Assembly (NCBI GenBank): GCA_018268935.1
Contig: JAFDVS010000057.1
Coordinates: 62,001-126,000, forward strand
Length of the DNA: 64,000 nt
Reading direction: 5' to 3'
Source of the DNA: Acidobacteriota bacterium
Lineage (GTDB): Bacteria > Acidobacteriota > Terriglobia > Bryobacterales > Bryobacteraceae
The position numbers were made by a program, and so were the translations under genes. Under the pieces are notes generated by a model. It did no database searches, was not told the DNA's origin, and saw only the letters and a program-made list of their open reading frames with translations. The first letter of the stretch is position 1. Every line of letters begins with the position of its first letter. Positions 1 to 64,000 of the stretch are shown piece by piece.

Positions 1-57
1 TCCCCGGTGCCTCTCAACGGCCCGGTGGTCTACGAGTTCCGCCTCGCCCACAAGTAG
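1..57 (+). CDS. C-terminal end of an upstream protein (partial)
   Basis: An open frame runs from the window edge to a TAG at 55-57 and encodes 18 residues ending EFRLAHK. It stops 9 bases before the next start and shares its strand, so it is probably the tail of a gene in the same transcript. Too little remains to assign a function. Confidence 0.6.
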   Translation, partial: SPVPLNGPVVYEFRLAHK

Positions 58-66
58 GAGCCATCA

Positions 67-2148
67 ATGAGAATCATCCTTCCCATCCTGCTTGCCGCCA
101 GCGTTGCCTTCGCCGCACCGCAGGCGGGCGGCACGAAAAAAGCTCCCGCTAACGCCCAGCAGCGCGATCTCAAATACGAAGTCGACGAATCCATCGATCC
201 TCCGGCCACCGGAAAAGTCAGTGTCCCGCGCAGCTACGCCGTCGTCATCGGCGTACAGAATTACCCCAAGCTCGATGCCAAGCTCCAACTCAAGTACACA
301 GAGCGTGACGCGGAATCGGTCTACAGCATTCTGATCAGCCGCGAAGGCGGCAACTTCCGCGCCGAAAACGTCCACAAACTCACCGGCGCCAAAGCCACGC
401 TCGCCAACATTCGCAACGAAATCGAAAACTGGCTGCCGTCTGTTGCGAAAGACGATGACCGCGTGCTCATCTACTTCGCCGGCCACGGCTTCGTGTACAA
501 CGGCAAAGTTTTCCTTGCGCCCACCGACTTCGACAAAGCCAACCCCACCGGCACCGGTTATTCCGTCGAAGCCCTCGGCGCAGCCTTCGGCTCCAAGATC
601 AAGGGCAAGTGGAAGGTGCTGCTCACCGACGCCTGCCACAGCGGCGCCGTCACTTCGGAAACGGATGTGCGCACCATCAACAGCCGCCTCCTCGATCTGA
701 ACCGTTCGTTGTTCTCGCTCACCGCCAGCCGCGACCGCGAGCAGTCTTTCGAAAGCCCTGAATGGGGCGGCGGCCACGGCATCTTCACTTACTACGTGGT
801 GAAGGGCATGGAAGGCGAAGCCGACGAATCGCACGACGGCATCGTCACCGCCGACGAGTTATCGAACTACGTCCAGCGCAACGTGCGCGAAGCCTCCGGC
901 GGCCGCCAGAATCCCACCCTCGGCGGAAGCTTCGATAACAACATGCTCCTCGCCTACATCCCGGCCGGAGCCAAACTCGGCGATCCGCCCAAAGCGAAGT
1001 TCGGCACCTTCATCTTCGAATCGAACATGGACAACGTAGAGGTGTTCGTCGATGGCAAATCCGTCGGTGTCGTCAGCAAGGGCACTCCGCTTCGCCTGCC
1101 TGGCATCAACCCCGGTGTGCACCAGATCAAAGGCGTCCGCATGGGTTATGAGCCCGATGGCCCCAAGGAAGAAATCGTCTATCCCGGCCAGGACACCACC
1201 ATCACCCTCAAGATGCTGATCCCGCGCCGCAGGCCCAAAGCGGCCCTCGACAAGTTCGACCCCGCTGTAGAGCGTTATCAAAAAGCACGCGGCCCGGAGC
1301 AGTATCGCCGGGCCGTTGCCGATTTTCAGGAGATCGTCGGCATCGATCCCACCTACAGCCAAGCCTACCTCTACCTCGCCCGCGCGCAGCGTGATCTGCA
1401 GGATTTCGAAAAGGCCGAAAAATCCTTCAAAAAAGCCCTCGAAATCGACCCCGACTACCTCGAAGCCCGTACCACCTACGGCGGTATGCTCTTTGACACC
1501 GGCAACACCGACGAAGCCATCCGCCAGTTGAACGCCGTCATTCAGCGCGACAAGAACCAGGCCACCGCGCACTACCTGCTGTCGCAAGCCTTCCGCGTGA
1601 AGGAACAATACAAGCTCGCCATCGAATCCGCGCAGAACGCCGTACGCCTTACGCCCAACAATTCCGAAGCCTACTTCTGGCTTGCCGAAGGCCTGCGCAT
1701 GGAGAAGCGTTACTCAGAAGCCATCCCCGCCTATCAGCAATACCTCAAGCTCAGCAACTTCGACAGCAACGGCTTTGAAAAATTCGGCTACTACGCCATC
1801 GGTTTCGGCCTCTTCAAGAAGAAACGCGCCGGTACGCAGGATGTGTGGAAGGAACTCCGCGGCCTCACCTATTTCGGGCTCTGCGAATGCGAGCGCCGCA
1901 TCAACCACTTCGACAACGCTATTTCCTACTGCCAACGCGCTCTCAGCTTCGATAAGGAAGATCCCCTCACCCACTACAGCCTGGCGCTATCCTACTTCCG
2001 TCAAGGCGCAGCCACCGGCGATGTCGGCTTGCTGCCCGCCGCTCGCAAACATTTCAACACCATGCTCGCCATCAACCCCGATCTCGAAGAATCGAACATC
2101 GCCAAGCAGAACATCGCCAACATCGACAAGTTCCTCAGCGCCCAGTAA
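67..2148 (+). CDS. Secreted caspase-family (peptidase C14-like) protein with PEGA and TPR repeats
   Basis: This is a 693-residue protein with an N-terminal signal peptide (about residues 1-17). A caspase-like domain (about 55-295) follows, with the His in FAGHG (H140) and the Cys in DACHSG (C190), the classical His-Cys dyad. A PEGA-like beta domain (about 312-385) comes next, with the pattern VEVFVDGKSVG. TPR repeats fill about 400-690, with A-Y-L-Y-L-A and DPDYLEAR type helices. Metacaspase-like peptidases usually cleave after basic or acidic residues; no substrate can be read here. The PEGA and TPR parts suggest envelope location and protein docking. ATG 67 follows a GGAG at 57-60. The 3' end overlaps the convergent gene by 14 bases. 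Bacterial caspase-TPR proteins are known in signalling and conflict contexts, but no partner gene is visible inside the window. Confidence 0.85.
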   Translation: MRIILPILLAASVAFAAPQAGGTKKAPANAQQRDLKYEVDESIDPPATGKVSVPRSYAVVIGVQNYPKLDAKLQLKYTERDAESVYSILISREGGNFRAENVHKLTGAKATLANIRNEIENWLPSVAKDDDRVLIYFAGHGFVYNGKVFLAPTDFDKANPTGTGYSVEALGAAFGSKIKGKWKVLLTDACHSGAVTSETDVRTINSRLLDLNRSLFSLTASRDREQSFESPEWGGGHGIFTYYVVKGMEGEADESHDGIVTADELSNYVQRNVREASGGRQNPTLGGSFDNNMLLAYIPAGAKLGDPPKAKFGTFIFESNMDNVEVFVDGKSVGVVSKGTPLRLPGINPGVHQIKGVRMGYEPDGPKEEIVYPGQDTTITLKMLIPRRRPKAALDKFDPAVERYQKARGPEQYRRAVADFQEIVGIDPTYSQAYLYLARAQRDLQDFEKAEKSFKKALEIDPDYLEARTTYGGMLFDTGNTDEAIRQLNAVIQRDKNQATAHYLLSQAFRVKEQYKLAIESAQNAVRLTPNNSEAYFWLAEGLRMEKRYSEAIPAYQQYLKLSNFDSNGFEKFGYYAIGFGLFKKKRAGTQDVWKELRGLTYFGLCECERRINHFDNAISYCQRALSFDKEDPLTHYSLALSYFRQGAATGDVGLLPAARKHFNTMLAINPDLEESNIAKQNIANIDKFLSAQ

Positions 2149-2815
2149 GCTCGAACACCTCCAGCCCGCCGATCTTCTTCCGCACTCCCTCTAACGTCAA
2201 CGGCACTCCCACCATGTCCATGCGAGCCTTCGCATCAAACCCGCTCAACACCAGCACTCGGCCCTCTGTCACAAACAGCGCCGGCAATCCCCCCGCCAGG
2301 CACCGCGCCGCGCAATCCCGATGCACCTGCCCCACGCCTGGATTCATCACCCCCAGGTAGCACTTCCCATCCACAATCTCTCCCTGCAACGCCGCGCGTC
2401 CCAACTCCACCACTTCTTCCGGACCGCGCGAAGCAGCGCCAAACCGCACGCTCCCCGTTTCCACTTCAACCATGGTCATCCCTGCGCGGAGAATCCGCGA
2501 TCCGCGCAATCGCACATCATGCCCATCGTGCCCTGCCACTTCCGAAGACCCGCGCTTCCCGGCGCCGGCCAGCAGATGCACCGCGCCATCCTGCAGCACC
2601 ACATGCGGAAACGGATGCTCGTACAGCACGCCCGCAAACTCGCGCACTACACCGTACTCAAACGACGCCTCCGCAAATGGCATCTGCGCCACCACCAGCG
2701 TCACACTCAACGTCACCACCAGCACCAGCAATGCAACCACGGCGCGACGCACAACTCGCGCTACGCCCGCTGGAGCATGCGGCAGATACCCTACATAGAA
2801 TTCGTCTTCGCGCAC
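2135..2815 (-). CDS. Conserved hypothetical membrane-anchored protein next to Rieske gene
   Basis: The gene is read from a GTG at 2815, which overlaps the Rieske gene end by 25 bases and gives 226 residues. The frame stays open further upstream, but there it only shadows the Rieske gene. One strong N-terminal membrane helix (about residues 18-40) is followed by a soluble region. That region carries a Cys-containing motif, GKCYLGVMNPG followed by HRDCAARCLAGG (three more residues would be metal- or redox-competent). I recall similar Cys motifs in hypothetical proteins beside Rieske genes, but I cannot name the family. The overlap with its neighbour suggests translational coupling and a shared redox role. 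The start is uncertain. Confidence 0.65.
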   Translation of the reverse strand: MREDEFYVGYLPHAPAGVARVVRRAVVALLVLVVTLSVTLVVAQMPFAEASFEYGVVREFAGVLYEHPFPHVVLQDGAVHLLAGAGKRGSSEVAGHDGHDVRLRGSRILRAGMTMVEVETGSVRFGAASRGPEEVVELGRAALQGEIVDGKCYLGVMNPGVGQVHRDCAARCLAGGLPALFVTEGRVLVLSGFDAKARMDMVGVPLTLEGVRKKIGGLEVFELTGR

Positions 2816-3741
2816 GGCTGCACCATTACCTTTCCCCCTTCCACCTTCACCGGATACACCGCCACTTTCTCCGTAAAAGGCGGCGGCGATGCGCCCGTCT
2901 CGGGCAGATACTGATAGCCATGCCACGGACACGTCACGCACCCATCGACAATCTTCCCTTCCGATAGTGGCCCGCCCTGATGCGCGCACACGTTGGAAAT
3001 CGCCGACACCTTGCCGTCGTGCCGGAACACCGCGATCTTTTCCCCATCCACCTTCATCAGCACCGCGCGATTCTCCGGAATACGCGCGACCTCGCAAACC
3101 TCCACATATCGCCGGCGCACCACCAACGCCGCCACATGCAGCCCTGCGACAACACAAACGCCCACCGCCACAATTCCCACCAGCACCGGATTCCGTTCCG
3201 ACCGCAACGCACCCAGCGAGACATGCGCCACCAGTAGGACATACGCGCCGTACACCAGCATGTGCAACCGCTTCCACACGCGTGGTGTCAGATTCTTCAA
3301 CCAGAAATCGTGGCTCGTCGCCGCCATCAGGAACAGAATCACCAGCGCCGCGAACCCCAGTTGTTCAAACCGCGCCGGAGCCATGAACAAACTCACCAGC
3401 GGAAACACATCCCCCAGCGCGTGAAACTGCACCAGCGAGAACACGCCATGCGCGAAAGCCAGCGTGAACATCGTCACGCCCAGATGCCGCCGGTTATATA
3501 GCAGCGGCAGGAATCGCCGGTCCAATCGTGTCAGCGGCCCAATCGACAACACCACATGCAGCAGCAAAAACGCAGCCGTGCCGAGCCCTCGAATCAGCAA
3601 TGTCTCCGCGGTAGCCTGCGGGTGCACAACAGAACCCAAGCCCACAAATAACCCCAGGTACAGCACCACCCCGGCTGCAATCACCCAGTCATACAGCTTC
3701 TTCTGCCCGTTCCATTGCACCGCCGCATACGTCACACTCAT
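2791..3741 (-). CDS. Ferric-reductase-like membrane protein with C-terminal Rieske [2Fe-2S] domain
   Basis: The 316-residue protein has about six membrane helices (residues 15-210) of the ferric reductase/MsrQ-like type. His residues lie within the helices (H62, H98, H160, H173), plausible b-heme ligands. A Rieske ferredoxin domain (about 215-310) carries the full cluster motif: C252-x-H254, then C271-x2-H274. It probably moves electrons between a quinone or heme and a soluble partner. I chose the ATG at 3741 because its ATGA overlaps the stop of the small upstream membrane gene; an in-frame start lies 11 codons further up. It sits fourth in a five-gene minus-strand operon. Confidence 0.85.
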   Translation of the reverse strand: MSVTYAAVQWNGQKKLYDWVIAAGVVLYLGLFVGLGSVVHPQATAETLLIRGLGTAAFLLLHVVLSIGPLTRLDRRFLPLLYNRRHLGVTMFTLAFAHGVFSLVQFHALGDVFPLVSLFMAPARFEQLGFAALVILFLMAATSHDFWLKNLTPRVWKRLHMLVYGAYVLLVAHVSLGALRSERNPVLVGIVAVGVCVVAGLHVAALVVRRRYVEVCEVARIPENRAVLMKVDGEKIAVFRHDGKVSAISNVCAHQGGPLSEGKIVDGCVTCPWHGYQYLPETGASPPPFTEKVAVYPVKVEGGKVMVQPCAKTNSM

Positions 3742-3941
3742 CGCCGCCCCCACTTCGCAGCCAGTACAGGCCACAACGCCACACAGCCCGGCGCAAGCAA
3801 CAATCGAACCCCGAGCCCGGCCTCATGCGCGCCCGCATCCACGCGCTCCACGCCGCGCCATAAAAATGCGACGGCGAACACCACGCCCGCCATCGCATAC
3901 ACAGCAAGCGCAACAACCAGCATCTCCGCCCAATTCATCAA
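3738..3941 (-). CDS. Small two-helix membrane protein
   Basis: This 67-residue protein is largely hydrophobic, with two predicted helices (about residues 5-29 and 44-62) joined by a loop containing WRGVERVD. It overlaps the SDR gene upstream and the Rieske gene downstream by ATGA-type junctions, so it is clearly part of the operon. It may be a membrane accessory subunit of the Rieske protein; that is inference. I do not recognise a named family. Confidence 0.75.
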   Translation of the reverse strand: MMNWAEMLVVALAVYAMAGVVFAVAFLWRGVERVDAGAHEAGLGVRLLLAPGCVALWPVLAAKWGRR

Positions 3942-4633
3942 GAGCCTCCGTAAACAGGAATCGCCGCGCCCGTCAACTGCGACGCATCATCCGACACTAG
4001 ATGCACAATCAACGCCGCCACCTGCGCCGGTTGCACCCACTGCTTGAAATCCGCACCCGGCATCGCGGCGCGATTCGCAGCCGTATCCATCGTCCCCGGC
4101 AGCACCACATTGGCCGAAATGCCTGCGGTCTTCGTCTCCTCGGCAATCGTCTTCATCAAACTCACCAGCGCCGCCTTCGACACGTTGTACGCCGAGGTTC
4201 GCGCCCCCGGCTCCACGGCAGCCCTGCTCCCAATCGCCACCAATCGTCCGGCGCCCTGCGCCTTCATCCCCGGCAACGCCGCGCGAAACAGATGCAGCGC
4301 CGAATAGAAGTTCAACTCGAACATCCGCGCGAATGCATCGTCGCCCATCTCCTCCACATTTGGCCCCATATCGAAGCCGCCCACCAGATGGACCACGGCA
4401 TCCAGCCGTCCCTGCGCGGCCACAACCGCAGCCACAGCCTTCCGCGCCGCGTCCAGCGAACCCAACTCCGCCGCATGCGCATGAAACGCCGCGTGCGCAA
4501 AGTCGCTCTGCTTGATCGACCGCGATACGCCCACCACCGTCGAGCCCGCCGCCAGCAAAGCCTCGGTCACAAACGACCCCAACCCGCCCTTGGCGCCCGT
4601 CACCAGCACAACTTTGTTTTCTAAACGCATCAT
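3938..4633 (-). CDS. Short-chain dehydrogenase/reductase (SDR)
   Basis: This is a classical 231-residue SDR. The NAD(P)-binding motif TGAKGGLG is at residues 12-19, and the catalytic Ser and YxxxK lie in the region IGSRAAVEP...SAYNVSKAAL. It probably reduces or oxidises a carbonyl or hydroxyl on a small substrate that cannot be identified here. The start ATGATG overlaps the TGA of the zf-HC2 gene and follows a GGAGAGGAG ribosome site, so I ignored the longer upstream frame. The 3' end overlaps the next gene by four bases. Confidence 0.85.
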   Translation of the reverse strand: MMRLENKVVLVTGAKGGLGSFVTEALLAAGSTVVGVSRSIKQSDFAHAAFHAHAAELGSLDAARKAVAAVVAAQGRLDAVVHLVGGFDMGPNVEEMGDDAFARMFELNFYSALHLFRAALPGMKAQGAGRLVAIGSRAAVEPGARTSAYNVSKAALVSLMKTIAEETKTAGISANVVLPGTMDTAANRAAMPGADFKQWVQPAQVAALIVHLVSDDASQLTGAAIPVYGGS

Positions 4634-4905
4634 CCTCGCTCCTCTCCTATTCGGAATGCTCGAAGCCGGGCCCGTACCTGCGCCTCTAATCCCAGCGGCG
4701 ACCGCACGGCTCGTACCGACTCCCGAACTCGATCCTTCATCCATTCTCTCCTCGCCACGTATTCGCGGCACGCCGCGCACTGCGCCAGATGATCCGCAAT
4801 CCGCAAACAGGTCTCCGCCAGCAGTTCATTGTCCATGTAGGCTTCCGCCAGCCGCCGGGTCTGCTCGCATTCATGACGCGTGATGATCGTCACTTTCATC
4901 CACAT
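4630..4905 (-). CDS. Zinc-finger (zf-HC2) anti-sigma-factor-like protein
   Basis: This 91-residue protein has the anti-sigma zinc motif H-x3-C-x2-C (HLAQCAAC, about residues 39-46) preceded by an MDNEL segment, as in ZAS/zf-HC2 domains. No membrane helix is present, so it would be a soluble anti-sigma or regulatory fragment. No ECF sigma factor gene is adjacent, which is unusual; the next gene upstream is divergent. It is the first gene of the five-gene minus operon and may regulate it. A start at the third codon (MKV) is also possible. Confidence 0.75.
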   Translation of the reverse strand: MWMKVTIITRHECEQTRRLAEAYMDNELLAETCLRIADHLAQCAACREYVARREWMKDRVRESVRAVRSPLGLEAQVRARLRAFRIGEERG

Positions 4906-4970
4906 GAATGCGTTGGCGCGCCGCGAAAATTCCCCGGAATAAACCGTCCGCGCCTCACCATGTACAAAAT

Positions 4971-5417
4971 ATGAAAGTGACTCGACGCACCACTCTCCTC
5001 ACCCTGCTCGCCGCCACCGCCGCGCGCACGAAGGATCAGGTAGACCCCATCAACAAATCCCGCAACGGCCTCGCACTCAAAGGCTACGACCCTGTCGCCT
5101 ACTTCGCCCAATCCCGCCCCGTCAAAGGACTCCCCGCCTACTCCGCCACTCACGCCGGCGCCACTTATTTATTCGCCACCGCCGAGAATCGCGACGCCTT
5201 CACCGCCGCCCCCGATAAGTACGCACCGCAATTCGGCGGCTATTGCGCCTGGGCCGTCGGCCACGGCTACACCGCCGACATCGACCCGCAGGCCTGGCAC
5301 ATCGACAACAACAAGCTCTACCTCAATTACAACCGCAGCGTCCAAACCATGTGGCTCAAGGACAAGGCCAAATGGATCGCCGACGCTGACCGCAATTGGC
5401 CCACGCTCCACAAATGA
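4971..5417 (+). CDS. Secreted YHS-domain protein
   Basis: The 148-residue protein begins with a basic, hydrophobic leader containing a TRRTTLL twin-arginine-like stretch (about residues 1-20). A YHS-type domain follows, recognisable from the GYDPVAYF segment, YLFATAENRDAF and GGYCAWAV. YHS domains are small folds often linked to metals, but no defined reaction can be assigned. ATG 4971 was chosen because it starts the leader peptide; an upstream in-frame ATG at 4908 would bury it. It is divergent from the zf-HC2 operon. Confidence 0.8.
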   Translation: MKVTRRTTLLTLLAATAARTKDQVDPINKSRNGLALKGYDPVAYFAQSRPVKGLPAYSATHAGATYLFATAENRDAFTAAPDKYAPQFGGYCAWAVGHGYTADIDPQAWHIDNNKLYLNYNRSVQTMWLKDKAKWIADADRNWPTLHK

Positions 5418-5452
5418 CCCGAACCCGCGTTCCATCACGCCATCCATAGTGT

Positions 5453-5617
5453 ATGGAACTCGTCAACGAAACACCTGACCTTCGGTCTCGCAGGATGCGC
5501 AACCTTATCGCTGTTGCCGTCGTTCTTGTCACTCTCGTCACCATCTACGCCACAGCCAGGGATTTCATCAGAGGATTTCAGGAGGGCCGGAACAGCGCCA
5601 TCCTGTGCCCCAAATAA
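5453..5617 (+). CDS. Small single-helix membrane protein (54 aa)
   Basis: The frame from ATG 5453 to TAA 5615-5617 encodes 54 residues. A polar N-terminus with RSRRMR is followed by one clean membrane helix (about residues 18-34, rich in V/L/A) and a polar tail with FQEGRNS. The positively charged start followed by a single helix is typical of small inner-membrane proteins. No family is recognised and the ribosome site is weak. It lies between the YHS and MutS-like genes on the same strand. Confidence 0.5.
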   Translation: MELVNETPDLRSRRMRNLIAVAVVLVTLVTIYATARDFIRGFQEGRNSAILCPK

Positions 5618-5643
5618 TCGCCTGTCCTGCTAGCCTGAATTCC

Positions 5644-7416
5644 ATGACCACAGGCGAAGTCCTGCTTCAATACCAGCAGCGCATCGGCGAACTGCAGGAC
5701 GCACTAGGCGTCATCCAAACCCGTCAATCCGCGACACTCGCCATCGCACTTCTGGCAGCCCTCATCGCCCTCGGAGCCGGCTTCTTCGCCTATTCCCGCC
5801 GCCTCATCCCCACCTGGTATCCGGCCGCCGCGCTTCCGCCATTGGTCATCGCCCTGCGCCACCACAATCGCCTCCGCCGCCAGGCGCAAAACACCTCCAG
5901 CCTCCATACGCACTACTCCCGCGCACGGGATCGCATGGAAGGAAACGGCGAGGGCCCGCAAGGCGGCGAGTTCCAACCCACCAACCACCCCTTCGCTTCC
6001 GATCTCTGCCTGTTCGGCCCCGGCTCGCTCTTTCAAAGGCTCTGCACTGCCCGCACTCACATCGGCCAACAACGCTTGGCCCGCTATCTCACCCACCCAG
6101 CCACAAGCGAAGAAGCACTCCACCGCCAGCAGGCCGTCCGCGAACTCGCACCTCTCACCATGCTCCGCGAACAGATGTCCCTTCTCGGCAGTTACGACGC
6201 GCAGGAATCGAAGTGGCAGACCTTCGCTGCCTGGCTCGATGCGCCCTTCGCCCAATACCCGCAATGGCTCCGCATCTACCTGCTCATCAGCAGCATCTGC
6301 CTGCTCGCCATGTCGATTGCCGCGGCGGTCGCCCCTGCCGCCCTCTGGCCCCAGCTATCCCGCCCCATCATCGCCACCGCCCTCACACAAGCCGTATGCA
6401 GCGCGTTCCTTCTACGGTGGGTGCGCGCCACACTCGCAGCCGCCGCCCCCGTGGCCCACGAGGTCCGCCTGATGCGCGAAGGCCTGGCGCTATTGGAGCG
6501 TCAACAGTTCTCCTCCCCGAAACTGGCCGCGCTCGCCCAACGCGCCCAAAACGCCAGCGCGCTGCTCGGCCAATTGGACCCAGCGTTTCTCATCCTCACC
6601 CAGCGCACCAAGGAATGGTTGTTCCACTTGTCACTTTGGTTGGCGCTAGGCACACAAGCCGCCCTTGCCATTGAGTCCTGGCGTCAACAGCATCGCACCG
6701 CGCTGCTCGCCTGGCTCGATGCCTGGGCCGAATTCGAAGCCTTACTGGCCATCGCCGCCTACGCCTATGAAAATCCCGAGGATTGCTGGCCCGATATCAC
6801 CGCGGGCGACGCCACCTTCGAAGCGCAGCAACTCGGCCACCCCTTGCTCCCGCGCGAAATCTGTGTCCGCAACGATGTAAACCTTGGCCCCGCCTCACCA
6901 TTCTGGGTCATCAGCGGTTCCAACATGTCCGGCAAGAGCACACTCCTCCGCTCGATCGGCCTCGCTTCCGTCCTGGCGCAGTGCGGCGCTCCTGTTCGCG
7001 CCGCCACGCTCCGGCTCAGCGCCCTGCGCGTTCACGCCGCTATCTCCGTCAGCGATTCCCTGCAAGAAGGCAAGTCCCGTTTTCTCGCTGAAGTGCAGCG
7101 CCTCCGCGATACCCTTGAAGCCGCAATCCATCACCCTGTGCTCTACCTCATTGACGAGATCTTCAGCGGCACCAATTCCCGCGACCGCCAACTGGCCGCC
7201 GACGCCGTCATTGCCACACTCACCGCCCGCCGCGCTATCGGCGCCATCTCCACGCACGACATCGCACTCGCCTCCATCGCCGCCCATGGAGGTCTCAATG
7301 TGCACATGGCCAGTTCGGGAATCCACCCTCTCGATTTCGATTATCGAATCAAGCCGGGAGTTACCCCAGAAACCAACGCCATCGAAATCGCTCGAATGGC
7401 GGGTGTGCCGGTCTGA
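5644..7416 (+). CDS. MutS-like ATPase with membrane helices
   Basis: The 590-residue protein carries the MutS C-terminal ATPase. Walker A is GSNMSGKST (about residues 425-433) and Walker B is LYLIDEIFSGTNSRDR (about 500-515), with the MutS-type STHD further on. The usual mismatch-recognition domain is missing. The N-terminal half instead has a membrane segment pair at about 33-68 and another at about 207-255. This is the architecture of the MutS-related membrane proteins found in many bacteria, whose role is unknown; it is not the repair enzyme. ATG 5644 is preferred over the upstream in-frame start because coding-like sequence begins there. Confidence 0.85.
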   Translation: MTTGEVLLQYQQRIGELQDALGVIQTRQSATLAIALLAALIALGAGFFAYSRRLIPTWYPAAALPPLVIALRHHNRLRRQAQNTSSLHTHYSRARDRMEGNGEGPQGGEFQPTNHPFASDLCLFGPGSLFQRLCTARTHIGQQRLARYLTHPATSEEALHRQQAVRELAPLTMLREQMSLLGSYDAQESKWQTFAAWLDAPFAQYPQWLRIYLLISSICLLAMSIAAAVAPAALWPQLSRPIIATALTQAVCSAFLLRWVRATLAAAAPVAHEVRLMREGLALLERQQFSSPKLAALAQRAQNASALLGQLDPAFLILTQRTKEWLFHLSLWLALGTQAALAIESWRQQHRTALLAWLDAWAEFEALLAIAAYAYENPEDCWPDITAGDATFEAQQLGHPLLPREICVRNDVNLGPASPFWVISGSNMSGKSTLLRSIGLASVLAQCGAPVRAATLRLSALRVHAAISVSDSLQEGKSRFLAEVQRLRDTLEAAIHHPVLYLIDEIFSGTNSRDRQLAADAVIATLTARRAIGAISTHDIALASIAAHGGLNVHMASSGIHPLDFDYRIKPGVTPETNAIEIARMAGVPV

Positions 7417-7458
7417 TTGGTGAGTCGATACAGTTCCATCGCGGCCTCACCAGGAGGT

Positions 7459-7575
7459 CTAACGATGTTTTCCCGTAGATGCAGCTTCGGTTCGAACGAA
7501 CCAGATCAGCCAGTAGACCAGCAACGGGCCTGAGGTGGCAATCACCACTACGCTGGCTGCCATGTTAGCAGTCAT
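7459..7575 (-). CDS. Possible 38-residue membrane peptide
   Basis: On the minus strand, ATG 7575 to TAG 7459 encodes 38 residues. The first 25 form one hydrophobic helix ending in LVYWLIWFVR, followed by a charged tail. That is the shape of a genuine small membrane protein, but there is no clear ribosome site and no homologue that I recognise. The rest of the 7417-7686 gap shows nothing definite. Confidence 0.35.
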   Translation of the reverse strand: MTANMAASVVVIATSGPLLVYWLIWFVRTEAASTGKHR

Positions 7576-7686
7576 CAAAATTCAAACAACTTTTCTGAAT
7601 TATCGCCTCTCTTACATCGAAAAATCAACCCGGCAGTTCCCTTAACGGCGAAAACCCGCGTACCATGACCTTCGCATCACCGTTTC

Positions 7687-8043
7687 TCAACGGCACGCGC
7701 GGGCCATAGTCCCCACCAGCGGCAGGTTCCATTCCGCCCCGTTCAACGCCTGCATTATTGCCCGGAACCAGCACACAATCAGTACCACCATCCACAGCGC
7801 TGTGGCCAGTTGCCCCACCATCAGCACTTCCAGCGGCAACATCGTCGCACCCCATGCCACCAACATAAGCGACAAAATTCCACTCAAACTGAAAAAAATC
7901 GATTGCCATGCGTGAAAACGCACAAAACTACTCCCCCGATATCGCTTCCAAAACAGGAACACCAGGCCGCTCAACGGCCCCGCCACGTAGCACAGCCCGC
8001 CTGCCATCGGCTCCGGTATCTTTCCGCCATCCACCATTCCCAC
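7687..8043 (-). CDS. DUF4870-like membrane protein
   Basis: The 118-residue protein has three hydrophobic segments. The conserved pattern GGKIPEPMAGGLCYV, a WKRYRGSSFVRFHAWQS stretch and a C-terminal FWFRAIMQALNG-like helix are typical of the DUF4870/Tic20-like family of small membrane proteins. Function is unknown. The frame begins with GTG at 8043; the ATG two codons later is an alternative. It diverges from prfB, leaving only 28 bases for both promoters. Confidence 0.75.
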   Translation of the reverse strand: MGMVDGGKIPEPMAGGLCYVAGPLSGLVFLFWKRYRGSSFVRFHAWQSIFFSLSGILSLMLVAWGATMLPLEVLMVGQLATALWMVVLIVCWFRAIMQALNGAEWNLPLVGTMARACR

Positions 8044-8071
8044 ATTGTACGCTTTGCTATCCTAGGAGCTT

Positions 8072-9206
8072 ATGACCCTGGAAGAACTTCAGAGGGAGTA
8101 CGTTCCGCTCCGCCAGCAGGCAGATGCTGTGCGGAGCTATCTTTGACGCTCCCGGCAAACGCAAGCAATTTGAGATTATCGACCAAAAGGTCTCCCACCC
8201 CGATTTCTGGAACAACCCCGAACAAAGCCAGAAAGTGATGCAGGAACGCAAGCGTCTGGAAGAGGCGCTGGCGAGCGATGCCCAGATCACTGCCATGACC
8301 TCGGATATCGACACCCTGTTCGAACTGGCTAACGAGGGCGAATCCGTCACCGGCGAGATCCACCAGAGCATCAAGCAGCTCTCCACCCGCCTCCATGCCC
8401 TGGAAACAGGCATGCTGCTCTCCGGCGAGAACGACAACCACAGCGCCATCGTCACCATTCACCCCGGCGCCGGAGGCACCGAAAGCCAGGACTGGGCCGA
8501 AATGCTCCTCCGCATGTACCTCCGCTGGGCCGAACGCATGGGCTTTGAAGCTGTCGTCACTGACCGGCTCGAAGGCGAAGGCGCGGGCATCAAATCCGCC
8601 ACCTTCGAAATCAACGGCGAAAAGGCCTTCGGCCTCCTCGGCAGCGAAATCGGAGTCCACCGCCTCGTCCGCATCTCGCCCTTCGACGCCGCCGCACGCC
8701 GCCATACTTCGTTCGCTTCCGTCTTCGTCATCCCCCAGGTCGATGACGAAATCAAAATCGACATCAAGACCGAGGACATCCGCGTCGATACCTTCCGCGC
8801 TTCCGGAGCGGGCGGCCAGCACGTTAACCGTACCGACTCCGCCATTCGCATGACGCACATCCCTTCGGGGATCGTCGTGCAGTGCCAGAATGAGCGCTCC
8901 CAGCACAAGAACCGCGCCGGAGCCATGAAGCAGCTCAAAGCCCGTCTCTACGAGCTCGAAATGCGCAAGCGCCGCGACGAGGAAAAGAAACTCGAAGACT
9001 CCAAGCTCGATATCAACTTCGGTTCACAGATCCGCAGCTATGTCCTCGCGCCTTACCGCATGGTGAAGGATCATCGCACCAAGCTCTCCATCGGCGACGT
9101 GGACCGCGTCCTCGACGGCGATCTCGAAGATCTCATCCACACTTACCTCGTGTGGCGTAAAACCGGCAAAACGGCGGGCGACGCCAAAGACGATCTGCCC
9201 GAATAG
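8072..9206 (+). CDS. prfB: Peptide chain release factor 2 with programmed +1 frameshift
   Basis: RF2 recognises UGA and UAA stop codons and releases the peptide. ATG 8072, after a TAGGAG ribosome site, encodes 24 residues up to an in-frame TGA at 8144-8146. Reading continues in the +1 frame from GAC 8145, giving a joined protein of 377 residues. The stop-recognition tripeptide SPF is at about 202-204 and the catalytic GGQ at about 247-249. If only the second frame were annotated, it would lose the authentic N-terminus (MTLEELQREY). RF2 length and domain order are normal. Confidence 0.95.
8135..8147 (+). promoter_or_regulatory. prfB: RF2 autoregulatory +1 frameshift site
   Basis: The sequence GGAGC-TAT-CTT-TGA-C matches the classical RF2 recoding site. 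It has a Shine-Dalgarno-like GGAG, a slippery CTT (8141-8143) and an in-frame TGA followed by C (8144-8147). When RF2 is scarce, ribosomes slip by +1 and make more RF2. The internal SD is shorter than the AGGGGG of the well-studied E. coli site. Confidence 0.9.
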
Positions 9207-9210
9207 CACC

Positions 9211-10158
9211 ATGGTTTCAGAGCAGGAACTCGATCGCGCGGCGGCACTCCTGCGCGAAGGCAATCTCGTGGCCATACCGACGGAAACCGTGTATGGCCTC
9301 GCCGCCAATGCGCTCGATCCTACCGCCGTCGCGCGCATCTACGAAACGAAAGGCCGCCCGTCCACCAGCCCGCTGATCGTGCACGTCGCAGGCGCCGAAA
9401 TGGCCCGCACGCTCACCCGCCACTGGCCCGCGGAAGCCGAAACACTCGCCGCACAATTCTGGCCCGGCCCACTCACCATGGTGCTCCCCAAGGCGCCGCA
9501 CGTTCCCGACATCGTCACGGCGGGCCTCGACACCGTCGGCATCCGCATGCCTTCGCACCCCATCGCCCTCGATCTCATTCGCCGCGCGGGCATCCCCATT
9601 GCCGCCCCTAGCGCCAATCGCTTCACCGCACTCTCCCCCACCAACGCCCAGCACGTCCGCGAGTCCTTCGGCGATAACATCCCCGTCCTCGATGGCGGCC
9701 CCTGCGAAGTCGGCATCGAGTCCACCGTCATCTCCCTCGCCGGCCCCGAACCCATCCTCCTCCGCCCCGGCATCCTCACACTGGAACAACTCGAAAACGC
9801 ACTACAGAAAAAAATCGCGATCGCCGGAAAAGTGGAAGGAGCACACCCGTCCCCCGGCATGCATCACAAACACTACGCGCCGCGCACGCCGGTATATCTG
9901 GTTCGTGATGGCCAACTCCCGAATGGCAAGGGCGCATACCTCTGGTTCCGCCGCTCCGCCGATGCCGATCTCCCCATCCCCATGCCCGCGGATCCCATCC
10001 GCTACGCCCGAATCCTCTACGAGGCACTCCACCGCGCTGACCACGCCAACCTCGAATTCATCGCCGTCGAAGAACCGCCTCAAACCCCCGAATGGAGCGC
10101 CGTCAACGACCGCCTGACACGAGCAGCCAGTGACGCGGGCCTCCAGGCCGGCGGCTAA
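9211..10158 (+). CDS. L-threonylcarbamoyladenylate synthase (Sua5 type)
   Basis: The protein makes threonylcarbamoyl-AMP from threonine, bicarbonate and ATP for the t6A37 tRNA modification. It has 315 residues: a YrdC domain (about 1-200) with the motifs IPTETVYGLAANA, KGRPSTSPL and SANRFTALSPT, and an additional C-terminal Sua5 domain joined by the HPSPGMHHKHYAPRTP linker. The presence of the second domain makes it Sua5-like rather than the short TsaC. It follows prfB by four bases on the same strand, so the two translation genes are likely cotranscribed. Confidence 0.92.
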   Translation: MVSEQELDRAAALLREGNLVAIPTETVYGLAANALDPTAVARIYETKGRPSTSPLIVHVAGAEMARTLTRHWPAEAETLAAQFWPGPLTMVLPKAPHVPDIVTAGLDTVGIRMPSHPIALDLIRRAGIPIAAPSANRFTALSPTNAQHVRESFGDNIPVLDGGPCEVGIESTVISLAGPEPILLRPGILTLEQLENALQKKIAIAGKVEGAHPSPGMHHKHYAPRTPVYLVRDGQLPNGKGAYLWFRRSADADLPIPMPADPIRYARILYEALHRADHANLEFIAVEEPPQTPEWSAVNDRLTRAASDAGLQAGG

Positions 10159-11238
10159 TCAAAGCAATTCATCCCGCTTCATCTTCTCCAGCACCTTCAC
10201 CAACTCCCCCACACTCTGCGCCTGATGCCGGTCCACAATCAGCAGCGCATCCGGAGTATCCACCACCACCAAATCCTTCACTCCCACCAGCGTCACCAAT
10301 TTCCCCGCCGCATCCACAAAGTTCCCCGAACTCCCATGAAACACAGCCTCACTCCGCGAAGCATTCCCCGCCGCATCCCGCTTCGTCAGCTCATACACCG
10401 CGTTCCAACTCCCCACATCATTCCAACCAATATCATCCGCGGCTAGGCCCACCACATTCCGCGCCTTCTCCATGATCGCGTAATCAATCGAAATGCTCTC
10501 GCACCGCGGAAACACCTCGGCCAGCGCAGCCCCAAACTTCCGGCTTCGCACCGAAGGCAACCCCGCAATCAGCGATGCCGTCTTCGGCAAATGCGCCCGC
10601 ATCGCCTCCAGAAACACTGCCGTCTTCCCGAAAAACATCCCCGCGTTCCAACAGAAATTTCCCGCCTTCACGAACTCCGCCGCCTTCGCCGCATCCGGCT
10701 TCTCACGGAAACTCCGCACCGCGGCAGCCTGCACCGATCCCGCCGAAACGCCCGGAGGAAACTCGATATACCCATACCCCGTCTCGGCCCACCGAGGCTG
10801 TATCCCCAGCACCACCAGATCACCCTTGGCCGTCGACTGAAACGCAGGCCGCACCATTCGCAAGAAACGCGCCGGCTTCGTAATGTAGTGATCCGCCGGA
10901 AACACGCCCAGCACCGAATCCGGATTCAACCCCTGCAGCACATGGGCAATCAGCCCGATCGCCGGAGCCGTATTCCGCGCCGCCGGCTCCGCGATGATCT
11001 GCGCCTTCGGCACCTGCGGCAACTGCCGTACAATCTCCGCCCGCAGCGCATCATTCGTCAATACCCAGATCCGCTCCGGAGGCAGCACCGGCTCCAGCCG
11101 CTTCACCGTCTGCTGGATCAGCGTGCCTTCACCGAAAAACTCCAGCACCTGCTTCGCCCGTGCCTTGCGGCTGCGCGGCCAAAAGCGCGTACCTCGCCCT
11201 CCGGCCAGTATCAGGCCGTAATGATTCGGATTTGCCAT
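10159..11238 (-). CDS. Mannose-1-phosphate guanylyltransferase
   Basis: The enzyme converts mannose-1-phosphate and GTP to GDP-mannose for glycan synthesis. The 359-residue protein has the nucleotidyltransferase signature LAGGRGTRFWPRSR (about residues 10-23), FPADHYI, the FREKPD motif, and GWNDVGSWNAVYEL, all typical of the ManC/GMP family. The short single-domain form lacks the phosphomannose isomerase half. ATG 11238 was chosen since the longer frame runs into lepB. It ends one base after the convergent Sua5 gene and lies five bases downstream of lepB. Confidence 0.88.
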   Translation of the reverse strand: MANPNHYGLILAGGRGTRFWPRSRKARAKQVLEFFGEGTLIQQTVKRLEPVLPPERIWVLTNDALRAEIVRQLPQVPKAQIIAEPAARNTAPAIGLIAHVLQGLNPDSVLGVFPADHYITKPARFLRMVRPAFQSTAKGDLVVLGIQPRWAETGYGYIEFPPGVSAGSVQAAAVRSFREKPDAAKAAEFVKAGNFCWNAGMFFGKTAVFLEAMRAHLPKTASLIAGLPSVRSRKFGAALAEVFPRCESISIDYAIMEKARNVVGLAADDIGWNDVGSWNAVYELTKRDAAGNASRSEAVFHGSSGNFVDAAGKLVTLVGVKDLVVVDTPDALLIVDRHQAQSVGELVKVLEKMKRDELL

Positions 11239-11243
11239 GGGAT

Positions 11244-12047
11244 TTATTCCGCTACGATTTTGTGCGCACGGATCAGCATGAAGGTCCGCCGCCACCGCGT
11301 CTTCGTGAAGAAGTTCTGCGCCAGGTCCAGGATGTGATCCAGCCCGATAGTCGGGCTAGCCAGCCGCTCCGTCGGAGCATCGTACGACCAGTAGATGATC
11401 AGCGGCTTGCCCACAATGTTTTCCCGCGGCACAAAACCCCAATACCGGCTGTCCAGTGAGGAATCCCGGTTGTCGCCCATCGCGAAGTAGAACCCCGGAG
11501 GCACCACCACATCGCCGTTCTGCACGTGCTTCTCCAGCATCTCATCCGCTTTCCCCAGCAACCGCATGTTCGGCGTCGAAGGGAAATTGTCGCGATACGT
11601 GTCCACGTACTCCGTCTTGTGGTACTTATACGGCTCGTTCAGCTTCTTCCCATTGAGGAAAACCTGCTTGTTCTCGATGTGCAGCCGGTCGCCCGGAACA
11701 CCGATCACACGCTTCACGAATGTCTGCCGGATATCCACCGGATAGCGGAATACAATAATGTCTCCGCGCTTCACATCACTGTATGGCAACAGGTATTTGC
11801 TGATCGGCCCGGGCGGCGAATACGCCAGCTTGTCCACCAGCAGGTGGTCCCCAATCAGTAGCGTGTCTTCCATTGACCCCGTCGGAATGACGAACGCCTG
11901 CACCAGCGTCGTCGTGCCGAAAAGCAACAGCAGAATGGTAACCGTCCACTCCGCAATCGCCCCTCGGGGCGTCTCTTTCTTCGCGGAAACGGGAAGATCC
12001 TGCAATTGCTCCGCTGAGGTAACGTCCTGTTGACTCACAGAATCCAT
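11244..12047 (-). CDS. lepB: Signal peptidase I
   Basis: Signal peptidase I cleaves leader peptides from exported proteins at the membrane's outer face. The 267-residue protein has one membrane helix (about 34-53), the nucleophile Ser in PTGSMEDT (S58), the general-base Lys in FVKRVIGVPGD (K112), and the GDNRDSSLDSR box. A GDHLLVDK segment is also typical. The longer second-domain insert is in the normal size range. It is followed closely by the guanylyltransferase gene. Confidence 0.93.
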   Translation of the reverse strand: MDSVSQQDVTSAEQLQDLPVSAKKETPRGAIAEWTVTILLLLFGTTTLVQAFVIPTGSMEDTLLIGDHLLVDKLAYSPPGPISKYLLPYSDVKRGDIIVFRYPVDIRQTFVKRVIGVPGDRLHIENKQVFLNGKKLNEPYKYHKTEYVDTYRDNFPSTPNMRLLGKADEMLEKHVQNGDVVVPPGFYFAMGDNRDSSLDSRYWGFVPRENIVGKPLIIYWSYDAPTERLASPTIGLDHILDLAQNFFTKTRWRRTFMLIRAHKIVAE

Positions 12048-12056
12048 AATAGCAGG

Positions 12057-13256
12057 CTACTTCGCCGCGATATCGAAGCTGTACAGGTTGTCCTGCTCTC
12101 GCAGATACAGCCGCCCATTCGAAATCACCGGCGGCGTCCAGGTGTTAAATTCCCCCGCCGGAATCGAGAACCGGCCCTTCTCCTTGTAGGCATCGGGAAC
12201 CGCTTCCACCAGCGCCATCTGCCCCCGCTCGCTGTACACGTAAAGCATGCCATCGGCCAGCGTCACCGATCCCTTGCCCACCGTTCTGTCGCGCCACGTC
12301 ACATCCCCGGTCAGGAAGTTCATCGCCGTCAGAATCTGGCTCGAAAACCCGTACAGATGATCCCCCACCAGGACGGAGCTCGAATAGTGGTTCTTCATCT
12401 CCCGGTTGAAATACACCTCCGACGCTTTCCCCCCATCCCCCACCTTCAGCAACGCGCACCCCGTGCCATAATCCGTCGACACGAAGATGTGGTCCTTGGC
12501 GTAGATCGGAGTGGCGATGTTCGCCGTCCGGTTTGCCACCTTATCGTAGCGCCACAGCAACTCGCCTGTGCCCGCCGATACACCCACCGCTCCGCCGCTC
12601 GTCAGAGTCACGTACTGCCGCACCCCGCCCGTCTGCACAATGATCGGCGACGAATACGCCGCCGCATCCGTACCCTTGGTTTTCCACAACGGAGCCCCTG
12701 TCTTCTTATTCAGCGCTACCAGCGTGCCATCCGATCCGCCCGGAGTCACAATCACCTTATCCCCATCGAGAAGTGGTGATTCCGAAATGCCCCAATGCGG
12801 CACCTCGCCCTTGTACTTGTCCACGATGTTGTGGCTCCACACCTGCTTGCCGTCAGCCACGTTCAGGCACACCAGCGTGCCGTCCGCCGACAGCGCATAC
12901 AGCACCGTCCCATCCACCGTTGGAGTCCCGCGTGGCCCGTGTCCGCGCCTCTCCCGGAACGACGACCCGGCCGCCGTCTCCCACAACTTCTTCCCCGTGG
13001 CCGCGTCGAACGCCATCACATATTCCTGGTTCTCGCGCTGGCCCTGGGTGTAGATCCGCCCCTTGACCACCGCAAACGAGGAGAAACCTTCTCCCAGCCC
13101 CGTCGCCTTCCAAACCTGCTTCGGGCCCCCCTCCGGCCACGACTTCAGCAGTCCCTTCTCCGGCGAAATGCCGTCCCGATTGATGCCGCGCCATTGCGGC
13201 CAATCGGCGCCTGCCAATAAGCCATGGATTACCAGAAGAGTAAAGATAGCCCGCAT
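12057..13256 (-). CDS. Secreted PQQ-binding-like beta-propeller protein
   Basis: The 399-residue protein begins with a signal peptide (about residues 1-16, ending LLAGA). Repeated beta-propeller blades carry the WxxxxGxxx motifs characteristic of PQQ-like repeats, for example DWPQWRGINRDGISPEKG, GKKLWETAAG, GKQVWSHNI, GAPLWKTKG and GELLWRYD. It is probably periplasmic. No catalytic residues of a PQQ dehydrogenase are evident, so a binding or scaffold role is more likely. It lies nine bases upstream of lepB on the same strand. Confidence 0.85.
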   Translation of the reverse strand: MRAIFTLLVIHGLLAGADWPQWRGINRDGISPEKGLLKSWPEGGPKQVWKATGLGEGFSSFAVVKGRIYTQGQRENQEYVMAFDAATGKKLWETAAGSSFRERRGHGPRGTPTVDGTVLYALSADGTLVCLNVADGKQVWSHNIVDKYKGEVPHWGISESPLLDGDKVIVTPGGSDGTLVALNKKTGAPLWKTKGTDAAAYSSPIIVQTGGVRQYVTLTSGGAVGVSAGTGELLWRYDKVANRTANIATPIYAKDHIFVSTDYGTGCALLKVGDGGKASEVYFNREMKNHYSSSVLVGDHLYGFSSQILTAMNFLTGDVTWRDRTVGKGSVTLADGMLYVYSERGQMALVEAVPDAYKEKGRFSIPAGEFNTWTPPVISNGRLYLREQDNLYSFDIAAK

Positions 13257-13297
13257 GTTGCTAGAGATACCACAGTTCTTCCTCCCACTACTGTTAC

Positions 13298-13669
13298 ATG
13301 AGGATTCTCCTGCTCATCCTGGCCTTAGTTGGCGCCTTCCCCGCCACTCCAGCCACTCCGGAGCCCAAGAAAAAGACAGCCAGTTCCGCCACCACCGCCT
13401 CCGACTCACAAATCGAAAAAGACATCCGCGCCCGCCTGGCCCGTTCCAAGCTTTCCGCAAACAACATCCAAGTCGCTGTAAAAAATGGAGTTGCTACGCT
13501 TGACGGCCAGGTCAAGGTCGTCCAGCACAAAGGCATCGCCACCCGCATGGCGCGCAGCGCAGGCGCTAAACAAGTCGTGAACCGCATCAAAATCGACGAT
13601 GCCGCCCGGCAGAAAGCCGCCAACCAGCTTTCCCACAGCCGCGCCGCCAAGGTCAAAAGAACCCCTTGA
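13298..13669 (+). CDS. Secreted BON-domain protein
   Basis: The 123-residue protein has an N-terminal signal peptide (about 1-19) and a low-complexity linker with PEPKKKTASS. One BON domain (about 38-103) follows, with the pattern IEKDIRARLARSKLSANNIQV, GVATLDGQV and GAKQVVNRI. BON domains bind phospholipid membranes, and single-BON proteins are usually periplasmic. The C-terminus is basic. It is divergent from the PQQ-propeller gene. Confidence 0.85.
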   Translation: MRILLLILALVGAFPATPATPEPKKKTASSATTASDSQIEKDIRARLARSKLSANNIQVAVKNGVATLDGQVKVVQHKGIATRMARSAGAKQVVNRIKIDDAARQKAANQLSHSRAAKVKRTP

Positions 13670-13690
13670 AAACTTTTTCAACTTTTTTTC
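13666..13690 (+). terminator. AT-rich hairpin with T tract after the BON gene
   Basis: The sequence TTGAAAA-CT-TTTTCAA followed by C and seven T's overlaps the BON stop codon. The stem is seven base pairs but mostly A-T, so as an intrinsic terminator it would be weak. Confidence 0.45.
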
Positions 13691-13772
13691 AGTGCCGTGA
13701 GGGAAAACGCCACCCCAAACACGCCTTACCTAGTGAAGGGCCTGTTTCGGAGGAGGAGGCCCACGGAAGAAG

Positions 13773-13815
13773 CTGTGTTGCCCTAATGGCTTCGGAGGCC
13801 AGTTCGGCAACACAG
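13773..13815. other. Long imperfect intergenic hairpin
   Basis: A perfect 10-base inverted repeat (CTGTGTTGCC at 13773-13782, GGCAACACAG at 13806-13815) encloses a second small stem (TGGCT/GGCCA at 13787-13801). The structure sits in the 275-base gap between the BON gene and the esterase gene and is followed by a pyrimidine-rich stretch. It could be a processed RNA, a terminator-like element or a binding site. No family is recognised. Confidence 0.5.
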
Positions 13816-13944
13816 TTCCTTTCTCCCCTAAGGATTTCAGCGCGCCGCCCACTCTACAAAAAACAATAGGGGCGGCGCTGCTAATTTCTCCCTCCTCACG
13901 ACGATCCATCCCTCTAATCGCGTTATACAATGCTAGAGGTTCCT

Positions 13945-15399
13945 ATGAAGTTCTCCCTCCTCGCAGCTCTCCTGCTGCCCTCATTCCTTTTCTCCCAACG
14001 CATCGAAATCACCGCCGGCGCCGCCGACGATCAGGTCTTCCAACGCGACGACGAGGGCCGCGCCTCCATCGAGCTCTCCGGCGCCGCCCTCAGCCTCAAC
14101 GGCCGTGCCGTGGAAATCCGCGCCACCGGCAAACACGGCCCCCTCCCCGGCAAAGACTGGACCGCGGCCGGCAAAATCGCCGCCAATAAGTGGTCCGCCA
14201 AGATCGATCTCCCCACCGGGGGCCCCTACCGCATCGAGGTCCGCGCCAACAACATCGTCCAATCCGTCAACAACATCCTCGTCGGCGACCTGTGGGTCCT
14301 TGCCGGCCAGTCCAACATGGAAGGCGTCGGCGACCTCCTCAACGTTGAGCCCCCCAACGGCCTCATCCACAGTTTCAACCAATCCGACGAGTGGGTCCTC
14401 GCCGAAGAGCCTCTTCATCTCTTAGTCGGCGCCACCGACAAAGTCCACTGGCGCCGCACCAAGGAAGGCGCCGCCGAGCGCTACGAAGGCCAGCGCCTCA
14501 TGGACTACATCGCCAACCGCAAAAAAGGCGCCGGCCTCGGCCTCCCCTTCGCTGCCGCCATGGTTCGCTACACCGGAGTCCCCATCGGCCTCGTCCCCTG
14601 CGCCCACGGCGGCACTTCGATGGACCAATGGAATCCCGCCCTCAAAGACCAGGGCGGCGACTCCCTCTACGGAGCCACCCTCCGCCGCGTGAAGCTGCTC
14701 GGCGGCAAAGTCCGCGGCATCCTCTGGTATCAGGGCGAATCCGACGCCAGCCCCAAAGCCTCCCCCGTCTTTCAGGACAAGTTCGAAAAGCTCATCGAAG
14801 CCTTCCGTGCCGACTTCGGCCAGCCTGACCTCCCCTTCTACTACGTCCAAATCGGCCGTTTCATCAACTACACCAATCAGGATCAGTGGAACGCCGTCCA
14901 GCAATCGCAACTGCAGGTGGAATCGAAGCTCAAGCGCGTCGGCATGGTCCCCGCCATCGACCTTTCGCTCGACGACGGCATCCACGTCGGCACCCAGGAT
15001 CTGAAACGCCTCGGCAAGCGTCTGGCGAATCTCGCCTGTTTTGAAAACTTCCCCCGCAACTCCACCTGTCCACAGCTCTTCCGTGGACCCCGTCCCGGCA
15101 CCGCCAAATTCTCCGGCAACGTGCTCCGGGTCGCCTTCCACAGTGTCAACGGCAAGCTCGTTTCCACCGGCCGTATCTCCGGCTTTTCCGTTCACGATTC
15201 CAACGGCACAATGCTCCCCGCCATCTTCAAAGCCGAAGTGAATCCCGCTTCCCCCAACGAAGTCCTGCTCTACCTCAACAGCCCGCCTCCCGAAGGCGCA
15301 ACGCTGCGTTACGGAGCCGGCAAAGACCCCTACTGCAACGTCCGGGATCAGGCCGACATGGCCATCCCCGTCTTCGGCCCCATGCCCATCGAACGCTGA
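13945..15399 (+). CDS. Secreted SGNH/sialate O-acetylesterase-family protein
   Basis: The 484-residue protein has a signal peptide (about 1-17) and a beta-sandwich region. An SGNH hydrolase domain follows, with the nucleophile in LAGQSNMEG (S123), YQGESD as the oxyanion-hole block, and DGIHVGTQDLKRLG as the Asp/His block. These are hallmarks of sialate O-acetylesterase-like enzymes, which remove acetyl groups from sugars. The true substrate may be another acetylated glycan. ATG 13945 has an AGAGG ribosome site; a short upstream frame is a poorer start. A TATACA -10-like box lies at 13924. Confidence 0.85.
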   Translation: MKFSLLAALLLPSFLFSQRIEITAGAADDQVFQRDDEGRASIELSGAALSLNGRAVEIRATGKHGPLPGKDWTAAGKIAANKWSAKIDLPTGGPYRIEVRANNIVQSVNNILVGDLWVLAGQSNMEGVGDLLNVEPPNGLIHSFNQSDEWVLAEEPLHLLVGATDKVHWRRTKEGAAERYEGQRLMDYIANRKKGAGLGLPFAAAMVRYTGVPIGLVPCAHGGTSMDQWNPALKDQGGDSLYGATLRRVKLLGGKVRGILWYQGESDASPKASPVFQDKFEKLIEAFRADFGQPDLPFYYVQIGRFINYTNQDQWNAVQQSQLQVESKLKRVGMVPAIDLSLDDGIHVGTQDLKRLGKRLANLACFENFPRNSTCPQLFRGPRPGTAKFSGNVLRVAFHSVNGKLVSTGRISGFSVHDSNGTMLPAIFKAEVNPASPNEVLLYLNSPPPEGATLRYGAGKDPYCNVRDQADMAIPVFGPMPIER

Positions 15400-15400
15400 G

Positions 15401-16612
15401 TCACGGCTTGAGCGCAGCCGCTGCTTCCCACCGGTCGATCGTCATCCGCCGGCTCTCCGTTTCCCACTGCCCATTAGGGATCACGTGAAGTTGCTCCCGC
15501 CGCAACCCTGGTACCCCACGACCGAGGCCCAGCGCGCCCCCCTCGCGATCCGGCATGGCATACAGCGGATCCATCTCCACCTTGTTGCTCTTGCTCCACT
15601 CCGAAATGAGCGTCACAGGCATCGCGCGAATCTTGTCCTCCGTCCACTCCGGAAAATCCAGTTGCTTCTCCAGCCACAGCGCCACCGGCCGGGTAACGAA
15701 AAACGGCCGGTGCGAGATGCCCGCCTCAAAACCCGTTTCAAACACACTGGCCCCCGTTGGCGCCAGCGCCAGAGTCCGCCGCTGCAGATCCTGGAAGAAC
15801 GGTTCGCCAGTCTTCGGGATATTGACCACCGAGTCCGCCAATCCGTTGTAAATCAGTAAGGGCCCGCGTGCCGCATGCATCGCATACAGCGCTGCCGCCC
15901 GGTCACCCAGGAAAGAAAGCGCCTGGTACGGCAATCCCTGGCACAGCGGCTTTGACCGGTCCCAATACTCCCCCGGCCCATCCAGATTGCCGCCACCCAC
16001 CAGCACCACCGCCTTCAACTTCGGCTCCACCGCGCCGCTCAGCGCCAGCACGAAAGACCCCATCGAGTAGCCCACCGCGGCAATGCGCCCCGCATCCACA
16101 TCCGGACGCCCCATCAAATACCGAACGGCTTGCTGGACATCAGAGATCATCTGCCCCGCCACGGCGTGTGCTAATGCCGCGTCCGGCTTCAATTTGTCGT
16201 GCGCCCGCGTCCCCGATTGCCGTTGCGGGTTGCGCTCCCCCTCACCCAACGGATCGTAGGTCACCACAACCGCTCCGGCCCGCGCGTACATCACGCCCGA
16301 ATAGAACGCATACCAACTGTACTTATCGCCCCCATGGCCGTTGACGATGATCACCCCCGGCACACGGCCTTTGGGATGCTCGGGACGATACACAATGGCT
16401 GGGATCCGCATCCCAAACTGAGTGCCATACGTGATCCGCTCGGCCACGATGCCGGGCTCAGGCTGAAACGTGCCCCACACCACCGGCGCCAGTTCCGGCG
16501 CAGGCGTGGGGACCCGAAGTGCCGAAAGCACGCGCGCCCGCCACTCCTGAATCTGCGAGTGATCCGCCGATAAGACAGCGCACCACAGCAGAAGAGTGGC
16601 CACCACCTTCAC
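15401..16612 (-). CDS. Secreted alpha/beta hydrolase (acetyl-esterase/dienelactone-hydrolase-like)
   Basis: The 403-residue protein has a signal peptide (about 1-16) and an alpha/beta-hydrolase fold. The oxyanion region is NGHGGDK, the nucleophile elbow is GYSMGS (S183), the acid is in NGLADSVV, and the His in ISHRPFF. It is probably a carboxylester or glycan esterase. The GTG start (16612) overlaps the TGA of the upstream propeller hydrolase gene (GTGA), so the two are cotranslated. It converges with the SGNH esterase with one base between stops. Confidence 0.8.
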   Translation of the reverse strand: MKVVATLLLWCAVLSADHSQIQEWRARVLSALRVPTPAPELAPVVWGTFQPEPGIVAERITYGTQFGMRIPAIVYRPEHPKGRVPGVIIVNGHGGDKYSWYAFYSGVMYARAGAVVVTYDPLGEGERNPQRQSGTRAHDKLKPDAALAHAVAGQMISDVQQAVRYLMGRPDVDAGRIAAVGYSMGSFVLALSGAVEPKLKAVVLVGGGNLDGPGEYWDRSKPLCQGLPYQALSFLGDRAAALYAMHAARGPLLIYNGLADSVVNIPKTGEPFFQDLQRRTLALAPTGASVFETGFEAGISHRPFFVTRPVALWLEKQLDFPEWTEDKIRAMPVTLISEWSKSNKVEMDPLYAMPDREGGALGLGRGVPGLRREQLHVIPNGQWETESRRMTIDRWEAAAALKP

Positions 16613-17607
16613 GCCAGAGTCCTACCCTTCTTCCGTGCCATGCCGATCGCGTAATATTTGTGGATGTTGTCGATCCGCGTCCCGTAGTACATCTTGTAAT
16701 GATCCCCGTCCCAGATGACGGACTGACTGGAATTGTACACCGATTCGTAAGAGCTTCCATCGATCGGAGTCAGGATCGGATTGGCTGCATTCTTCGTCCA
16801 CCGTATACCGTCGTCGCTCACCGCAGTCCCGATAGCGGTATAGAGCGTCCCCTTCACTCCACCAGGCTTGTTCCAGTAAGAGGCGTAAAACAACACCCAT
16901 TTGCCGTTTTCCTGAATGACGTAAGGGTAGAAAAGCGCCCCCGTTTCCCATGGCTGCGAGATCTGCAGCACCGGATTGGCGGCGTGCGGCCTCAGGCTGA
17001 ACAGATCCTTCCCTGTCGCCAGATGCACCTCCCACGGAACCTTCGGGCCGCCTTTCGGCGATGGCTTGTGGATATAGTACATGCGGATCTGCCCCTCATA
17101 AGCAACCAGATTCGGCGCATACGCGGCGCGGAAAATCGGATTACGGGAACTCTTCGTCCACGTCAATCCGTCCGGGCTGGTGGCGAGTTCCACATCGTCT
17201 TCCCGATTGCCGCAGTACACCATCTGCCACAGCCCGTTCTGCTTCCGTAACTCACCCGAAGGCTCGCGCAGCAGCGCCGGAGTGACGTGAAAATTGTCCC
17301 GCTCACCCAGCGGAAGCAGCGGTTTGCCGGTCTTCTTCCAACTCTCACCATCCGGCGACAGAGCCAGCCCAATCTGGTATTTCACCAGTTGCCCGCCGTT
17401 GCGAGGGCCAAGCGGCCCGCCGGCGTAGAACAGGAAATACCAGCCGTCCGCCTTCATGATCGAGGGCGACATGATGTTCTGCGAGTCAAACGCATCTCCC
17501 TGGCCCAAACTCAGCATCGGGTTCTTCGGCGATTTGATCCAACCGCTTTCCTTCGTGCCGGCAAAGGCGGCCCCTGCCGCCGCGCCAATCCATTCCCGTC
17601 TGCGCAT
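16609..17607 (-). CDS. Five-bladed beta-propeller glycoside-hydrolase-like protein (GH43/GH32-like)
   Basis: The 332-residue protein starts with a twin-arginine-like leader (RRREWIGAAAGAAFA). It consists of repeated propeller blades with Asp-rich turns: GWIKSPKNPML, GLALSPDGESWKKTG, ELATSPDGLTWTKS and GTAVSDDGIRWTKN. This pattern is typical of GH43/GH32/GH62-like fold proteins acting on plant or microbial glycans. The catalytic triad cannot be confirmed by eye. ATG 17607 gives the leader; the frame upstream of it is not coding-like. It is coupled to the downstream esterase. Confidence 0.75.
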   Translation of the reverse strand: MRRREWIGAAAGAAFAGTKESGWIKSPKNPMLSLGQGDAFDSQNIMSPSIMKADGWYFLFYAGGPLGPRNGGQLVKYQIGLALSPDGESWKKTGKPLLPLGERDNFHVTPALLREPSGELRKQNGLWQMVYCGNREDDVELATSPDGLTWTKSSRNPIFRAAYAPNLVAYEGQIRMYYIHKPSPKGGPKVPWEVHLATGKDLFSLRPHAANPVLQISQPWETGALFYPYVIQENGKWVLFYASYWNKPGGVKGTLYTAIGTAVSDDGIRWTKNAANPILTPIDGSSYESVYNSSQSVIWDGDHYKMYYGTRIDNIHKYYAIGMARKKGRTLA

Positions 17608-17740
17608 CGCATCTATATTAACCACTGGCGCGCCGAAGTTCGACCCGAGAGCAGATTGAAAAATTCCAAACGAACCTGCACGCGGAAGCGCTCTGTAAAG
17701 GCGAACATCTTCCCCGCGCGGCTGAAGCCACAAACAACAA

Positions 17741-17771
17741 GCCCGCCCCGGCAAAAGGGCGGGCTCATCCA
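17741..17771 (-). terminator. Intrinsic terminator of the orphan 17.8 kb gene
   Basis: A GCCCGCCC/GGGCGGGC inverted repeat (17741-17748 and 17757-17764) with an eight-base loop is followed, on the minus strand, by a T-rich stretch (TTGTTGTTT). It sits about 30 bases downstream of the minus-strand gene that ends at 17795. Confidence 0.75.
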
Positions 17772-17794
17772 AACTCCAATTCCCTAAGGCACGC

Positions 17795-18442
17795 TCAGTA
17801 ACTGCTGCCCGACGCCACCGCCGGGGTCGCCTGCTCCGTCCCCACATCCACTTCCGGATCGTGCGAGAAACTGAACGTCCCCGCCGCCGTCGTGACATTC
17901 GCCGCCACCACCACCGAATACCGGCTCGGCTGCCGTGGATTCACCACTTGCTCCGTCACCGTCCCCAGGTTCAACACGTAAAACTCCACCGTCCACACGC
18001 TCCCATCCTGGTCCGTGATCTGGAACGGGCCCGCGAATCCCAACGTCGGCGAACTCGCGCCTCCCGTCGTTTGCCCGGTAAACAGCGCCGTCGGATTCCC
18101 TGCCACCCCAAACGGGCTCGCCGCCACTTGCGTCGGATTACGATCCAGCGCCCGCGTCACAATCGCCGCAACCTGCACCGATTGCACCTGCCGCGGTGCG
18201 CCTACCGGCCGTTTCTCGCCGAACGCCAGTGCAATTTGATCGTCCTTCAGCAACACCGTCGAATCCTCACGCCCACCCACCAGCGATGGCATGGCAACCC
18301 AATTCCCGTTCACCATTTGCTGCCATGTGCGCGAGTTGTCCGTGAGCTGCGCATTCCGTCCGCGATCCTGAAAACGCCCGTTCGCCGCACCATTGGCGGC
18401 CGGAAAATTGAACAGAATATTGTAATTGACAGTTCTTCCCAT
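17795..18442 (-). CDS. Orphan protein of unknown function
   Basis: This 215-residue protein has no signal peptide or membrane helix. It starts MGRTVNYNILFNFPAANG after a strong GGAAGAAAGGAAGAG ribosome site; an alternative upstream start 14 codons earlier ignores that site. The C-terminal part is rich in beta-type segments with T, V, S and Q, such as VEFYVLNLGTVTEQVVNP. I recognise no family. An unusually large 235-base upstream region and a dedicated terminator suggest an independently regulated monocistronic gene. Confidence 0.7.
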   Translation of the reverse strand: MGRTVNYNILFNFPAANGAANGRFQDRGRNAQLTDNSRTWQQMVNGNWVAMPSLVGGREDSTVLLKDDQIALAFGEKRPVGAPRQVQSVQVAAIVTRALDRNPTQVAASPFGVAGNPTALFTGQTTGGASSPTLGFAGPFQITDQDGSVWTVEFYVLNLGTVTEQVVNPRQPSRYSVVVAANVTTAAGTFSFSHDPEVDVGTEQATPAVASGSSY

Positions 18443-18677
18443 AAACTCTTCCTTTCTTCCAGTCTGCACACCGATCGGCGCCAACGCGGAGCAAATAGGG
18501 ATGGATATCTACACTAAGCCATCACACTTCTACACCGTGAGAAAGTTCACACGTTTCGCACCGCACCGCGTCGCCACTCGCCTCACTTCGCACATGCAAC
18601 AAGCAGCTCAAATTCGCGGTGATGGCAGAATATCAGACACCCAAAACCAATGCAATAGTTTTTTCGCGAGAATTATC

Positions 18678-20849
18678 CTACTTTTCCCCGGCAGGCAGCC
18701 GTGTCAGCAGTCTTTGATACCGCACATCTTTCCGCAACGCCGTGAACTCTGGCTCCGACTTCACTTCCCGCAAACTGTAGCCTGCCCCCAGCGCCGACTC
18801 CAGCAATCGCAGCGCACCATCCCGATTCCCAGCAATCTCTGATGCTAGAGCCAGCTTGAAGCGCGCCCCTGGACCCAATTCCCCTAACTTCTCCACGGCC
18901 TTCACTTCCTCCAGCGACTGTTTCTTCTCTCCCGATTTCGCCAGATACACCGCCGCGCTCGCCCGCATCTCCACATCCTTCGGCGCAGACGCTATCGCCT
19001 CTCGCACCAATCGCAATGCCGTTGCGAACGCTTCCTTCGCCTTCTCCTCTTTCCCCGCGGTCCAACGGTAGGCATCCCCAAGATTCCCCCAATACAAATA
19101 CCGGCTCGGCGCCAATTCCACCGCCTTCTCAAACGGCGGAATCGCATCCATATAACGCCCCTGAAAAAACCGGATGTACCCCAAATTGGAAAAATGCGGC
19201 GCCGTGGGCCGCAACTCCAGTGCCTTCTGGATCGCCGCCGCCGCATCGTCGAACCGGTCCTCAATCAAATACAAACTCGACAGATTCCGCCACACCAGAT
19301 CGTTATCCGGAGTCAACACGCCCGCCCGCTCCCACGCCTTTTGCGCCGCGCCGTAATCCCCTTGCCGGAAATAAAACACCCCCGCCTCCACCTGCGCAAA
19401 CCAGTTCTCCGGGCTCAGTTCCAGCGCCTTCGCGAAACTCGCCCTCGCCGCCGGTGCATCGCGTTCCGAAGCCTGCACCTTCGCCATTGCCAGATACGCC
19501 TGTCCACTCCTCGGCTCCAGGTCCAGCGCCTTTCGCAACGTCTCCAATGCCTGTTTGCGCTCCCCTTTCTCCGCCTGCACCTGCGCCAGCACCACCTGCG
19601 CCGATGCCAGCGCCGGATTCAATTCCACCGCCTTTACGGCATGCTGCTCGGCAAGCTTCACCCACTGCGGATCCCGCCCGTTCGTATTGCGCCGCAGATA
19701 CACCTCAGCCAGTCCCACATGCGCGGGCGCATTCGCAGGATCCTTTCGCACCGCCGCTTCAAACGCCGTGAATGCCTGCTCCGTGTAGCCCGGCCGGTAG
19801 AAAGCCGCAAACCTCTGCCTCCCCTGCTCCACCAGTTCACGAGGCGAAGCATTCCCATCCACCGCCGATCGCGGCGCCTTTCCCCTTCCCGCCACCATCC
19901 ATCCCAGGAAGCCCATCACCACCACACCCATCGCCGCCGCGGCCCATATCCCGTAGGGAGACCTCTTCTTCGCCACCGGCGCCACAGGCAGGCTCACCAT
20001 CGTGGGCCGCATCTCCGCCGATACGCTCAACCCCTTCAACACCCGCAACAACTCCCCCGCGTTCGCGTATCGCTGCTCTTTCTCCTTGCGCAAGCACCGC
20101 AGAATCACATCCTTCAACTCCGCCGGCAGCCCTTCCGGCAGTGCCTCCATCGGCCGCGGCGGATCCGCCACCACGGACCGCAGAATCCGCGGCACAGTGT
20201 CCCCGGGAAACGGCTGCGCCCCCGTCACCATTTCATACAAAATCACCCCAAAAGAAAAAATATCCGACCGCGCATCCGCCACATCTCCCAAACTCTGCTC
20301 CGGCGACATGTACCCCGGAGTCCCCATCACTGACCCCGCCAGCGTCAACGCCTGAATCGTCTCCATGCTCGCGTTGCCTTCCGACACCCGCGCCAGCCCA
20401 AAATCGAGGATCTTCACAATCCCGTCCGTAGTGATCATCAGGTTTCCCGGCTTCAGGTCCCGATGCACCAAGCCCTGCCCGTGCGCCTTCGCCAGCCCCT
20501 CGGCAAACTGCACCGCATAGTTCAAAATCTCCGCCGCCTCCAGCCGCTCCTTCTTCATCCGCCGCGACAGCGTCACTCCGTGGATATACTCCATCGCCAG
20601 AAACGTAATCCCGCGATCGGAATTCACCTCGTACACCGTCACTATGTTCGGATGGTTCAAAGACGACGCAGACCGCGCCTCGCGCAAGAACCGCTGCTGG
20701 GTCACCGGATCGGCCGCCTGTTTCTCCGACAATATCTTGATCGCCGCCTCACGCTCCAAACGCGTATCCACGGCCTTATACACCACACCCATCCCGCCGG
20801 ACCCAATTTTCTCGACGATGCGATATTGCAGTAACGTCTCGCCAATCAT
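18678..20849 (-). CDS. Membrane-anchored Ser/Thr protein kinase with extracytoplasmic TPR domain
   Basis: The 723-residue protein has an N-terminal Hanks-type kinase (about 1-275): glycine loop GSGGMG (16-21), catalytic Lys in AAIKIL (K38), HRDLKPGN (D131), DFG (149-151) and GTPGYMSPE. One membrane helix (about 299-320) is followed by TPR repeats to the end. The TPR domain probably senses or docks partners outside the membrane, as in other acidobacterial kinases. ATG 20849 was preferred to the upstream frame. It is divergent from the PPIase gene, with 50 bases between starts. Confidence 0.9.
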   Translation of the reverse strand: MIGETLLQYRIVEKIGSGGMGVVYKAVDTRLEREAAIKILSEKQAADPVTQQRFLREARSASSLNHPNIVTVYEVNSDRGITFLAMEYIHGVTLSRRMKKERLEAAEILNYAVQFAEGLAKAHGQGLVHRDLKPGNLMITTDGIVKILDFGLARVSEGNASMETIQALTLAGSVMGTPGYMSPEQSLGDVADARSDIFSFGVILYEMVTGAQPFPGDTVPRILRSVVADPPRPMEALPEGLPAELKDVILRCLRKEKEQRYANAGELLRVLKGLSVSAEMRPTMVSLPVAPVAKKRSPYGIWAAAAMGVVVMGFLGWMVAGRGKAPRSAVDGNASPRELVEQGRQRFAAFYRPGYTEQAFTAFEAAVRKDPANAPAHVGLAEVYLRRNTNGRDPQWVKLAEQHAVKAVELNPALASAQVVLAQVQAEKGERKQALETLRKALDLEPRSGQAYLAMAKVQASERDAPAARASFAKALELSPENWFAQVEAGVFYFRQGDYGAAQKAWERAGVLTPDNDLVWRNLSSLYLIEDRFDDAAAAIQKALELRPTAPHFSNLGYIRFFQGRYMDAIPPFEKAVELAPSRYLYWGNLGDAYRWTAGKEEKAKEAFATALRLVREAIASAPKDVEMRASAAVYLAKSGEKKQSLEEVKAVEKLGELGPGARFKLALASEIAGNRDGALRLLESALGAGYSLREVKSEPEFTALRKDVRYQRLLTRLPAGEK

Positions 20850-20899
20850 AGGGTCGCCATTCGTCCTGGTAGAATGAAAAGGTAACACACCTCCATCCC

Positions 20900-21787
20900 A
20901 TGCGTATTACCCCTTTCCTCCCTCTCTTCGCCGCGGCTGTCTGCCTCGCGCAAAATCCGCCCGCGGCTGCCCCCAAGCCCGCCCTTGACGACAAGACCGT
21001 CGTCGGCAGCTCCGGCGACCGCAAGATCACGGTCGGCGAAGTCAACAAAATCCTCCAAGGTCTCCCCCCGCAGATGAAGCAGAACTTCTCCCGCGACGTC
21101 AAAGGCTTCCTCTCTCAGTGGTTCATGCTCGAACGCCTCGTCGGCGAAGCCGAAAAGCTCAACCTCGCCGACAAAAGCCCCTACAAAGAAGGCCTTCAGA
21201 TGGCCCGCATGCAGATCCTCTCCCAGGCCTTGATCGAGTCCCGCTCTCAAACCACCGACATCCCCATGGCCGACCAGAAGAAGTTCTATGAGCAGCGTAA
21301 GGACAACTTCACCATGGCCAAGCTGAAGCTCATCTACGTGCCCTTTGCCGCCAACGCCACGGCCGCCGCTGCCGGCGCAAAAAAGACGCTCACCGAACCG
21401 GAAGCACTCACCAAAGCCGAAGGCCTCGCCAAGGAAGCCCGTGGCGGCGCCGATTTCGTCAAGCTCGTCAAGGAACACTCCGAAGACCCCATCTCCAAAG
21501 AAAAAGACGGCGACTTCGGCCCCATCCGCCGCTCCGACCAGCTCCCCGACGCCATCAAACAGGCCGTCTTCGCCCTCCGTCCCGGCGACATCAGCGACCC
21601 CGTCCGCCAGCCCAATGGCTATTACATCTTCCGCCTCATGGAACTCACCCCCCAATCCTTTGAGGAACTCCAGGTCAATCTCCTTACCGAAATGAAGAAT
21701 GCGAAGCTGAAGGAATGGCTCGACACCACCGCCAAATCGGTGGAGCTCAAAGTGGAGCGGCAGGACTTCTTCGATTCGATGAAGTAG
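20900..21787 (+). CDS. Secreted parvulin-type peptidyl-prolyl cis-trans isomerase
   Basis: The 295-residue protein has a signal peptide (about 1-17), an N-terminal helical SurA-like chaperone segment (about 40-125) and one parvulin rotamase domain (about 128-255). Rotamase features include FVKLVKEHSEDPISKEKDGDFG and AIKQAVFALRPGDISDPV. It assists folding of exported proteins. A TAGAAT -10-like box lies about 30 bases upstream. The end overlaps the next gene's proposed start. Confidence 0.85.
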   Translation: MRITPFLPLFAAAVCLAQNPPAAAPKPALDDKTVVGSSGDRKITVGEVNKILQGLPPQMKQNFSRDVKGFLSQWFMLERLVGEAEKLNLADKSPYKEGLQMARMQILSQALIESRSQTTDIPMADQKKFYEQRKDNFTMAKLKLIYVPFAANATAAAAGAKKTLTEPEALTKAEGLAKEARGGADFVKLVKEHSEDPISKEKDGDFGPIRRSDQLPDAIKQAVFALRPGDISDPVRQPNGYYIFRLMELTPQSFEELQVNLLTEMKNAKLKEWLDTTAKSVELKVERQDFFDSMK

Positions 21788-22326
21788 CCCGCCACCCGCT
21801 CCTTACCGCCGCCGCCAACTTTCCGCCTCTCCACGGACGCTCTATCCGCGTCCGCTTCCGGCCGCAGCTCACCGTAGCGGCCGGCAAGCTCCTTTCCGGC
21901 AAAGACAACGGCGAAGCCGTCCATGCCGCCGCATTCCTCAATCAGCGCCTCCTAATTCTCGACTCTGAACTCCTTTGTTACCCCAACGAGCTCCGGCGCA
22001 TCTTATTACATGAGCTGTTTCACTTCGTCTGGCGCCGCCTGGGCAACCCAACTCGCTGGCAATGGGAAACCCTTCTGCGCCGCGAATGGGATGCCAAAGC
22101 CAAAGGAGAGCTCGGCTGGTCCGCCGAATGGCGCAAAAACGCAATGCAACCTACCGATGTCCATAACCGATCCCTGCGCTGGCGCCACTACGCTTGCGAA
22201 AGCTTCTGCGACACCGCCGCCTGGCTCTGGGGCCCTCCCCATGCCGAACATACTCTCGCCTCCCGCCATCGCAACCACCGTAAACTTTGGCTTCAGGGAA
22301 TAGCCGCCCGCCCGTTCTCGATATAA
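21715..22326 (+). CDS. Putative HEXXH-like zinc metallopeptidase-domain protein
   Basis: This 203-residue protein carries HELFH (residues 99-103) in the context RRILLHELFHFVWRRLG, the usual zinc-binding helix of small metallopeptidases. A later ESFCDTAAWL could supply a third ligand. The catalytic Glu of HExxH is present. The only ATG in the frame overlaps the end of the PPIase gene by 73 bases, and its ribosome site is poor, so the true start is uncertain. There is no signal peptide. Confidence 0.65.
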   Translation: MARHHRQIGGAQSGAAGLLRFDEVARHPLLTAAANFPPLHGRSIRVRFRPQLTVAAGKLLSGKDNGEAVHAAAFLNQRLLILDSELLCYPNELRRILLHELFHFVWRRLGNPTRWQWETLLRREWDAKAKGELGWSAEWRKNAMQPTDVHNRSLRWRHYACESFCDTAAWLWGPPHAEHTLASRHRNHRKLWLQGIAARPFSI

Positions 22327-22327
22327 T
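22322..22327 (+). promoter_or_regulatory. Possible -10 box of the TlpA/DsbD-N/GT9 run
   Basis: A perfect TATAAT lies 23 bases before the TlpA start, overlapping the stop of the HELFH gene. No good -35 is visible at the usual spacing, so this is a partial prediction. Confidence 0.4.
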
Positions 22328-22349
22328 CGTCATGATAAGGAGTCTCTGG

Positions 22350-22925
22350 ATGTATCTTTCCCTCCGCCGCCCGGCCTTGCTTGCTGTCGCCGCCATCGGT
22401 ATCGCCCTCGCCGGCTGCAGCGGCCAGGGATCGATGCGCGCCGCCGTCAAGGCCGAAAAAGACCGCAACACCGCCCCCAGCTTCACCCTCAAAGACGCGA
22501 CCGGACGCACCGTCCAACTCGCCGACTACAAAGGCAAGGTCGTCCTCCTCAACTTCTGGGCCACCTGGTGCGGTCCCTGCAAAATCGAAATCCCCTGGTT
22601 CATCGATTTTGAGCAGCGCTACAAAGATCGCGGCTTCGCCGTCCTCGGCGTCTCCATGGACGAAGACGGTTGGGAAACCGTGAAGCCTTACCTCGAGGCC
22701 AAGAAGGTCAACTACCGAGTCGTCATCGGCACCGACGAAGTCGCCGATCTCTACGGCGGTGTCTCTTCCCTCCCCACCTCCTTTGTCATTGATCGACAGG
22801 GCAAGATCGCCAGCACCCACGTTGGATTGGTCAGCAAGAGTGTATATCAGGATGACATTGAACAACTATTGGAAAACCGTGGCCAGGTGGCTGAGCGCAC
22901 CGCTCCTGCTGCTGGCGGCAACTAG
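22350..22925 (+). CDS. TlpA-family thiol:disulfide oxidoreductase lipoprotein
   Basis: The 191-residue protein has a lipobox (IALAGC, Cys 23), so it is probably lipid-anchored on the periplasmic side. A thioredoxin fold carries the active site FWATWCGPCKIE (C74 and C77). It likely reduces disulfides during cytochrome or protein maturation. ATG 22350 has an AAGGAG ribosome site eight bases upstream; earlier in-frame starts are weaker. It overlaps the DsbD-like gene by 74 bases. Confidence 0.88.
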   Translation: MYLSLRRPALLAVAAIGIALAGCSGQGSMRAAVKAEKDRNTAPSFTLKDATGRTVQLADYKGKVVLLNFWATWCGPCKIEIPWFIDFEQRYKDRGFAVLGVSMDEDGWETVKPYLEAKKVNYRVVIGTDEVADLYGGVSSLPTSFVIDRQGKIASTHVGLVSKSVYQDDIEQLLENRGQVAERTAPAAGGN

Positions 22926-23346
22926 CCTCCTCCCCGCTCAGGGCAACATTCTCACGGTCGTTGCACCGCCCAAACTGACCGCGAAAAAGAACACCACGGT
23001 CACCGCGAAGGTCGCCGTCCAACTGCGCAACGGCTTTCACGTCAACAGCAATACGCCCGCCGACGACTACCTCATCCCGCTCCGCCTCACCTGGACCGCC
23101 GCGCCGCTCGAAGCCAAAGGCGTCGCCTATCCCAAACCCAAAATGGAAAAGTACGAGTTCAGCGAAAAGCCCATCTCCGTTTTCACCGGCGACTTCGACC
23201 TCGTCACCACCTTCCAGGTCCCCGCCTCCGCCACGCCCGGCATGCAAGTCATCAGCGGCAAGCTCCGCTATCAGGCCTGCACTCACAAAGAGTGCTTCCC
23301 GCCCAAGACCATCGAAGTAAAGCTCCCCGTCGACATCGTCAATTGA
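22852..23346 (+). CDS. DsbD N-terminal (alpha) domain-like periplasmic protein
   Basis: The 164-residue protein has a signal peptide (about 1-30) and a beta-sandwich domain. The Cys pair in YQACTHKECFPP matches the redox cysteines of the DsbD alpha domain. The membrane and C-terminal domains of DsbD are missing, so it works as a stand-alone redox acceptor. The direct overlap with TlpA suggests that electrons pass between the two products; that is inference. The start is the ATG at 22852, which begins the leader. Confidence 0.8.
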   Translation: MTLNNYWKTVARWLSAPLLLLAATSLLPAQGNILTVVAPPKLTAKKNTTVTAKVAVQLRNGFHVNSNTPADDYLIPLRLTWTAAPLEAKGVAYPKPKMEKYEFSEKPISVFTGDFDLVTTFQVPASATPGMQVISGKLRYQACTHKECFPPKTIEVKLPVDIVN

Positions 23347-24047
23347 AGCGTCTCCTCATCCGCCCCGGCGCCATCGGCGATTGCATCGTCTCGCTCCCCG
23401 CCCTCGAATACCTCCGCGCGGACTACACCGAAGTCTGGACCACCGAAGCCAACCGTCCGCTCATTCGCTTCGCCGACCGCACCGATACCATCATCCGCTC
23501 CGGCCTCGACGCCCTTCACCTTAGCGACGCCACCCTCCAGCGCCTCAGCCAGTTCGACGAAATCTACTCCTGGCGCCGCCGTGACGGCGTCTCGCACCTG
23601 CCCTTCCGCTTCTTCCCCGCCCTTCCCACAACACCAGGCCTGCACGCCACGGACTTCTACCTCTCTCAGGTAGGCGCTCCACTCGGCGCGATCCCAAAAC
23701 TACCCATCAGTTGGCGCAACGAAGGCTACGCCGTCATCCATCCCTTCTCCGGCAGCCCCCGCAAAAACTGGCCGCTCGAAAACTTCCGCCGCCTCGCCGA
23801 AACGCTCGACATGCCCGTCCACTGGATTGCCGGCCCGGAAGAACCGCTCCCCGAAGCCCGCCGCTTCGATAACCTCTGGGACCTCGCCCATTTCCTCGCC
23901 GGAGCCTCCCGCTACATCGGCAACGATTCCGGCATCACCCACCTCGCCGCCGCCTGCCAGGTCCCCACCACCGCCATCTTCCTCACCACCGATCCATCCG
24001 TCTGGGCCCCTCGCGGGCCCCACGTCACCGTCCTCCTAAACCCTTAG
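23343..24047 (+). CDS. Glycosyltransferase family 9 (heptosyltransferase-like)
   Basis: The 234-residue protein begins RLLIRPGAIGDCIVSLPAL, the N-terminal motif of GT9 enzymes. It also has IHPFSGSPRKNWPLENF and GNDSGITHLAAA, the nucleotide-sugar-binding parts. It probably adds a heptose or related sugar to lipopolysaccharide or another glycan. The start is TTG at 23343, overlapping the TGA of the preceding gene (TTGA). At about 234 residues it is shorter than usual for the family (about 320-350), so the middle may be reduced. Confidence 0.8.
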   Translation: MKRLLIRPGAIGDCIVSLPALEYLRADYTEVWTTEANRPLIRFADRTDTIIRSGLDALHLSDATLQRLSQFDEIYSWRRRDGVSHLPFRFFPALPTTPGLHATDFYLSQVGAPLGAIPKLPISWRNEGYAVIHPFSGSPRKNWPLENFRRLAETLDMPVHWIAGPEEPLPEARRFDNLWDLAHFLAGASRYIGNDSGITHLAAACQVPTTAIFLTTDPSVWAPRGPHVTVLLNP

Positions 24048-24973
24048 CCGCGCCGGCTCCCGCCCACCCCGAAATACTGCGACTTCCGATTTACGGCCAG
24101 CGACGACCGCAATGGCTGCCCCGGCAGCACTCCAGGCAATAATCCCACTCCAATCAGGTTGCAATACCGTTCCGTCCCCAGCTTCTGCGCCCAGTAGTTG
24201 ATGCTGTGAATCGTAGACCCGCTTCCCGGATCCCCCCCCGTGGGACGCACAATCTGCTCTTCCTTCACCGGAATCCCATAAGCTCCCGATCTGTCCGCAA
24301 AGTGAGCCAGACTCGCCCACTTCGTCGCCCCCGGGGTGGGTCCGTTCCGGAACTCCGTCTCCACCGGCTTCGGAACCGGCTTGAACTGCGTGAGCTGAAA
24401 CACCGCGTTGAGAAAGTACCGCACCAGCATCGCATCATCCGTCTGATTGGGTTGCCCCGGCCCCACTGAGTCCGTTACGTCGTAGAAAGGCAATTGAAAT
24501 CGCGCCGCCGCTTGCGGCGCGGGCAGATTGAACCACGGCGAGAACCTGTTGTTCGCCAAGAATTGCCGGATGCCGTTCTGCGTGAGCCCGCTCAACGGCC
24601 AGTCCAACGGGGTGAAAAACAGCGCCGAATAATTTCGATACAACAGATCGTTAAGAGCCACAATGGTCGTCCGGCATTTGTAGTCCCCGCCCGCCGGATT
24701 CACTACCTGGTAGCCATTGAGAGAACACGTCGAATAACCCATCGCCTGCACGAATGGCGCAATGCGCGTCATGAACTCATTGAAACCGCCCGATGCGTTA
24801 AAAACTCCCAGCCAGTCCTGAGACGCGTCAAAGGGCAACACCGGCGCAAAACGGTTCTCCCGGTACGGAAACAACGTCAGAAAAGCAATCAGGTTACGGT
24901 CCCATTGCTGGTTGATCTGGCCAATGCCAACCGACGCATTCACGTCGTAAAACGGAAGCCACGTAAGCGCCAA
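24044..24973 (-). CDS. Orphan protein with internal duplication
   Basis: The protein has 309 residues from a TTG start at 24973 with an AAGGGGG ribosome site. It contains two similar segments, residues about 6-35 and 161-190, each with LPFYDV..SVG.GQ.NQ followed by a hydrophobic helix. This resembles, by eye, the VG-G-N-D-V-LVQ-LL pattern of peptidoglycan-binding-like repeats, but I cannot confirm it. No signal peptide is seen. It ends by overlapping the convergent GT9 gene by four bases. Function unknown. Confidence 0.65.
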   Translation of the reverse strand: MALTWLPFYDVNASVGIGQINQQWDRNLIAFLTLFPYRENRFAPVLPFDASQDWLGVFNASGGFNEFMTRIAPFVQAMGYSTCSLNGYQVVNPAGGDYKCRTTIVALNDLLYRNYSALFFTPLDWPLSGLTQNGIRQFLANNRFSPWFNLPAPQAAARFQLPFYDVTDSVGPGQPNQTDDAMLVRYFLNAVFQLTQFKPVPKPVETEFRNGPTPGATKWASLAHFADRSGAYGIPVKEEQIVRPTGGDPGSGSTIHSINYWAQKLGTERYCNLIGVGLLPGVLPGQPLRSSLAVNRKSQYFGVGGSRRG

Positions 24974-25067
24974 GTAACCGAGCCCCCTTATCGATTTTAG
25001 ATTCTATAACACCGCGCAAGCCCCCGCGACCCAGCCAGGCCCTGTGTTATCCTGAAGCCCTTCTTTC

Positions 25068-25583
25068 ATGACCCGCCGATCCCTACTGCTCAGCCCCCTC
25101 AGCGCAGCCACCATCCACGACATCGCCGCCGCCCAACAAAACCGGACCCCGCTCCGCTATCTCACCCCCGCCGCCGCATCCGAACTCGAAGCCCTCACCA
25201 CCCAAATCATTCCCTCCGACACCACCCCCGGCGCAAAGGAAGCAGGCTGCATCCACTTCATCGACCGGGCCCTCGAAACCTTCGACCGCGATAAGCGCCA
25301 ACTCTACACCGAAGGACTCGCCGCCGCCCAAGCCAAACGCGCCGAACTCTTCCCTCAATCCACATCGCTCGCCGCCCTTGCGCCCGCGCAAACCATCGCC
25401 CTCCTCAAAGCCGTCGAATCCACAGACTTCTTCCAGCTCCTCCGCGCTCACACCATCATGGGCTTCCTCGCCTCTCCCGATTGGGGCGGCAACCAACTGC
25501 TCACCGGTTGGGCCCACGTCGGCCTCGAACACCGCATGTCTTTCCAACCACCCTTCGGCTTCTACGACAAGGAAGCGCGCTAA
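25068..25583 (+). CDS. Gluconate 2-dehydrogenase subunit 3-like protein
   Basis: The 171-residue protein has a short twin-arginine-like leader (MTRRSLLLSPLS). The Gluconate_2-dh3 fold shows as YLTPAAASELEALTTQIIPSD and an internal HTIMGFLASPDWGGN motif. Members are the small subunits of membrane-bound GMC dehydrogenases and probably assist export or assembly. It lies nine bases before the GMC gene, consistent with a two-subunit enzyme. A TATCCT -10-like box is at 25048. Confidence 0.85.
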   Translation: MTRRSLLLSPLSAATIHDIAAAQQNRTPLRYLTPAAASELEALTTQIIPSDTTPGAKEAGCIHFIDRALETFDRDKRQLYTEGLAAAQAKRAELFPQSTSLAALAPAQTIALLKAVESTDFFQLLRAHTIMGFLASPDWGGNQLLTGWAHVGLEHRMSFQPPFGFYDKEAR

Positions 25584-25592
25584 GGAAAAGCA

Positions 25593-27236
25593 ATGCCTCG
25601 CTATCGCCCTTCCGACACCGTCGACTTCCTCGTGATCGGCTCCGGCGCAGCCGGCGGCGTCGTCGCCAAAGAACTCTCCACCGCCGGTTTCTCCGTCGTC
25701 GTCCTCGAACAAGGCGCCTGGCTCAAGGAAAAGGATTTCTCCCACAACGAGTTCGCCGTCAGCTATCAGCACGCACTCACCAACAACCCCAAACTCCAGC
25801 CCAACACCTTCCGCGCCTCTGCTTCAGAAACCGCCAAAGTCGAACAACGCTATACCTACGGCAGAACGGTTGGCGGCGGCACCGTGCATTTCACCGCCAA
25901 CTACTGGCGCTTCCACCCCAACGACTTCCGCGAACGCAGCATTTTCGGTGACGTGCCCGGCTCCAGTTTCACCGATTGGCCCATCACCTACGATGAACTC
26001 GAGCCCTACTACACCAAGGCCGAACAGGACCTCGGCATCTCCGGGCTCGCCGGCGCCAATCCCTTCGAAGGCCCCCGTTCCAAGCCCTATCCGCTCCCGC
26101 CCCTGCCCGTAAAATCTTCCGGAGTCCTCTTCGAACGAGCGGCAAAAAAGCTCGGCCTCCACCCATTCCCATCGCCCATGGCGATCCTTTCCCAACCCTA
26201 CCGTGGCCGCGGTGCCTGCACCCACTGCGGATGGTGTGAATACTTCGGCTGCGAAATGCGCGTCAAATCCAGCACTCTCGCCTCCGTCATCCCGATGGCG
26301 GAGAAAACCGGAAAGTGTGAAATCCGCCCCGGCTGTTACGTCCGCCGCATCCAAACCAACAACGCAGGTCGCGTCACTGGAGCCGTTTACTTCGATTCCC
26401 AACGCCGCGAGGTGCTCCAGCGCGCCCGCGCCGTCTTCCTCTGCGCCAACGGCATCGAATCCACCAAGCTCCTGCTGCTGTCCGCCTCCAACCGTTTCCC
26501 CAACGGCCTCGCCAACTCCAGCGGCATGGCCGGCAAAAACTTCATGTGGGACCTCGGAGCCTTTGTCAGCGGCCTCTTCGATCATCCCCTCAACGAGTAC
26601 AAGAGCGTCCAGGTCTCACGCGTAATCCACGACTACTACGCCGCCGATCCCAAACGCGGCTTCTACGGCGGCGCGGGCATCGACGCCCGCTTCAACTGGT
26701 ACCCCATCAGCTTCGGCCTCGACGCCCTCCCGCCCGATGCCCCCAAATGGGGCGCCGATTACAAAAAGCTCCTCGGCCACTACTTCAACCACACCTTCTC
26801 CACGCTCTCCCACACCACCTCACTCCCCGTGGAATCCAATCGCGTCGACCTCGATCCAACAACAAAAGACGCCTGGGGTCTCCCTGTCCCTCGCCTCACC
26901 TATCAACTCCATCCCGACGACCGCAAAACACTCCTCTGGGCCCAGCAGCGCCAGATCGAAATCATGCAAGCCGCCGGAGCAACGAAAATCTGGAGCTATC
27001 CCATCGACGACATCGGAGTGAGCGCCCACCTCATGGGCACTCTGCGCATGGGCAACGATCCCGCCCGCTCCGTCGTCAACCGCTTCAACCGCGCGCACGA
27101 TGTCCCCAACCTCTTCATTGTCGACGGCAGCAGCCTCGTCACCAGCGCCCGCCAGCAGCCCACCGCCACCATCCAAGCCCTGGCCTACCGCGCCGCCGAA
27201 GCCGCGGCCGCCCGCGCCACAAAGGGCGAGATGTAG
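25593..27236 (+). CDS. GMC-family oxidoreductase (FAD dehydrogenase subunit)
   Basis: The 547-residue protein has the FAD-binding motif GSGAAGG near the start (about residues 12-18). A GGGTVHF GMC signature follows, then a Cys-rich stretch ACTHCGWCEYFGCEM (about 208-222), and a C-terminal His-containing HLMGTLRMG block. It probably oxidises a polyol or sugar in the periplasm and passes electrons to a cytochrome or quinone, together with the preceding small subunit. The substrate is unknown. Confidence 0.88.
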   Translation: MPRYRPSDTVDFLVIGSGAAGGVVAKELSTAGFSVVVLEQGAWLKEKDFSHNEFAVSYQHALTNNPKLQPNTFRASASETAKVEQRYTYGRTVGGGTVHFTANYWRFHPNDFRERSIFGDVPGSSFTDWPITYDELEPYYTKAEQDLGISGLAGANPFEGPRSKPYPLPPLPVKSSGVLFERAAKKLGLHPFPSPMAILSQPYRGRGACTHCGWCEYFGCEMRVKSSTLASVIPMAEKTGKCEIRPGCYVRRIQTNNAGRVTGAVYFDSQRREVLQRARAVFLCANGIESTKLLLLSASNRFPNGLANSSGMAGKNFMWDLGAFVSGLFDHPLNEYKSVQVSRVIHDYYAADPKRGFYGGAGIDARFNWYPISFGLDALPPDAPKWGADYKKLLGHYFNHTFSTLSHTTSLPVESNRVDLDPTTKDAWGLPVPRLTYQLHPDDRKTLLWAQQRQIEIMQAAGATKIWSYPIDDIGVSAHLMGTLRMGNDPARSVVNRFNRAHDVPNLFIVDGSSLVTSARQQPTATIQALAYRAAEAAAARATKGEM

Positions 27237-27335
27237 CTAGGGCCTTCGCTCTTCGGAAAACGATCGGATACGCCACCTCCCGTCAACCGCCACCAGGTCC
27301 ATTCGCAATGTCCCGCATTGCGTCTTCCGCCGTCC

Positions 27336-27632
27336 TCAAGTAGCGCCGTAGAAGCAAATTGCCGTAGCCTCGAACTTGCTTCGTTCCGTGATGTACGTCT
27401 TGCGCGTATGCCGGAACGCCTCCGACAGCTCTCCGCCACACAAGCCTCGCGCCGCCGACACATCGGGAAACATCTTCTCCATGCGCTCGGCGCATTCGCC
27501 CGGTTCCATGGAGATCGTGCGGGCGAAAGCCGCTGCCGTCCCATAGGGGCTCCGTCCGTTGCCCCCGGCGCCCATCGTTAAATACCAGAAGAAGGCGCCG
27601 ATTACGCCCAATAACGCTACAACTCGCGGCAC
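27336..27632 (-). CDS. Small membrane-anchored hypothetical protein
   Basis: The 98-residue protein begins with GTG at 27632 after a GGAG box. One N-terminal hydrophobic helix (about 3-20) is followed by a soluble part with four Cys residues, two of them in GECAERM and RGLCGGELSEAF. No family is recognised. It lies alone on the minus strand between the convergent GMC gene and the Uma2 gene. Confidence 0.5.
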   Translation of the reverse strand: MPRVVALLGVIGAFFWYLTMGAGGNGRSPYGTAAAFARTISMEPGECAERMEKMFPDVSAARGLCGGELSEAFRHTRKTYITERSKFEATAICFYGAT

Positions 27633-27706
27633 AAATGTGGCTCCAGCCGCAGTATGAGGCTCAAAGCCCTAAAGGGCAATCAGTGCTTTCCCCGATGCCC
27701 TGCCGG

Positions 27707-28204
27707 CTACTCCTCAAAAATCGCCGCCAGCGGCACCGTCAACTCCCCGGCCCGCATCACTCCATCCTTCGCTTCCACACTTCCCTGAGCAGTGTACACA
27801 AATCCCCGGCGTGTCTCCGGGTCAACCACCCAAACATACGGCACCCCGAACTCCAGGTAGTCGTCAATTCGTTGCTGCATGCTGCTCATCCGGTCTTCCG
27901 GCGACAGCACCTCCACAACAGCAAGTGGCGGCTCCACGAAGATCCTGGTCCCCGGCTTCCCGCCTTTGACGATAGTCACATCTGGAACACGAAGCCGGTT
28001 CCGCATCACCTGCATCCGCACTTCCACTACCGCCCAATAGCCTTTGCATTGATTGCGCACATAGCTCGCACAGCAGAGCTGGGCGTCACCATGATCCATC
28101 TCTCCCACGTTGCGCTCCACCAGCCGTCCCTCGACGTAGTCACAATCCGGTTCATAGATTGTGCGCAGGTATTCCTCCGCAGGAATGAGGGTCGAGACTG
28201 CCAT
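27707..28204 (-). CDS. Uma2-family (DUF820) putative endonuclease
   Basis: This 165-residue protein carries the PD-(D/E)xK-like core of the Uma2 family: YEPDCDYVEGRLVER, RVPDVTIV and LAVVEVLSPEDR. Uma2 proteins are common in cyanobacteria and acidobacteria; their biological target is not established. It lies 19 bases downstream of the cupin gene on the same strand. Confidence 0.82.
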   Translation of the reverse strand: MAVSTLIPAEEYLRTIYEPDCDYVEGRLVERNVGEMDHGDAQLCCASYVRNQCKGYWAVVEVRMQVMRNRLRVPDVTIVKGGKPGTRIFVEPPLAVVEVLSPEDRMSSMQQRIDDYLEFGVPYVWVVDPETRRGFVYTAQGSVEAKDGVMRAGELTVPLAAIFEE

Positions 28205-28223
28205 GCCTTCAGCCTAACTCTCC

Positions 28224-28568
28224 CTACCGCAAATACGCGTCATCCCCCCGCAGCCAATCCTCCCGCACCGGAGCAAACACGTCATACACCACCGCATCTT
28301 CCACCACCGTCACCTTGTGCGGCACATTCGGCGGCACCACAATCGACTCCCCGGCCCCCACCGTCAATTCCCGCCCCTGCATATGGAACACGATCGTCCC
28401 TTCCAGCACATTCGCGATCTGTTCGTTCACGTGATGATGCTCCGGCACCACCGCGCCTTTCTTCAATTCCAGCCGCGCAATCGTAATATTCTGTCCGTGC
28501 AGCACCTGCCGCACCACATGGGGATTCATCTGCTCCCGGTCAGCTTCCTTCCAACGTTGGACCGCCAT
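28224..28568 (-). CDS. Cupin-domain protein
   Basis: The 114-residue single-domain cupin has the metal-binding pattern PEHHHVNEQ (the HxH and Glu motif) and a second motif VPPNVPHKV. These give the three His/Glu ligands of a typical small cupin. A role in sugar or phenolic metabolism is possible, but the substrate is unknown. ATG 28568 overlaps the divergent region of the epimerase gene start. Confidence 0.8.
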   Translation of the reverse strand: MAVQRWKEADREQMNPHVVRQVLHGQNITIARLELKKGAVVPEHHHVNEQIANVLEGTIVFHMQGRELTVGAGESIVVPPNVPHKVTVVEDAVVYDVFAPVREDWLRGDDAYLR

Positions 28569-28594
28569 TGCGCTTGGATTGTATCATAGGGGGA

Positions 28595-29170
28595 ATGGCC
28601 GCAGCCGCAATTGACCCCGTATTCGCAGCCCACGAATCCCTCCAACTCGTTATCCCCCGCAATACCAAAGGCATCGGGTCCGTCATCCTCAAACCGGACT
28701 CCGCTGACCGCATTGACGGAGTCACCGTCGAACCCTTCCCCCTTTGGCCCGATGACCGCGGCTATTTCCTCGAAATCGGCCGCATCGGCAAAGGACTAAT
28801 CAGCGAATTCCCCGCCGAAACCACCCAGATTTCCGCCGCCCTCAGCTACCCAGGCACCATCAAAGCCTTCCACTTCCATCTCCATCAGACCGACTACTGG
28901 GTCGCCGCCCAGGGCATGTTCCAGGTCGCCCTTGCCGACCTCCGCAAAGGCTCCCCCACCTTCGGCCGCCGCAACACCCTCTACGTCGGCGCACTCCGCC
29001 CCTGGCAGATCCGCATCCCCCCCGGCGTCGCCCACGGCTACAAAGTCGTCGGCACAGACCCCGCCATGCTCGTCTACATCACAGACCGTACCTACAACCC
29101 CAAGGACGAAGGCCGCATCCCCTACGATGACCCCGGCATCGCCTACGACTGGGAACTCCAGCACAAGTAA
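28595..29170 (+). CDS. dTDP-4-dehydrorhamnose 3,5-epimerase-like protein (RmlC family)
   Basis: The 191-residue protein is a cupin-fold sugar epimerase. It has DDRGYFLEI, the catalytic-His block KAFHFHLHQTDYW, and the C-terminal pattern NPKDEGRIPYDDP typical of RmlC. It converts a 4-keto-6-deoxy sugar nucleotide in deoxysugar synthesis, though it may have another sugar substrate. No other rml genes are adjacent. I chose ATG 28595 after an AGGGGG box, although the spacing is short; a TTG nine codons upstream is an alternative. Confidence 0.82.
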   Translation: MAAAAIDPVFAAHESLQLVIPRNTKGIGSVILKPDSADRIDGVTVEPFPLWPDDRGYFLEIGRIGKGLISEFPAETTQISAALSYPGTIKAFHFHLHQTDYWVAAQGMFQVALADLRKGSPTFGRRNTLYVGALRPWQIRIPPGVAHGYKVVGTDPAMLVYITDRTYNPKDEGRIPYDDPGIAYDWELQHK

Positions 29171-29286
29171 ATCTCCTCCACCCGTCGGCGCACACACGCT
29201 GCTCGTCGGTGCCGCCACCACCTCCATCGATCCCCGCGTGCCTTACGCCCGTGCCCCCTGTACCCTGATCATGTAAGGAGAGACAC

Positions 29287-29994
29287 ATGCAACGCGGTCA
29301 ACAACACGGTGGAGCCAAGTCCGGAGTGCTCATGGGAGCTCTCCTCATCGTCCTCGGAACCGTCCTCCTCCTCGAACGCATCGACATCCTCCCCACCGAC
29401 ATCTTCCGCCACTTCTGGCCCCTCTTCTGGATCGGCTTCGGCGCCGTCCTTATCACCGGCAATCGCTCCCCCTTCGGCAAAGCCTTCGGCCTCTTCCTCA
29501 TCCTCCTCGGAGGCGGCATGGAACTGGAAAAACTCGGCTACATCCCGCGCTTCCGCCTCCGCGATCTCTGGCCCGTCCAATTGATCGCCATCGGCGGCTT
29601 CATGCTCTGGCGCGCCTTCCGCCCCGAATCGTTCCAATTCGCCCGCAACGAATCCAGTTCCGCACGCCTCTTCGAGTTCGCCATGTTCGGCGGCACTGAT
29701 CTCCACGTCACCAGCAAGGCCTTCGAAGGTGGCGACCTCACTGCTATCCTCGGAGGCCACGACATCGACCTCCGCGATGCCCAAATGTCCGGCAACCAAG
29801 TGGAAATCCTTGCCACCGCTATCCTCGGCGGCGTCTCCCTCAAGGTCCCGCCCACCTGGCGAGTCTCCGTCGATGGCCCGGCCATCTTCGGCGGCATCGA
29901 CAGCAAAACGCTCACTCCTCCCGATTCCGAAAACGCCCCTCATCTGCGCGTCAGAGCCTTCGCCATGATGGGCGGCGTCGAGGTGAAAAACTAG
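29287..29994 (+). CDS. LiaF/DUF2154-like membrane stress-sensor protein
   Basis: The 235-residue protein has four membrane helices in the N-terminal half (about residues 13-110). A C-terminal DUF2154-type beta region carries the repeated GG motifs AMFGGTDLHV, ILGGVSLKVP and IFGGIDSK. The C-terminal part resembles LiaF, which modulates envelope-stress kinases. It stands first in an operon with a LytS-like kinase (gap of five bases) and a LytTR regulator, so it is likely their accessory sensor. TACCCT lies about 25 bases upstream. Confidence 0.8.
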   Translation: MQRGQQHGGAKSGVLMGALLIVLGTVLLLERIDILPTDIFRHFWPLFWIGFGAVLITGNRSPFGKAFGLFLILLGGGMELEKLGYIPRFRLRDLWPVQLIAIGGFMLWRAFRPESFQFARNESSSARLFEFAMFGGTDLHVTSKAFEGGDLTAILGGHDIDLRDAQMSGNQVEILATAILGGVSLKVPPTWRVSVDGPAIFGGIDSKTLTPPDSENAPHLRVRAFAMMGGVEVKN

Positions 29995-29999
29995 GAATC

Positions 30000-31061
30000 A
30001 TGCATCCGCTCCTGGCGGGAAAACGCGGCCTGCTCTATGCCCTCGCCTGGCTCCCCATCGCCGGCATGCTCGCCCTCTTTTTCCGCCAGACCGCTTCCCT
30101 CCGCCTCATCGAAGCCATCACGCTCCTCATCCCCCTTTCCTTCGTCTTCGCCATCATCTGCCTCAGTTCCTGGTATCTCTGCCGCATGACGCCGCTCTCC
30201 ACCGCCGGCGCCGCTCGAATCGCAGTCACACCAATCCTCGCCAGCATCATCGCCGCGGGCGTATGGGTCACCATCAGCCGCTTGTTCTCCGCCGCGCTCT
30301 CTTCCCTCTTCCCCTCCATCGACGAACGCTTCCTCCGCCATGAATCCCCGCTCTGGATCACCGGCGTCTTCCTCTTCCTCCTCACCACCCTGCTCTGCTA
30401 CCTGCTCGCCGAAGTCGAATCCGCCCGCGAAGCCCGCGAGCGCGAAATCCGCTCCGCCATCATGGCCCGCGAAGCCGAACTGAAAGCCCTCCGCGACCAG
30501 ATCAGCCCCCACTTCCTCTTCAACTCCCTCAACTCCATCAGCGCCTTAATCGGCATCGACAAACAAAAAGCCCGGGAAATGTGCGCCCTCCTCGGCGACT
30601 TCCTTCGCTCCAGCCTCGCTATCGCCGATCGCCGATTCATCCCCCTCGCCGAAGAACTCGCCCTCGTCCGCAAATACCTCGCCATCGAGCAGGTCCGCTT
30701 CGCCGAGCGCCTCCGCTTCGAAGAATCCATCGAACCCGCCGCCCTCGAATCCTCCATCCCTCCGCTGCTCCTCCAACCCCTTGTCGAAAACGCCATCAAA
30801 CACGGCATCAGCCACTGCCTCGATGGCGGCCTCATCCGCCTCGAAGCCCGTGCAGGCGTCAACGACATCATCCTCGCTCTTACCAACACCTACGACCCCG
30901 ACGCACCCAAACGCACCGGCGCATCGCTCGGCCATGAGAACATTCGCCGCCGCCTCCAAACCCTCTACGCCGGTGGAGCCCGTCTCTCCACCTCCGCCAC
31001 AGAAACCACCTACAGCGCCGAAATCCGATTCCTCAAACAACCTCCGGAGCAACACGCATGA
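30000..31061 (+). CDS. LytS/YehU-type sensor histidine kinase
   Basis: The 353-residue protein has four membrane helices (about residues 10-140). A histidine kinase core of the LytS family follows, with the phospho-accepting His in DQISPHFLFNSLNSI (H171), the N box LVENAIKHG and a GHENIRRRL region. It phosphorylates the LytTR regulator encoded next, whose ATGA overlaps its stop. Signals at the membrane are probably envelope stress, as in other LiaF-linked systems. Confidence 0.88.
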   Translation: MHPLLAGKRGLLYALAWLPIAGMLALFFRQTASLRLIEAITLLIPLSFVFAIICLSSWYLCRMTPLSTAGAARIAVTPILASIIAAGVWVTISRLFSAALSSLFPSIDERFLRHESPLWITGVFLFLLTTLLCYLLAEVESAREAREREIRSAIMAREAELKALRDQISPHFLFNSLNSISALIGIDKQKAREMCALLGDFLRSSLAIADRRFIPLAEELALVRKYLAIEQVRFAERLRFEESIEPAALESSIPPLLLQPLVENAIKHGISHCLDGGLIRLEARAGVNDIILALTNTYDPDAPKRTGASLGHENIRRRLQTLYAGGARLSTSATETTYSAEIRFLKQPPEQHA

Positions 31062-31843
31062 ACAAACTCCGCGTCCTCATCATCGACGATGAACCGCTCG
31101 CCCGAGCCGTCCTCCGCGAAATGCTCGCCGACCGCGCCGACATCGAAATCGCCGCCGAATGCGCCAACGGCTTCGAAGCCGTCAAAGCCGCCTCCGAAAC
31201 GCAGCCCGACCTCCTCCTGCTCGACGTCCAGATGCCCAAGCTCGATGGCTTCGAAGTCCTCGAACTGATCGGCCCCAACACCGCTGTCATCTTCATCACC
31301 GCCTACGACACCTACGCTATGCGAGCCTTCGAAGTCCACGCCGTCGACTATCTCCAAAAGCCCTTCACCCCCGACCGTCTCAACACCGCCCTCGACCGTG
31401 CCCGCCAGCGCATCGGCACAAAAGGCATAACTGGCGAAGAACTCTCCGCCGCCGCCCGCGGCCCTCAATCCTACGCCGAACGCATCGTCACCCGCGACGG
31501 AGCCAAAGTCCACATCATCCCCACCCAAAAGCTCGATTTCATCGAAGCACAGGAAGACTACATCGCCCTCCGCACCGAAGGCAAAACCATCCTCAAGCAA
31601 CAAACTATCTCCAGCATCGAAACCATCCTCGACCCCACCAGATTCGTCCGCATCCACCGCTCCTACATCCTCAACATCGAACGTCTCGTCCGCGTCGAAC
31701 CCTACGGCAAGAACAGCAAACTCGCCGTCCTCACCACCGGTGACCAACTCCCCATCAGCCGCACCGGCCACGAAAGACTAACCAACATTCTCACCGGTGG
31801 CGACAGGCCTCCAGGCCGGTCGCGTTCAGCCTGGGAAGGCTGA
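31058..31843 (+). CDS. LytTR-family response regulator
   Basis: The 261-residue protein has a receiver domain with the acceptor Asp in LLLLDVQMPKLDG (D56) and a C-terminal LytTR DNA-binding domain (about 150-245) with the RIHRSYILNIERL block. The last 14 residues (from about GDRPPGRSRSAWEG) come from an intergenic repeat that carries the stop codon, so the natural protein probably ended near RLTNILTGG. It overlaps the kinase gene by four bases. Confidence 0.88.
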   Translation: MNKLRVLIIDDEPLARAVLREMLADRADIEIAAECANGFEAVKAASETQPDLLLLDVQMPKLDGFEVLELIGPNTAVIFITAYDTYAMRAFEVHAVDYLQKPFTPDRLNTALDRARQRIGTKGITGEELSAAARGPQSYAERIVTRDGAKVHIIPTQKLDFIEAQEDYIALRTEGKTILKQQTISSIETILDPTRFVRIHRSYILNIERLVRVEPYGKNSKLAVLTTGDQLPISRTGHERLTNILTGGDRPPGRSRSAWEG

Positions 31844-31846
31844 ACA
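31797..31846 (+). repeat. REP-like double-hairpin repeat, copy A
   Basis: This roughly 50-base unit has two stem-loops: GGCGAC/GTCGC enclosing AGGCCT/AGGCC, then TTCAGCCT-GGGA-AGGCTGAA. A copy with four differences and one indel is at 43753-43803. In this copy it supplies the end of the LytTR coding sequence. Confidence 0.8.
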
Positions 31847-31866
31847 AGTGCTATATATATTGCCTA

Positions 31867-33681
31867 ATGCTCTCCAACCTCCTACTCCTAATCGCCCTTT
31901 CACCTGCCCAAGACCACATCCTCGAATCCAACGTCGCCATCCCCATGCGTGACGGCACCGCCCTCGCCACCGACCTCTACTTCCCCGCCGCCAACGGCGA
32001 AAAAAAGCCCGGCAAGTTCCCCGTCATCCTCAGCCGCACCCCCTACAACAAAGCCAACTCCGAAGGCCGCATGTACGCCGCCAAAGGCTACGTCTTCATC
32101 AATCAGGACACGCGTGGGCGATACGCCAGCGAGGGCCGCTGGGACTTCCTCAACATCGACGTCAACGACGGCTATGACACCGCCGCCTGGATCGTCAAAC
32201 AACCCTGGTCCTCCGGCAAAATCGGAACCATAGGAACTTCCTATGTCGGCGGCACCCAGCATGCCATCGCCCTATCGAACGCCCCCGGCCTCGCCGCCGT
32301 AATCCCCGTTGACGCCGTCGCCAACGCGGGCTATTTCGGCATGCGCAACTCCGGCGCCTTCGAACTCCGCTTCTTCAACTGGATCTTCACCATCGGAGCA
32401 CCCAAAGGCAGTGCCGCCGTCCGCGATCCTGGCTCCAAAGCCGCCCTCGAAGAACTCGCCGCCAACACCCGCCAATATCTCCTCAACCTCCCGCTCCGCA
32501 AAGGAACCACACCCCTCAAACTCGCCCCCGAATACGAAGACTGGCTCATCCAGGCCATGACGCGTTCCGACAACGACGCCTATTGGAAACAACCCGGCTT
32601 CAACGTCGTCGATCAAGTCGCCAACTACAAAGATGTCCCCGCCTACATCGTCGGCGGCTGGTATGACTCCTGGGGCCGCTCCACCACCATGACTTTCGAA
32701 GCCCTTCGCAACACCAAGAAGAGCGCGGTCCAACTCATCATGGGCCCCTGGATCCACGGCCAGCAAACCCGCCACGCCCACGGCCAGGTCGACTTCGGCG
32801 AAGCCGCTGCCCTCAAACCCGAATGGCGTCTCCGCTGGTACGATCGCTGGCTCAAGAACGAGCCCAACGGAGCCGAAAACGACGCCCCCGTCCGCATCTT
32901 CGTCATGGGCACTGGCCCCGGCACCAAAAACTCCGCGGGCCAACTCCAACACGGCGGCCAGTGGCGCGACGAACGCGAATGGCCTCTCGCCCGCACCAAA
33001 CAAACGCCATACTACATCCACTCCAATGGCACTCTCACCCCCGAACCCGCCGGCCTCAACGAAACACCCACCTCCTACACCTTCGATCCCAACAACCCCA
33101 TCCCCACCATCGGCGGCAACATCTCTTCCGGCGACGGCATCCTCCTCCAGGGAGCCTGGGATCAAAAATGCGGCAAGCACGTCTGGAACTGCACCGATCA
33201 ACTCCCGCTCTCCGCCCGCCGCGACATCCTCGTCTTCCAAACCCCGCCGCTTGAAAAGGACACCGAAATTACCGGCCCCATCGACGTCAAACTCCACGTC
33301 TCTTCAGACTCCACCGACACCGACTTCACCGCCAAACTCATCGATGTCTATCCCCCATCGAAGGACTACCCCGCCGGCTTCGACCTCAACATCGCCGACG
33401 GCATCCAGCGCGCCCGCTACCGCGACTCCCTCGAACACGCCTCCCTCATGGAGCCCAATAAAATCTACGAGATCACCGTCCGCATGTACCCGACCTCGAA
33501 CGTCTTCAAGAAAGGGCACCGCATTCGTGTCGATCTAAGCTCCTCCAATTTTCCCCGCTTCGATATCAACCCCAACACCGGCGAACCCCTGGCCCGTCAC
33601 CGCCGCACGCGCGTTGCCACCAACACCATCCATCACGACCAGCAGCACCAGTCGCACATCCTCTTACCTGTAATCCCGTAG
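31867..33681 (+). CDS. CocE/NonD-type alpha/beta hydrolase, with re-created 3' end
   Basis: This is a 604-residue secreted hydrolase of the S15/CocE group with a signal peptide (about 1-14). The nucleophile is in GTIGTSYVGGTQ (S125), and the second part has a beta-rich C-terminal domain. Enzymes of this family hydrolyse peptides or esters, for example X-Pro peptides or cocaine. Its final 106 codons (33361-33681) are duplicated, with only synonymous changes, beyond the adjoining insertion. The gene is intact and may be a hybrid of native and incoming alleles. Confidence 0.85.
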   Translation: MLSNLLLLIALSPAQDHILESNVAIPMRDGTALATDLYFPAANGEKKPGKFPVILSRTPYNKANSEGRMYAAKGYVFINQDTRGRYASEGRWDFLNIDVNDGYDTAAWIVKQPWSSGKIGTIGTSYVGGTQHAIALSNAPGLAAVIPVDAVANAGYFGMRNSGAFELRFFNWIFTIGAPKGSAAVRDPGSKAALEELAANTRQYLLNLPLRKGTTPLKLAPEYEDWLIQAMTRSDNDAYWKQPGFNVVDQVANYKDVPAYIVGGWYDSWGRSTTMTFEALRNTKKSAVQLIMGPWIHGQQTRHAHGQVDFGEAAALKPEWRLRWYDRWLKNEPNGAENDAPVRIFVMGTGPGTKNSAGQLQHGGQWRDEREWPLARTKQTPYYIHSNGTLTPEPAGLNETPTSYTFDPNNPIPTIGGNISSGDGILLQGAWDQKCGKHVWNCTDQLPLSARRDILVFQTPPLEKDTEITGPIDVKLHVSSDSTDTDFTAKLIDVYPPSKDYPAGFDLNIADGIQRARYRDSLEHASLMEPNKIYEITVRMYPTSNVFKKGHRIRVDLSSSNFPRFDINPNTGEPLARHRRTRVATNTIHHDQQHQSHILLPVIP

Positions 33682-33682
33682 C
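33359..33682. repeat. 324-bp direct repeat, left copy (CocE gene 3' end)
   Basis: The last 324 bases of the CocE/NonD gene recur at 38956-39279. The offset is constant (5597) with no indels. I count ten substitutions, all in third codon positions, so the encoded 106 residues are identical. The repeats bound the island described below. Confidence 0.95.
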
Positions 33683-33764
33683 TGGGCTGATTTAACTAGC
33701 TTCACTATGACTAGATGATCTGATGAACAGTCGAATCACCCAACATGACGCAACAACTCTCGAC

Positions 33765-35486
33765 TCACGCACCTAGCGCAGAACTTGCTTTTTTTCTATA
33801 GATAAGCCCCTCGCACGACTCCTCAACCAACACATTTTCTGGTGCTGTGCGGAGTTTGCCATCAATGTATACTTGTCCCGAATCCATACCAACGACAAGC
33901 CCTACGTCAGCTGGCAATAACCTCACTTTCTCCAATGAGAGAGCACTCTCTAACACCTCAATCGTTTCACGAACGAGACTACTGGAGTCAAATTCGGAAA
34001 CCAATCCGACAGGTGCACCATCAGGAAACGCATTGGCGATTTGAGTCGCCGACGCATGTTCCAACCCCCATTCGGAAACCAGAACGAGCAGCGGTTCCGC
34101 ACCGTCCAAGTAGGCGCGCCTGGCATGATCCACATACTTCAAAAGTGCGGTCAGCCCTGGCAGGTAGAGATGCTTTCCCGTTCCCTCCTTGAACTGGGAG
34201 CAACCGATGTGCAGCACTGCAACCTTCAAATCAGGTCTTGCTAAGGCCGCTCGGATACCGTTGAACAATGACGCATTCGGCCCGTTTTCTCTCGGATCGT
34301 ACTCCGTATCCCCAAGCAGTAGCGTAGTTGCTCGGGTATGAAACTGACCATGATGGTCCATGACCTGAGAGTCAGCGAGAATACCGAAGGTCCCCTCTGC
34401 ATTCCCCGCATCAAAGTGAGATGTCGGTATCGGATGAGCAACCACGCGCCGCCTTGAATCTGAGGCTTCATACGGCGCAATCACGTCAACGTGGTTATGA
34501 GCGATCTCTCTAACATTCGTGTAGGCTCCGCGGTAGGTATCCAAAACGGCTTGAACGCTCTTGCTGCAGAAGATCGACGTGGAGTCGCCTAGCACGTGAC
34601 GCCCAGCAATAAATTCGAATATCCCACCGATGTGGTCGGGGTGGTTGTGTGTCACAATGCAAGTTTTCAAAATGCCGAGCGGGACCCCCAGGGTCCGAAG
34701 CACACCGATGGACCGGAAACCCGGGTCAATCAGCACTCCAGGCGGTGAACCGGATTTCGTGTTTGCTCCAATAATTGCATATGCCCCACCAGCTACATTG
34801 TAGAAACTCGGGTACCAGGAATTCCATCGCCGCCCGACGACCAGCAGAGGCTCATCCGCCGCAATTGGCATCCTCACCTGTGCTTGGCTCTTGAAGTGAG
34901 CTTGCAATGCGGCATCACGGCGTTTCGTTTTGTCGCTGATTGACTCTATCCTTCGGATGGGCTGAACTCGGTGCAATACCCCAATGTCGTTCTCCGCCCG
35001 TCTTCGGTAAAGATAGCCTCGGCGGTCTCCATAGTCAATAGCGTACACGTTTAGCGTCTCACTGTATTGAAGTGCTGGATCCGCCAACATGCCGGGAGCA
35101 TTCTCCAAAGCAGCTTCGTTCCCGCCTCCGATCGCCGCAACAACGGCCGCCAACAATTGTGAGTTGACCGGCTTGGGCAACAGTCCATGAATCTTGTGTT
35201 CCACGAATCGCCGCCACGCCTCTTCGTTGACATTCGCACTAACAACTAGCACTGGCGGCGCATCTACACCGCTATTTCGCAGTCGGTCCAGAACACTGAA
35301 CCCATGCATATCCCCAAGTCTCAGATCAAGGACTATCATGGCATAGCGCACCTCCGAAAGGAGAAACTTCAGAGCCTCCGCGCCATCCCTTGCTTCGACC
35401 ACAATCCAGCCATCGTGCCGTAACGCATTTGCGTAGTCTTCTCTCTGGATCTGCTCATCCTCGACCAGCAGCAGCCTTTGGTTCAC
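33765..35486 (-). CDS. Response-regulator receiver fused to metallo-beta-lactamase (MBL) fold hydrolase
   Basis: The 573-residue protein has an N-terminal receiver (about 1-120) with acidic pocket E9/D10, acceptor Asp in VLDLRLGD (D54), Ser83 and Lys105. A linker (about 120-225) follows. An MBL domain (about 230-560) has H280-x-H282-x-D284-H285 (THNHPDHIGG), then H357 and D393 in LLLGDTEYD and H426. Phosphorylation by the upstream kinase would be expected to switch the enzyme, since no DNA-binding domain is present. The MBL substrate is unknown; nucleic acid or nucleotides are possible. The start is GTG at 35486, overlapping the kinase TAG by one base after a GGAGAGGAG site. Confidence 0.85.
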   Translation of the reverse strand: MNQRLLLVEDEQIQREDYANALRHDGWIVVEARDGAEALKFLLSEVRYAMIVLDLRLGDMHGFSVLDRLRNSGVDAPPVLVVSANVNEEAWRRFVEHKIHGLLPKPVNSQLLAAVVAAIGGGNEAALENAPGMLADPALQYSETLNVYAIDYGDRRGYLYRRRAENDIGVLHRVQPIRRIESISDKTKRRDAALQAHFKSQAQVRMPIAADEPLLVVGRRWNSWYPSFYNVAGGAYAIIGANTKSGSPPGVLIDPGFRSIGVLRTLGVPLGILKTCIVTHNHPDHIGGIFEFIAGRHVLGDSTSIFCSKSVQAVLDTYRGAYTNVREIAHNHVDVIAPYEASDSRRRVVAHPIPTSHFDAGNAEGTFGILADSQVMDHHGQFHTRATTLLLGDTEYDPRENGPNASLFNGIRAALARPDLKVAVLHIGCSQFKEGTGKHLYLPGLTALLKYVDHARRAYLDGAEPLLVLVSEWGLEHASATQIANAFPDGAPVGLVSEFDSSSLVRETIEVLESALSLEKVRLLPADVGLVVGMDSGQVYIDGKLRTAPENVLVEESCEGLIYRKKASSALGA

Positions 35487-38400
35487 TAATGACTCCTCTC
35501 CGCCACAATTGGCAGCCTCACTTTGAATGTCGCACCACCAATCTCATTTTTCGGATCAACGAAAATTCGGCCTTTCATGCGACGAACAATCCTCTGCACC
35601 CAAAAAAGGCCTATTCCCATGTTTCGAAGGCCCTTCGTCGTGAAATACGGAAGAAAGATACGGTCTAGGTCGTCCGTCGATATCCCTGGGCCGCTGTCCC
35701 TCACGATGAGATCAAAATGATGCTCGTCCGGGCATGACACTTCGATCTCAATTCTCCTGCTCGACTTAGTCGCATCCAGAGACTCCACAGCATCCATCGC
35801 ATTCCTCAACAGATTGACGACAATGGACTGGATCAGGCTGGAGTCGCTGTTAACGCTTGGCACGGCACCGAAACAAGCTGACAGGAACACCCCATGATCA
35901 CTCGCACGTCGCCCGGAAAGGCCAATAAGGTCGTCGATCAGTTTGTGAAGATCCGTCGGCTCATCAACCCCGCCCCTATCCCGAAAACTCGTAAACATGT
36001 CGATGGTCCGGACCGCATGGTCTACTTCGGACCGTAGAAGGTCTAGCTCGGTATACGGCTGTTCGCACGCAAATTGTCTCCGCATTCTCTTTTCCAAAAT
36101 TATAATATTTGTAAGTGAATTCAGAAACTCGTGAGAGATGCCGGAAGCCAGGTATCCCAAATCAGCTGCTTTGATCAGCGAAGCATAGAAGGCTGTCTCG
36201 TGAAGCTGTGCGATCTCGATTGCTACTCCTGCATGGCTAGCTAGTATCCCAAGCGTCCGCTGAACAGTCTCATCAAACCGGAGCACCCTCTGCGAATTTA
36301 TAAACATAACCCCAACAATGCTATTTTGGCGCGTGAGTGGAATCGCGGCAAAGGACTTAATCCCAAGTTTGATTGAAGCATCGCGCACCGTGGGGATGCC
36401 ATTTGGCACCTTTAGCACATCGTTCAGATACAAAGGCTGCCGAATCTTCAGCACATAGCGCCCGGTGCCCCCGGAACTCCGAGGGGAGACAGACAGCTCC
36501 TTCGCTAGAGGACCGTAGGCATGGCATTCTCCAAACGAGTCGGTTTCCTCATTGTAAAGGTTAATTGTCGGAGATACCTCCTCACCAAGGATTGCTCGAA
36601 TGCCCTTGCCAATACTATCTAGAGCCGCATTCTGATCAAGATCCTGAACCACCAAATGTTGCATCACTTCTTCCAGTGCAGCGTGAGTCTTGAGTTGCTG
36701 GTGGAGGCTATCCATCAACTTCGCCTTCCCTATCGCTATGGCGGCCTGATTCGCAAGTGTCAAGAGGAGAGAAACTTCCGTGTCCGTAAAATCATGCGGT
36801 CCCTTATTGTTGAGATATAGCACGCCACTTACGCGCTCGCCGGTCTTCAAGGGAATCGCGATCATGGCTCGAAATAACACCTTAAGGTCCGGGTTTGCAC
36901 GGCCATCTTTCTGGATATCCGCCATGCGAATCACATCCCCAGTCCGAATCACGGTTCGTGTAATCCCGTTTTCAAGATGTAGCCTTGGCGGCGGGTGATC
37001 GAAATCGGCAGTTCGAAAAACGTCCACCACTGATCGTCCGTCTTCGCTAATTAGATAGATGATTCCCGCCGTAGTGTTCGTCAACCGGATGGCCCCTAGT
37101 GCGACTTCCCGTAACACGTCCTGCACACTTGCTGAATCTATGATGCGCTCGGCGATGTCCTGCAACAAAGTCACCGCGATCGAGCGCTGCATCGCGAAGC
37201 CAGCCTGTTGCGCAAGCGCGTCAACAAGCCGCCGGTCACTCTCGGTAAACCAATCAGGTGCATCTTGATCCGCGCTAACTACGCCGAGGGTGTGATGCCC
37301 GACACGAATCGGCGCCACCAACATTGAGCGTTCCGTGGAGCGCGGCTTTCTCGCCGGCGCAAACTGCGCTTCCTTTTCAGCCGAAGGTGAAACCAGGGAA
37401 AGTCCTGTCGTGAACACCATGCCAGCAAGCCCTTCGTCAGTTCTAAATCGTCTAGTCAACGTTGTACCGCTGGCCCCGTGAGCAACCCGCGGAACTAGAA
37501 AAGTCTCGCCGTCCTCTTCTACCGGAAGAAAAATCGTACAGTGCGAACAACCAAGATTCTCCGCAACTTGATCAACTATCGCGCGAAGCAGTTCGTCCGT
37601 ATCCAACTTAGCGCCGATGTGCTTTACCACTTCGTTGACAATCTCCATGTCTCGGATAAGCCGTTGCGCGCTGTTCCACAGCCTGGCATGCCAAATCTGC
37701 GGAGCGACCCTGGCGCCGAATGCTACAAGTGCGGGCCGCAATTCCGCCTTGTAATAGTGCGCTGTCTCGTGGTCTGCAGTCAGTAATCCGATCACCGTGC
37801 CGTCGTGGACAATTGGCAGACAAATCCACGAGCGGACTGAAAACGTGGAAGGGTGTGACGTCCAATCCTGGTCATCGTGGGTATCGCTCAAAATTAGCGG
37901 TTCTCTACTTTCAACGACTCTCCGTACCAACGGATCGCGAGAGCATGGGCGCAACAGCCCTCGATCTGAGGAATCGGAATCAAAGCCGAAACCCGCTAAT
38001 AGGGTCCGAATGTCGCCTCGCACCAACTGCAGCGAAGCACTCCTACACGGTGCGATCTCACGCCACTCCGTCAGTATCTGCTGAGCCGTAGCACTCGATC
38101 CCAGAGCAAACTTCACCTCATCCTCGATCTCCGACTTGGTTGCCGCTTCTCGTTGTAGTCTGGCAATCGTCTCATGGAGGCCGCTCTCTTCCCTCTCCTT
38201 GTCCAACCAACGTGAGATGTAACTGGAAATGTGGTTGGCGATGTTGTACAGAACCCTGGCCGCCGCTTCGATCTGCGTGGCGCGCATTCGAGGCATCTCC
38301 GCCCAAGCCTTCAGATACTCACCTCTGTCAATCCCAAGTGATGTTGCATGAAGCTCATGCCAGCACTGCGGCACGTCAGTGAGTTCTCCGTCCCTGATTC

Positions 38401-38872
38401 GATCATCAAGCACCTTGAAGCTTTTAATTTCGACGTCTGGCCTGGCCCGATCACGATTTTCCTCGCCGCGATCCAGGTCAACCCGCAGCTGCCCCCCGAA
38501 GAGATAGCCCAAAATGCGGCCATTGAACATGATCGGCGAAACGAAGTCAACCAACCCATGCGCACAAGTGTAAACCTGGTACTGCTGGTTCTGCGCGGCC
38601 ACCCCCCCCCACGTTCTGTCGCATTCAGCACAGATCGACCGACCGACGTGTGTACCCTTGATAAGGTCCATACAGAGTCGATTGAAGGGAGGTGTCTGCC
38701 TAGTAACCGGGCATCCGTCCGCGTCCATTATGACAAGACTAATCCCAGTAAGGGCGGAAAAATCATCGAGCAACCCTTGAAGCGATCCTAACTGGGAGAA
38801 TTCCTGCCAATGCAGTTTCTCAATCGCATCATTCATGTGCCTATCTTGAAGGTGAATGGGCATCCATTTCAC
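35486..38872 (-). CDS. PocR-GAF multi-sensor histidine kinase
   Basis: This 1128-residue soluble kinase has a PocR-type ligand-binding domain at the N-terminus (about 15-175, with Cys-rich SICAECDRTWGG and YTCAHGL). Several GAF domains follow (about 245-900, probably four), then a dimerisation helix with the phospho-accepting His in SHEF (about H914) and an HATPase domain: N box LLRNAMDAVES, RDSGPGIS and FTTKGLRNMGIGLFW. It probably senses a small molecule or redox state in the cytoplasm and phosphorylates the adjacent REC-MBL protein. The start is GTG 38872 with an AGGA box; in-frame ATG codons at 38863 and 38839 are alternatives. Confidence 0.88.
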   Translation of the reverse strand: MKWMPIHLQDRHMNDAIEKLHWQEFSQLGSLQGLLDDFSALTGISLVIMDADGCPVTRQTPPFNRLCMDLIKGTHVGRSICAECDRTWGGVAAQNQQYQVYTCAHGLVDFVSPIMFNGRILGYLFGGQLRVDLDRGEENRDRARPDVEIKSFKVLDDRIRDGELTDVPQCWHELHATSLGIDRGEYLKAWAEMPRMRATQIEAAARVLYNIANHISSYISRWLDKEREESGLHETIARLQREAATKSEIEDEVKFALGSSATAQQILTEWREIAPCRSASLQLVRGDIRTLLAGFGFDSDSSDRGLLRPCSRDPLVRRVVESREPLILSDTHDDQDWTSHPSTFSVRSWICLPIVHDGTVIGLLTADHETAHYYKAELRPALVAFGARVAPQIWHARLWNSAQRLIRDMEIVNEVVKHIGAKLDTDELLRAIVDQVAENLGCSHCTIFLPVEEDGETFLVPRVAHGASGTTLTRRFRTDEGLAGMVFTTGLSLVSPSAEKEAQFAPARKPRSTERSMLVAPIRVGHHTLGVVSADQDAPDWFTESDRRLVDALAQQAGFAMQRSIAVTLLQDIAERIIDSASVQDVLREVALGAIRLTNTTAGIIYLISEDGRSVVDVFRTADFDHPPPRLHLENGITRTVIRTGDVIRMADIQKDGRANPDLKVLFRAMIAIPLKTGERVSGVLYLNNKGPHDFTDTEVSLLLTLANQAAIAIGKAKLMDSLHQQLKTHAALEEVMQHLVVQDLDQNAALDSIGKGIRAILGEEVSPTINLYNEETDSFGECHAYGPLAKELSVSPRSSGGTGRYVLKIRQPLYLNDVLKVPNGIPTVRDASIKLGIKSFAAIPLTRQNSIVGVMFINSQRVLRFDETVQRTLGILASHAGVAIEIAQLHETAFYASLIKAADLGYLASGISHEFLNSLTNIIILEKRMRRQFACEQPYTELDLLRSEVDHAVRTIDMFTSFRDRGGVDEPTDLHKLIDDLIGLSGRRASDHGVFLSACFGAVPSVNSDSSLIQSIVVNLLRNAMDAVESLDATKSSRRIEIEVSCPDEHHFDLIVRDSGPGISTDDLDRIFLPYFTTKGLRNMGIGLFWVQRIVRRMKGRIFVDPKNEIGGATFKVRLPIVAERSH
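38602..38610 (-). repeat. G9 homopolymer inside the kinase gene
   Basis: Nine consecutive C's on the plus strand (nine G's on the coding strand) encode part of TWGG around residue 88, inside the PocR domain. The frame is open through the run in this sequence. Such tracts are prone to slippage and to sequencing error. Confidence 0.85.
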
Positions 38873-38882
38873 CTCTTATTCC

Positions 38883-38912
38883 TCTCGGGCTCTAATATAT
38901 CATTCTTTCAGC
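38883..38912 (-). promoter_or_regulatory. Possible promoter of the kinase/REC-MBL operon
   Basis: On the minus strand an AT-rich stretch (GATATATTAG) lies just upstream of the kinase start, with a GTGACA about 18 bases before a TGATAT. The match to a sigma-70 promoter is modest. It would lie wholly inside the island. Confidence 0.3.
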
Positions 38913-38933
38913 GGGTGGACTGTCACTTCTCCA

Positions 38934-39278
38934 ATGGTTACGAAAAAGCAGTCTGCGAAGGACTACCCCGCCGGCTTCGACCTCAACATCGCCGACGGCA
39001 TCCAGCGTGCCCGCTACCGCGACTCCCTCGAACACGCCTCCCTCATGGAGCCCAACAAAATCTACGAAATCACCGTCCGCATGTACCCCACCTCGAACGT
39101 CTTCAAGAAAGGGCACCGCATTCGTGTCGATCTAAGCTCCTCCAATTTTCCCCGCTTCGACATCAACCCCAATACCGGCGAACCCCTCGCCCGCCATCGC
39201 CGTACGCGCGTTGCCACCAACACCATCCATCACGACCAGCAGCACCAGTCGCACATCCTCTTACCTGTAATCCCGTAG
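38934..39278 (+). pseudogene. Detached 3' fragment of the CocE/NonD gene
   Basis: An open frame from ATG 38934 (or 38856) runs into a sequence encoding residues 499-604 of the CocE/NonD protein and ends at the same stop. Only 106 of 604 residues remain, so it cannot form the enzyme. Its exact protein identity with the left copy shows recent duplication or transfer. Confidence 0.8.
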
Positions 39279-39279
39279 C
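38956..39279. repeat. 324-bp direct repeat, right copy
   Basis: This is the partner of 33359-33682. The shared sequence begins with CGAAGGACTACC and ends one base after the stop codon; beyond these points the two sequences differ at once. Confidence 0.95.
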
Positions 39280-39282
39280 GGC

Positions 39283-40143
39283 TCAGCGCCGCACATTGAT
39301 CTGAAACCGACCGCCATACCTCTGCGCATCGCCATCCATCTCCAGGCGGTCAAACCGCCCGCTGGAATTGAGATACAGCCGGCCCCGCCCGGACGCCGCA
39401 TCCCCGCCCACATTCGTCACACTCACATCCACCGGATTCCCCGATCCACTCCACCGTCCGCTCATCTGCACCACTTCATTCCCATAAAGCGTGAACTCCG
39501 CGTTCCCATCGCTTCGCAAATTCGCCCGCAGCCGCCGCACACTCTGATCCTGGTTGCCCACCCGCATCGTCCCACTCGACGCAAACGTCTCATCAAACCC
39601 CGTAAACTTCGCCGCAATCGGCGCCTGCCCTCCACCACCGCCACCTAGTCCCAAATTCGGCAATATCCCTCCACCGCCGGAACTCGAGCCCGTCCCCCCA
39701 AACCCACCCCCCGTCGAAACATACGAAGCCGCATTCGGATCCGCCGTCCACGACAGCTCAAACGTGTACCCTTCGTCCCCGCCCTTCTTATCCCGAATCG
39801 CAACAATCGCCGTCCACTGATTCCCCAGCCGTGGCTCCTGCACCAGCCTCACTTCACCGCGTCCATCAATCCCACGAAACGCAAACTTCGAAAAGCCGCC
39901 CGACGGCAGCGGCTGGCTGCACTCCGATCCATCGTCGCGGCCCGGCCGCCCGGTCAGTGTACGCAGCAGAACCCGGTCCCCGCGCAATTCCACATCGCTT
40001 TCATCGTCGATGCGAACACGCAAGGTACAGCGCCCATCGGCAGCCCGCGGATTATAATCCCGCATCTGCTTAGGCCGGAACACCGGATCCTGCTGCGCCA
40101 CTAACAGCGCACATCCAAACCACAACGCGCGTCGAAACAGCAT
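39283..40143 (-). CDS. Secreted hypothetical protein with glycine-rich linker
   Basis: The 286-residue protein has a signal peptide (MLFRRALWFGCALLVAQQ). A beta-rich N-terminal part (about 20-130) and a C-terminal beta-rich part (about 170-286) are joined by a Gly/Ser-rich stretch (about 137-175). No family is recognised. ATG 40143 starts the leader; the longer frame upstream overlaps the Gfo/Idh gene region. It lies ten bases downstream of that gene on the same strand. Confidence 0.65.
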   Translation of the reverse strand: MLFRRALWFGCALLVAQQDPVFRPKQMRDYNPRAADGRCTLRVRIDDESDVELRGDRVLLRTLTGRPGRDDGSECSQPLPSGGFSKFAFRGIDGRGEVRLVQEPRLGNQWTAIVAIRDKKGGDEGYTFELSWTADPNAASYVSTGGGFGGTGSSSGGGGILPNLGLGGGGGGQAPIAAKFTGFDETFASSGTMRVGNQDQSVRRLRANLRSDGNAEFTLYGNEVVQMSGRWSGSGNPVDVSVTNVGGDAASGRGRLYLNSSGRFDRLEMDGDAQRYGGRFQINVRR

Positions 40144-40153
40144 ACTTTCGATC

Positions 40154-41311
40154 TTACGAAAAATCCGCCAACCCAACCTTCCTTCCCTTCAACAGCGCCT
40201 GGTTCGCCAGATGCGGCCCGGCCACCGCCGCCGCCGCGATCTCCACGGTGCAATTCGTATCCTTCCGCGACTTCATGCAATCCAAAAAGTTCTGCACATG
40301 CGATTCCACCGGCACCGGAGCCTGCTCCTCATAAATCGGAGCGTTCGTCTTCTTCCAAGGCTCGGCGTACACCACGAACCCGGCATCGTCCAGGATCATC
40401 GTCGCCTTGTCGCCCATGAACGTGATCGACCACCCGTTCTGATACGAGTTCGCGTAGTCCAGCGTCCACGTCACCATCATCTCCGGATACTCAAACACCG
40501 CCGAGAACACATCCGGATGCTCCGCGCCCGTCATCTTCGCCACATACCCGTGGCACAATGCCGACTTCGGTGGCCCTTGCTTCGTGAACCACTGCACAAC
40601 GTCCATCAAGTGCGTCCCCTGATCCGTCATGTTCCCGCCCGCGTAATCCCAGAAGTAGCGCCACCGCCGGAACCGCATCGGCTCCAACTCCCGCTTCTTC
40701 GCGCTCCCCAGGAAGCGTTTCCAATCGAGCTTGCCCGGCAGCGGCGAATTATCCAGCGGACCCGCGATATTCCAGTGCCACTGCGGCTTCACCAACGTTA
40801 CCCGCCCCAGCACTCCATCATCTACCAACTTCTTCGCCTTCATGATGGCCTCGGCGCTGCGCCGCTGCATCCCGATCTGCACCACCTGCTTCGATTTCCG
40901 CACCGCCGAAATCATCTTCGCGCTCTCTTCAATCGACTTCGACAGCGGCTTCTCCAGATACACATCCTTGCCCGCCGCCAGCGAGTCCATCAGCATCGGA
41001 CAATGTTGATGATCCGGCGAGGCAATCACCACTGCATCGACATTCTTATCCGCCAGCAGATCGTGATAGTCCAGATATGGCTTCGCCTGCGGTGATTCCT
41101 TCTGCGCCAGTTGCAGGTTCGGCTCGTACACATCGCACAGGGCGACGCACTCGACACCCATTTTGTTGAAGATTTTTTGTAAATAACGCCCGCGCCCTCC
41201 GGTTGCAATCAAGCCATACCGGACACGGTCGTTAGCACCAACAGCACGCTGCGGCAGGAACATCGGAGCCGCGGCTAAAGTAGTAAGAAAATTGCGGCGA
41301 TCAGCAGACAT
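40154..41311 (-). CDS. Exported Gfo/Idh/MocA-family oxidoreductase
   Basis: The 385-residue protein has a twin-arginine leader (DRRNFLTTLAAA, about residues 5-16). A Rossmann domain contains GLIATGGRGR and the catalytic Lys motif EKPLSKS, and a C-terminal Gfo/Idh/MocA domain carries GGNMTDQGTHLMDVVQWF. These enzymes oxidise or reduce sugars with bound NAD(P). Tat export of a folded cofactor enzyme is typical for this group in acidobacteria and planctomycetes. Confidence 0.88.
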   Translation of the reverse strand: MSADRRNFLTTLAAAPMFLPQRAVGANDRVRYGLIATGGRGRYLQKIFNKMGVECVALCDVYEPNLQLAQKESPQAKPYLDYHDLLADKNVDAVVIASPDHQHCPMLMDSLAAGKDVYLEKPLSKSIEESAKMISAVRKSKQVVQIGMQRRSAEAIMKAKKLVDDGVLGRVTLVKPQWHWNIAGPLDNSPLPGKLDWKRFLGSAKKRELEPMRFRRWRYFWDYAGGNMTDQGTHLMDVVQWFTKQGPPKSALCHGYVAKMTGAEHPDVFSAVFEYPEMMVTWTLDYANSYQNGWSITFMGDKATMILDDAGFVVYAEPWKKTNAPIYEEQAPVPVESHVQNFLDCMKSRKDTNCTVEIAAAAVAGPHLANQALLKGRKVGLADFS

Positions 41312-41350
41312 GGATTAATCTCCTGTCCGCATCCTATCACCGCCCGCGCA

Positions 41351-42763
41351 CTAAATCTTCTTCAGCTTCCACCGCCCCCGCCGGAACGCCCAGAACCCAA
41401 CCACCGCCAGCACCGACTCCGATATCGTAATCGCCAGGTAAATCCCCGTCGCTCCGAATCCACCCGGATACGCCAATGCCCACGCCAGCGGGATTTGAAA
41501 CACCCATTGGCACGCCAGGTTGATCAGCGTCGGAGTCATCGTGTCCCCAGCCCCATTAAACGCTTGCACCACCACCATCCCCCACGCATAGAACCCGTAC
41601 CCATAGCAGATGTACCGTAAGCACTCCGATCCCTGCCGGATCACTTCCGGATCACGGCTGAAAATCCGCAGCAACGGCTCGGCAAACACGATGAACGCCA
41701 CCGCCAGCGTTCCCAGAAAAATCATATTGAACAAACCCGCCCGATACACCGACTTCTCGGCCCGCTCCGGTTTCCCCGCTCCCAGATTCTGCCCCACCAG
41801 CGTCGCCGCCGCGTTGCTCAATCCCCACGCAGGCAGAATCGCGAAGATAATCAGCCGGATCGCGATCATATAACCCGCCAGCGCCGTGCTGCCGAAGCTC
41901 GACACCAATCGCACCACGCCCAGCCACGACGTCGTCGTGATCAGCACTTGCGCAATTCCCGTCCCCGACACGCGCAGCAATCGCCACAGCACTTCCCAGT
42001 TCACCCGCATCTGTTGCCACGAAACCTGAATCCGTGACAGTCCTCCAAACAGCACCCAGAACTGAAACGCAACCCCGCAGCCGCGCCCGATCGACGATGC
42101 CACCGCCGACCCCATCAGCCCCATCTTCGGAAACGGCCCCAACCCCAGAATCAGACACGGATTCAGCACGATGTTGATGATGTTCGCCAACCACAGCACC
42201 CGCATCGCAATCGCCGCATCCCCCGCGCCGCGGAAAATCGCGTTGTTCAAAAACAACAGAAAAATAAACGAGCACGTCCCGGAGATCGTCCGCGTGAAGT
42301 TCTGCCCCACCGCGATCACTGCCTCTTCACCACCCATCAGCCGCAGCAACTCAGGAGCAAACACCACCCCAATCACCGTAATCGGCAACGAGCAAAAAAT
42401 CCCCACAAAAATCGCCTGCGCCGCTGCCACCGATGCCCCCGCCGGATCCTTCTCCCCAATCCGCCGCGCCACCATCGCCGTCGCCGCCATGCTCAACCCA
42501 ATCGCCACGCCAAACAAAATGCTCAGCAGCGATTCCGTCAGCGCCACCGCCGCCACGGCCTCCGTGCCCAAGCTCGACACAAAGAACGCGTCCACCACCC
42601 CGAACAGCGACTCCATCGCCATCTCCAGAATCATCGGAACGGCAAGAAGCAGAATCGCCCGGTCGAGCTTTCCTTCGGTGTAATCGTGATGCGACCCGCG
42701 CAACGACTCGCGGACCGATGCCCAGAAGCCTTGTGACTGCGCGGAGGACTGCGAGGCCTCCAT
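41351..42763 (-). CDS. MATE-family multidrug/Na+ efflux transporter
   Basis: The 470-residue protein has about 12 membrane helices in two similar halves. Motifs include PMILEMAMESLFGVVDAFFVSSLG at the start, and a second-half ALAGYMIAIRLIIFAILPAWGLSNAAATLVGQNLGAG stretch, typical of the NorM/DinF-type MATE superfamily. It probably exports cationic drugs or metabolites using Na+ or H+. It starts five bases after the stop of the pilin-like gene upstream. Confidence 0.88.
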   Translation of the reverse strand: MEASQSSAQSQGFWASVRESLRGSHHDYTEGKLDRAILLLAVPMILEMAMESLFGVVDAFFVSSLGTEAVAAVALTESLLSILFGVAIGLSMAATAMVARRIGEKDPAGASVAAAQAIFVGIFCSLPITVIGVVFAPELLRLMGGEEAVIAVGQNFTRTISGTCSFIFLLFLNNAIFRGAGDAAIAMRVLWLANIINIVLNPCLILGLGPFPKMGLMGSAVASSIGRGCGVAFQFWVLFGGLSRIQVSWQQMRVNWEVLWRLLRVSGTGIAQVLITTTSWLGVVRLVSSFGSTALAGYMIAIRLIIFAILPAWGLSNAAATLVGQNLGAGKPERAEKSVYRAGLFNMIFLGTLAVAFIVFAEPLLRIFSRDPEVIRQGSECLRYICYGYGFYAWGMVVVQAFNGAGDTMTPTLINLACQWVFQIPLAWALAYPGGFGATGIYLAITISESVLAVVGFWAFRRGRWKLKKI

Positions 42764-42767
42764 CTAT

Positions 42768-43700
42768 CTAGGGTACCCTGTTCGCCACCAGCAATCGTGT
42801 AAACAGGTACAAATTACTCTGCTCCATATAAGGCAACAGCTTATTCTCCGGACTCACCCGGCGCTGAAATCCCTCCAGCGATCCTTCATCCAACAGCACC
42901 AGCATCGACGCCAGCAACTCCAGGTCATGCGCCGTGTACCGCTTGGTCAAGCTCCGCAGGCTCGCCCGTGAAACAATCCCATCGCCATTCACATCCCCGG
43001 CCGCCACTCGCACCTTCAGATCCGTATCGTAAGTCGATTGAATCTCCGCCCGCACCGCTTCCAGAAACTGCGTCAACACCATCCCAACCTGCCCATCGCC
43101 CCGATGCTGATAGCGCAGGATCTGATCCAGCGTCGGCTCTTCCGAACCAGCCGTCAGCAACATCCACGCCTGCCGCTGGAACACAGCCGAGCGCACCACG
43201 GCCGCCGGGTCCGGCGAATTTGGGCCCACTCCCTCCGCATACGGCCGCAGCCGCATCAACTCAATCAGCGCCTCAATCCCCAGCGTCGTCACCTGTTCCA
43301 GAAATCGTTCCCGCCGCCGTTCCGCCCCCGCCGCCGCACTAAAATTCGGTAGGCACGACGGAGCCGTAATCTGCGCCGACTCCTCTCCGCCACTCGACAC
43401 CGTCGGCTCCACCAGCAACGCCCAGTCTTTTCCCGGCGTAGCCTGCGTATCCTCAAAGTACACCGCGCCGGCATACCCCTTCGGCAACACCTCCGCGGCA
43501 TTCAAAAGCGATTCCTGCACCGTTAGCGGATATTGCCCCGTCCGCGCCTTCTGCTCCACCGCCGTCTGGCACGTCCGCGTCAGCGTCCTCGTCAATTGCG
43601 ATTTCCCATTCGCCCCAATCGGCTTCGGCGCCTGCGGCACCACCAACCCAATCAGAATCGCAATAATCCCCATTCCCGTATTCAGCTCTACCAGCGTCAT
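42768..43700 (-). CDS. Prepilin-like N-terminus protein with EF-hand/dockerin-like loop
   Basis: The 310-residue protein starts MTLVELNTGMGIIAILIGLVVP, matching the hydrophobic stem of type IV pilins and type II pseudopilins, after a strong GGAGGAGG site. The normal charged leader with Gly/Phe cleavage site is missing, so processing by PilD is doubtful. The middle carries GDVNGDGIVSRASL, a calcium-binding EF-hand/dockerin pattern (about residues 238-251). It lies just upstream of the MATE gene. Confidence 0.65.
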   Translation of the reverse strand: MTLVELNTGMGIIAILIGLVVPQAPKPIGANGKSQLTRTLTRTCQTAVEQKARTGQYPLTVQESLLNAAEVLPKGYAGAVYFEDTQATPGKDWALLVEPTVSSGGEESAQITAPSCLPNFSAAAGAERRRERFLEQVTTLGIEALIELMRLRPYAEGVGPNSPDPAAVVRSAVFQRQAWMLLTAGSEEPTLDQILRYQHRGDGQVGMVLTQFLEAVRAEIQSTYDTDLKVRVAAGDVNGDGIVSRASLRSLTKRYTAHDLELLASMLVLLDEGSLEGFQRRVSPENKLLPYMEQSNLYLFTRLLVANRVP

Positions 43701-43752
43701 CGAATTCCTCCTCCTGCACCACTAACACATCCCCACGCCAAACGGAAGAAAA

Positions 43753-43803
43753 GTGGCGACGGGCCTTCAGGCCGGTCGCAGTTCAGCCTGGGAAGGCTGA
43801 ACA
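43753..43803. repeat. REP-like double-hairpin repeat, copy B
   Basis: This is the second copy of the element at 31797-31846, here in a true intergenic position between the pilin-like gene and the nucleoside-hydrolase-like gene. It keeps the two stems (GGCGAC/GTCGC and TTCAGCCT/AGGCTGAA). Confidence 0.8.
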
Positions 43804-43810
43804 GACTCAC

Positions 43811-44824
43811 TCACTTCTTCGTCGCCGCCTTCCGCTCCTCCAACTCCCGCTTCCGCTGCTCCTCTTCCCGCTCCTTCCGAAACTTCTCCAACTCCTCCGC
43901 CGTAAACCTCCGTCGAGGCTGCGGAGCCACCGGCTTAGCCGCCACCATCTCCCGCAAAACACCCACTAACTCATCCCTCTTCCCCGCATTCACACCCAAC
44001 CGCTGATGTTTCCCTGAATCACCCGCCACAAACCCCATCCCCCCATCATCCGCCACCGTAATTGTCCCCCGCGTCAACTCAAAGAACCCCGCATCCGGCT
44101 TCATGGCGTACAACGCCGCCACCAGATCCTGCCCCGCCGCATCATACGGCATCGTCCCCGCCGCCTTATAAAAATCCACCACCGGATGCGCTTCCGTCCA
44201 CGCAAAATCCTGAGCCATCATCGAACCCGGATACCGCACCGCCTCCCCCACATCCCGCCCACAAAACACAATCGGAGCAGGCCACTCCGCCAGCATCCGC
44301 CGCATCGCCGCCACATCCTGCCTGCATTCCGACACAACCGTCGTGCGCACCTTCGCCTTCACCAACTCCGCACTCCCCGCCGAATCCAGAATCCGCACGG
44401 CATACGTCACCGGAGCACTCAGCACCATCGCCACAAACCCATCGTCGATATACGCCAGCGAGTTCCGCATCAATGCCGTCACTTCCGCCGTATCGCTCAC
44501 TCGCCGCAGCTTCCGTTTCTCCGCCGGCACACGCTCCAGCGCCGCTTTCACCATCGGCGAATCCGGCGGCAACGGCTTGTCCGCCGCCAGCCCAATCGGC
44601 AGAAAACGATTCGCATTCGGCGCCGGACCCAGTTGATAAAACCGGAACACCGCATCGGCAAACATCGCCGCGCCCAAACTGTTCTCCGTCACCGCAATCG
44701 ACGCCACCCGAGCCTCGCGCTTCCCCTCATACCCGTACAACAACGCCAGCGTCAAAGCCGCATCCGGCCGGCTCAACGTAGTGTTGTACACAACACCAAC
44801 AACAGGGGTGCGCCGGAACTGCAT
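43811..44824 (-). CDS. Nucleoside-hydrolase-like protein
   Basis: This 337-residue protein resembles the inosine/uridine-preferring nucleoside hydrolase fold, with an N-terminal beta-alpha core and a C-terminal FELTRGTITVADDGG block. The typical DTDxGxDD calcium motif is not seen in this segment, so catalysis is uncertain. The end is highly charged (KEREEEQRKRELEERK), probably a coiled tail. It is the third gene after the DUF1592-DUF1552 pair and may share their export-linked function. Confidence 0.65.
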   Translation of the reverse strand: MQFRRTPVVGVVYNTTLSRPDAALTLALLYGYEGKREARVASIAVTENSLGAAMFADAVFRFYQLGPAPNANRFLPIGLAADKPLPPDSPMVKAALERVPAEKRKLRRVSDTAEVTALMRNSLAYIDDGFVAMVLSAPVTYAVRILDSAGSAELVKAKVRTTVVSECRQDVAAMRRMLAEWPAPIVFCGRDVGEAVRYPGSMMAQDFAWTEAHPVVDFYKAAGTMPYDAAGQDLVAALYAMKPDAGFFELTRGTITVADDGGMGFVAGDSGKHQRLGVNAGKRDELVGVLREMVAAKPVAPQPRRRFTAEELEKFRKEREEEQRKRELEERKAATKK

Positions 44825-44828
44825 CGCG

Positions 44829-46169
44829 TTACGACAAGCTCAATTCCGCCAATTGGCCGGTCGAATCGCCAATATGCGTCGCGTTCACGCCCATCCGCTG
44901 CGCCATCGTCGCAAACAGATTCGTAATCGGCGTCTCGCGCTGATAAATCACGTGCCGCCCCGGCGTGAAGAAGTTCCCGCCGCGCCCAGCCAGAATCGTC
45001 GGCAGCTCATCATGCAGATGCTGATCCCCATCCGAAAGCCCGCTGCCATACACAATCATCGAATTGTCCAGCAGGTTCGAATCGCCTTCCCGATGCTCCT
45101 TCAGCTTCTGCAAGAACCCTGCGAAAAGCTTCACATGATATGTATTAATCGCTGAAATCTTATCCAGCAGCACCGGATTCATCTGGTGATGCGTAATCGG
45201 ATGGTGGCTGTCCGGTATCCCAATCTCCGGATACGGCCGGTTCGATCCCTCACGCCCGATCATCACCGTCGACACCCGCGTCACATCCGCCTGGAATGCG
45301 ATCAACAGCATGTCCGTCATCAACCCGAAGTAATCCCCAAATTCCGCCGGCACGCCAAACGGCTTCTCCATCCCCGGAGTAATCACCGTCCCATCCTTCT
45401 CCGCCTTCTGTACCTGCTGTTCCACTTGCCGCACCGATGTCAGATACTCATCCAGCTTCCGCCGGTCCACAGCGCCCAAATCGCGTTGCACCGTCTGCGC
45501 CGATTCCAGCACCGTATCCAGAATGCTCCGCCGCATCGCCAGCCGCCGCGCGCGCTCCTCCGGTGAAGAAAACACATCCGCCCCGAACAGCCGTTCAAAC
45601 AAGCCGCGCGGATCGGACACCGGAGGCAGAGGTTGGCTCGGCGTCTTCCACGCCATGTTGTACGCATACGCGCACGAATACCCGTTGTCGCAATTGCCCG
45701 CCTGCCGCGTCTCCTCCAACCCGATCTCGAGCGATGGCAGCCGCGTCTCTTTCCCCACCACACCCGCAATAATCTGATCCGCCGACACACCCAGCTTCAG
45801 GTTATTCACCGACTGGTGCACGAAGCTCCCGGTCATGTACGCCGCCAGCGCGCGTCCGTGATCCCCGGCGCCCACCAGCAGCGGCCGTCCCCAATTCGCC
45901 GTCAAATTTGAAAGCAATAAAACATCGTTCTTCAGCGGCTCCAGCGGCGACAAAATCGGAGGCAATTTCCCCAGCGGCCCATCATCCGGCATCACCCAGT
46001 TCCGCATGTCAATCCCGTTCGGCACATAGAACCACGCCACCCGCCGCGGCGCAGCCTTCACCGCCGCCATTGCCGGCGACATCGCATCCAGCATCGGCAG
46101 CGCAACCGCCGCGCCCAGCCCCCGCAACATCGTGCGGCGGTCCAGTGCTTTCCTCGTGATCATCCTCAT
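44829..46169 (-). CDS. DUF1552 protein with Tat leader
   Basis: The 446-residue protein begins with a twin-arginine leader (DRRTMLRGLGAAVALPML), so it is exported folded. The remainder matches the DUF1552 family (RRVAWFYVPNGIDMRNWVM and the C-terminal GGNFFTPGRHVIYQRETPITNLF). Members occur next to the DUF1592-type cytochromes in planctomycetes and acidobacteria. Function is not established. The start ATGA overlaps the end of that cytochrome gene. Confidence 0.88.
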   Translation of the reverse strand: MRMITRKALDRRTMLRGLGAAVALPMLDAMSPAMAAVKAAPRRVAWFYVPNGIDMRNWVMPDDGPLGKLPPILSPLEPLKNDVLLLSNLTANWGRPLLVGAGDHGRALAAYMTGSFVHQSVNNLKLGVSADQIIAGVVGKETRLPSLEIGLEETRQAGNCDNGYSCAYAYNMAWKTPSQPLPPVSDPRGLFERLFGADVFSSPEERARRLAMRRSILDTVLESAQTVQRDLGAVDRRKLDEYLTSVRQVEQQVQKAEKDGTVITPGMEKPFGVPAEFGDYFGLMTDMLLIAFQADVTRVSTVMIGREGSNRPYPEIGIPDSHHPITHHQMNPVLLDKISAINTYHVKLFAGFLQKLKEHREGDSNLLDNSMIVYGSGLSDGDQHLHDELPTILAGRGGNFFTPGRHVIYQRETPITNLFATMAQRMGVNATHIGDSTGQLAELSLS

Positions 46170-48466
46170 TTGGCAGCCACCTCCGGCGGATTTCTCAATT
46201 GCCCTCTGCGAGCCTGGAACGGCAGACTATGCACAATCTCGTGCACCAGCGTCTGGAACCGGTACCCGGATTGTTCCATCTTACTCACAATATCCCGCAC
46301 CACCAACCGGTCATACGATTCCAAACCCCGTCCCAGCGCATACGTCAGCATCTTCTCCGTCAAATTGCGCGTGAAATCGGGCAGGTCTTTCATCAGCAAT
46401 TCCTTCAATTGCACCGGTGTCGTAAATTCCGCCCCATTCGGCAGCGTGCCGCCCACCTGAATCGGAAGCTTGTTCTCCTCGGTTCTCCAACGTCCCACCG
46501 GATCGTAGTTCTCCAACCCAAATCCCAACGGATCCATCCGGCTATGACACGACGCGCAAATCGGATCCGTCCGGTGCTTCTCCAGCGCCGCCCGCAACGA
46601 CGCAGGCGCAGTAGCCTCGTCCTCCTTCAATCCCGGCACATCCGCCGGCGGAGGAGGCGGCGGCGATCCCAACACCACATCCAATATGTATTTCCCTCGC
46701 AGCACCGGCGACGTGCGCACCGGATAGCTGGTCACCGTCAGCACACTCGCATGGCTCAATATCCCGCCACGCTGCGACGCATCCACCGTCACCCGGCGAA
46801 AATCCGGCCCATCCACATCCTCAATCCCGTAGTGCCGCGCCAGCCGCGAATTCAAAAACGTATAGTCCGCGTTCAGAAACTCCGACACAGGACGGTTCTC
46901 CCGCAGAATATGGTCGAAGAACAGCTTCGTCTCCGTCACCATATCCTCGCCCAACGCCGCATTCCACATCGGAAACTTCAGTGCATCCGGCTTCACACCC
47001 GCAATGCCCCGCGTCTCCAGCCATTGCCCCGCGAAATTCTCCGCCAGCGCCGCCGATTTTTTATCCGCCAACATGCGCACCACCTGCCGGTCCAACACGC
47101 CCGGCTTCCGCAGTTGATTCGTCTCCGCCAGTGCCAGCAACTCCTCATCCGGCGCCGAACTCCACAAAAAGAAGCTCAGCCGCGTCGCCAGTTCAAGCTC
47201 AGACACATTCCCGTATTGCCCCCGCGGATCGCGCTCCACCCGAAACAGAAAATGCGGAGACACCAGCATCGCCTGTATGGCGTACTGCACACATTGATCC
47301 GGAGCAAACCCCGCCTCCCGAGCCTTCCGTGCCACCCCCACCAATTGCGCTACTTCAGCCTCCGTCACCGGACGCCGGTACGCCCGCCGCGCCAGCGGCT
47401 TCACAATCTTCGCAATGCACCCATCGCCTGTCCCCGGATCACACTTCAGTATGCGATCCCGCAGCGGCTGTTCCCCCTTCGCCGCAAACGGCCCCAGCAA
47501 ATCGAACTTCTCCGGATAAATCGTATTCGGACCCGGAGCAAACCCACCCGCCGGGCGCCGCAACGGCCGTGGAACCGGCTTGCGAAAATCGTCGCCCACC
47601 AATTCCGCCCGCAGCGTATGCTCCCCCGCCGCCAGATAAACACGAACCTCGCGATGGACCCGCTGCGCATCCTTCGCCACGCTACTCGTCTCGTTCTCCG
47701 CCGATGGCACCTCCACCGTCTGCACCGGCTTGCCATCCACCAGCATCCGCAGCGTCACCGGCTTTCCATCCGGCCCCAGATGCCCTCTGATCCACGCCCG
47801 GAACACATACTCCCCGCTGTAATCCACATACTCCACCACATCCGTCGCACCCGAATCGATCCGCCGCACGCGGTCCGCCTTCTGTTCCACAAACGCCGGC
47901 TTCGGCAGCGGGTCCGCACCCACGGCCAGCGATGCGATGCGCTCCGCCGCATACACATACTTCTCCATCAACAGCGGAGACACAGTCAGTACATCGCCGA
48001 TATTATCGAACCCCAGCACCGAATCATCGGGCGGAAATTCCTGCCCGGCACGAAAGCGCACACCCAATAGATCCCGCACCGTATTCGCATACTCCGCCCG
48101 GTTCAGCCTGCGCGCCACAATCCGCCCCGGATCACGAGACTTCGCCCGCTCCACCCGGTCAATCTCTTTCCTTACAAAATCGAGCATCGCCTGCGTCTGC
48201 GCCTCGGAAGGCCGTGGCAACCCCTTTGGCGGCATCTCCCCCGATCGCACCTTGCTGATGATCCGTTCCCACGCATCGCGATTCGCCCCAATCGACTCGC
48301 GCCCCGTGAACCCCTCCACACTCAAGTTCCCCGAAGCATTCTTGTTGTTGTGGCACAGCGAGCAGTTCTGCCGCAGCACCGGCTGCACGGCGTTAGCGAA
48401 CCCAGCGTCCTGCGCATGCGCCGCAGTCACCCACAAAGCGAACACAACACCGGCTCCCGATGGCAT
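46166..48466 (-). CDS. DUF1592/DUF1588/DUF1587-type secreted c-type cytochrome
   Basis: The 766-residue protein has a signal peptide (about 1-18) and two c-heme sites. One is CSLCHNN (about residues 34-40) near the N-terminus and the other is CASCHSRMDPLG near the C-terminus. Between these lie the PSD-type blocks LNRAEYANTVRDLLG, RLSRFLWSSAPDEELL-like and HYGIEDVDG. It likely takes part in electron transfer with the DUF1552 protein. ATG 48466 follows a GAGGGAG site; an ORF extending 48 codons upstream is not coding-like. It is divergent from the cytochrome-ankyrin gene. Confidence 0.88.
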   Translation of the reverse strand: MPSGAGVVFALWVTAAHAQDAGFANAVQPVLRQNCSLCHNNKNASGNLSVEGFTGRESIGANRDAWERIISKVRSGEMPPKGLPRPSEAQTQAMLDFVRKEIDRVERAKSRDPGRIVARRLNRAEYANTVRDLLGVRFRAGQEFPPDDSVLGFDNIGDVLTVSPLLMEKYVYAAERIASLAVGADPLPKPAFVEQKADRVRRIDSGATDVVEYVDYSGEYVFRAWIRGHLGPDGKPVTLRMLVDGKPVQTVEVPSAENETSSVAKDAQRVHREVRVYLAAGEHTLRAELVGDDFRKPVPRPLRRPAGGFAPGPNTIYPEKFDLLGPFAAKGEQPLRDRILKCDPGTGDGCIAKIVKPLARRAYRRPVTEAEVAQLVGVARKAREAGFAPDQCVQYAIQAMLVSPHFLFRVERDPRGQYGNVSELELATRLSFFLWSSAPDEELLALAETNQLRKPGVLDRQVVRMLADKKSAALAENFAGQWLETRGIAGVKPDALKFPMWNAALGEDMVTETKLFFDHILRENRPVSEFLNADYTFLNSRLARHYGIEDVDGPDFRRVTVDASQRGGILSHASVLTVTSYPVRTSPVLRGKYILDVVLGSPPPPPPADVPGLKEDEATAPASLRAALEKHRTDPICASCHSRMDPLGFGLENYDPVGRWRTEENKLPIQVGGTLPNGAEFTTPVQLKELLMKDLPDFTRNLTEKMLTYALGRGLESYDRLVVRDIVSKMEQSGYRFQTLVHEIVHSLPFQARRGQLRNPPEVAAK

Positions 48467-48533
48467 AGCTCCCTCTCGCTGACGAATCCTTGTATACTGC
48501 CTACACTGTACCTGATTCCTAAGAGGAGGCTGT

Positions 48534-50783
48534 ATGCCCTTCCATTCACTTTTGGTCTTTGCCCTTGCAGCTTCGGCGCAGACGAAGATGCCCGCGCCCG
48601 CCAATTTCAAAGTTGATTTCGAAAAACACGTCCAGCCGATCCTCGCCGCGAAGTGTCATTCCTGCCATGGGTCTGAGGTACAGCAGGGCGGCTTGCGTCT
48701 CGACAAGCGCCAGAACGCATTCCGCGGCGGCGACTATGGCCCGGTGATTCTCCCTGGCAAAGGCGCCGAAAGCAAGCTCGTCAAACGCCTCGTGAATGGC
48801 GACGGCGGTTTGCAGATGCCTCCCACCGGCGCGCTGCCCGAGGACGAAATCGCCATCCTTCGCGCCTGGATTGATCAGGGCGCCGACTTCCGCATCGAAG
48901 TGCAGGAAGAGGCGCCGGCAAAGCCCGTCGATCCGAAATTCCTATCTTTCATCGAGAAGATCCGCACTCAGGATCTCGCCGCCGTCAAGCAGATCCTCGC
49001 CGCGCAGCCGCAATTGATCGATGGCAAAGACAAAGCAGGCTCCACCGCGCTCCATCATGCCGCCGCCTACGGAACGCTGGACACCATGCGCTTCCTGCTC
49101 GACAAGGGCGCCAATCCCAACGCCACCAACAACCGCAAATCCACGCCGCTCTTCTGGGCCCTTCAGGACGAAGCAAAGGTCCGCCTCCTGCTCGACAAAG
49201 GCGCTTCCCTCACCGCGCAAACCTCCGACGGCCGCTCTATGATCTACCAGGCCGCGTCCATTGAACACAGCACCGCGGTGTTGCGCCTGCTGCTCGAAAG
49301 AGGCGCCAACCCGAACGCGAAAACGCTCACTGGCATGACTCCGCTCATGGCCGCCGCCACCCGAGCCAACCTCGACGCCATGCGCGTCCTCATCGCCAAG
49401 GGCGCCGACGTCAAAGCAAAGAACGCCGCCGGAGCAACCGCATTGATGGCCGCCGCCGCCACCGGCGACACCACCGCCGTGCGCCTGCTATTGGAGAGTG
49501 GGGCCGAAATCAATCCCCGCACCAAGCGCAATGAAACCGCACTCGCCAACGCAGCCACCACCGGCAATGCCGAAATCGTCAAAATGCTCCTCGATGGCGG
49601 CGCCGAAGTGAATGTTGCCGATATCCGCGGCTACACGGCAATCCACTACGCCGCCGGCTCCGATGCCATGCCCGCCCAAGTTGTGAAGATGCTCCTCGAC
49701 AAAGGAGCCGATGTCACCGGCAAAGCCGATGGCGAAACCCCAGCCATGCTCGCCGCCAAGCGCGGTGACTCCGAAGTGGCCCGCCTCCTGGGCGTCTCCG
49801 CGTCCACCCGCGCTCGCCTGGGCGTCGTCGCGCCTCCACGCACACCCCTGCCCGCCCGCTCCCTCGCCGACACCGTCCGCCCCGCCCTTGCTCTCCTCGA
49901 AAAGCAGAGCCACAACTTCATCCGCATCGGTGGATGCAACTCCTGTCACGCCCAGGATCTGCCCTCCACGGCCGCAGCCATCGCGCGTGAACGCGGCTTG
50001 CCCTCACCCAAATCCATCGCCCAACTCCCGCTCCACATGCACGCCACCAACACGGAGCGCATGATGGATCTCAACGCCGTATCCACAACCACCCTCGGCT
50101 GGGAATTGTACGATCTCCATGCCAACCGCCAGCCCGCCGACGAATACACCGATTCCCTCGTCCGCTTCATCCGCCTCATGCAGACGCCCGCCGGCAATTG
50201 GACCTCGTTCGAAAGCCGCCGCCCGCCCATGAACACCGGCATGTACCAGACCGCGGCCCTCGCCATCTACGGCCTCCAGAATTACGGCCGCCCGCAGGAG
50301 CGTGAAGAGAACAGGAAAGCGATCGCCCGCGCAGCCGCATGGCTCGAACGAGCCAAGCCCGCAACGACCCAGGACCGCGCATTCCATCTCCTCGGCCTCG
50401 CCTGGGCCGGCGCACCCACCACCACAATCGCCGCGGCAGCGAAAGCCTTAGCAGCAACCCAGCGCGAAGATGGCGGCTGGAGCCAGTTGTCCACCATGGG
50501 TTCCGACGCCTACGCCTCGGGCCAAGCCCTATTCGCACTCAACGCCGCCGGAAGAATGGCCATCTCCGATCCCATCTTCCGCAAAGGCATCGACTACCTG
50601 CTTCGCACACAACACGCCGACGGCTCCTGGCAAGTCGCCACCCGTTCCATCTGGGTCCAGCCCTATTTCGAAAGCGGCTTCCCCCACGGCCACAACCAGT
50701 GGATCTCCACCGCCGGAACCAGCTGGGCCGTAATGGCCCTTTCCCTAACGCAACCACAAGCAGTGACACGTCTCAACGAATAA
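48534..50783 (+). CDS. Cytochrome c-ankyrin-toroid fusion protein
   Basis: The 749-residue secreted protein has a signal peptide (about 1-16) and a Planctomycete-type cytochrome domain with CHSCH (residues 41-45) and MPP followed by RAWIDQGADF. Ankyrin repeats (about 160-420) carry the DKAGSTALHHAA, GMTPLMAAA and GYTAIHYAA units. A second heme site CNSCH is at 468-472. The C-terminal alpha-toroid resembles squalene cyclase/prenyltransferase domains (GLQNYGRPQ, DGGWSQ, DGSWQV). The ATG 48534 has an AGAGGAGG site. Its role is unknown; protein docking plus electron transfer is inferred. Confidence 0.85.
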   Translation: MPFHSLLVFALAASAQTKMPAPANFKVDFEKHVQPILAAKCHSCHGSEVQQGGLRLDKRQNAFRGGDYGPVILPGKGAESKLVKRLVNGDGGLQMPPTGALPEDEIAILRAWIDQGADFRIEVQEEAPAKPVDPKFLSFIEKIRTQDLAAVKQILAAQPQLIDGKDKAGSTALHHAAAYGTLDTMRFLLDKGANPNATNNRKSTPLFWALQDEAKVRLLLDKGASLTAQTSDGRSMIYQAASIEHSTAVLRLLLERGANPNAKTLTGMTPLMAAATRANLDAMRVLIAKGADVKAKNAAGATALMAAAATGDTTAVRLLLESGAEINPRTKRNETALANAATTGNAEIVKMLLDGGAEVNVADIRGYTAIHYAAGSDAMPAQVVKMLLDKGADVTGKADGETPAMLAAKRGDSEVARLLGVSASTRARLGVVAPPRTPLPARSLADTVRPALALLEKQSHNFIRIGGCNSCHAQDLPSTAAAIARERGLPSPKSIAQLPLHMHATNTERMMDLNAVSTTTLGWELYDLHANRQPADEYTDSLVRFIRLMQTPAGNWTSFESRRPPMNTGMYQTAALAIYGLQNYGRPQEREENRKAIARAAAWLERAKPATTQDRAFHLLGLAWAGAPTTTIAAAAKALAATQREDGGWSQLSTMGSDAYASGQALFALNAAGRMAISDPIFRKGIDYLLRTQHADGSWQVATRSIWVQPYFESGFPHGHNQWISTAGTSWAVMALSLTQPQAVTRLNE

Positions 50784-50800
50784 GACAAAGTGGTTTCCTA

Positions 50801-50830
50801 ATCTGCGTTCATCTGAGTTTATCTGTGGCT
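50801..50830. repeat. Tandem decamer repeat in a convergent gap
   Basis: Three 10-base units (ATCTGCGTTC, ATCTGAGTTT, ATCTGTGGCT) lie between the convergent cytochrome-ankyrin and serine-hydrolase genes. The serine hydrolase stop codon is inside the repeat. A related unit recurs at 63626-63645. Confidence 0.6.
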
Positions 50831-52020
50831 GTCAATCTCAGCCCCTGCCCCGCCCCATACACCGCCGCCCGTATATCCCTATGCAGCGTCACATCGAATG
50901 GCATCTTCTGCGTAAAGAACACCACCGCCATCTGATTCACCGGGTCCACCCAGAACAGCGTCGAAGCCGCGCCATCCCAGAAAAATTCCCCCACCATCCC
51001 CCGATTCTCATCCGGCTTCTGCGGCGGCGCCACCCGCACCGCAAAATCAAATCCAAACCCCACCGTCCCCTTGCTCGGCAAAAACTGCCTCTCCGTAATC
51101 TGCGGATCCAGGTGATCCGTCGCCATCAGCTTCACCGTCGTCGCCTTCAAGATCCGAGCCCCCTCCAGTTCCCCACCACCCAACAGCATCCGCGCAAACC
51201 GCATATAATCGCCAATCGTCGACGCCAACCCGAACCCGCCCGCCGTCATCCGGTTGTCCTGAAAATTGAGCCGCCGCGTCCCCGCATCATCCTGCCGCGT
51301 CAGCTTCCCATCCGTCACCCGGTACATCGCCGCAAAACGCGCCCAATTCCCATCCGGCTGCCGCCACGCCGTATCCGTCATCCGCAGCGGTTCCAAAACA
51401 TGCTGCCGCACATAATCGGCGAACTTCTGCCCCGAAAGCACCTCCACCAGCCGCGCCTGCACATCCACCGCGATGCTATAACTCCACTGCGTCCCCGGCG
51501 CAAACAACAGCGGCAATTTCGCCAGCCTCCGGCTCATCTCCGCCAAATCAATCGAAAGGTTCAGCGGATCGGCTTTGACATACGCATCATGCGCCGGTGT
51601 CGGCCCTGCCCCGTAGGCAAACCCCGCCGTATGCCGCAGAACATCGCGCACGGAAATCGGCCGGCCTGAAGTCTGCACCGCCTCAAACTCCGGCAGGTGG
51701 CGAGACAGCGGATCATCCAGCCGGAACTTCCCCTGCTCCCAAAGCTGCATCAGCGCAGTCCCGGTCACCGGCTTCGTCATAGAGTAGATCTGCACCACCG
51801 TGTCCCGCGACATCTTCCGCCCCGCTTCCCGATCCGCAAACCCCGCCGAACCGTAGTACGCCTCTCGCCCGCCTTTCCAGATCAGCGCCGAAACGCCCGC
51901 TGTCCGCTCCGCCGCCACCATCGCCGCCAGCACGCTATCAATCCGCTTCGAATCGAGCAACAGAGTTTGCGCCTGCGAAAGCGAGGCGCAGTACAGGGCG
52001 GCCAGCAGCAGTAAGTGCAT
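50809..52020 (-). CDS. Secreted serine hydrolase of the class C beta-lactamase family
   Basis: The 403-residue protein has a signal peptide (about 1-17). The nucleophile motif is SMTK (residues 80-83) and the Tyr block is YSIAVDV, in place of the usual YxN. A later GFGFD segment is near the HTG-type region. These fit the esterase/D-Ala-peptidase branch of the fold rather than a classical beta-lactamase. The last few residues (ATDKLR) come from the decamer repeat. It diverges from the large kinase gene. Confidence 0.85.
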   Translation of the reverse strand: MHLLLLAALYCASLSQAQTLLLDSKRIDSVLAAMVAAERTAGVSALIWKGGREAYYGSAGFADREAGRKMSRDTVVQIYSMTKPVTGTALMQLWEQGKFRLDDPLSRHLPEFEAVQTSGRPISVRDVLRHTAGFAYGAGPTPAHDAYVKADPLNLSIDLAEMSRRLAKLPLLFAPGTQWSYSIAVDVQARLVEVLSGQKFADYVRQHVLEPLRMTDTAWRQPDGNWARFAAMYRVTDGKLTRQDDAGTRRLNFQDNRMTAGGFGLASTIGDYMRFARMLLGGGELEGARILKATTVKLMATDHLDPQITERQFLPSKGTVGFGFDFAVRVAPPQKPDENRGMVGEFFWDGAASTLFWVDPVNQMAVVFFTQKMPFDVTLHRDIRAAVYGAGQGLRLTATDKLR

Positions 52021-52090
52021 TCTCTTAATCTACCCGCTTCAGTGAGCTAAATGCCCGCCTTGGTTACGCATAGTAAAGTAGGCTGTACGA

Positions 52091-52096
52091 TATAAT
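52091..52096 (+). promoter_or_regulatory. Perfect -10 box before the large kinase gene
   Basis: TATAAT lies 50 bases before the GTG start in the only AT-rich part of the 126-base divergent gap. A -35 is weak at normal spacing. The remaining gap shows no other recognisable site. Confidence 0.5.
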
Positions 52097-52146
52097 TTGT
52101 TCTTCCGGGCTGCCGGATTACGAATTAATAGCAGAGCGGGAGCAGT

Positions 52147-57441
<5,295 letters not shown>

Positions 57442-57498
57442 TGCAATTTCTCTCTCTTTTTCGCTAGTACATGTGAGAGGGACAAGTACACTAAAGCT

Positions 57499-58932
57499 AT
57501 GACTATTTCGAGGATGCTTCTATTTGGGCTCGGTTGCGCAGGGCTGGGACTCTCGCAAACCGTCCCGTCGAGTAATCAATTGATCTATGCCTATCCACAG
57601 GCGATGAGCGGCTTGGGAATCTTCGGCTTGCGCAATCGCGTGGAAGTCTTTGACTCAACGGGGAACATCTCGCAACAGTTGATCACCGCCGTCGGATCCG
57701 AATCCAACTTCGTCAACCTCCGACCGGCAGGGTTGGAACGTCCCCTGAACGTCGGGATTGCCTCGCAGCTATCGGCCTTGCCGATCGCCTCCCCTGCCTC
57801 CGGCGTAATCTTCAAGGAAGACCCTGCTACCGGCGCCATGCTCCCATCATCGGACAGCCTCGGCCCCATCCTCACCGAACGCGCCGAAACCATCGGCAAG
57901 AAGCGCTTCTTCCTCGGCTTCACCCGCCAGCAGTTCCGCTTCGACCGCATTGAGGGCCAGCCCCTCGGCGCGGTGCAGAACCTCTACGCCGGTGGCGACC
58001 CCACCAATGTTACCCAGAACGGCCGCGCACAGACCACCTCCCCAATGGTCTTCGGCACCCAGGTCGACCTGCGCCTCGATCAGAACGTGGCCTTCTTCAC
58101 CTACGGACTCACCAACCGCCTGGATGTCTCCGCCGCACTCACCTGGGTCAACTCCACCATGTCCGTTGTCGGCTACAACGCCCGCCAGATCAACTCCGGT
58201 AACCCCGGCGACGGCGGCACATGCTGGTGCGCCGCAACACTCGATGTCCGCGCCTCTCAGAACGATCCCGGCGGCCTCGGACTCGCCGGCCTCAAGCGCG
58301 ATGTCTTCGGCCGCGCCCGCAGTTCCTCCACCGGCATCGGCGACACCATCATTCGCGTCAAAGGCACTGCCGTGGAGCGCAAGCACTTCGCTCTCGGCCT
58401 CGGCACCGATTTCCGCCTCCCCACCGGCGATGAGCTGAACTACCATGGCTCCGGCGCAGTCGGCTTCAAGCCCTTCGCCGCGCTCTCGCTGCACTCCGGC
58501 AACCTCGGTCCGGTGCGCATCTCCCCACACTTCAATGTCGGTTACATGTTCAATGGCAAGAGCATCCTCGCCGGCGATCCCTTGACCGGTGTCAAAGAGC
58601 GCATTCCGAATCAGTTCAACTGGTCCGCCGGCGCGGCCATCGCCGCATCCCGCCGCGTCACCTTCGTTGCCGATATCCTCGGCACCCGGCTCCTCGATTC
58701 CTACCGCCTCATCAATTCCTCGGTGGGTGGTCGTGGAACCAGCGCCGGCGAAGCACGCGGCCTGACTCTGGCGCCCGGCAAATCGTCCTTTGATATGACC
58801 AACGGCTCCTTCGGCGTGAAGCTCAAGATCGCCGGCAACCTCGTGCTCACCGCCAACATGCTCGTCGCCCTCGACGACACCGGCCTCCGCGACAAGTACG
58901 TCCCGCTCTTCGGAATCGCCCACTCGTTCTAA
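57499..58932 (+). CDS. Outer-membrane beta-barrel-like secreted protein
   Basis: The 477-residue protein has a signal peptide (about 1-19). Repeated amphipathic beta-type segments with Phe/Tyr ends follow, and the last residues, PLFGIAHSF, end in an aromatic, as in outer-membrane proteins. The pattern resembles transporter/phenol-degradation-type porin families; an exact family is not assigned. It is preceded by a 57-base gap after the kinase gene, so the two may be cotranscribed. Confidence 0.7.
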   Translation: MTISRMLLFGLGCAGLGLSQTVPSSNQLIYAYPQAMSGLGIFGLRNRVEVFDSTGNISQQLITAVGSESNFVNLRPAGLERPLNVGIASQLSALPIASPASGVIFKEDPATGAMLPSSDSLGPILTERAETIGKKRFFLGFTRQQFRFDRIEGQPLGAVQNLYAGGDPTNVTQNGRAQTTSPMVFGTQVDLRLDQNVAFFTYGLTNRLDVSAALTWVNSTMSVVGYNARQINSGNPGDGGTCWCAATLDVRASQNDPGGLGLAGLKRDVFGRARSSSTGIGDTIIRVKGTAVERKHFALGLGTDFRLPTGDELNYHGSGAVGFKPFAALSLHSGNLGPVRISPHFNVGYMFNGKSILAGDPLTGVKERIPNQFNWSAGAAIAASRRVTFVADILGTRLLDSYRLINSSVGGRGTSAGEARGLTLAPGKSSFDMTNGSFGVKLKIAGNLVLTANMLVALDDTGLRDKYVPLFGIAHSF

Positions 58933-58933
58933 A

Positions 58934-58981
58934 CTTCAGAGCCGCGCGCCTCCCTTCAGAGCCGCGCGCGTGAGCAAGCGG
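58934..58981. repeat. Short dispersed repeat (CAGAGCCGCGCG type), two copies
   Basis: CTTCAGAGCCGCGCG occurs twice within 48 bases (58934 and 58954), the second followed by CGTGAGCAAGCGG. A third copy is at 62506-62534. They lie in intergenic DNA. Confidence 0.75.
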
Positions 58982-58984
58982 TAA

Positions 58985-59007
58985 GGGGCGCGCAAGCGCC
59001 CCTTTTT
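58985..59007 (+). terminator. Intrinsic terminator of the outer-membrane-like gene
   Basis: GGGGCGC-GCAA-GCGCCCC followed by five T's is a strong GNRA-type hairpin terminator. It lies just before the convergent folE gene end. Confidence 0.9.
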
Positions 59008-59011
59008 CCAT

Positions 59012-59605
59012 TTACTTGATCAAACTCAGCAACTCGTCCCGAGTCTCTTTGTCCGTCCGGAACGCCCCCAGCATCGCGCTCGTAATTGCCCCAGAGTGCT
59101 GCTTCTCCACCCCCCGCATCATCATGCAAAAATGCTGCGCCTGGCAAATCACGGCCACACCCCGCGGATTCAACACATTCGAAATCGTCTCCGCCACTTC
59201 CTGAGTCAGCCGTTCCTGCACCTGCAGCCGCCGCGCAAACATGTCCACAATCCGCGGAATCTTGCTCAGCCCGATCACCTTGTCCTTCGGCAAATACGCC
59301 ACATGCATCTTGCCGAAAAACGGCAGCATATGATGCTCACACATGCTGTAGAACTCGATGTCCTTCACCAGCACCATCTCGTCGTACTTCACATTGAACA
59401 GCGCGCCATTGACGATCTTGTCCAAATCCATCTGATAGCCGCTGGTGAGAAACCGCATCGCCTTCTCCGCACGATCCGGTGTCTTCACCAGCCCTTCGCG
59501 CGAGGGATCTTCCCCCAACTCCGTCAGGATCTTCTGGAACAGCGGAGCGATCGGTTCCTTCTCCTTCTTCGGCGTCATCATCTTCACCACAGCTTTATTC
59601 TTCAT
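59012..59605 (-). CDS. folE: GTP cyclohydrolase I
   Basis: The enzyme converts GTP to dihydroneopterin triphosphate, the first step of folate, biopterin and queuosine-type pathways. The 197-residue protein has the zinc-site [34 protein letters not shown] and the second Cys in [14 protein letters not shown] 59605 overlaps the end of the upstream PTPS gene by 11 bases; the longer frame is a shadow. Together with two PTPS genes it forms one minus-strand operon. Confidence 0.93.
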
Positions 59606-60020
59606 GTCGCAACTCCACGTGATTCCGCTTTGTCTCCAAAATGCGGATTCCATCCAGCCGGGCCCCCACAGGGAATACCTCCGGCCACGACCGCGCAATG
59701 CGCCGTTCAATCTCCACCGCCACGTTCTCCGTGGTCGGCGGCACATCGCGAAACGCCTCAATCTGCCGGTTCATGTCCGCCAGATCGAAATCCTGCAACA
59801 CCGCCCGGCGCACCAGCGCATCCAGATCCGCCACTTTCAACAGCAGGCCTGTCTCCGGATCGGCCTCGCCCCGGGCAATCACTTCCAGTATGTAGTCATG
59901 CCCGTGCCCGTAAGGGTTATTGCACTTGCCATAAATCTCACGATTCTGCTCCTCGCTCAATTGCGGCGAATGCAGCCGGTGAGATGCCGAAAAACGATAC
60001 CGCCGTGCGAGTCGTAACAT
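59595..60020 (-). CDS. 6-pyruvoyl-tetrahydropterin synthase family protein (Cys present)
   Basis: The 141-residue protein has the zinc-binding His in SASHRLHS and GHGHDY, plus the motif [14 protein letters not shown] with the catalytic-type Cys. It matches the animal/bacterial PTPS pattern that makes 6-pyruvoyl-tetrahydropterin from dihydroneopterin triphosphate, or the related QueD reaction. ATG 60020 gives the normal length. It is the second of two tandem PTPS genes upstream of folE. Confidence 0.85.
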
Positions 60021-60030
60021 GCGCTCACCC

Positions 60031-60441
60031 TTAGCGGCCGGTGTATTCCACCCAAAGATCTTCGGTTTCGTACAGCCGCACCGATTCCAGCCGCGCATGC
60101 GGCAGCGTGAGCGGCCCTTCCAGTCGCTTCCAGATTTCCACCGCCAGATTCTCCGGCGTGGGCACCACTTCGCGGAAAGGCGCAACCTCGTGATTCAGAA
60201 AGCGGTGATCCATCGGGTCAATCACCTCCCGCTCCATCACCTCTTTGAGCACCTTCAGATCCATCACCATCCCCGTCACCGGATCGGGCGAGCCCTCCAT
60301 CGTCACTTCCACGATGTAGTTATGCCCGTGCCCGAACGGATTGGCTGCATCACCGTATAAGGCGCGGTTCTCCTCCGCCGTCAGCTTCGCGCTGGCGCAG
60401 AAGTGCGATGCCGAAAATTCTGCCCTACGTGTGATTTTCAT
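60031..60441 (-). CDS. 6-pyruvoyl-tetrahydropterin synthase family protein (Cys replaced)
   Basis: The 136-residue protein has the same fold: FSASHFCASAKL, ALYGDAANPFGHGHNY and TPENLAVEIWKRL. At the place of the Lys-Cys in the other copy it carries Asp-Ala, so the usual catalytic Cys is lost (another Cys is present in SHFCAS). It may be a non-canonical PTPS or a partner subunit. It lies ten bases upstream of the second copy. Confidence 0.85.
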   Translation of the reverse strand: MKITRRAEFSASHFCASAKLTAEENRALYGDAANPFGHGHNYIVEVTMEGSPDPVTGMVMDLKVLKEVMEREVIDPMDHRFLNHEVAPFREVVPTPENLAVEIWKRLEGPLTLPHARLESVRLYETEDLWVEYTGR

Positions 60442-60536
60442 TACCCAAACCCTGTAGATGCGGCGGTCCTACAAAAGGATCTGTAAATATCATCGCGCAA
60501 TCCGGCGCCGGCCAGGAAGGCGTAAAATAGTGGTTT

Positions 60537-61058
60537 ATGCCTTCCGCGAATACGGACCGTATGTTGAAGTTTGTCATCCTGTTCCTGGTCGTAGCCCTCG
60601 TTTATGTCGCCGGCACGACCCTCGAACAGCGCATTATCGGCGTAGGAGACACCGCGCCGCGATTCTCCATAACCGCTGATAACGGCAAGTCCATCAGCCG
60701 GTCCGAATTCGGCGGAAAGCTTCTCGTTCTCAACTTCTGGGCCACCTGGTGCCCCCCCTGCATCCAGGAGTTGCCCTCGTTGAACGAATTCCAGGAGCGC
60801 ATGCGAGCCAAAGGCGTCGTCGTCGTCGGCGTCAGCCTCGACAAAAACGAGCAGACCTACAAGCAGTTCCTCCAGCGCGCCAAAGTCAGCTTCGTCACCG
60901 CCCGCGACCCCGAGGCCAACATCAGCTCCAGCTACGGCACCTTCAAATACCCCGAAACCTACATCATCAGCCCCGACGGCAAAGTGCTCGAAAAATTCAT
61001 CGGCCCCGAAAACTGGATGAACCCCGAAGTGCTCGCCCGCATCGAGAAGCACCTATGA
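60537..61058 (+). CDS. TlpA/ResA-like membrane-anchored thioredoxin
   Basis: The 173-residue protein has an N-terminal membrane helix (about 10-27). A thioredoxin fold follows with LNFWATWCPPCIQELP (CxxC, about residues 68-71) and a FKYPETYIISPDGKV region. It probably reduces apocytochrome c or other periplasmic disulfides. Its stop TGA is overlapped by the ATG of the FAD oxidase gene. A start at the ninth codon (MLK) is an alternative. Confidence 0.85.
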   Translation: MPSANTDRMLKFVILFLVVALVYVAGTTLEQRIIGVGDTAPRFSITADNGKSISRSEFGGKLLVLNFWATWCPPCIQELPSLNEFQERMRAKGVVVVGVSLDKNEQTYKQFLQRAKVSFVTARDPEANISSSYGTFKYPETYIISPDGKVLEKFIGPENWMNPEVLARIEKHL

Positions 61059-62485
61059 TCCACGCCGATGCCAAGCGGCGCCTCATTGCGGTCGTCGGCC
61101 CCAAAGGCTTCCTCGATCGCCCCGAAGATCTCCTCCTCTACGAATACGACGGCGGCGTCGACAAAGCACGCCCCGAACTGGTGGTCTTCCCCCGCACCAC
61201 TGAAGAAGTTGTGGCAATCGTCAAGATCACCGCCGAGTACGGCATCCCCATCGTCGGCCGTGGCGCAGGCACCGGACTCAGCGGTGGAGCCATCCCCCGC
61301 AAGGGTGGAGTCATCATCGGCTTCTCCCGCATGAACCGTATTCTCGAAATCGACCTCGAAAACGAACGCGCCGTCCTCCAACCCGGAGTCGTCAACCTCG
61401 ACATCACCCTTGCCGTCCAGGGCCAGAACTACTTCTACGCCCCCGATCCCTCCAGCCAGCGCTCCTGCACCATCGGCGGCAACGTCAGCGAAAACGCCGG
61501 CGGCCCGCACACCCTCGCCTACGGTGTAACCACGAATCACGTGCTCGGCCTCGAAGTCGTGCTCCCCGACGGCACCGTCATCACCACCGGCGGCAAGGAG
61601 CAGGATCTCCCCGGCTACGATGTCACCGGCCTCCTCACCGGCAACGAAGGCACCATGGCCCTCGTAACGAAGGTGATCGTCCGCCTCATGCGCGCCCCCG
61701 AAGTCGTCAAAACCTGCCTCGCCATCTACGAAACGGTCGACGATTGCGCCGACACCGTGGCCGAAATCACCGCCCGCCGCATCACCCCCGTCGCCGTCGA
61801 GATGCTCGATGGCGTCATGCTCCGCATGGTGGAAGAGGCCACCCACGCCGGCTATCCCCTTGATGCCGCCGCCGTCCTCCTCATCGAACTCGAAGGGTTG
61901 AAGGAAGGTGTCGAAGAGCAACTGGAGCAAATCCGCGAAGTCTGCACTGCCTGCAAAGCCCGCGAGTTCCGCGTCGCCAAGTCCGCCGAAGAGCGCGACC
62001 TGTTATGGAAAGGCCGCAAGAACGCGTTCGGCGCCGTCGGCCGCGTCAGCACCAGTTACTACGTCCAGGACGGCGTCGTCCCTCGCACCAAAGTGGCATC
62101 CACCCTGCGCGAAATCCAGCGTATTGCCGATCACTACGGTCTCACCATCAGCAATATCTTTCACGCCGGAGATGGCAACCTCCACCCCATCATCCTCTTC
62201 GATCACCACAAGCCCGGAGACCTCGAAAAAGCCCAGAAAGCCGGCGAAGCGATCCTCGAACACTGCATCAACGTCGGCGGCTCCATTACCGGAGAACACG
62301 GCGTCGGCATGGAAAAAGTGGACCTCATGCCTCACCTCTTCACCGAGTCCACGCTCGACACCATTCAAGCGTTCAAAACTCTCTTCGACCCCGACTGCCG
62401 CCTCAACCCCGGCAAAGTGCTGCCCACCGGCAAGGGCTGCCTGGAGATCCGCCAGGGTCCGCTAACCCCAGCCAACACGATCTAA
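61055..62485 (+). CDS. FAD-binding oxidase, GlcD family (glycolate/D-lactate dehydrogenase-like)
   Basis: The 476-residue protein has the PCMH-type FAD-binding domain, with RGAGTGLSGGAIPRKGG and GGNVSENAGGPHTLAYG. A C-terminal oxidase domain contains HAGDGNLHP and GEHGVGMEK. It likely oxidises glycolate or D-lactate. ATG 61055 overlaps the TlpA gene stop (ATGA), so the much longer upstream frame is a shadow. The iron-sulfur subunit (glcE/F) is not adjacent within the window. Confidence 0.9.
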   Translation: MIHADAKRRLIAVVGPKGFLDRPEDLLLYEYDGGVDKARPELVVFPRTTEEVVAIVKITAEYGIPIVGRGAGTGLSGGAIPRKGGVIIGFSRMNRILEIDLENERAVLQPGVVNLDITLAVQGQNYFYAPDPSSQRSCTIGGNVSENAGGPHTLAYGVTTNHVLGLEVVLPDGTVITTGGKEQDLPGYDVTGLLTGNEGTMALVTKVIVRLMRAPEVVKTCLAIYETVDDCADTVAEITARRITPVAVEMLDGVMLRMVEEATHAGYPLDAAAVLLIELEGLKEGVEEQLEQIREVCTACKAREFRVAKSAEERDLLWKGRKNAFGAVGRVSTSYYVQDGVVPRTKVASTLREIQRIADHYGLTISNIFHAGDGNLHPIILFDHHKPGDLEKAQKAGEAILEHCINVGGSITGEHGVGMEKVDLMPHLFTESTLDTIQAFKTLFDPDCRLNPGKVLPTGKGCLEIRQGPLTPANTI

Positions 62486-62505
62486 TCACTGCTGAGATCC
62501 AACTA

Positions 62506-62534
62506 CTTCAGAGCCGCGCGCGTGAAGCAAGCGG
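62506..62534. repeat. Short dispersed repeat, third copy
   Basis: CTTCAGAGCCGCGCGCGTG-AAGCAAGCGG matches the copies at 58934-58981 and lies just after the GlcD gene in the 283-base gap. Confidence 0.75.
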
Positions 62535-62697
62535 GACGCTATCTCCTTCCGCGGCTGTCCTATAACCGAAGTTCGCCCCTCCAAACCCGCTCCCCAGAAC
62601 CTTCGCCCCATCTTCCATCAGCCCTCTAAGCTATAGACCCAACATAGTACTTTCTTGAAAAATTGGGTATTGTTACAGGATTCGCTTTAGTACTAGA

Positions 62698-62740
62698 CTA
62701 AGAGAGGTCTTAGACCATAAGGTGTTCCCATGAGGACACC
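62698..62740 (+). promoter_or_regulatory. Two hairpins in the leader of the PEP-CTERM gene
   Basis: CTAAGA-GAGG-TCTTAG (62698-62713) and GGTGTTC...GGACACC (62721-62740) stand in an AT-rich leader 28-70 bases before the start codon. They may be an RNA structure controlling the gene. The first stem can also fold as the alternative GGTCT/AGACC. No known riboswitch class is recognised. Confidence 0.4.
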
Positions 62741-62768
62741 GCCAATCAGATCGTAAGTAGGTGCACAA

Positions 62769-63542
62769 ATGAAACTTGGCTACGCTTTACTCGCAGCCTT
62801 TTCTCTTACGTGGACGGCGTCGGGGGCGACCGTCACGTACAACGATTTCAAATACTACGGTAACAGCCCATCACCCACTGCCAAGGGCAGCGACTTCGGC
62901 AACGAAGACGTCTTCGGGTATCTCAAGTCCTTTGACATTGAGAAAGTTACCATCGAAACCACAGGCACGACGGTCACCATCGACCTGTTCTTCAACTACG
63001 GCCAGAACGGAGGGGACACATCGCTCGGCGACTACGCTTCCTCGAGCTTCCCCACGGTTTATCCTGGCGATGTCGTGATGAACATCCTGGGCGTCTGGTA
63101 TGTGATCCCACTGATCGATCACAACGCCACCGTGCGCACAGCCGGGACTGGGTTGTTGGCAAATCATCTCTACACCACGGATAGCGTACTTTCCGCGCAA
63201 CAGGTGACAGGCCAGGAACCCGACCCGACCACCCGCTACCGGCCAAGCGCCATCGTTTGGGGTAACCCCACGGGAGCCGTGGACATGGGCACCGTGGCCA
63301 CTCGGACCATTTCCGGTCCCATTGGAACCTCGGAAATTCACGTCAACCTCGTCCTCTCGGATGCCACACTGGCCACTCTCATCAACGACAACCTGTCCAC
63401 TTTCTTCTTCAACTTCGCCTCTGCCACCTGCGGCAACGACGTGTTGATCGGCATCGGCCAGTTCGACGAGGTGCCTGAACCCGCCACCACCGCCCTCATC
63501 GGCGGCGGCCTCCTGGCTCTGGCCCTACTCCGCCGGCGCTAA
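62769..63542 (+). CDS. PEP-CTERM sorted secreted protein
   Basis: The 257-residue protein has a signal peptide (about 1-19), a beta-rich body, and the C-terminal sorting signal VPEPATTALIGGGLLALALLRRR: a PEP motif, a hydrophobic helix and an Arg cluster. PEP-CTERM proteins are exported and processed by an exosortase, which is not in the window. It is an extracellular surface or matrix protein. Confidence 0.93.
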   Translation: MKLGYALLAAFSLTWTASGATVTYNDFKYYGNSPSPTAKGSDFGNEDVFGYLKSFDIEKVTIETTGTTVTIDLFFNYGQNGGDTSLGDYASSSFPTVYPGDVVMNILGVWYVIPLIDHNATVRTAGTGLLANHLYTTDSVLSAQQVTGQEPDPTTRYRPSAIVWGNPTGAVDMGTVATRTISGPIGTSEIHVNLVLSDATLATLINDNLSTFFFNFASATCGNDVLIGIGQFDEVPEPATTALIGGGLLALALLRRR

Positions 63543-63564
63543 CAAAGACCCGAACCACTCCTGA

Positions 63565-63598
63565 CGGCCACCGGTTCCAAAGCTGGTGGCCGTTTTTC
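63565..63598 (+). terminator. Intrinsic terminator of the PEP-CTERM gene
   Basis: ACGGCCACC/GGTGGCCGT (63565-63573 and 63586-63594) with a 12-base loop is followed by a T5 run, 23 bases after the stop. Confidence 0.9.
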
Positions 63599-63625
63599 CA
63601 TTTTTCACCCGACCTATCCTCGTGT

Positions 63626-63645
63626 ATCTGCGTTCATCAGTGGCC
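63626..63645. repeat. Decamer repeat related to 50801-50830
   Basis: ATCTGCGTTC followed by ATCAGTGGCC matches the first units of the tandem decamer at 50801, again in a convergent gap beside a minus-strand gene end. Confidence 0.5.
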
Positions 63646-63668
63646 CCCAAAACCCCTGCCCCCCCGGT

Positions 63669-64000
63669 CTATTCCACCGCCGTCTCCACCCACTGCCCCG
63701 TCCGTCCGCTCTCCAGCACGGCCTCGCACACCTTCTGCGTCTGCAGCGCATCCCGGAAATTCGGCTGCGCATGTTTCCCCGTCTCAATCCCCCGCACGAA
63801 ATCCGCCAGGGCATTAATAAACGTGTGCTCATACCCAACCACCAACCCCGGCACCCAATACCGGTCCATGTACGGATGCTCCCCATTCGTCACATGAATC
63901 CGCCGCCACCCGCGCACATGTGACTCCGCCGTCCCACCCGAACGCTCCCATCCGCCCCATTCAGCTCAAACGTCTTCAGCGCCTTATGCCCGCGCGTCCG
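63669..64000 (-). pseudogene. Frame-disrupted end of a Gfo/Idh/MocA-family gene (partial)
   Basis: The C-terminal part matches the family: [32 protein letters not shown] and [14 protein letters not shown]. In its frame a TGA occurs at 63966-63968. In another frame the upstream sequence encodes [15 protein letters not shown], the expected previous part. The two frames meet at about 63935-63950, so a short deletion or frameshift breaks the gene. A sequence error is possible. The window ends inside the gene. Confidence 0.6.

Follow-up and report, generated by a model that had tools for sequence, protein, structure and literature searches.

A PocR-GAF histidine kinase and a receiver-metallo-beta-lactamase regulator inserted between long direct repeats in a soil Acidobacteriota genome

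We describe a pair of adjoining genes for a sensor histidine kinase and a response regulator whose receiver is joined to a metallo-beta-lactamase (MBL) domain. The parts are known, and their combination is new and rare. The pair was found in a window of 64,000 nucleotides, the whole stretch of DNA analysed here, from the draft genome of a soil Acidobacteriota (169 contigs, completeness 87%, contamination 4.5%). Both genes lie in an inserted foreign segment of 5273 bp (33683..38955), present as a single copy in the genome. On balance, we lean towards the reading that the pair is an acquired, self-contained two-component switch with a zinc phosphodiesterase-type hydrolase as its output, working like PorX.

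The kinase, its regulator and their relatives

The kinase gene (35486..38872, minus strand, 1128 aa) is located upstream of the regulator gene (33765..35486, minus strand, 573 aa). Both ORFs are complete, and the kinase stop and the regulator start overlap by one base (TAGTG). The kinase may start a few codons later than in the ORF list, as the first Met of its orthologue (see below) aligns with Met13, at about position 38836.

In the kinase, Pfam recognises a PocR ligand domain near the N-terminus (about residues 28-140, E 4e-35), four GAF stretches, the strongest at E 2e-62, and a HATPase_c domain (residues 1010-1122, E 1e-18). His914 lies in an H-box, HEFLNS, whose HEF is also kept in the orthologue, and the N, G1, F and G2 boxes are all present. 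The protein thus combines the H-box and the ATP-binding domain that characterise histidine kinases of two-component systems. Within the PocR domain, cysteines in the motifs RLCMD, C-x2-CD and YTC-x-HG (kinase residues 65-106; window 38555-38680, minus strand) are common to both kinases and possibly form a metal or redox site.

The regulator starts with a receiver (residues 1-118; Pfam Response_reg, E 8e-19), the pocket of which, E9, D10, D54, S83 and K105, includes the phospho-acceptor and is identical in the two regulators known. A linker of ~90 residues (about residues 120-210) leads to the MBL domain (about residues 214-573), matched by Lactamase_B_2 (4.5e-6) and Lactamase_B (4.6e-5), both at the curated Pfam cut-offs. 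The signature of the MBL superfamily, HxHxDH with H, D and H downstream, is complete: all seven ligand positions are occupied (H280, H282, D284, H285, H357, D393 and H439, with HNHPDH at 280-285) and are invariant in both regulators. No DNA-binding domain was detected in the pair by Pfam.

An earlier reading of this DNA, made from its sequence only, had proposed a PocR-GAF kinase with its His at about 914 and, overlapping it by one base, a D54 receiver fused to an MBL domain with HxHxDH at 280-285 and lacking a DNA-binding domain, the two forming a complete phosphorelay that would switch an enzyme directly. The Pfam matches and the residues listed above agree with this anatomy, both proteins have their catalytic residues and the architecture of a direct enzyme output is supported. 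Phosphotransfer from kinase to regulator is suggested by the one-base overlap and the conserved pairing.

A peptide-pattern scan of 84,980 species returned one full-length relative of the regulator, at locus L003 of an Acidobacteria MAG (G436), with 42% identity (43% by alignment). In addition to the ligands and key receiver residues, the blocks RRWNSWYPS, SEWGLEH and LLPADVGL are identical between the two regulators. The kinase orthologue of G436 (54% identity) is split over two contigs, its C-terminus being encoded directly upstream of the regulator gene. Since the two genes are paired again in G436, with ligands and receiver residues identical, kinase and regulator constitute a conserved though rare unit. 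Downstream of the G436 regulator gene there is a 137-aa ORF (L003 2398-2811, plus strand) that has no Pfam or PADLOC match and is absent from the window; it is possibly a third component in G436.

With the window and G436, the regulator family has two known members. A whole-protein search of 40 close relatives, whose listing was swamped by receiver domains, gave no full-length homologue, and a protein search did not retrieve the regulator from 396 genomes of the phylum. Profile searches found no further relatives in overlapping draws of 396, 250 and 200 Acidobacteriota genomes, of which the first two contain G436, the relative already known. The regulator was not found in plasmids, phages or IMG/VR viral contigs, and the kinase N-terminus was found in its own genome only among 396 genomes and not in IMG/VR. 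Other phyla were covered by the single peptide-pattern scan, and diverged relatives are possible there. Six weak matches have a similarity that lies around the MBL motif; the proteins inspected are ordinary RNase Z-like or similar MBLs and were hence rejected as family members. A literature search returned no description of a receiver-MBL regulator.

The MBL domain and its possible substrates

The nearest sequence neighbour of the MBL domain is Apyc1 (PDB profile, E 1e-6), a nuclease of cyclic nucleotides with an MBL fold, and hhalign points to RNase Z-like MBLs (95.7%), these profile matches covering the first half of the domain only. The Apyc1 family (PF23023) scores 22 bits over 44 residues, below its curated cut-off of 50 bits, which leaves the domain outside this family. 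PDEase_II (PF02112) had no match in the same genome at E <= 0.001, and none for the regulator by hmmscan up to E 5. In a MAFFT alignment with PDEase_II proteins, the H-x-H-x-D-H motif and the following H and D are aligned and the last His is misplaced; the hhalign match to PDEase_II is weak.

AlphaFold, supplied with a two-sequence alignment, twice produced poor models (pLDDT 45-48). Fold searches were carried out with the domain-only model (pLDDT 45) and not with the full-length one. A comparison of the predicted MBL structure with known enzymes, as suggested in the sequence-only reading, placed the matches mainly in the RNase Z/PDE1/Apyc1 branch. With this weak model, the best Foldseek match is yeast PDE1 (4ojv, E 1.2e-7), with mostly RNase Z and Apyc1 structures next in rank, while VIA-align matches RNase Z, PDE1, Apyc1, YhfI and AMP- or GMP-bound MBLs at Z 13-15.5, over ~224-266 residues and with rmsd mostly ~4 (for yeast PDE1, Z 13.4, rmsd 4.2 and 266 residues, with a model of pLDDT 45). 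VIA-align also gives good scores to PqqB, PNGM-1 and an arylsulfatase, so that a non-phosphoester substrate is possible and the substrate is not fixed. Because the MBL models are of low confidence, they suggest the fold branch alone. Our best single guess is that the MBL domain would be a two-metal phosphoesterase, belonging to the branch of RNase Z and class II phosphodiesterases.

Apyc1, YhfI, PDE1 and RNase Z have an HxHxDH two-zinc site in common (PMC9117128). The regulator resembles these enzymes by its HxHxDH...H...D...H metal site, and they are its nearest sequence and fold matches. It differs from them by its receiver, by an extra N-terminal block containing RRWNSWYPS and by a C-terminal extension.

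Most response regulators act on DNA or cyclic-di-GMP turnover. In the switch that we favour, the PocR domain and/or the GAFs would bind a cytoplasmic small molecule, the kinase would autophosphorylate on His914, Asp54 of the neighbouring regulator would receive the phosphate, and the phosphorylated receiver would dimerise or free the MBL domain and so switch it. The MBL domain would cleave a phosphoester, possibly a nucleotide second messenger, giving an output that is enzymatic and not transcriptional. Activation of the MBL domain instead of its inhibition is something we infer, as are the phosphoester substrate and the physiological role. If true, a receiver-MBL hydrolase of the phosphodiesterase branch would add a new enzyme class to the direct outputs of two-component systems, after PorX.

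A sense-and-degrade function in metabolic control, where PocR would detect a small organic compound and an MBL of lactonase, thioesterase or sulfatase type would hydrolyse this compound or a related metabolite, is conceivable but somewhat unlikely. The predicted ligands of PocR are simple hydrocarbon derivatives and growth substrates, according to the passage of PMC1592074 that cites Anantharaman and Aravind 2005; an arylsulfatase and PqqB are among the fold matches, and many genes of the window encode hydrolases and oxidoreductases. However, no catabolic, transport or enzyme gene lies in the insert or is common to both loci, and the nearest sequence and fold matches of the MBL domain are mostly phosphodiesterases. 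The sequence-only reading had named two findings that would speak against it, a place in metabolic operons and a lack of conservation of the metal ligands. Neither was seen: the pair lies outside any metabolic operon, and its ligands are kept in the relative.

Gene neighbourhood and the question of defence

The sequence-only reading had also likened the pair to the defence system Detocs (DtcA/DtcB/DtcC). What stands of this likeness is the design, a kinase acting on a receiver-effector enzyme with no transcription factor. Membership does not stand: Detocs comprises three genes, including the stand-alone receiver DtcB, whereas here there are two, with no further receiver ORF in the insert and with the G436 genes also adjoining. 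The best-described Detocs effector is a PNP-type nucleosidase and the effector here is a receiver-fused MBL, Detocs effectors having been compared by description. With two genes, no stand-alone receiver, a different effector and no defence neighbours found, the unit is not Detocs.

A Detocs-like anti-phage function is unlikely. Infection would trigger the kinase, and the phosphorylated receiver would unleash an MBL nuclease or nucleotide hydrolase, stopping the phage or killing the cell. With its two genes, the pair is indeed a compact accessory module whose effector is an enzyme, it is rare and foreign with a long target duplication as reported for restriction-modification genes (PMC1643837, PMC3031569), and MBL effectors are known in AVAST type 1 (Avs1a, named MBL in NCBIfam). 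On the other hand, the sensor is of small-molecule type, a second receiver gene and a PNP effector are missing, and PADLOC gives nothing beyond the MBL motif, with no match for the kinase and motif-level matches for the MBL part (Avs1a and LmuA, E about 0.04). A PADLOC match to SduA was discarded, as it concerns the receiver portion only.

Neither genome has defence neighbours that could be identified. In the window, the pair is accompanied by a LytTR two-component pair, the hydrolase gene at the insertion site, genes for an oxidoreductase and a MatE transporter, and a cytochrome cluster of planctomycete type, and PADLOC found no defence gene among the neighbours tested apart from a match of an ankyrin protein. 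This match, PDC-M72A, is probably due just to the ankyrin repeats of a cytochrome (PSCyt1) and ankyrin-repeat protein (48534-50783, plus strand), encoded beside the DUF1552/DUF1592-type cytochrome cluster (44829-48610). In G436, where the receiver-MBL fusion recurs beside the same type of kinase, the pair lies among lipid-A, folate and heparinase-like genes, namely lpxK/waaA, metF (named from sequence and not by family search), one ORF without family and a heparinase-like gene. The earlier proposal of a defence role thus found no backing. Since PADLOC and the neighbourhood give no support, it is left with architecture and mobility as its arguments.

Two other genes of the window were noted. 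At its left edge, a Caspase-domain (Peptidase_C14) protein is fused to many TPR repeats (67-2148, plus strand), and three tandem copies of ~288 nt (54718-55623) lie inside the gene of a 1764-aa serine/threonine kinase-TPR-PEGA protein (52147-57441).

We consider quite unlikely a portable system of two genes for immunity or stress, where the PocR kinase would directly switch an MBL phosphodiesterase gated by its receiver, and this enzyme would degrade a nucleotide signal or RNA upon infection. If true, effector enzymes triggered by kinases would exist in a second line, independent of Detocs.

Insertion between direct repeats and comparison with known systems

The two-gene unit sits exactly between direct repeats of 324 bp (33359..33682 and 38956..39279, plus strand) which, like its foreign base composition, were absent from the sequence-only reading. 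The repeats correspond to the 3′ end and stop codon of the neighbouring gene for an X-Pro dipeptidyl-peptidase/CocE-type hydrolase (Peptidase_S15 + PepX_C; 31867..33681, plus strand). On the left this gene is intact, and the right copy is a 5′-truncated fragment of it. The two copies have 10 mismatches, every one of them at a third codon position (probability by chance 1.7e-5 under uniform change) and every one synonymous. Since all ten are synonymous third-position differences, the right fragment descends from a working gene; comparison of the copies suggests, most simply, that it is a relative's allele brought in with the insert by recombination. An in-place tandem gene duplication was rejected as the origin of the repeats, the differences being all synonymous though the right copy is incomplete. 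It is very improbable that the duplication is an artefact of the draft assembly, which repeats this long can cause by misleading assemblers, since two separate clean junctions would both need to be wrong, the copies differ at synonymous sites like two real alleles, and one misjoin at the repeat would not set the truncated copy beside the insert.

GC3 of the two genes is 0.56-0.58, whereas 20 genes of the window average 0.76 (sd 0.05), and GC of the insert is mostly 51-56%, versus about 60-63% in its surroundings. No integrase-like ORF was found in the insert. The two-gene unit is foreign DNA, recently and horizontally acquired. Recombination into the 3′ end of the hydrolase gene would have brought the unit in and duplicated 324 bp, without disrupting that gene. 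The G436 pair has a GC3 of 0.76-0.79, matching the local composition of its own genome, so that the window copy probably comes from a third source of lower GC. A candidate second foreign gene is a 283-aa ORF (27635-28486, plus strand) that lies to the left of the insert at a distance of a few kb and has a GC3 of 0.57 and no Pfam or PADLOC match.

Orthologues of cocE are present in relatives; the closest one is split at contig ends, where no empty allele could be read, and the 3′ neighbours show no synteny. In a genome of the same genus (G005), contig ends (C77:1-588 and C254:6753-6903) interrupt the hydrolase orthologue in the 3′ region that is duplicated here, and this gene may also hold a repeat or an insertion.

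Long direct repeats of target DNA on either side of a module are what an insertion with long target duplication leaves behind. Such insertions are known from Helicobacter pylori, frequently with restriction-modification genes (PMC1643837, PMC3031569). The present case is like them in its foreign module, its long direct target repeats and the absence of a visible integrase, and unlike them in carrying a two-component system, in occurring in an Acidobacteriota and in having copies diverged at synonymous sites only. A long target duplication marks gene mobility, not defence as such. That a compact module was captured between long direct repeats suggests that such a switch is able to pass as a whole from one lineage to another, and this makes the idea of a portable signalling effector testable.

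The kinase resembles PocR histidine kinases of Methanosarcina and others in having a PocR sensor in a cytosolic kinase. It is unlike those described in its four GAF stretches and its MBL-type partner, no such partner having been found in the literature searched. The regulator is closest in design to PorX of type IX secretion, which consists of a receiver, a helical linker and a two-zinc phosphodiesterase domain and dimerises on phosphorylation (PMC11320123). In both, a receiver is fused through a linker to an enzyme, a zinc phosphodiesterase in PorX and probably one of this type here. The output is a domain of the alkaline-phosphatase superfamily in PorX and an MBL here, and whereas PorX is conserved in T9SS bacteria, the present regulator belongs to a rare inserted module.
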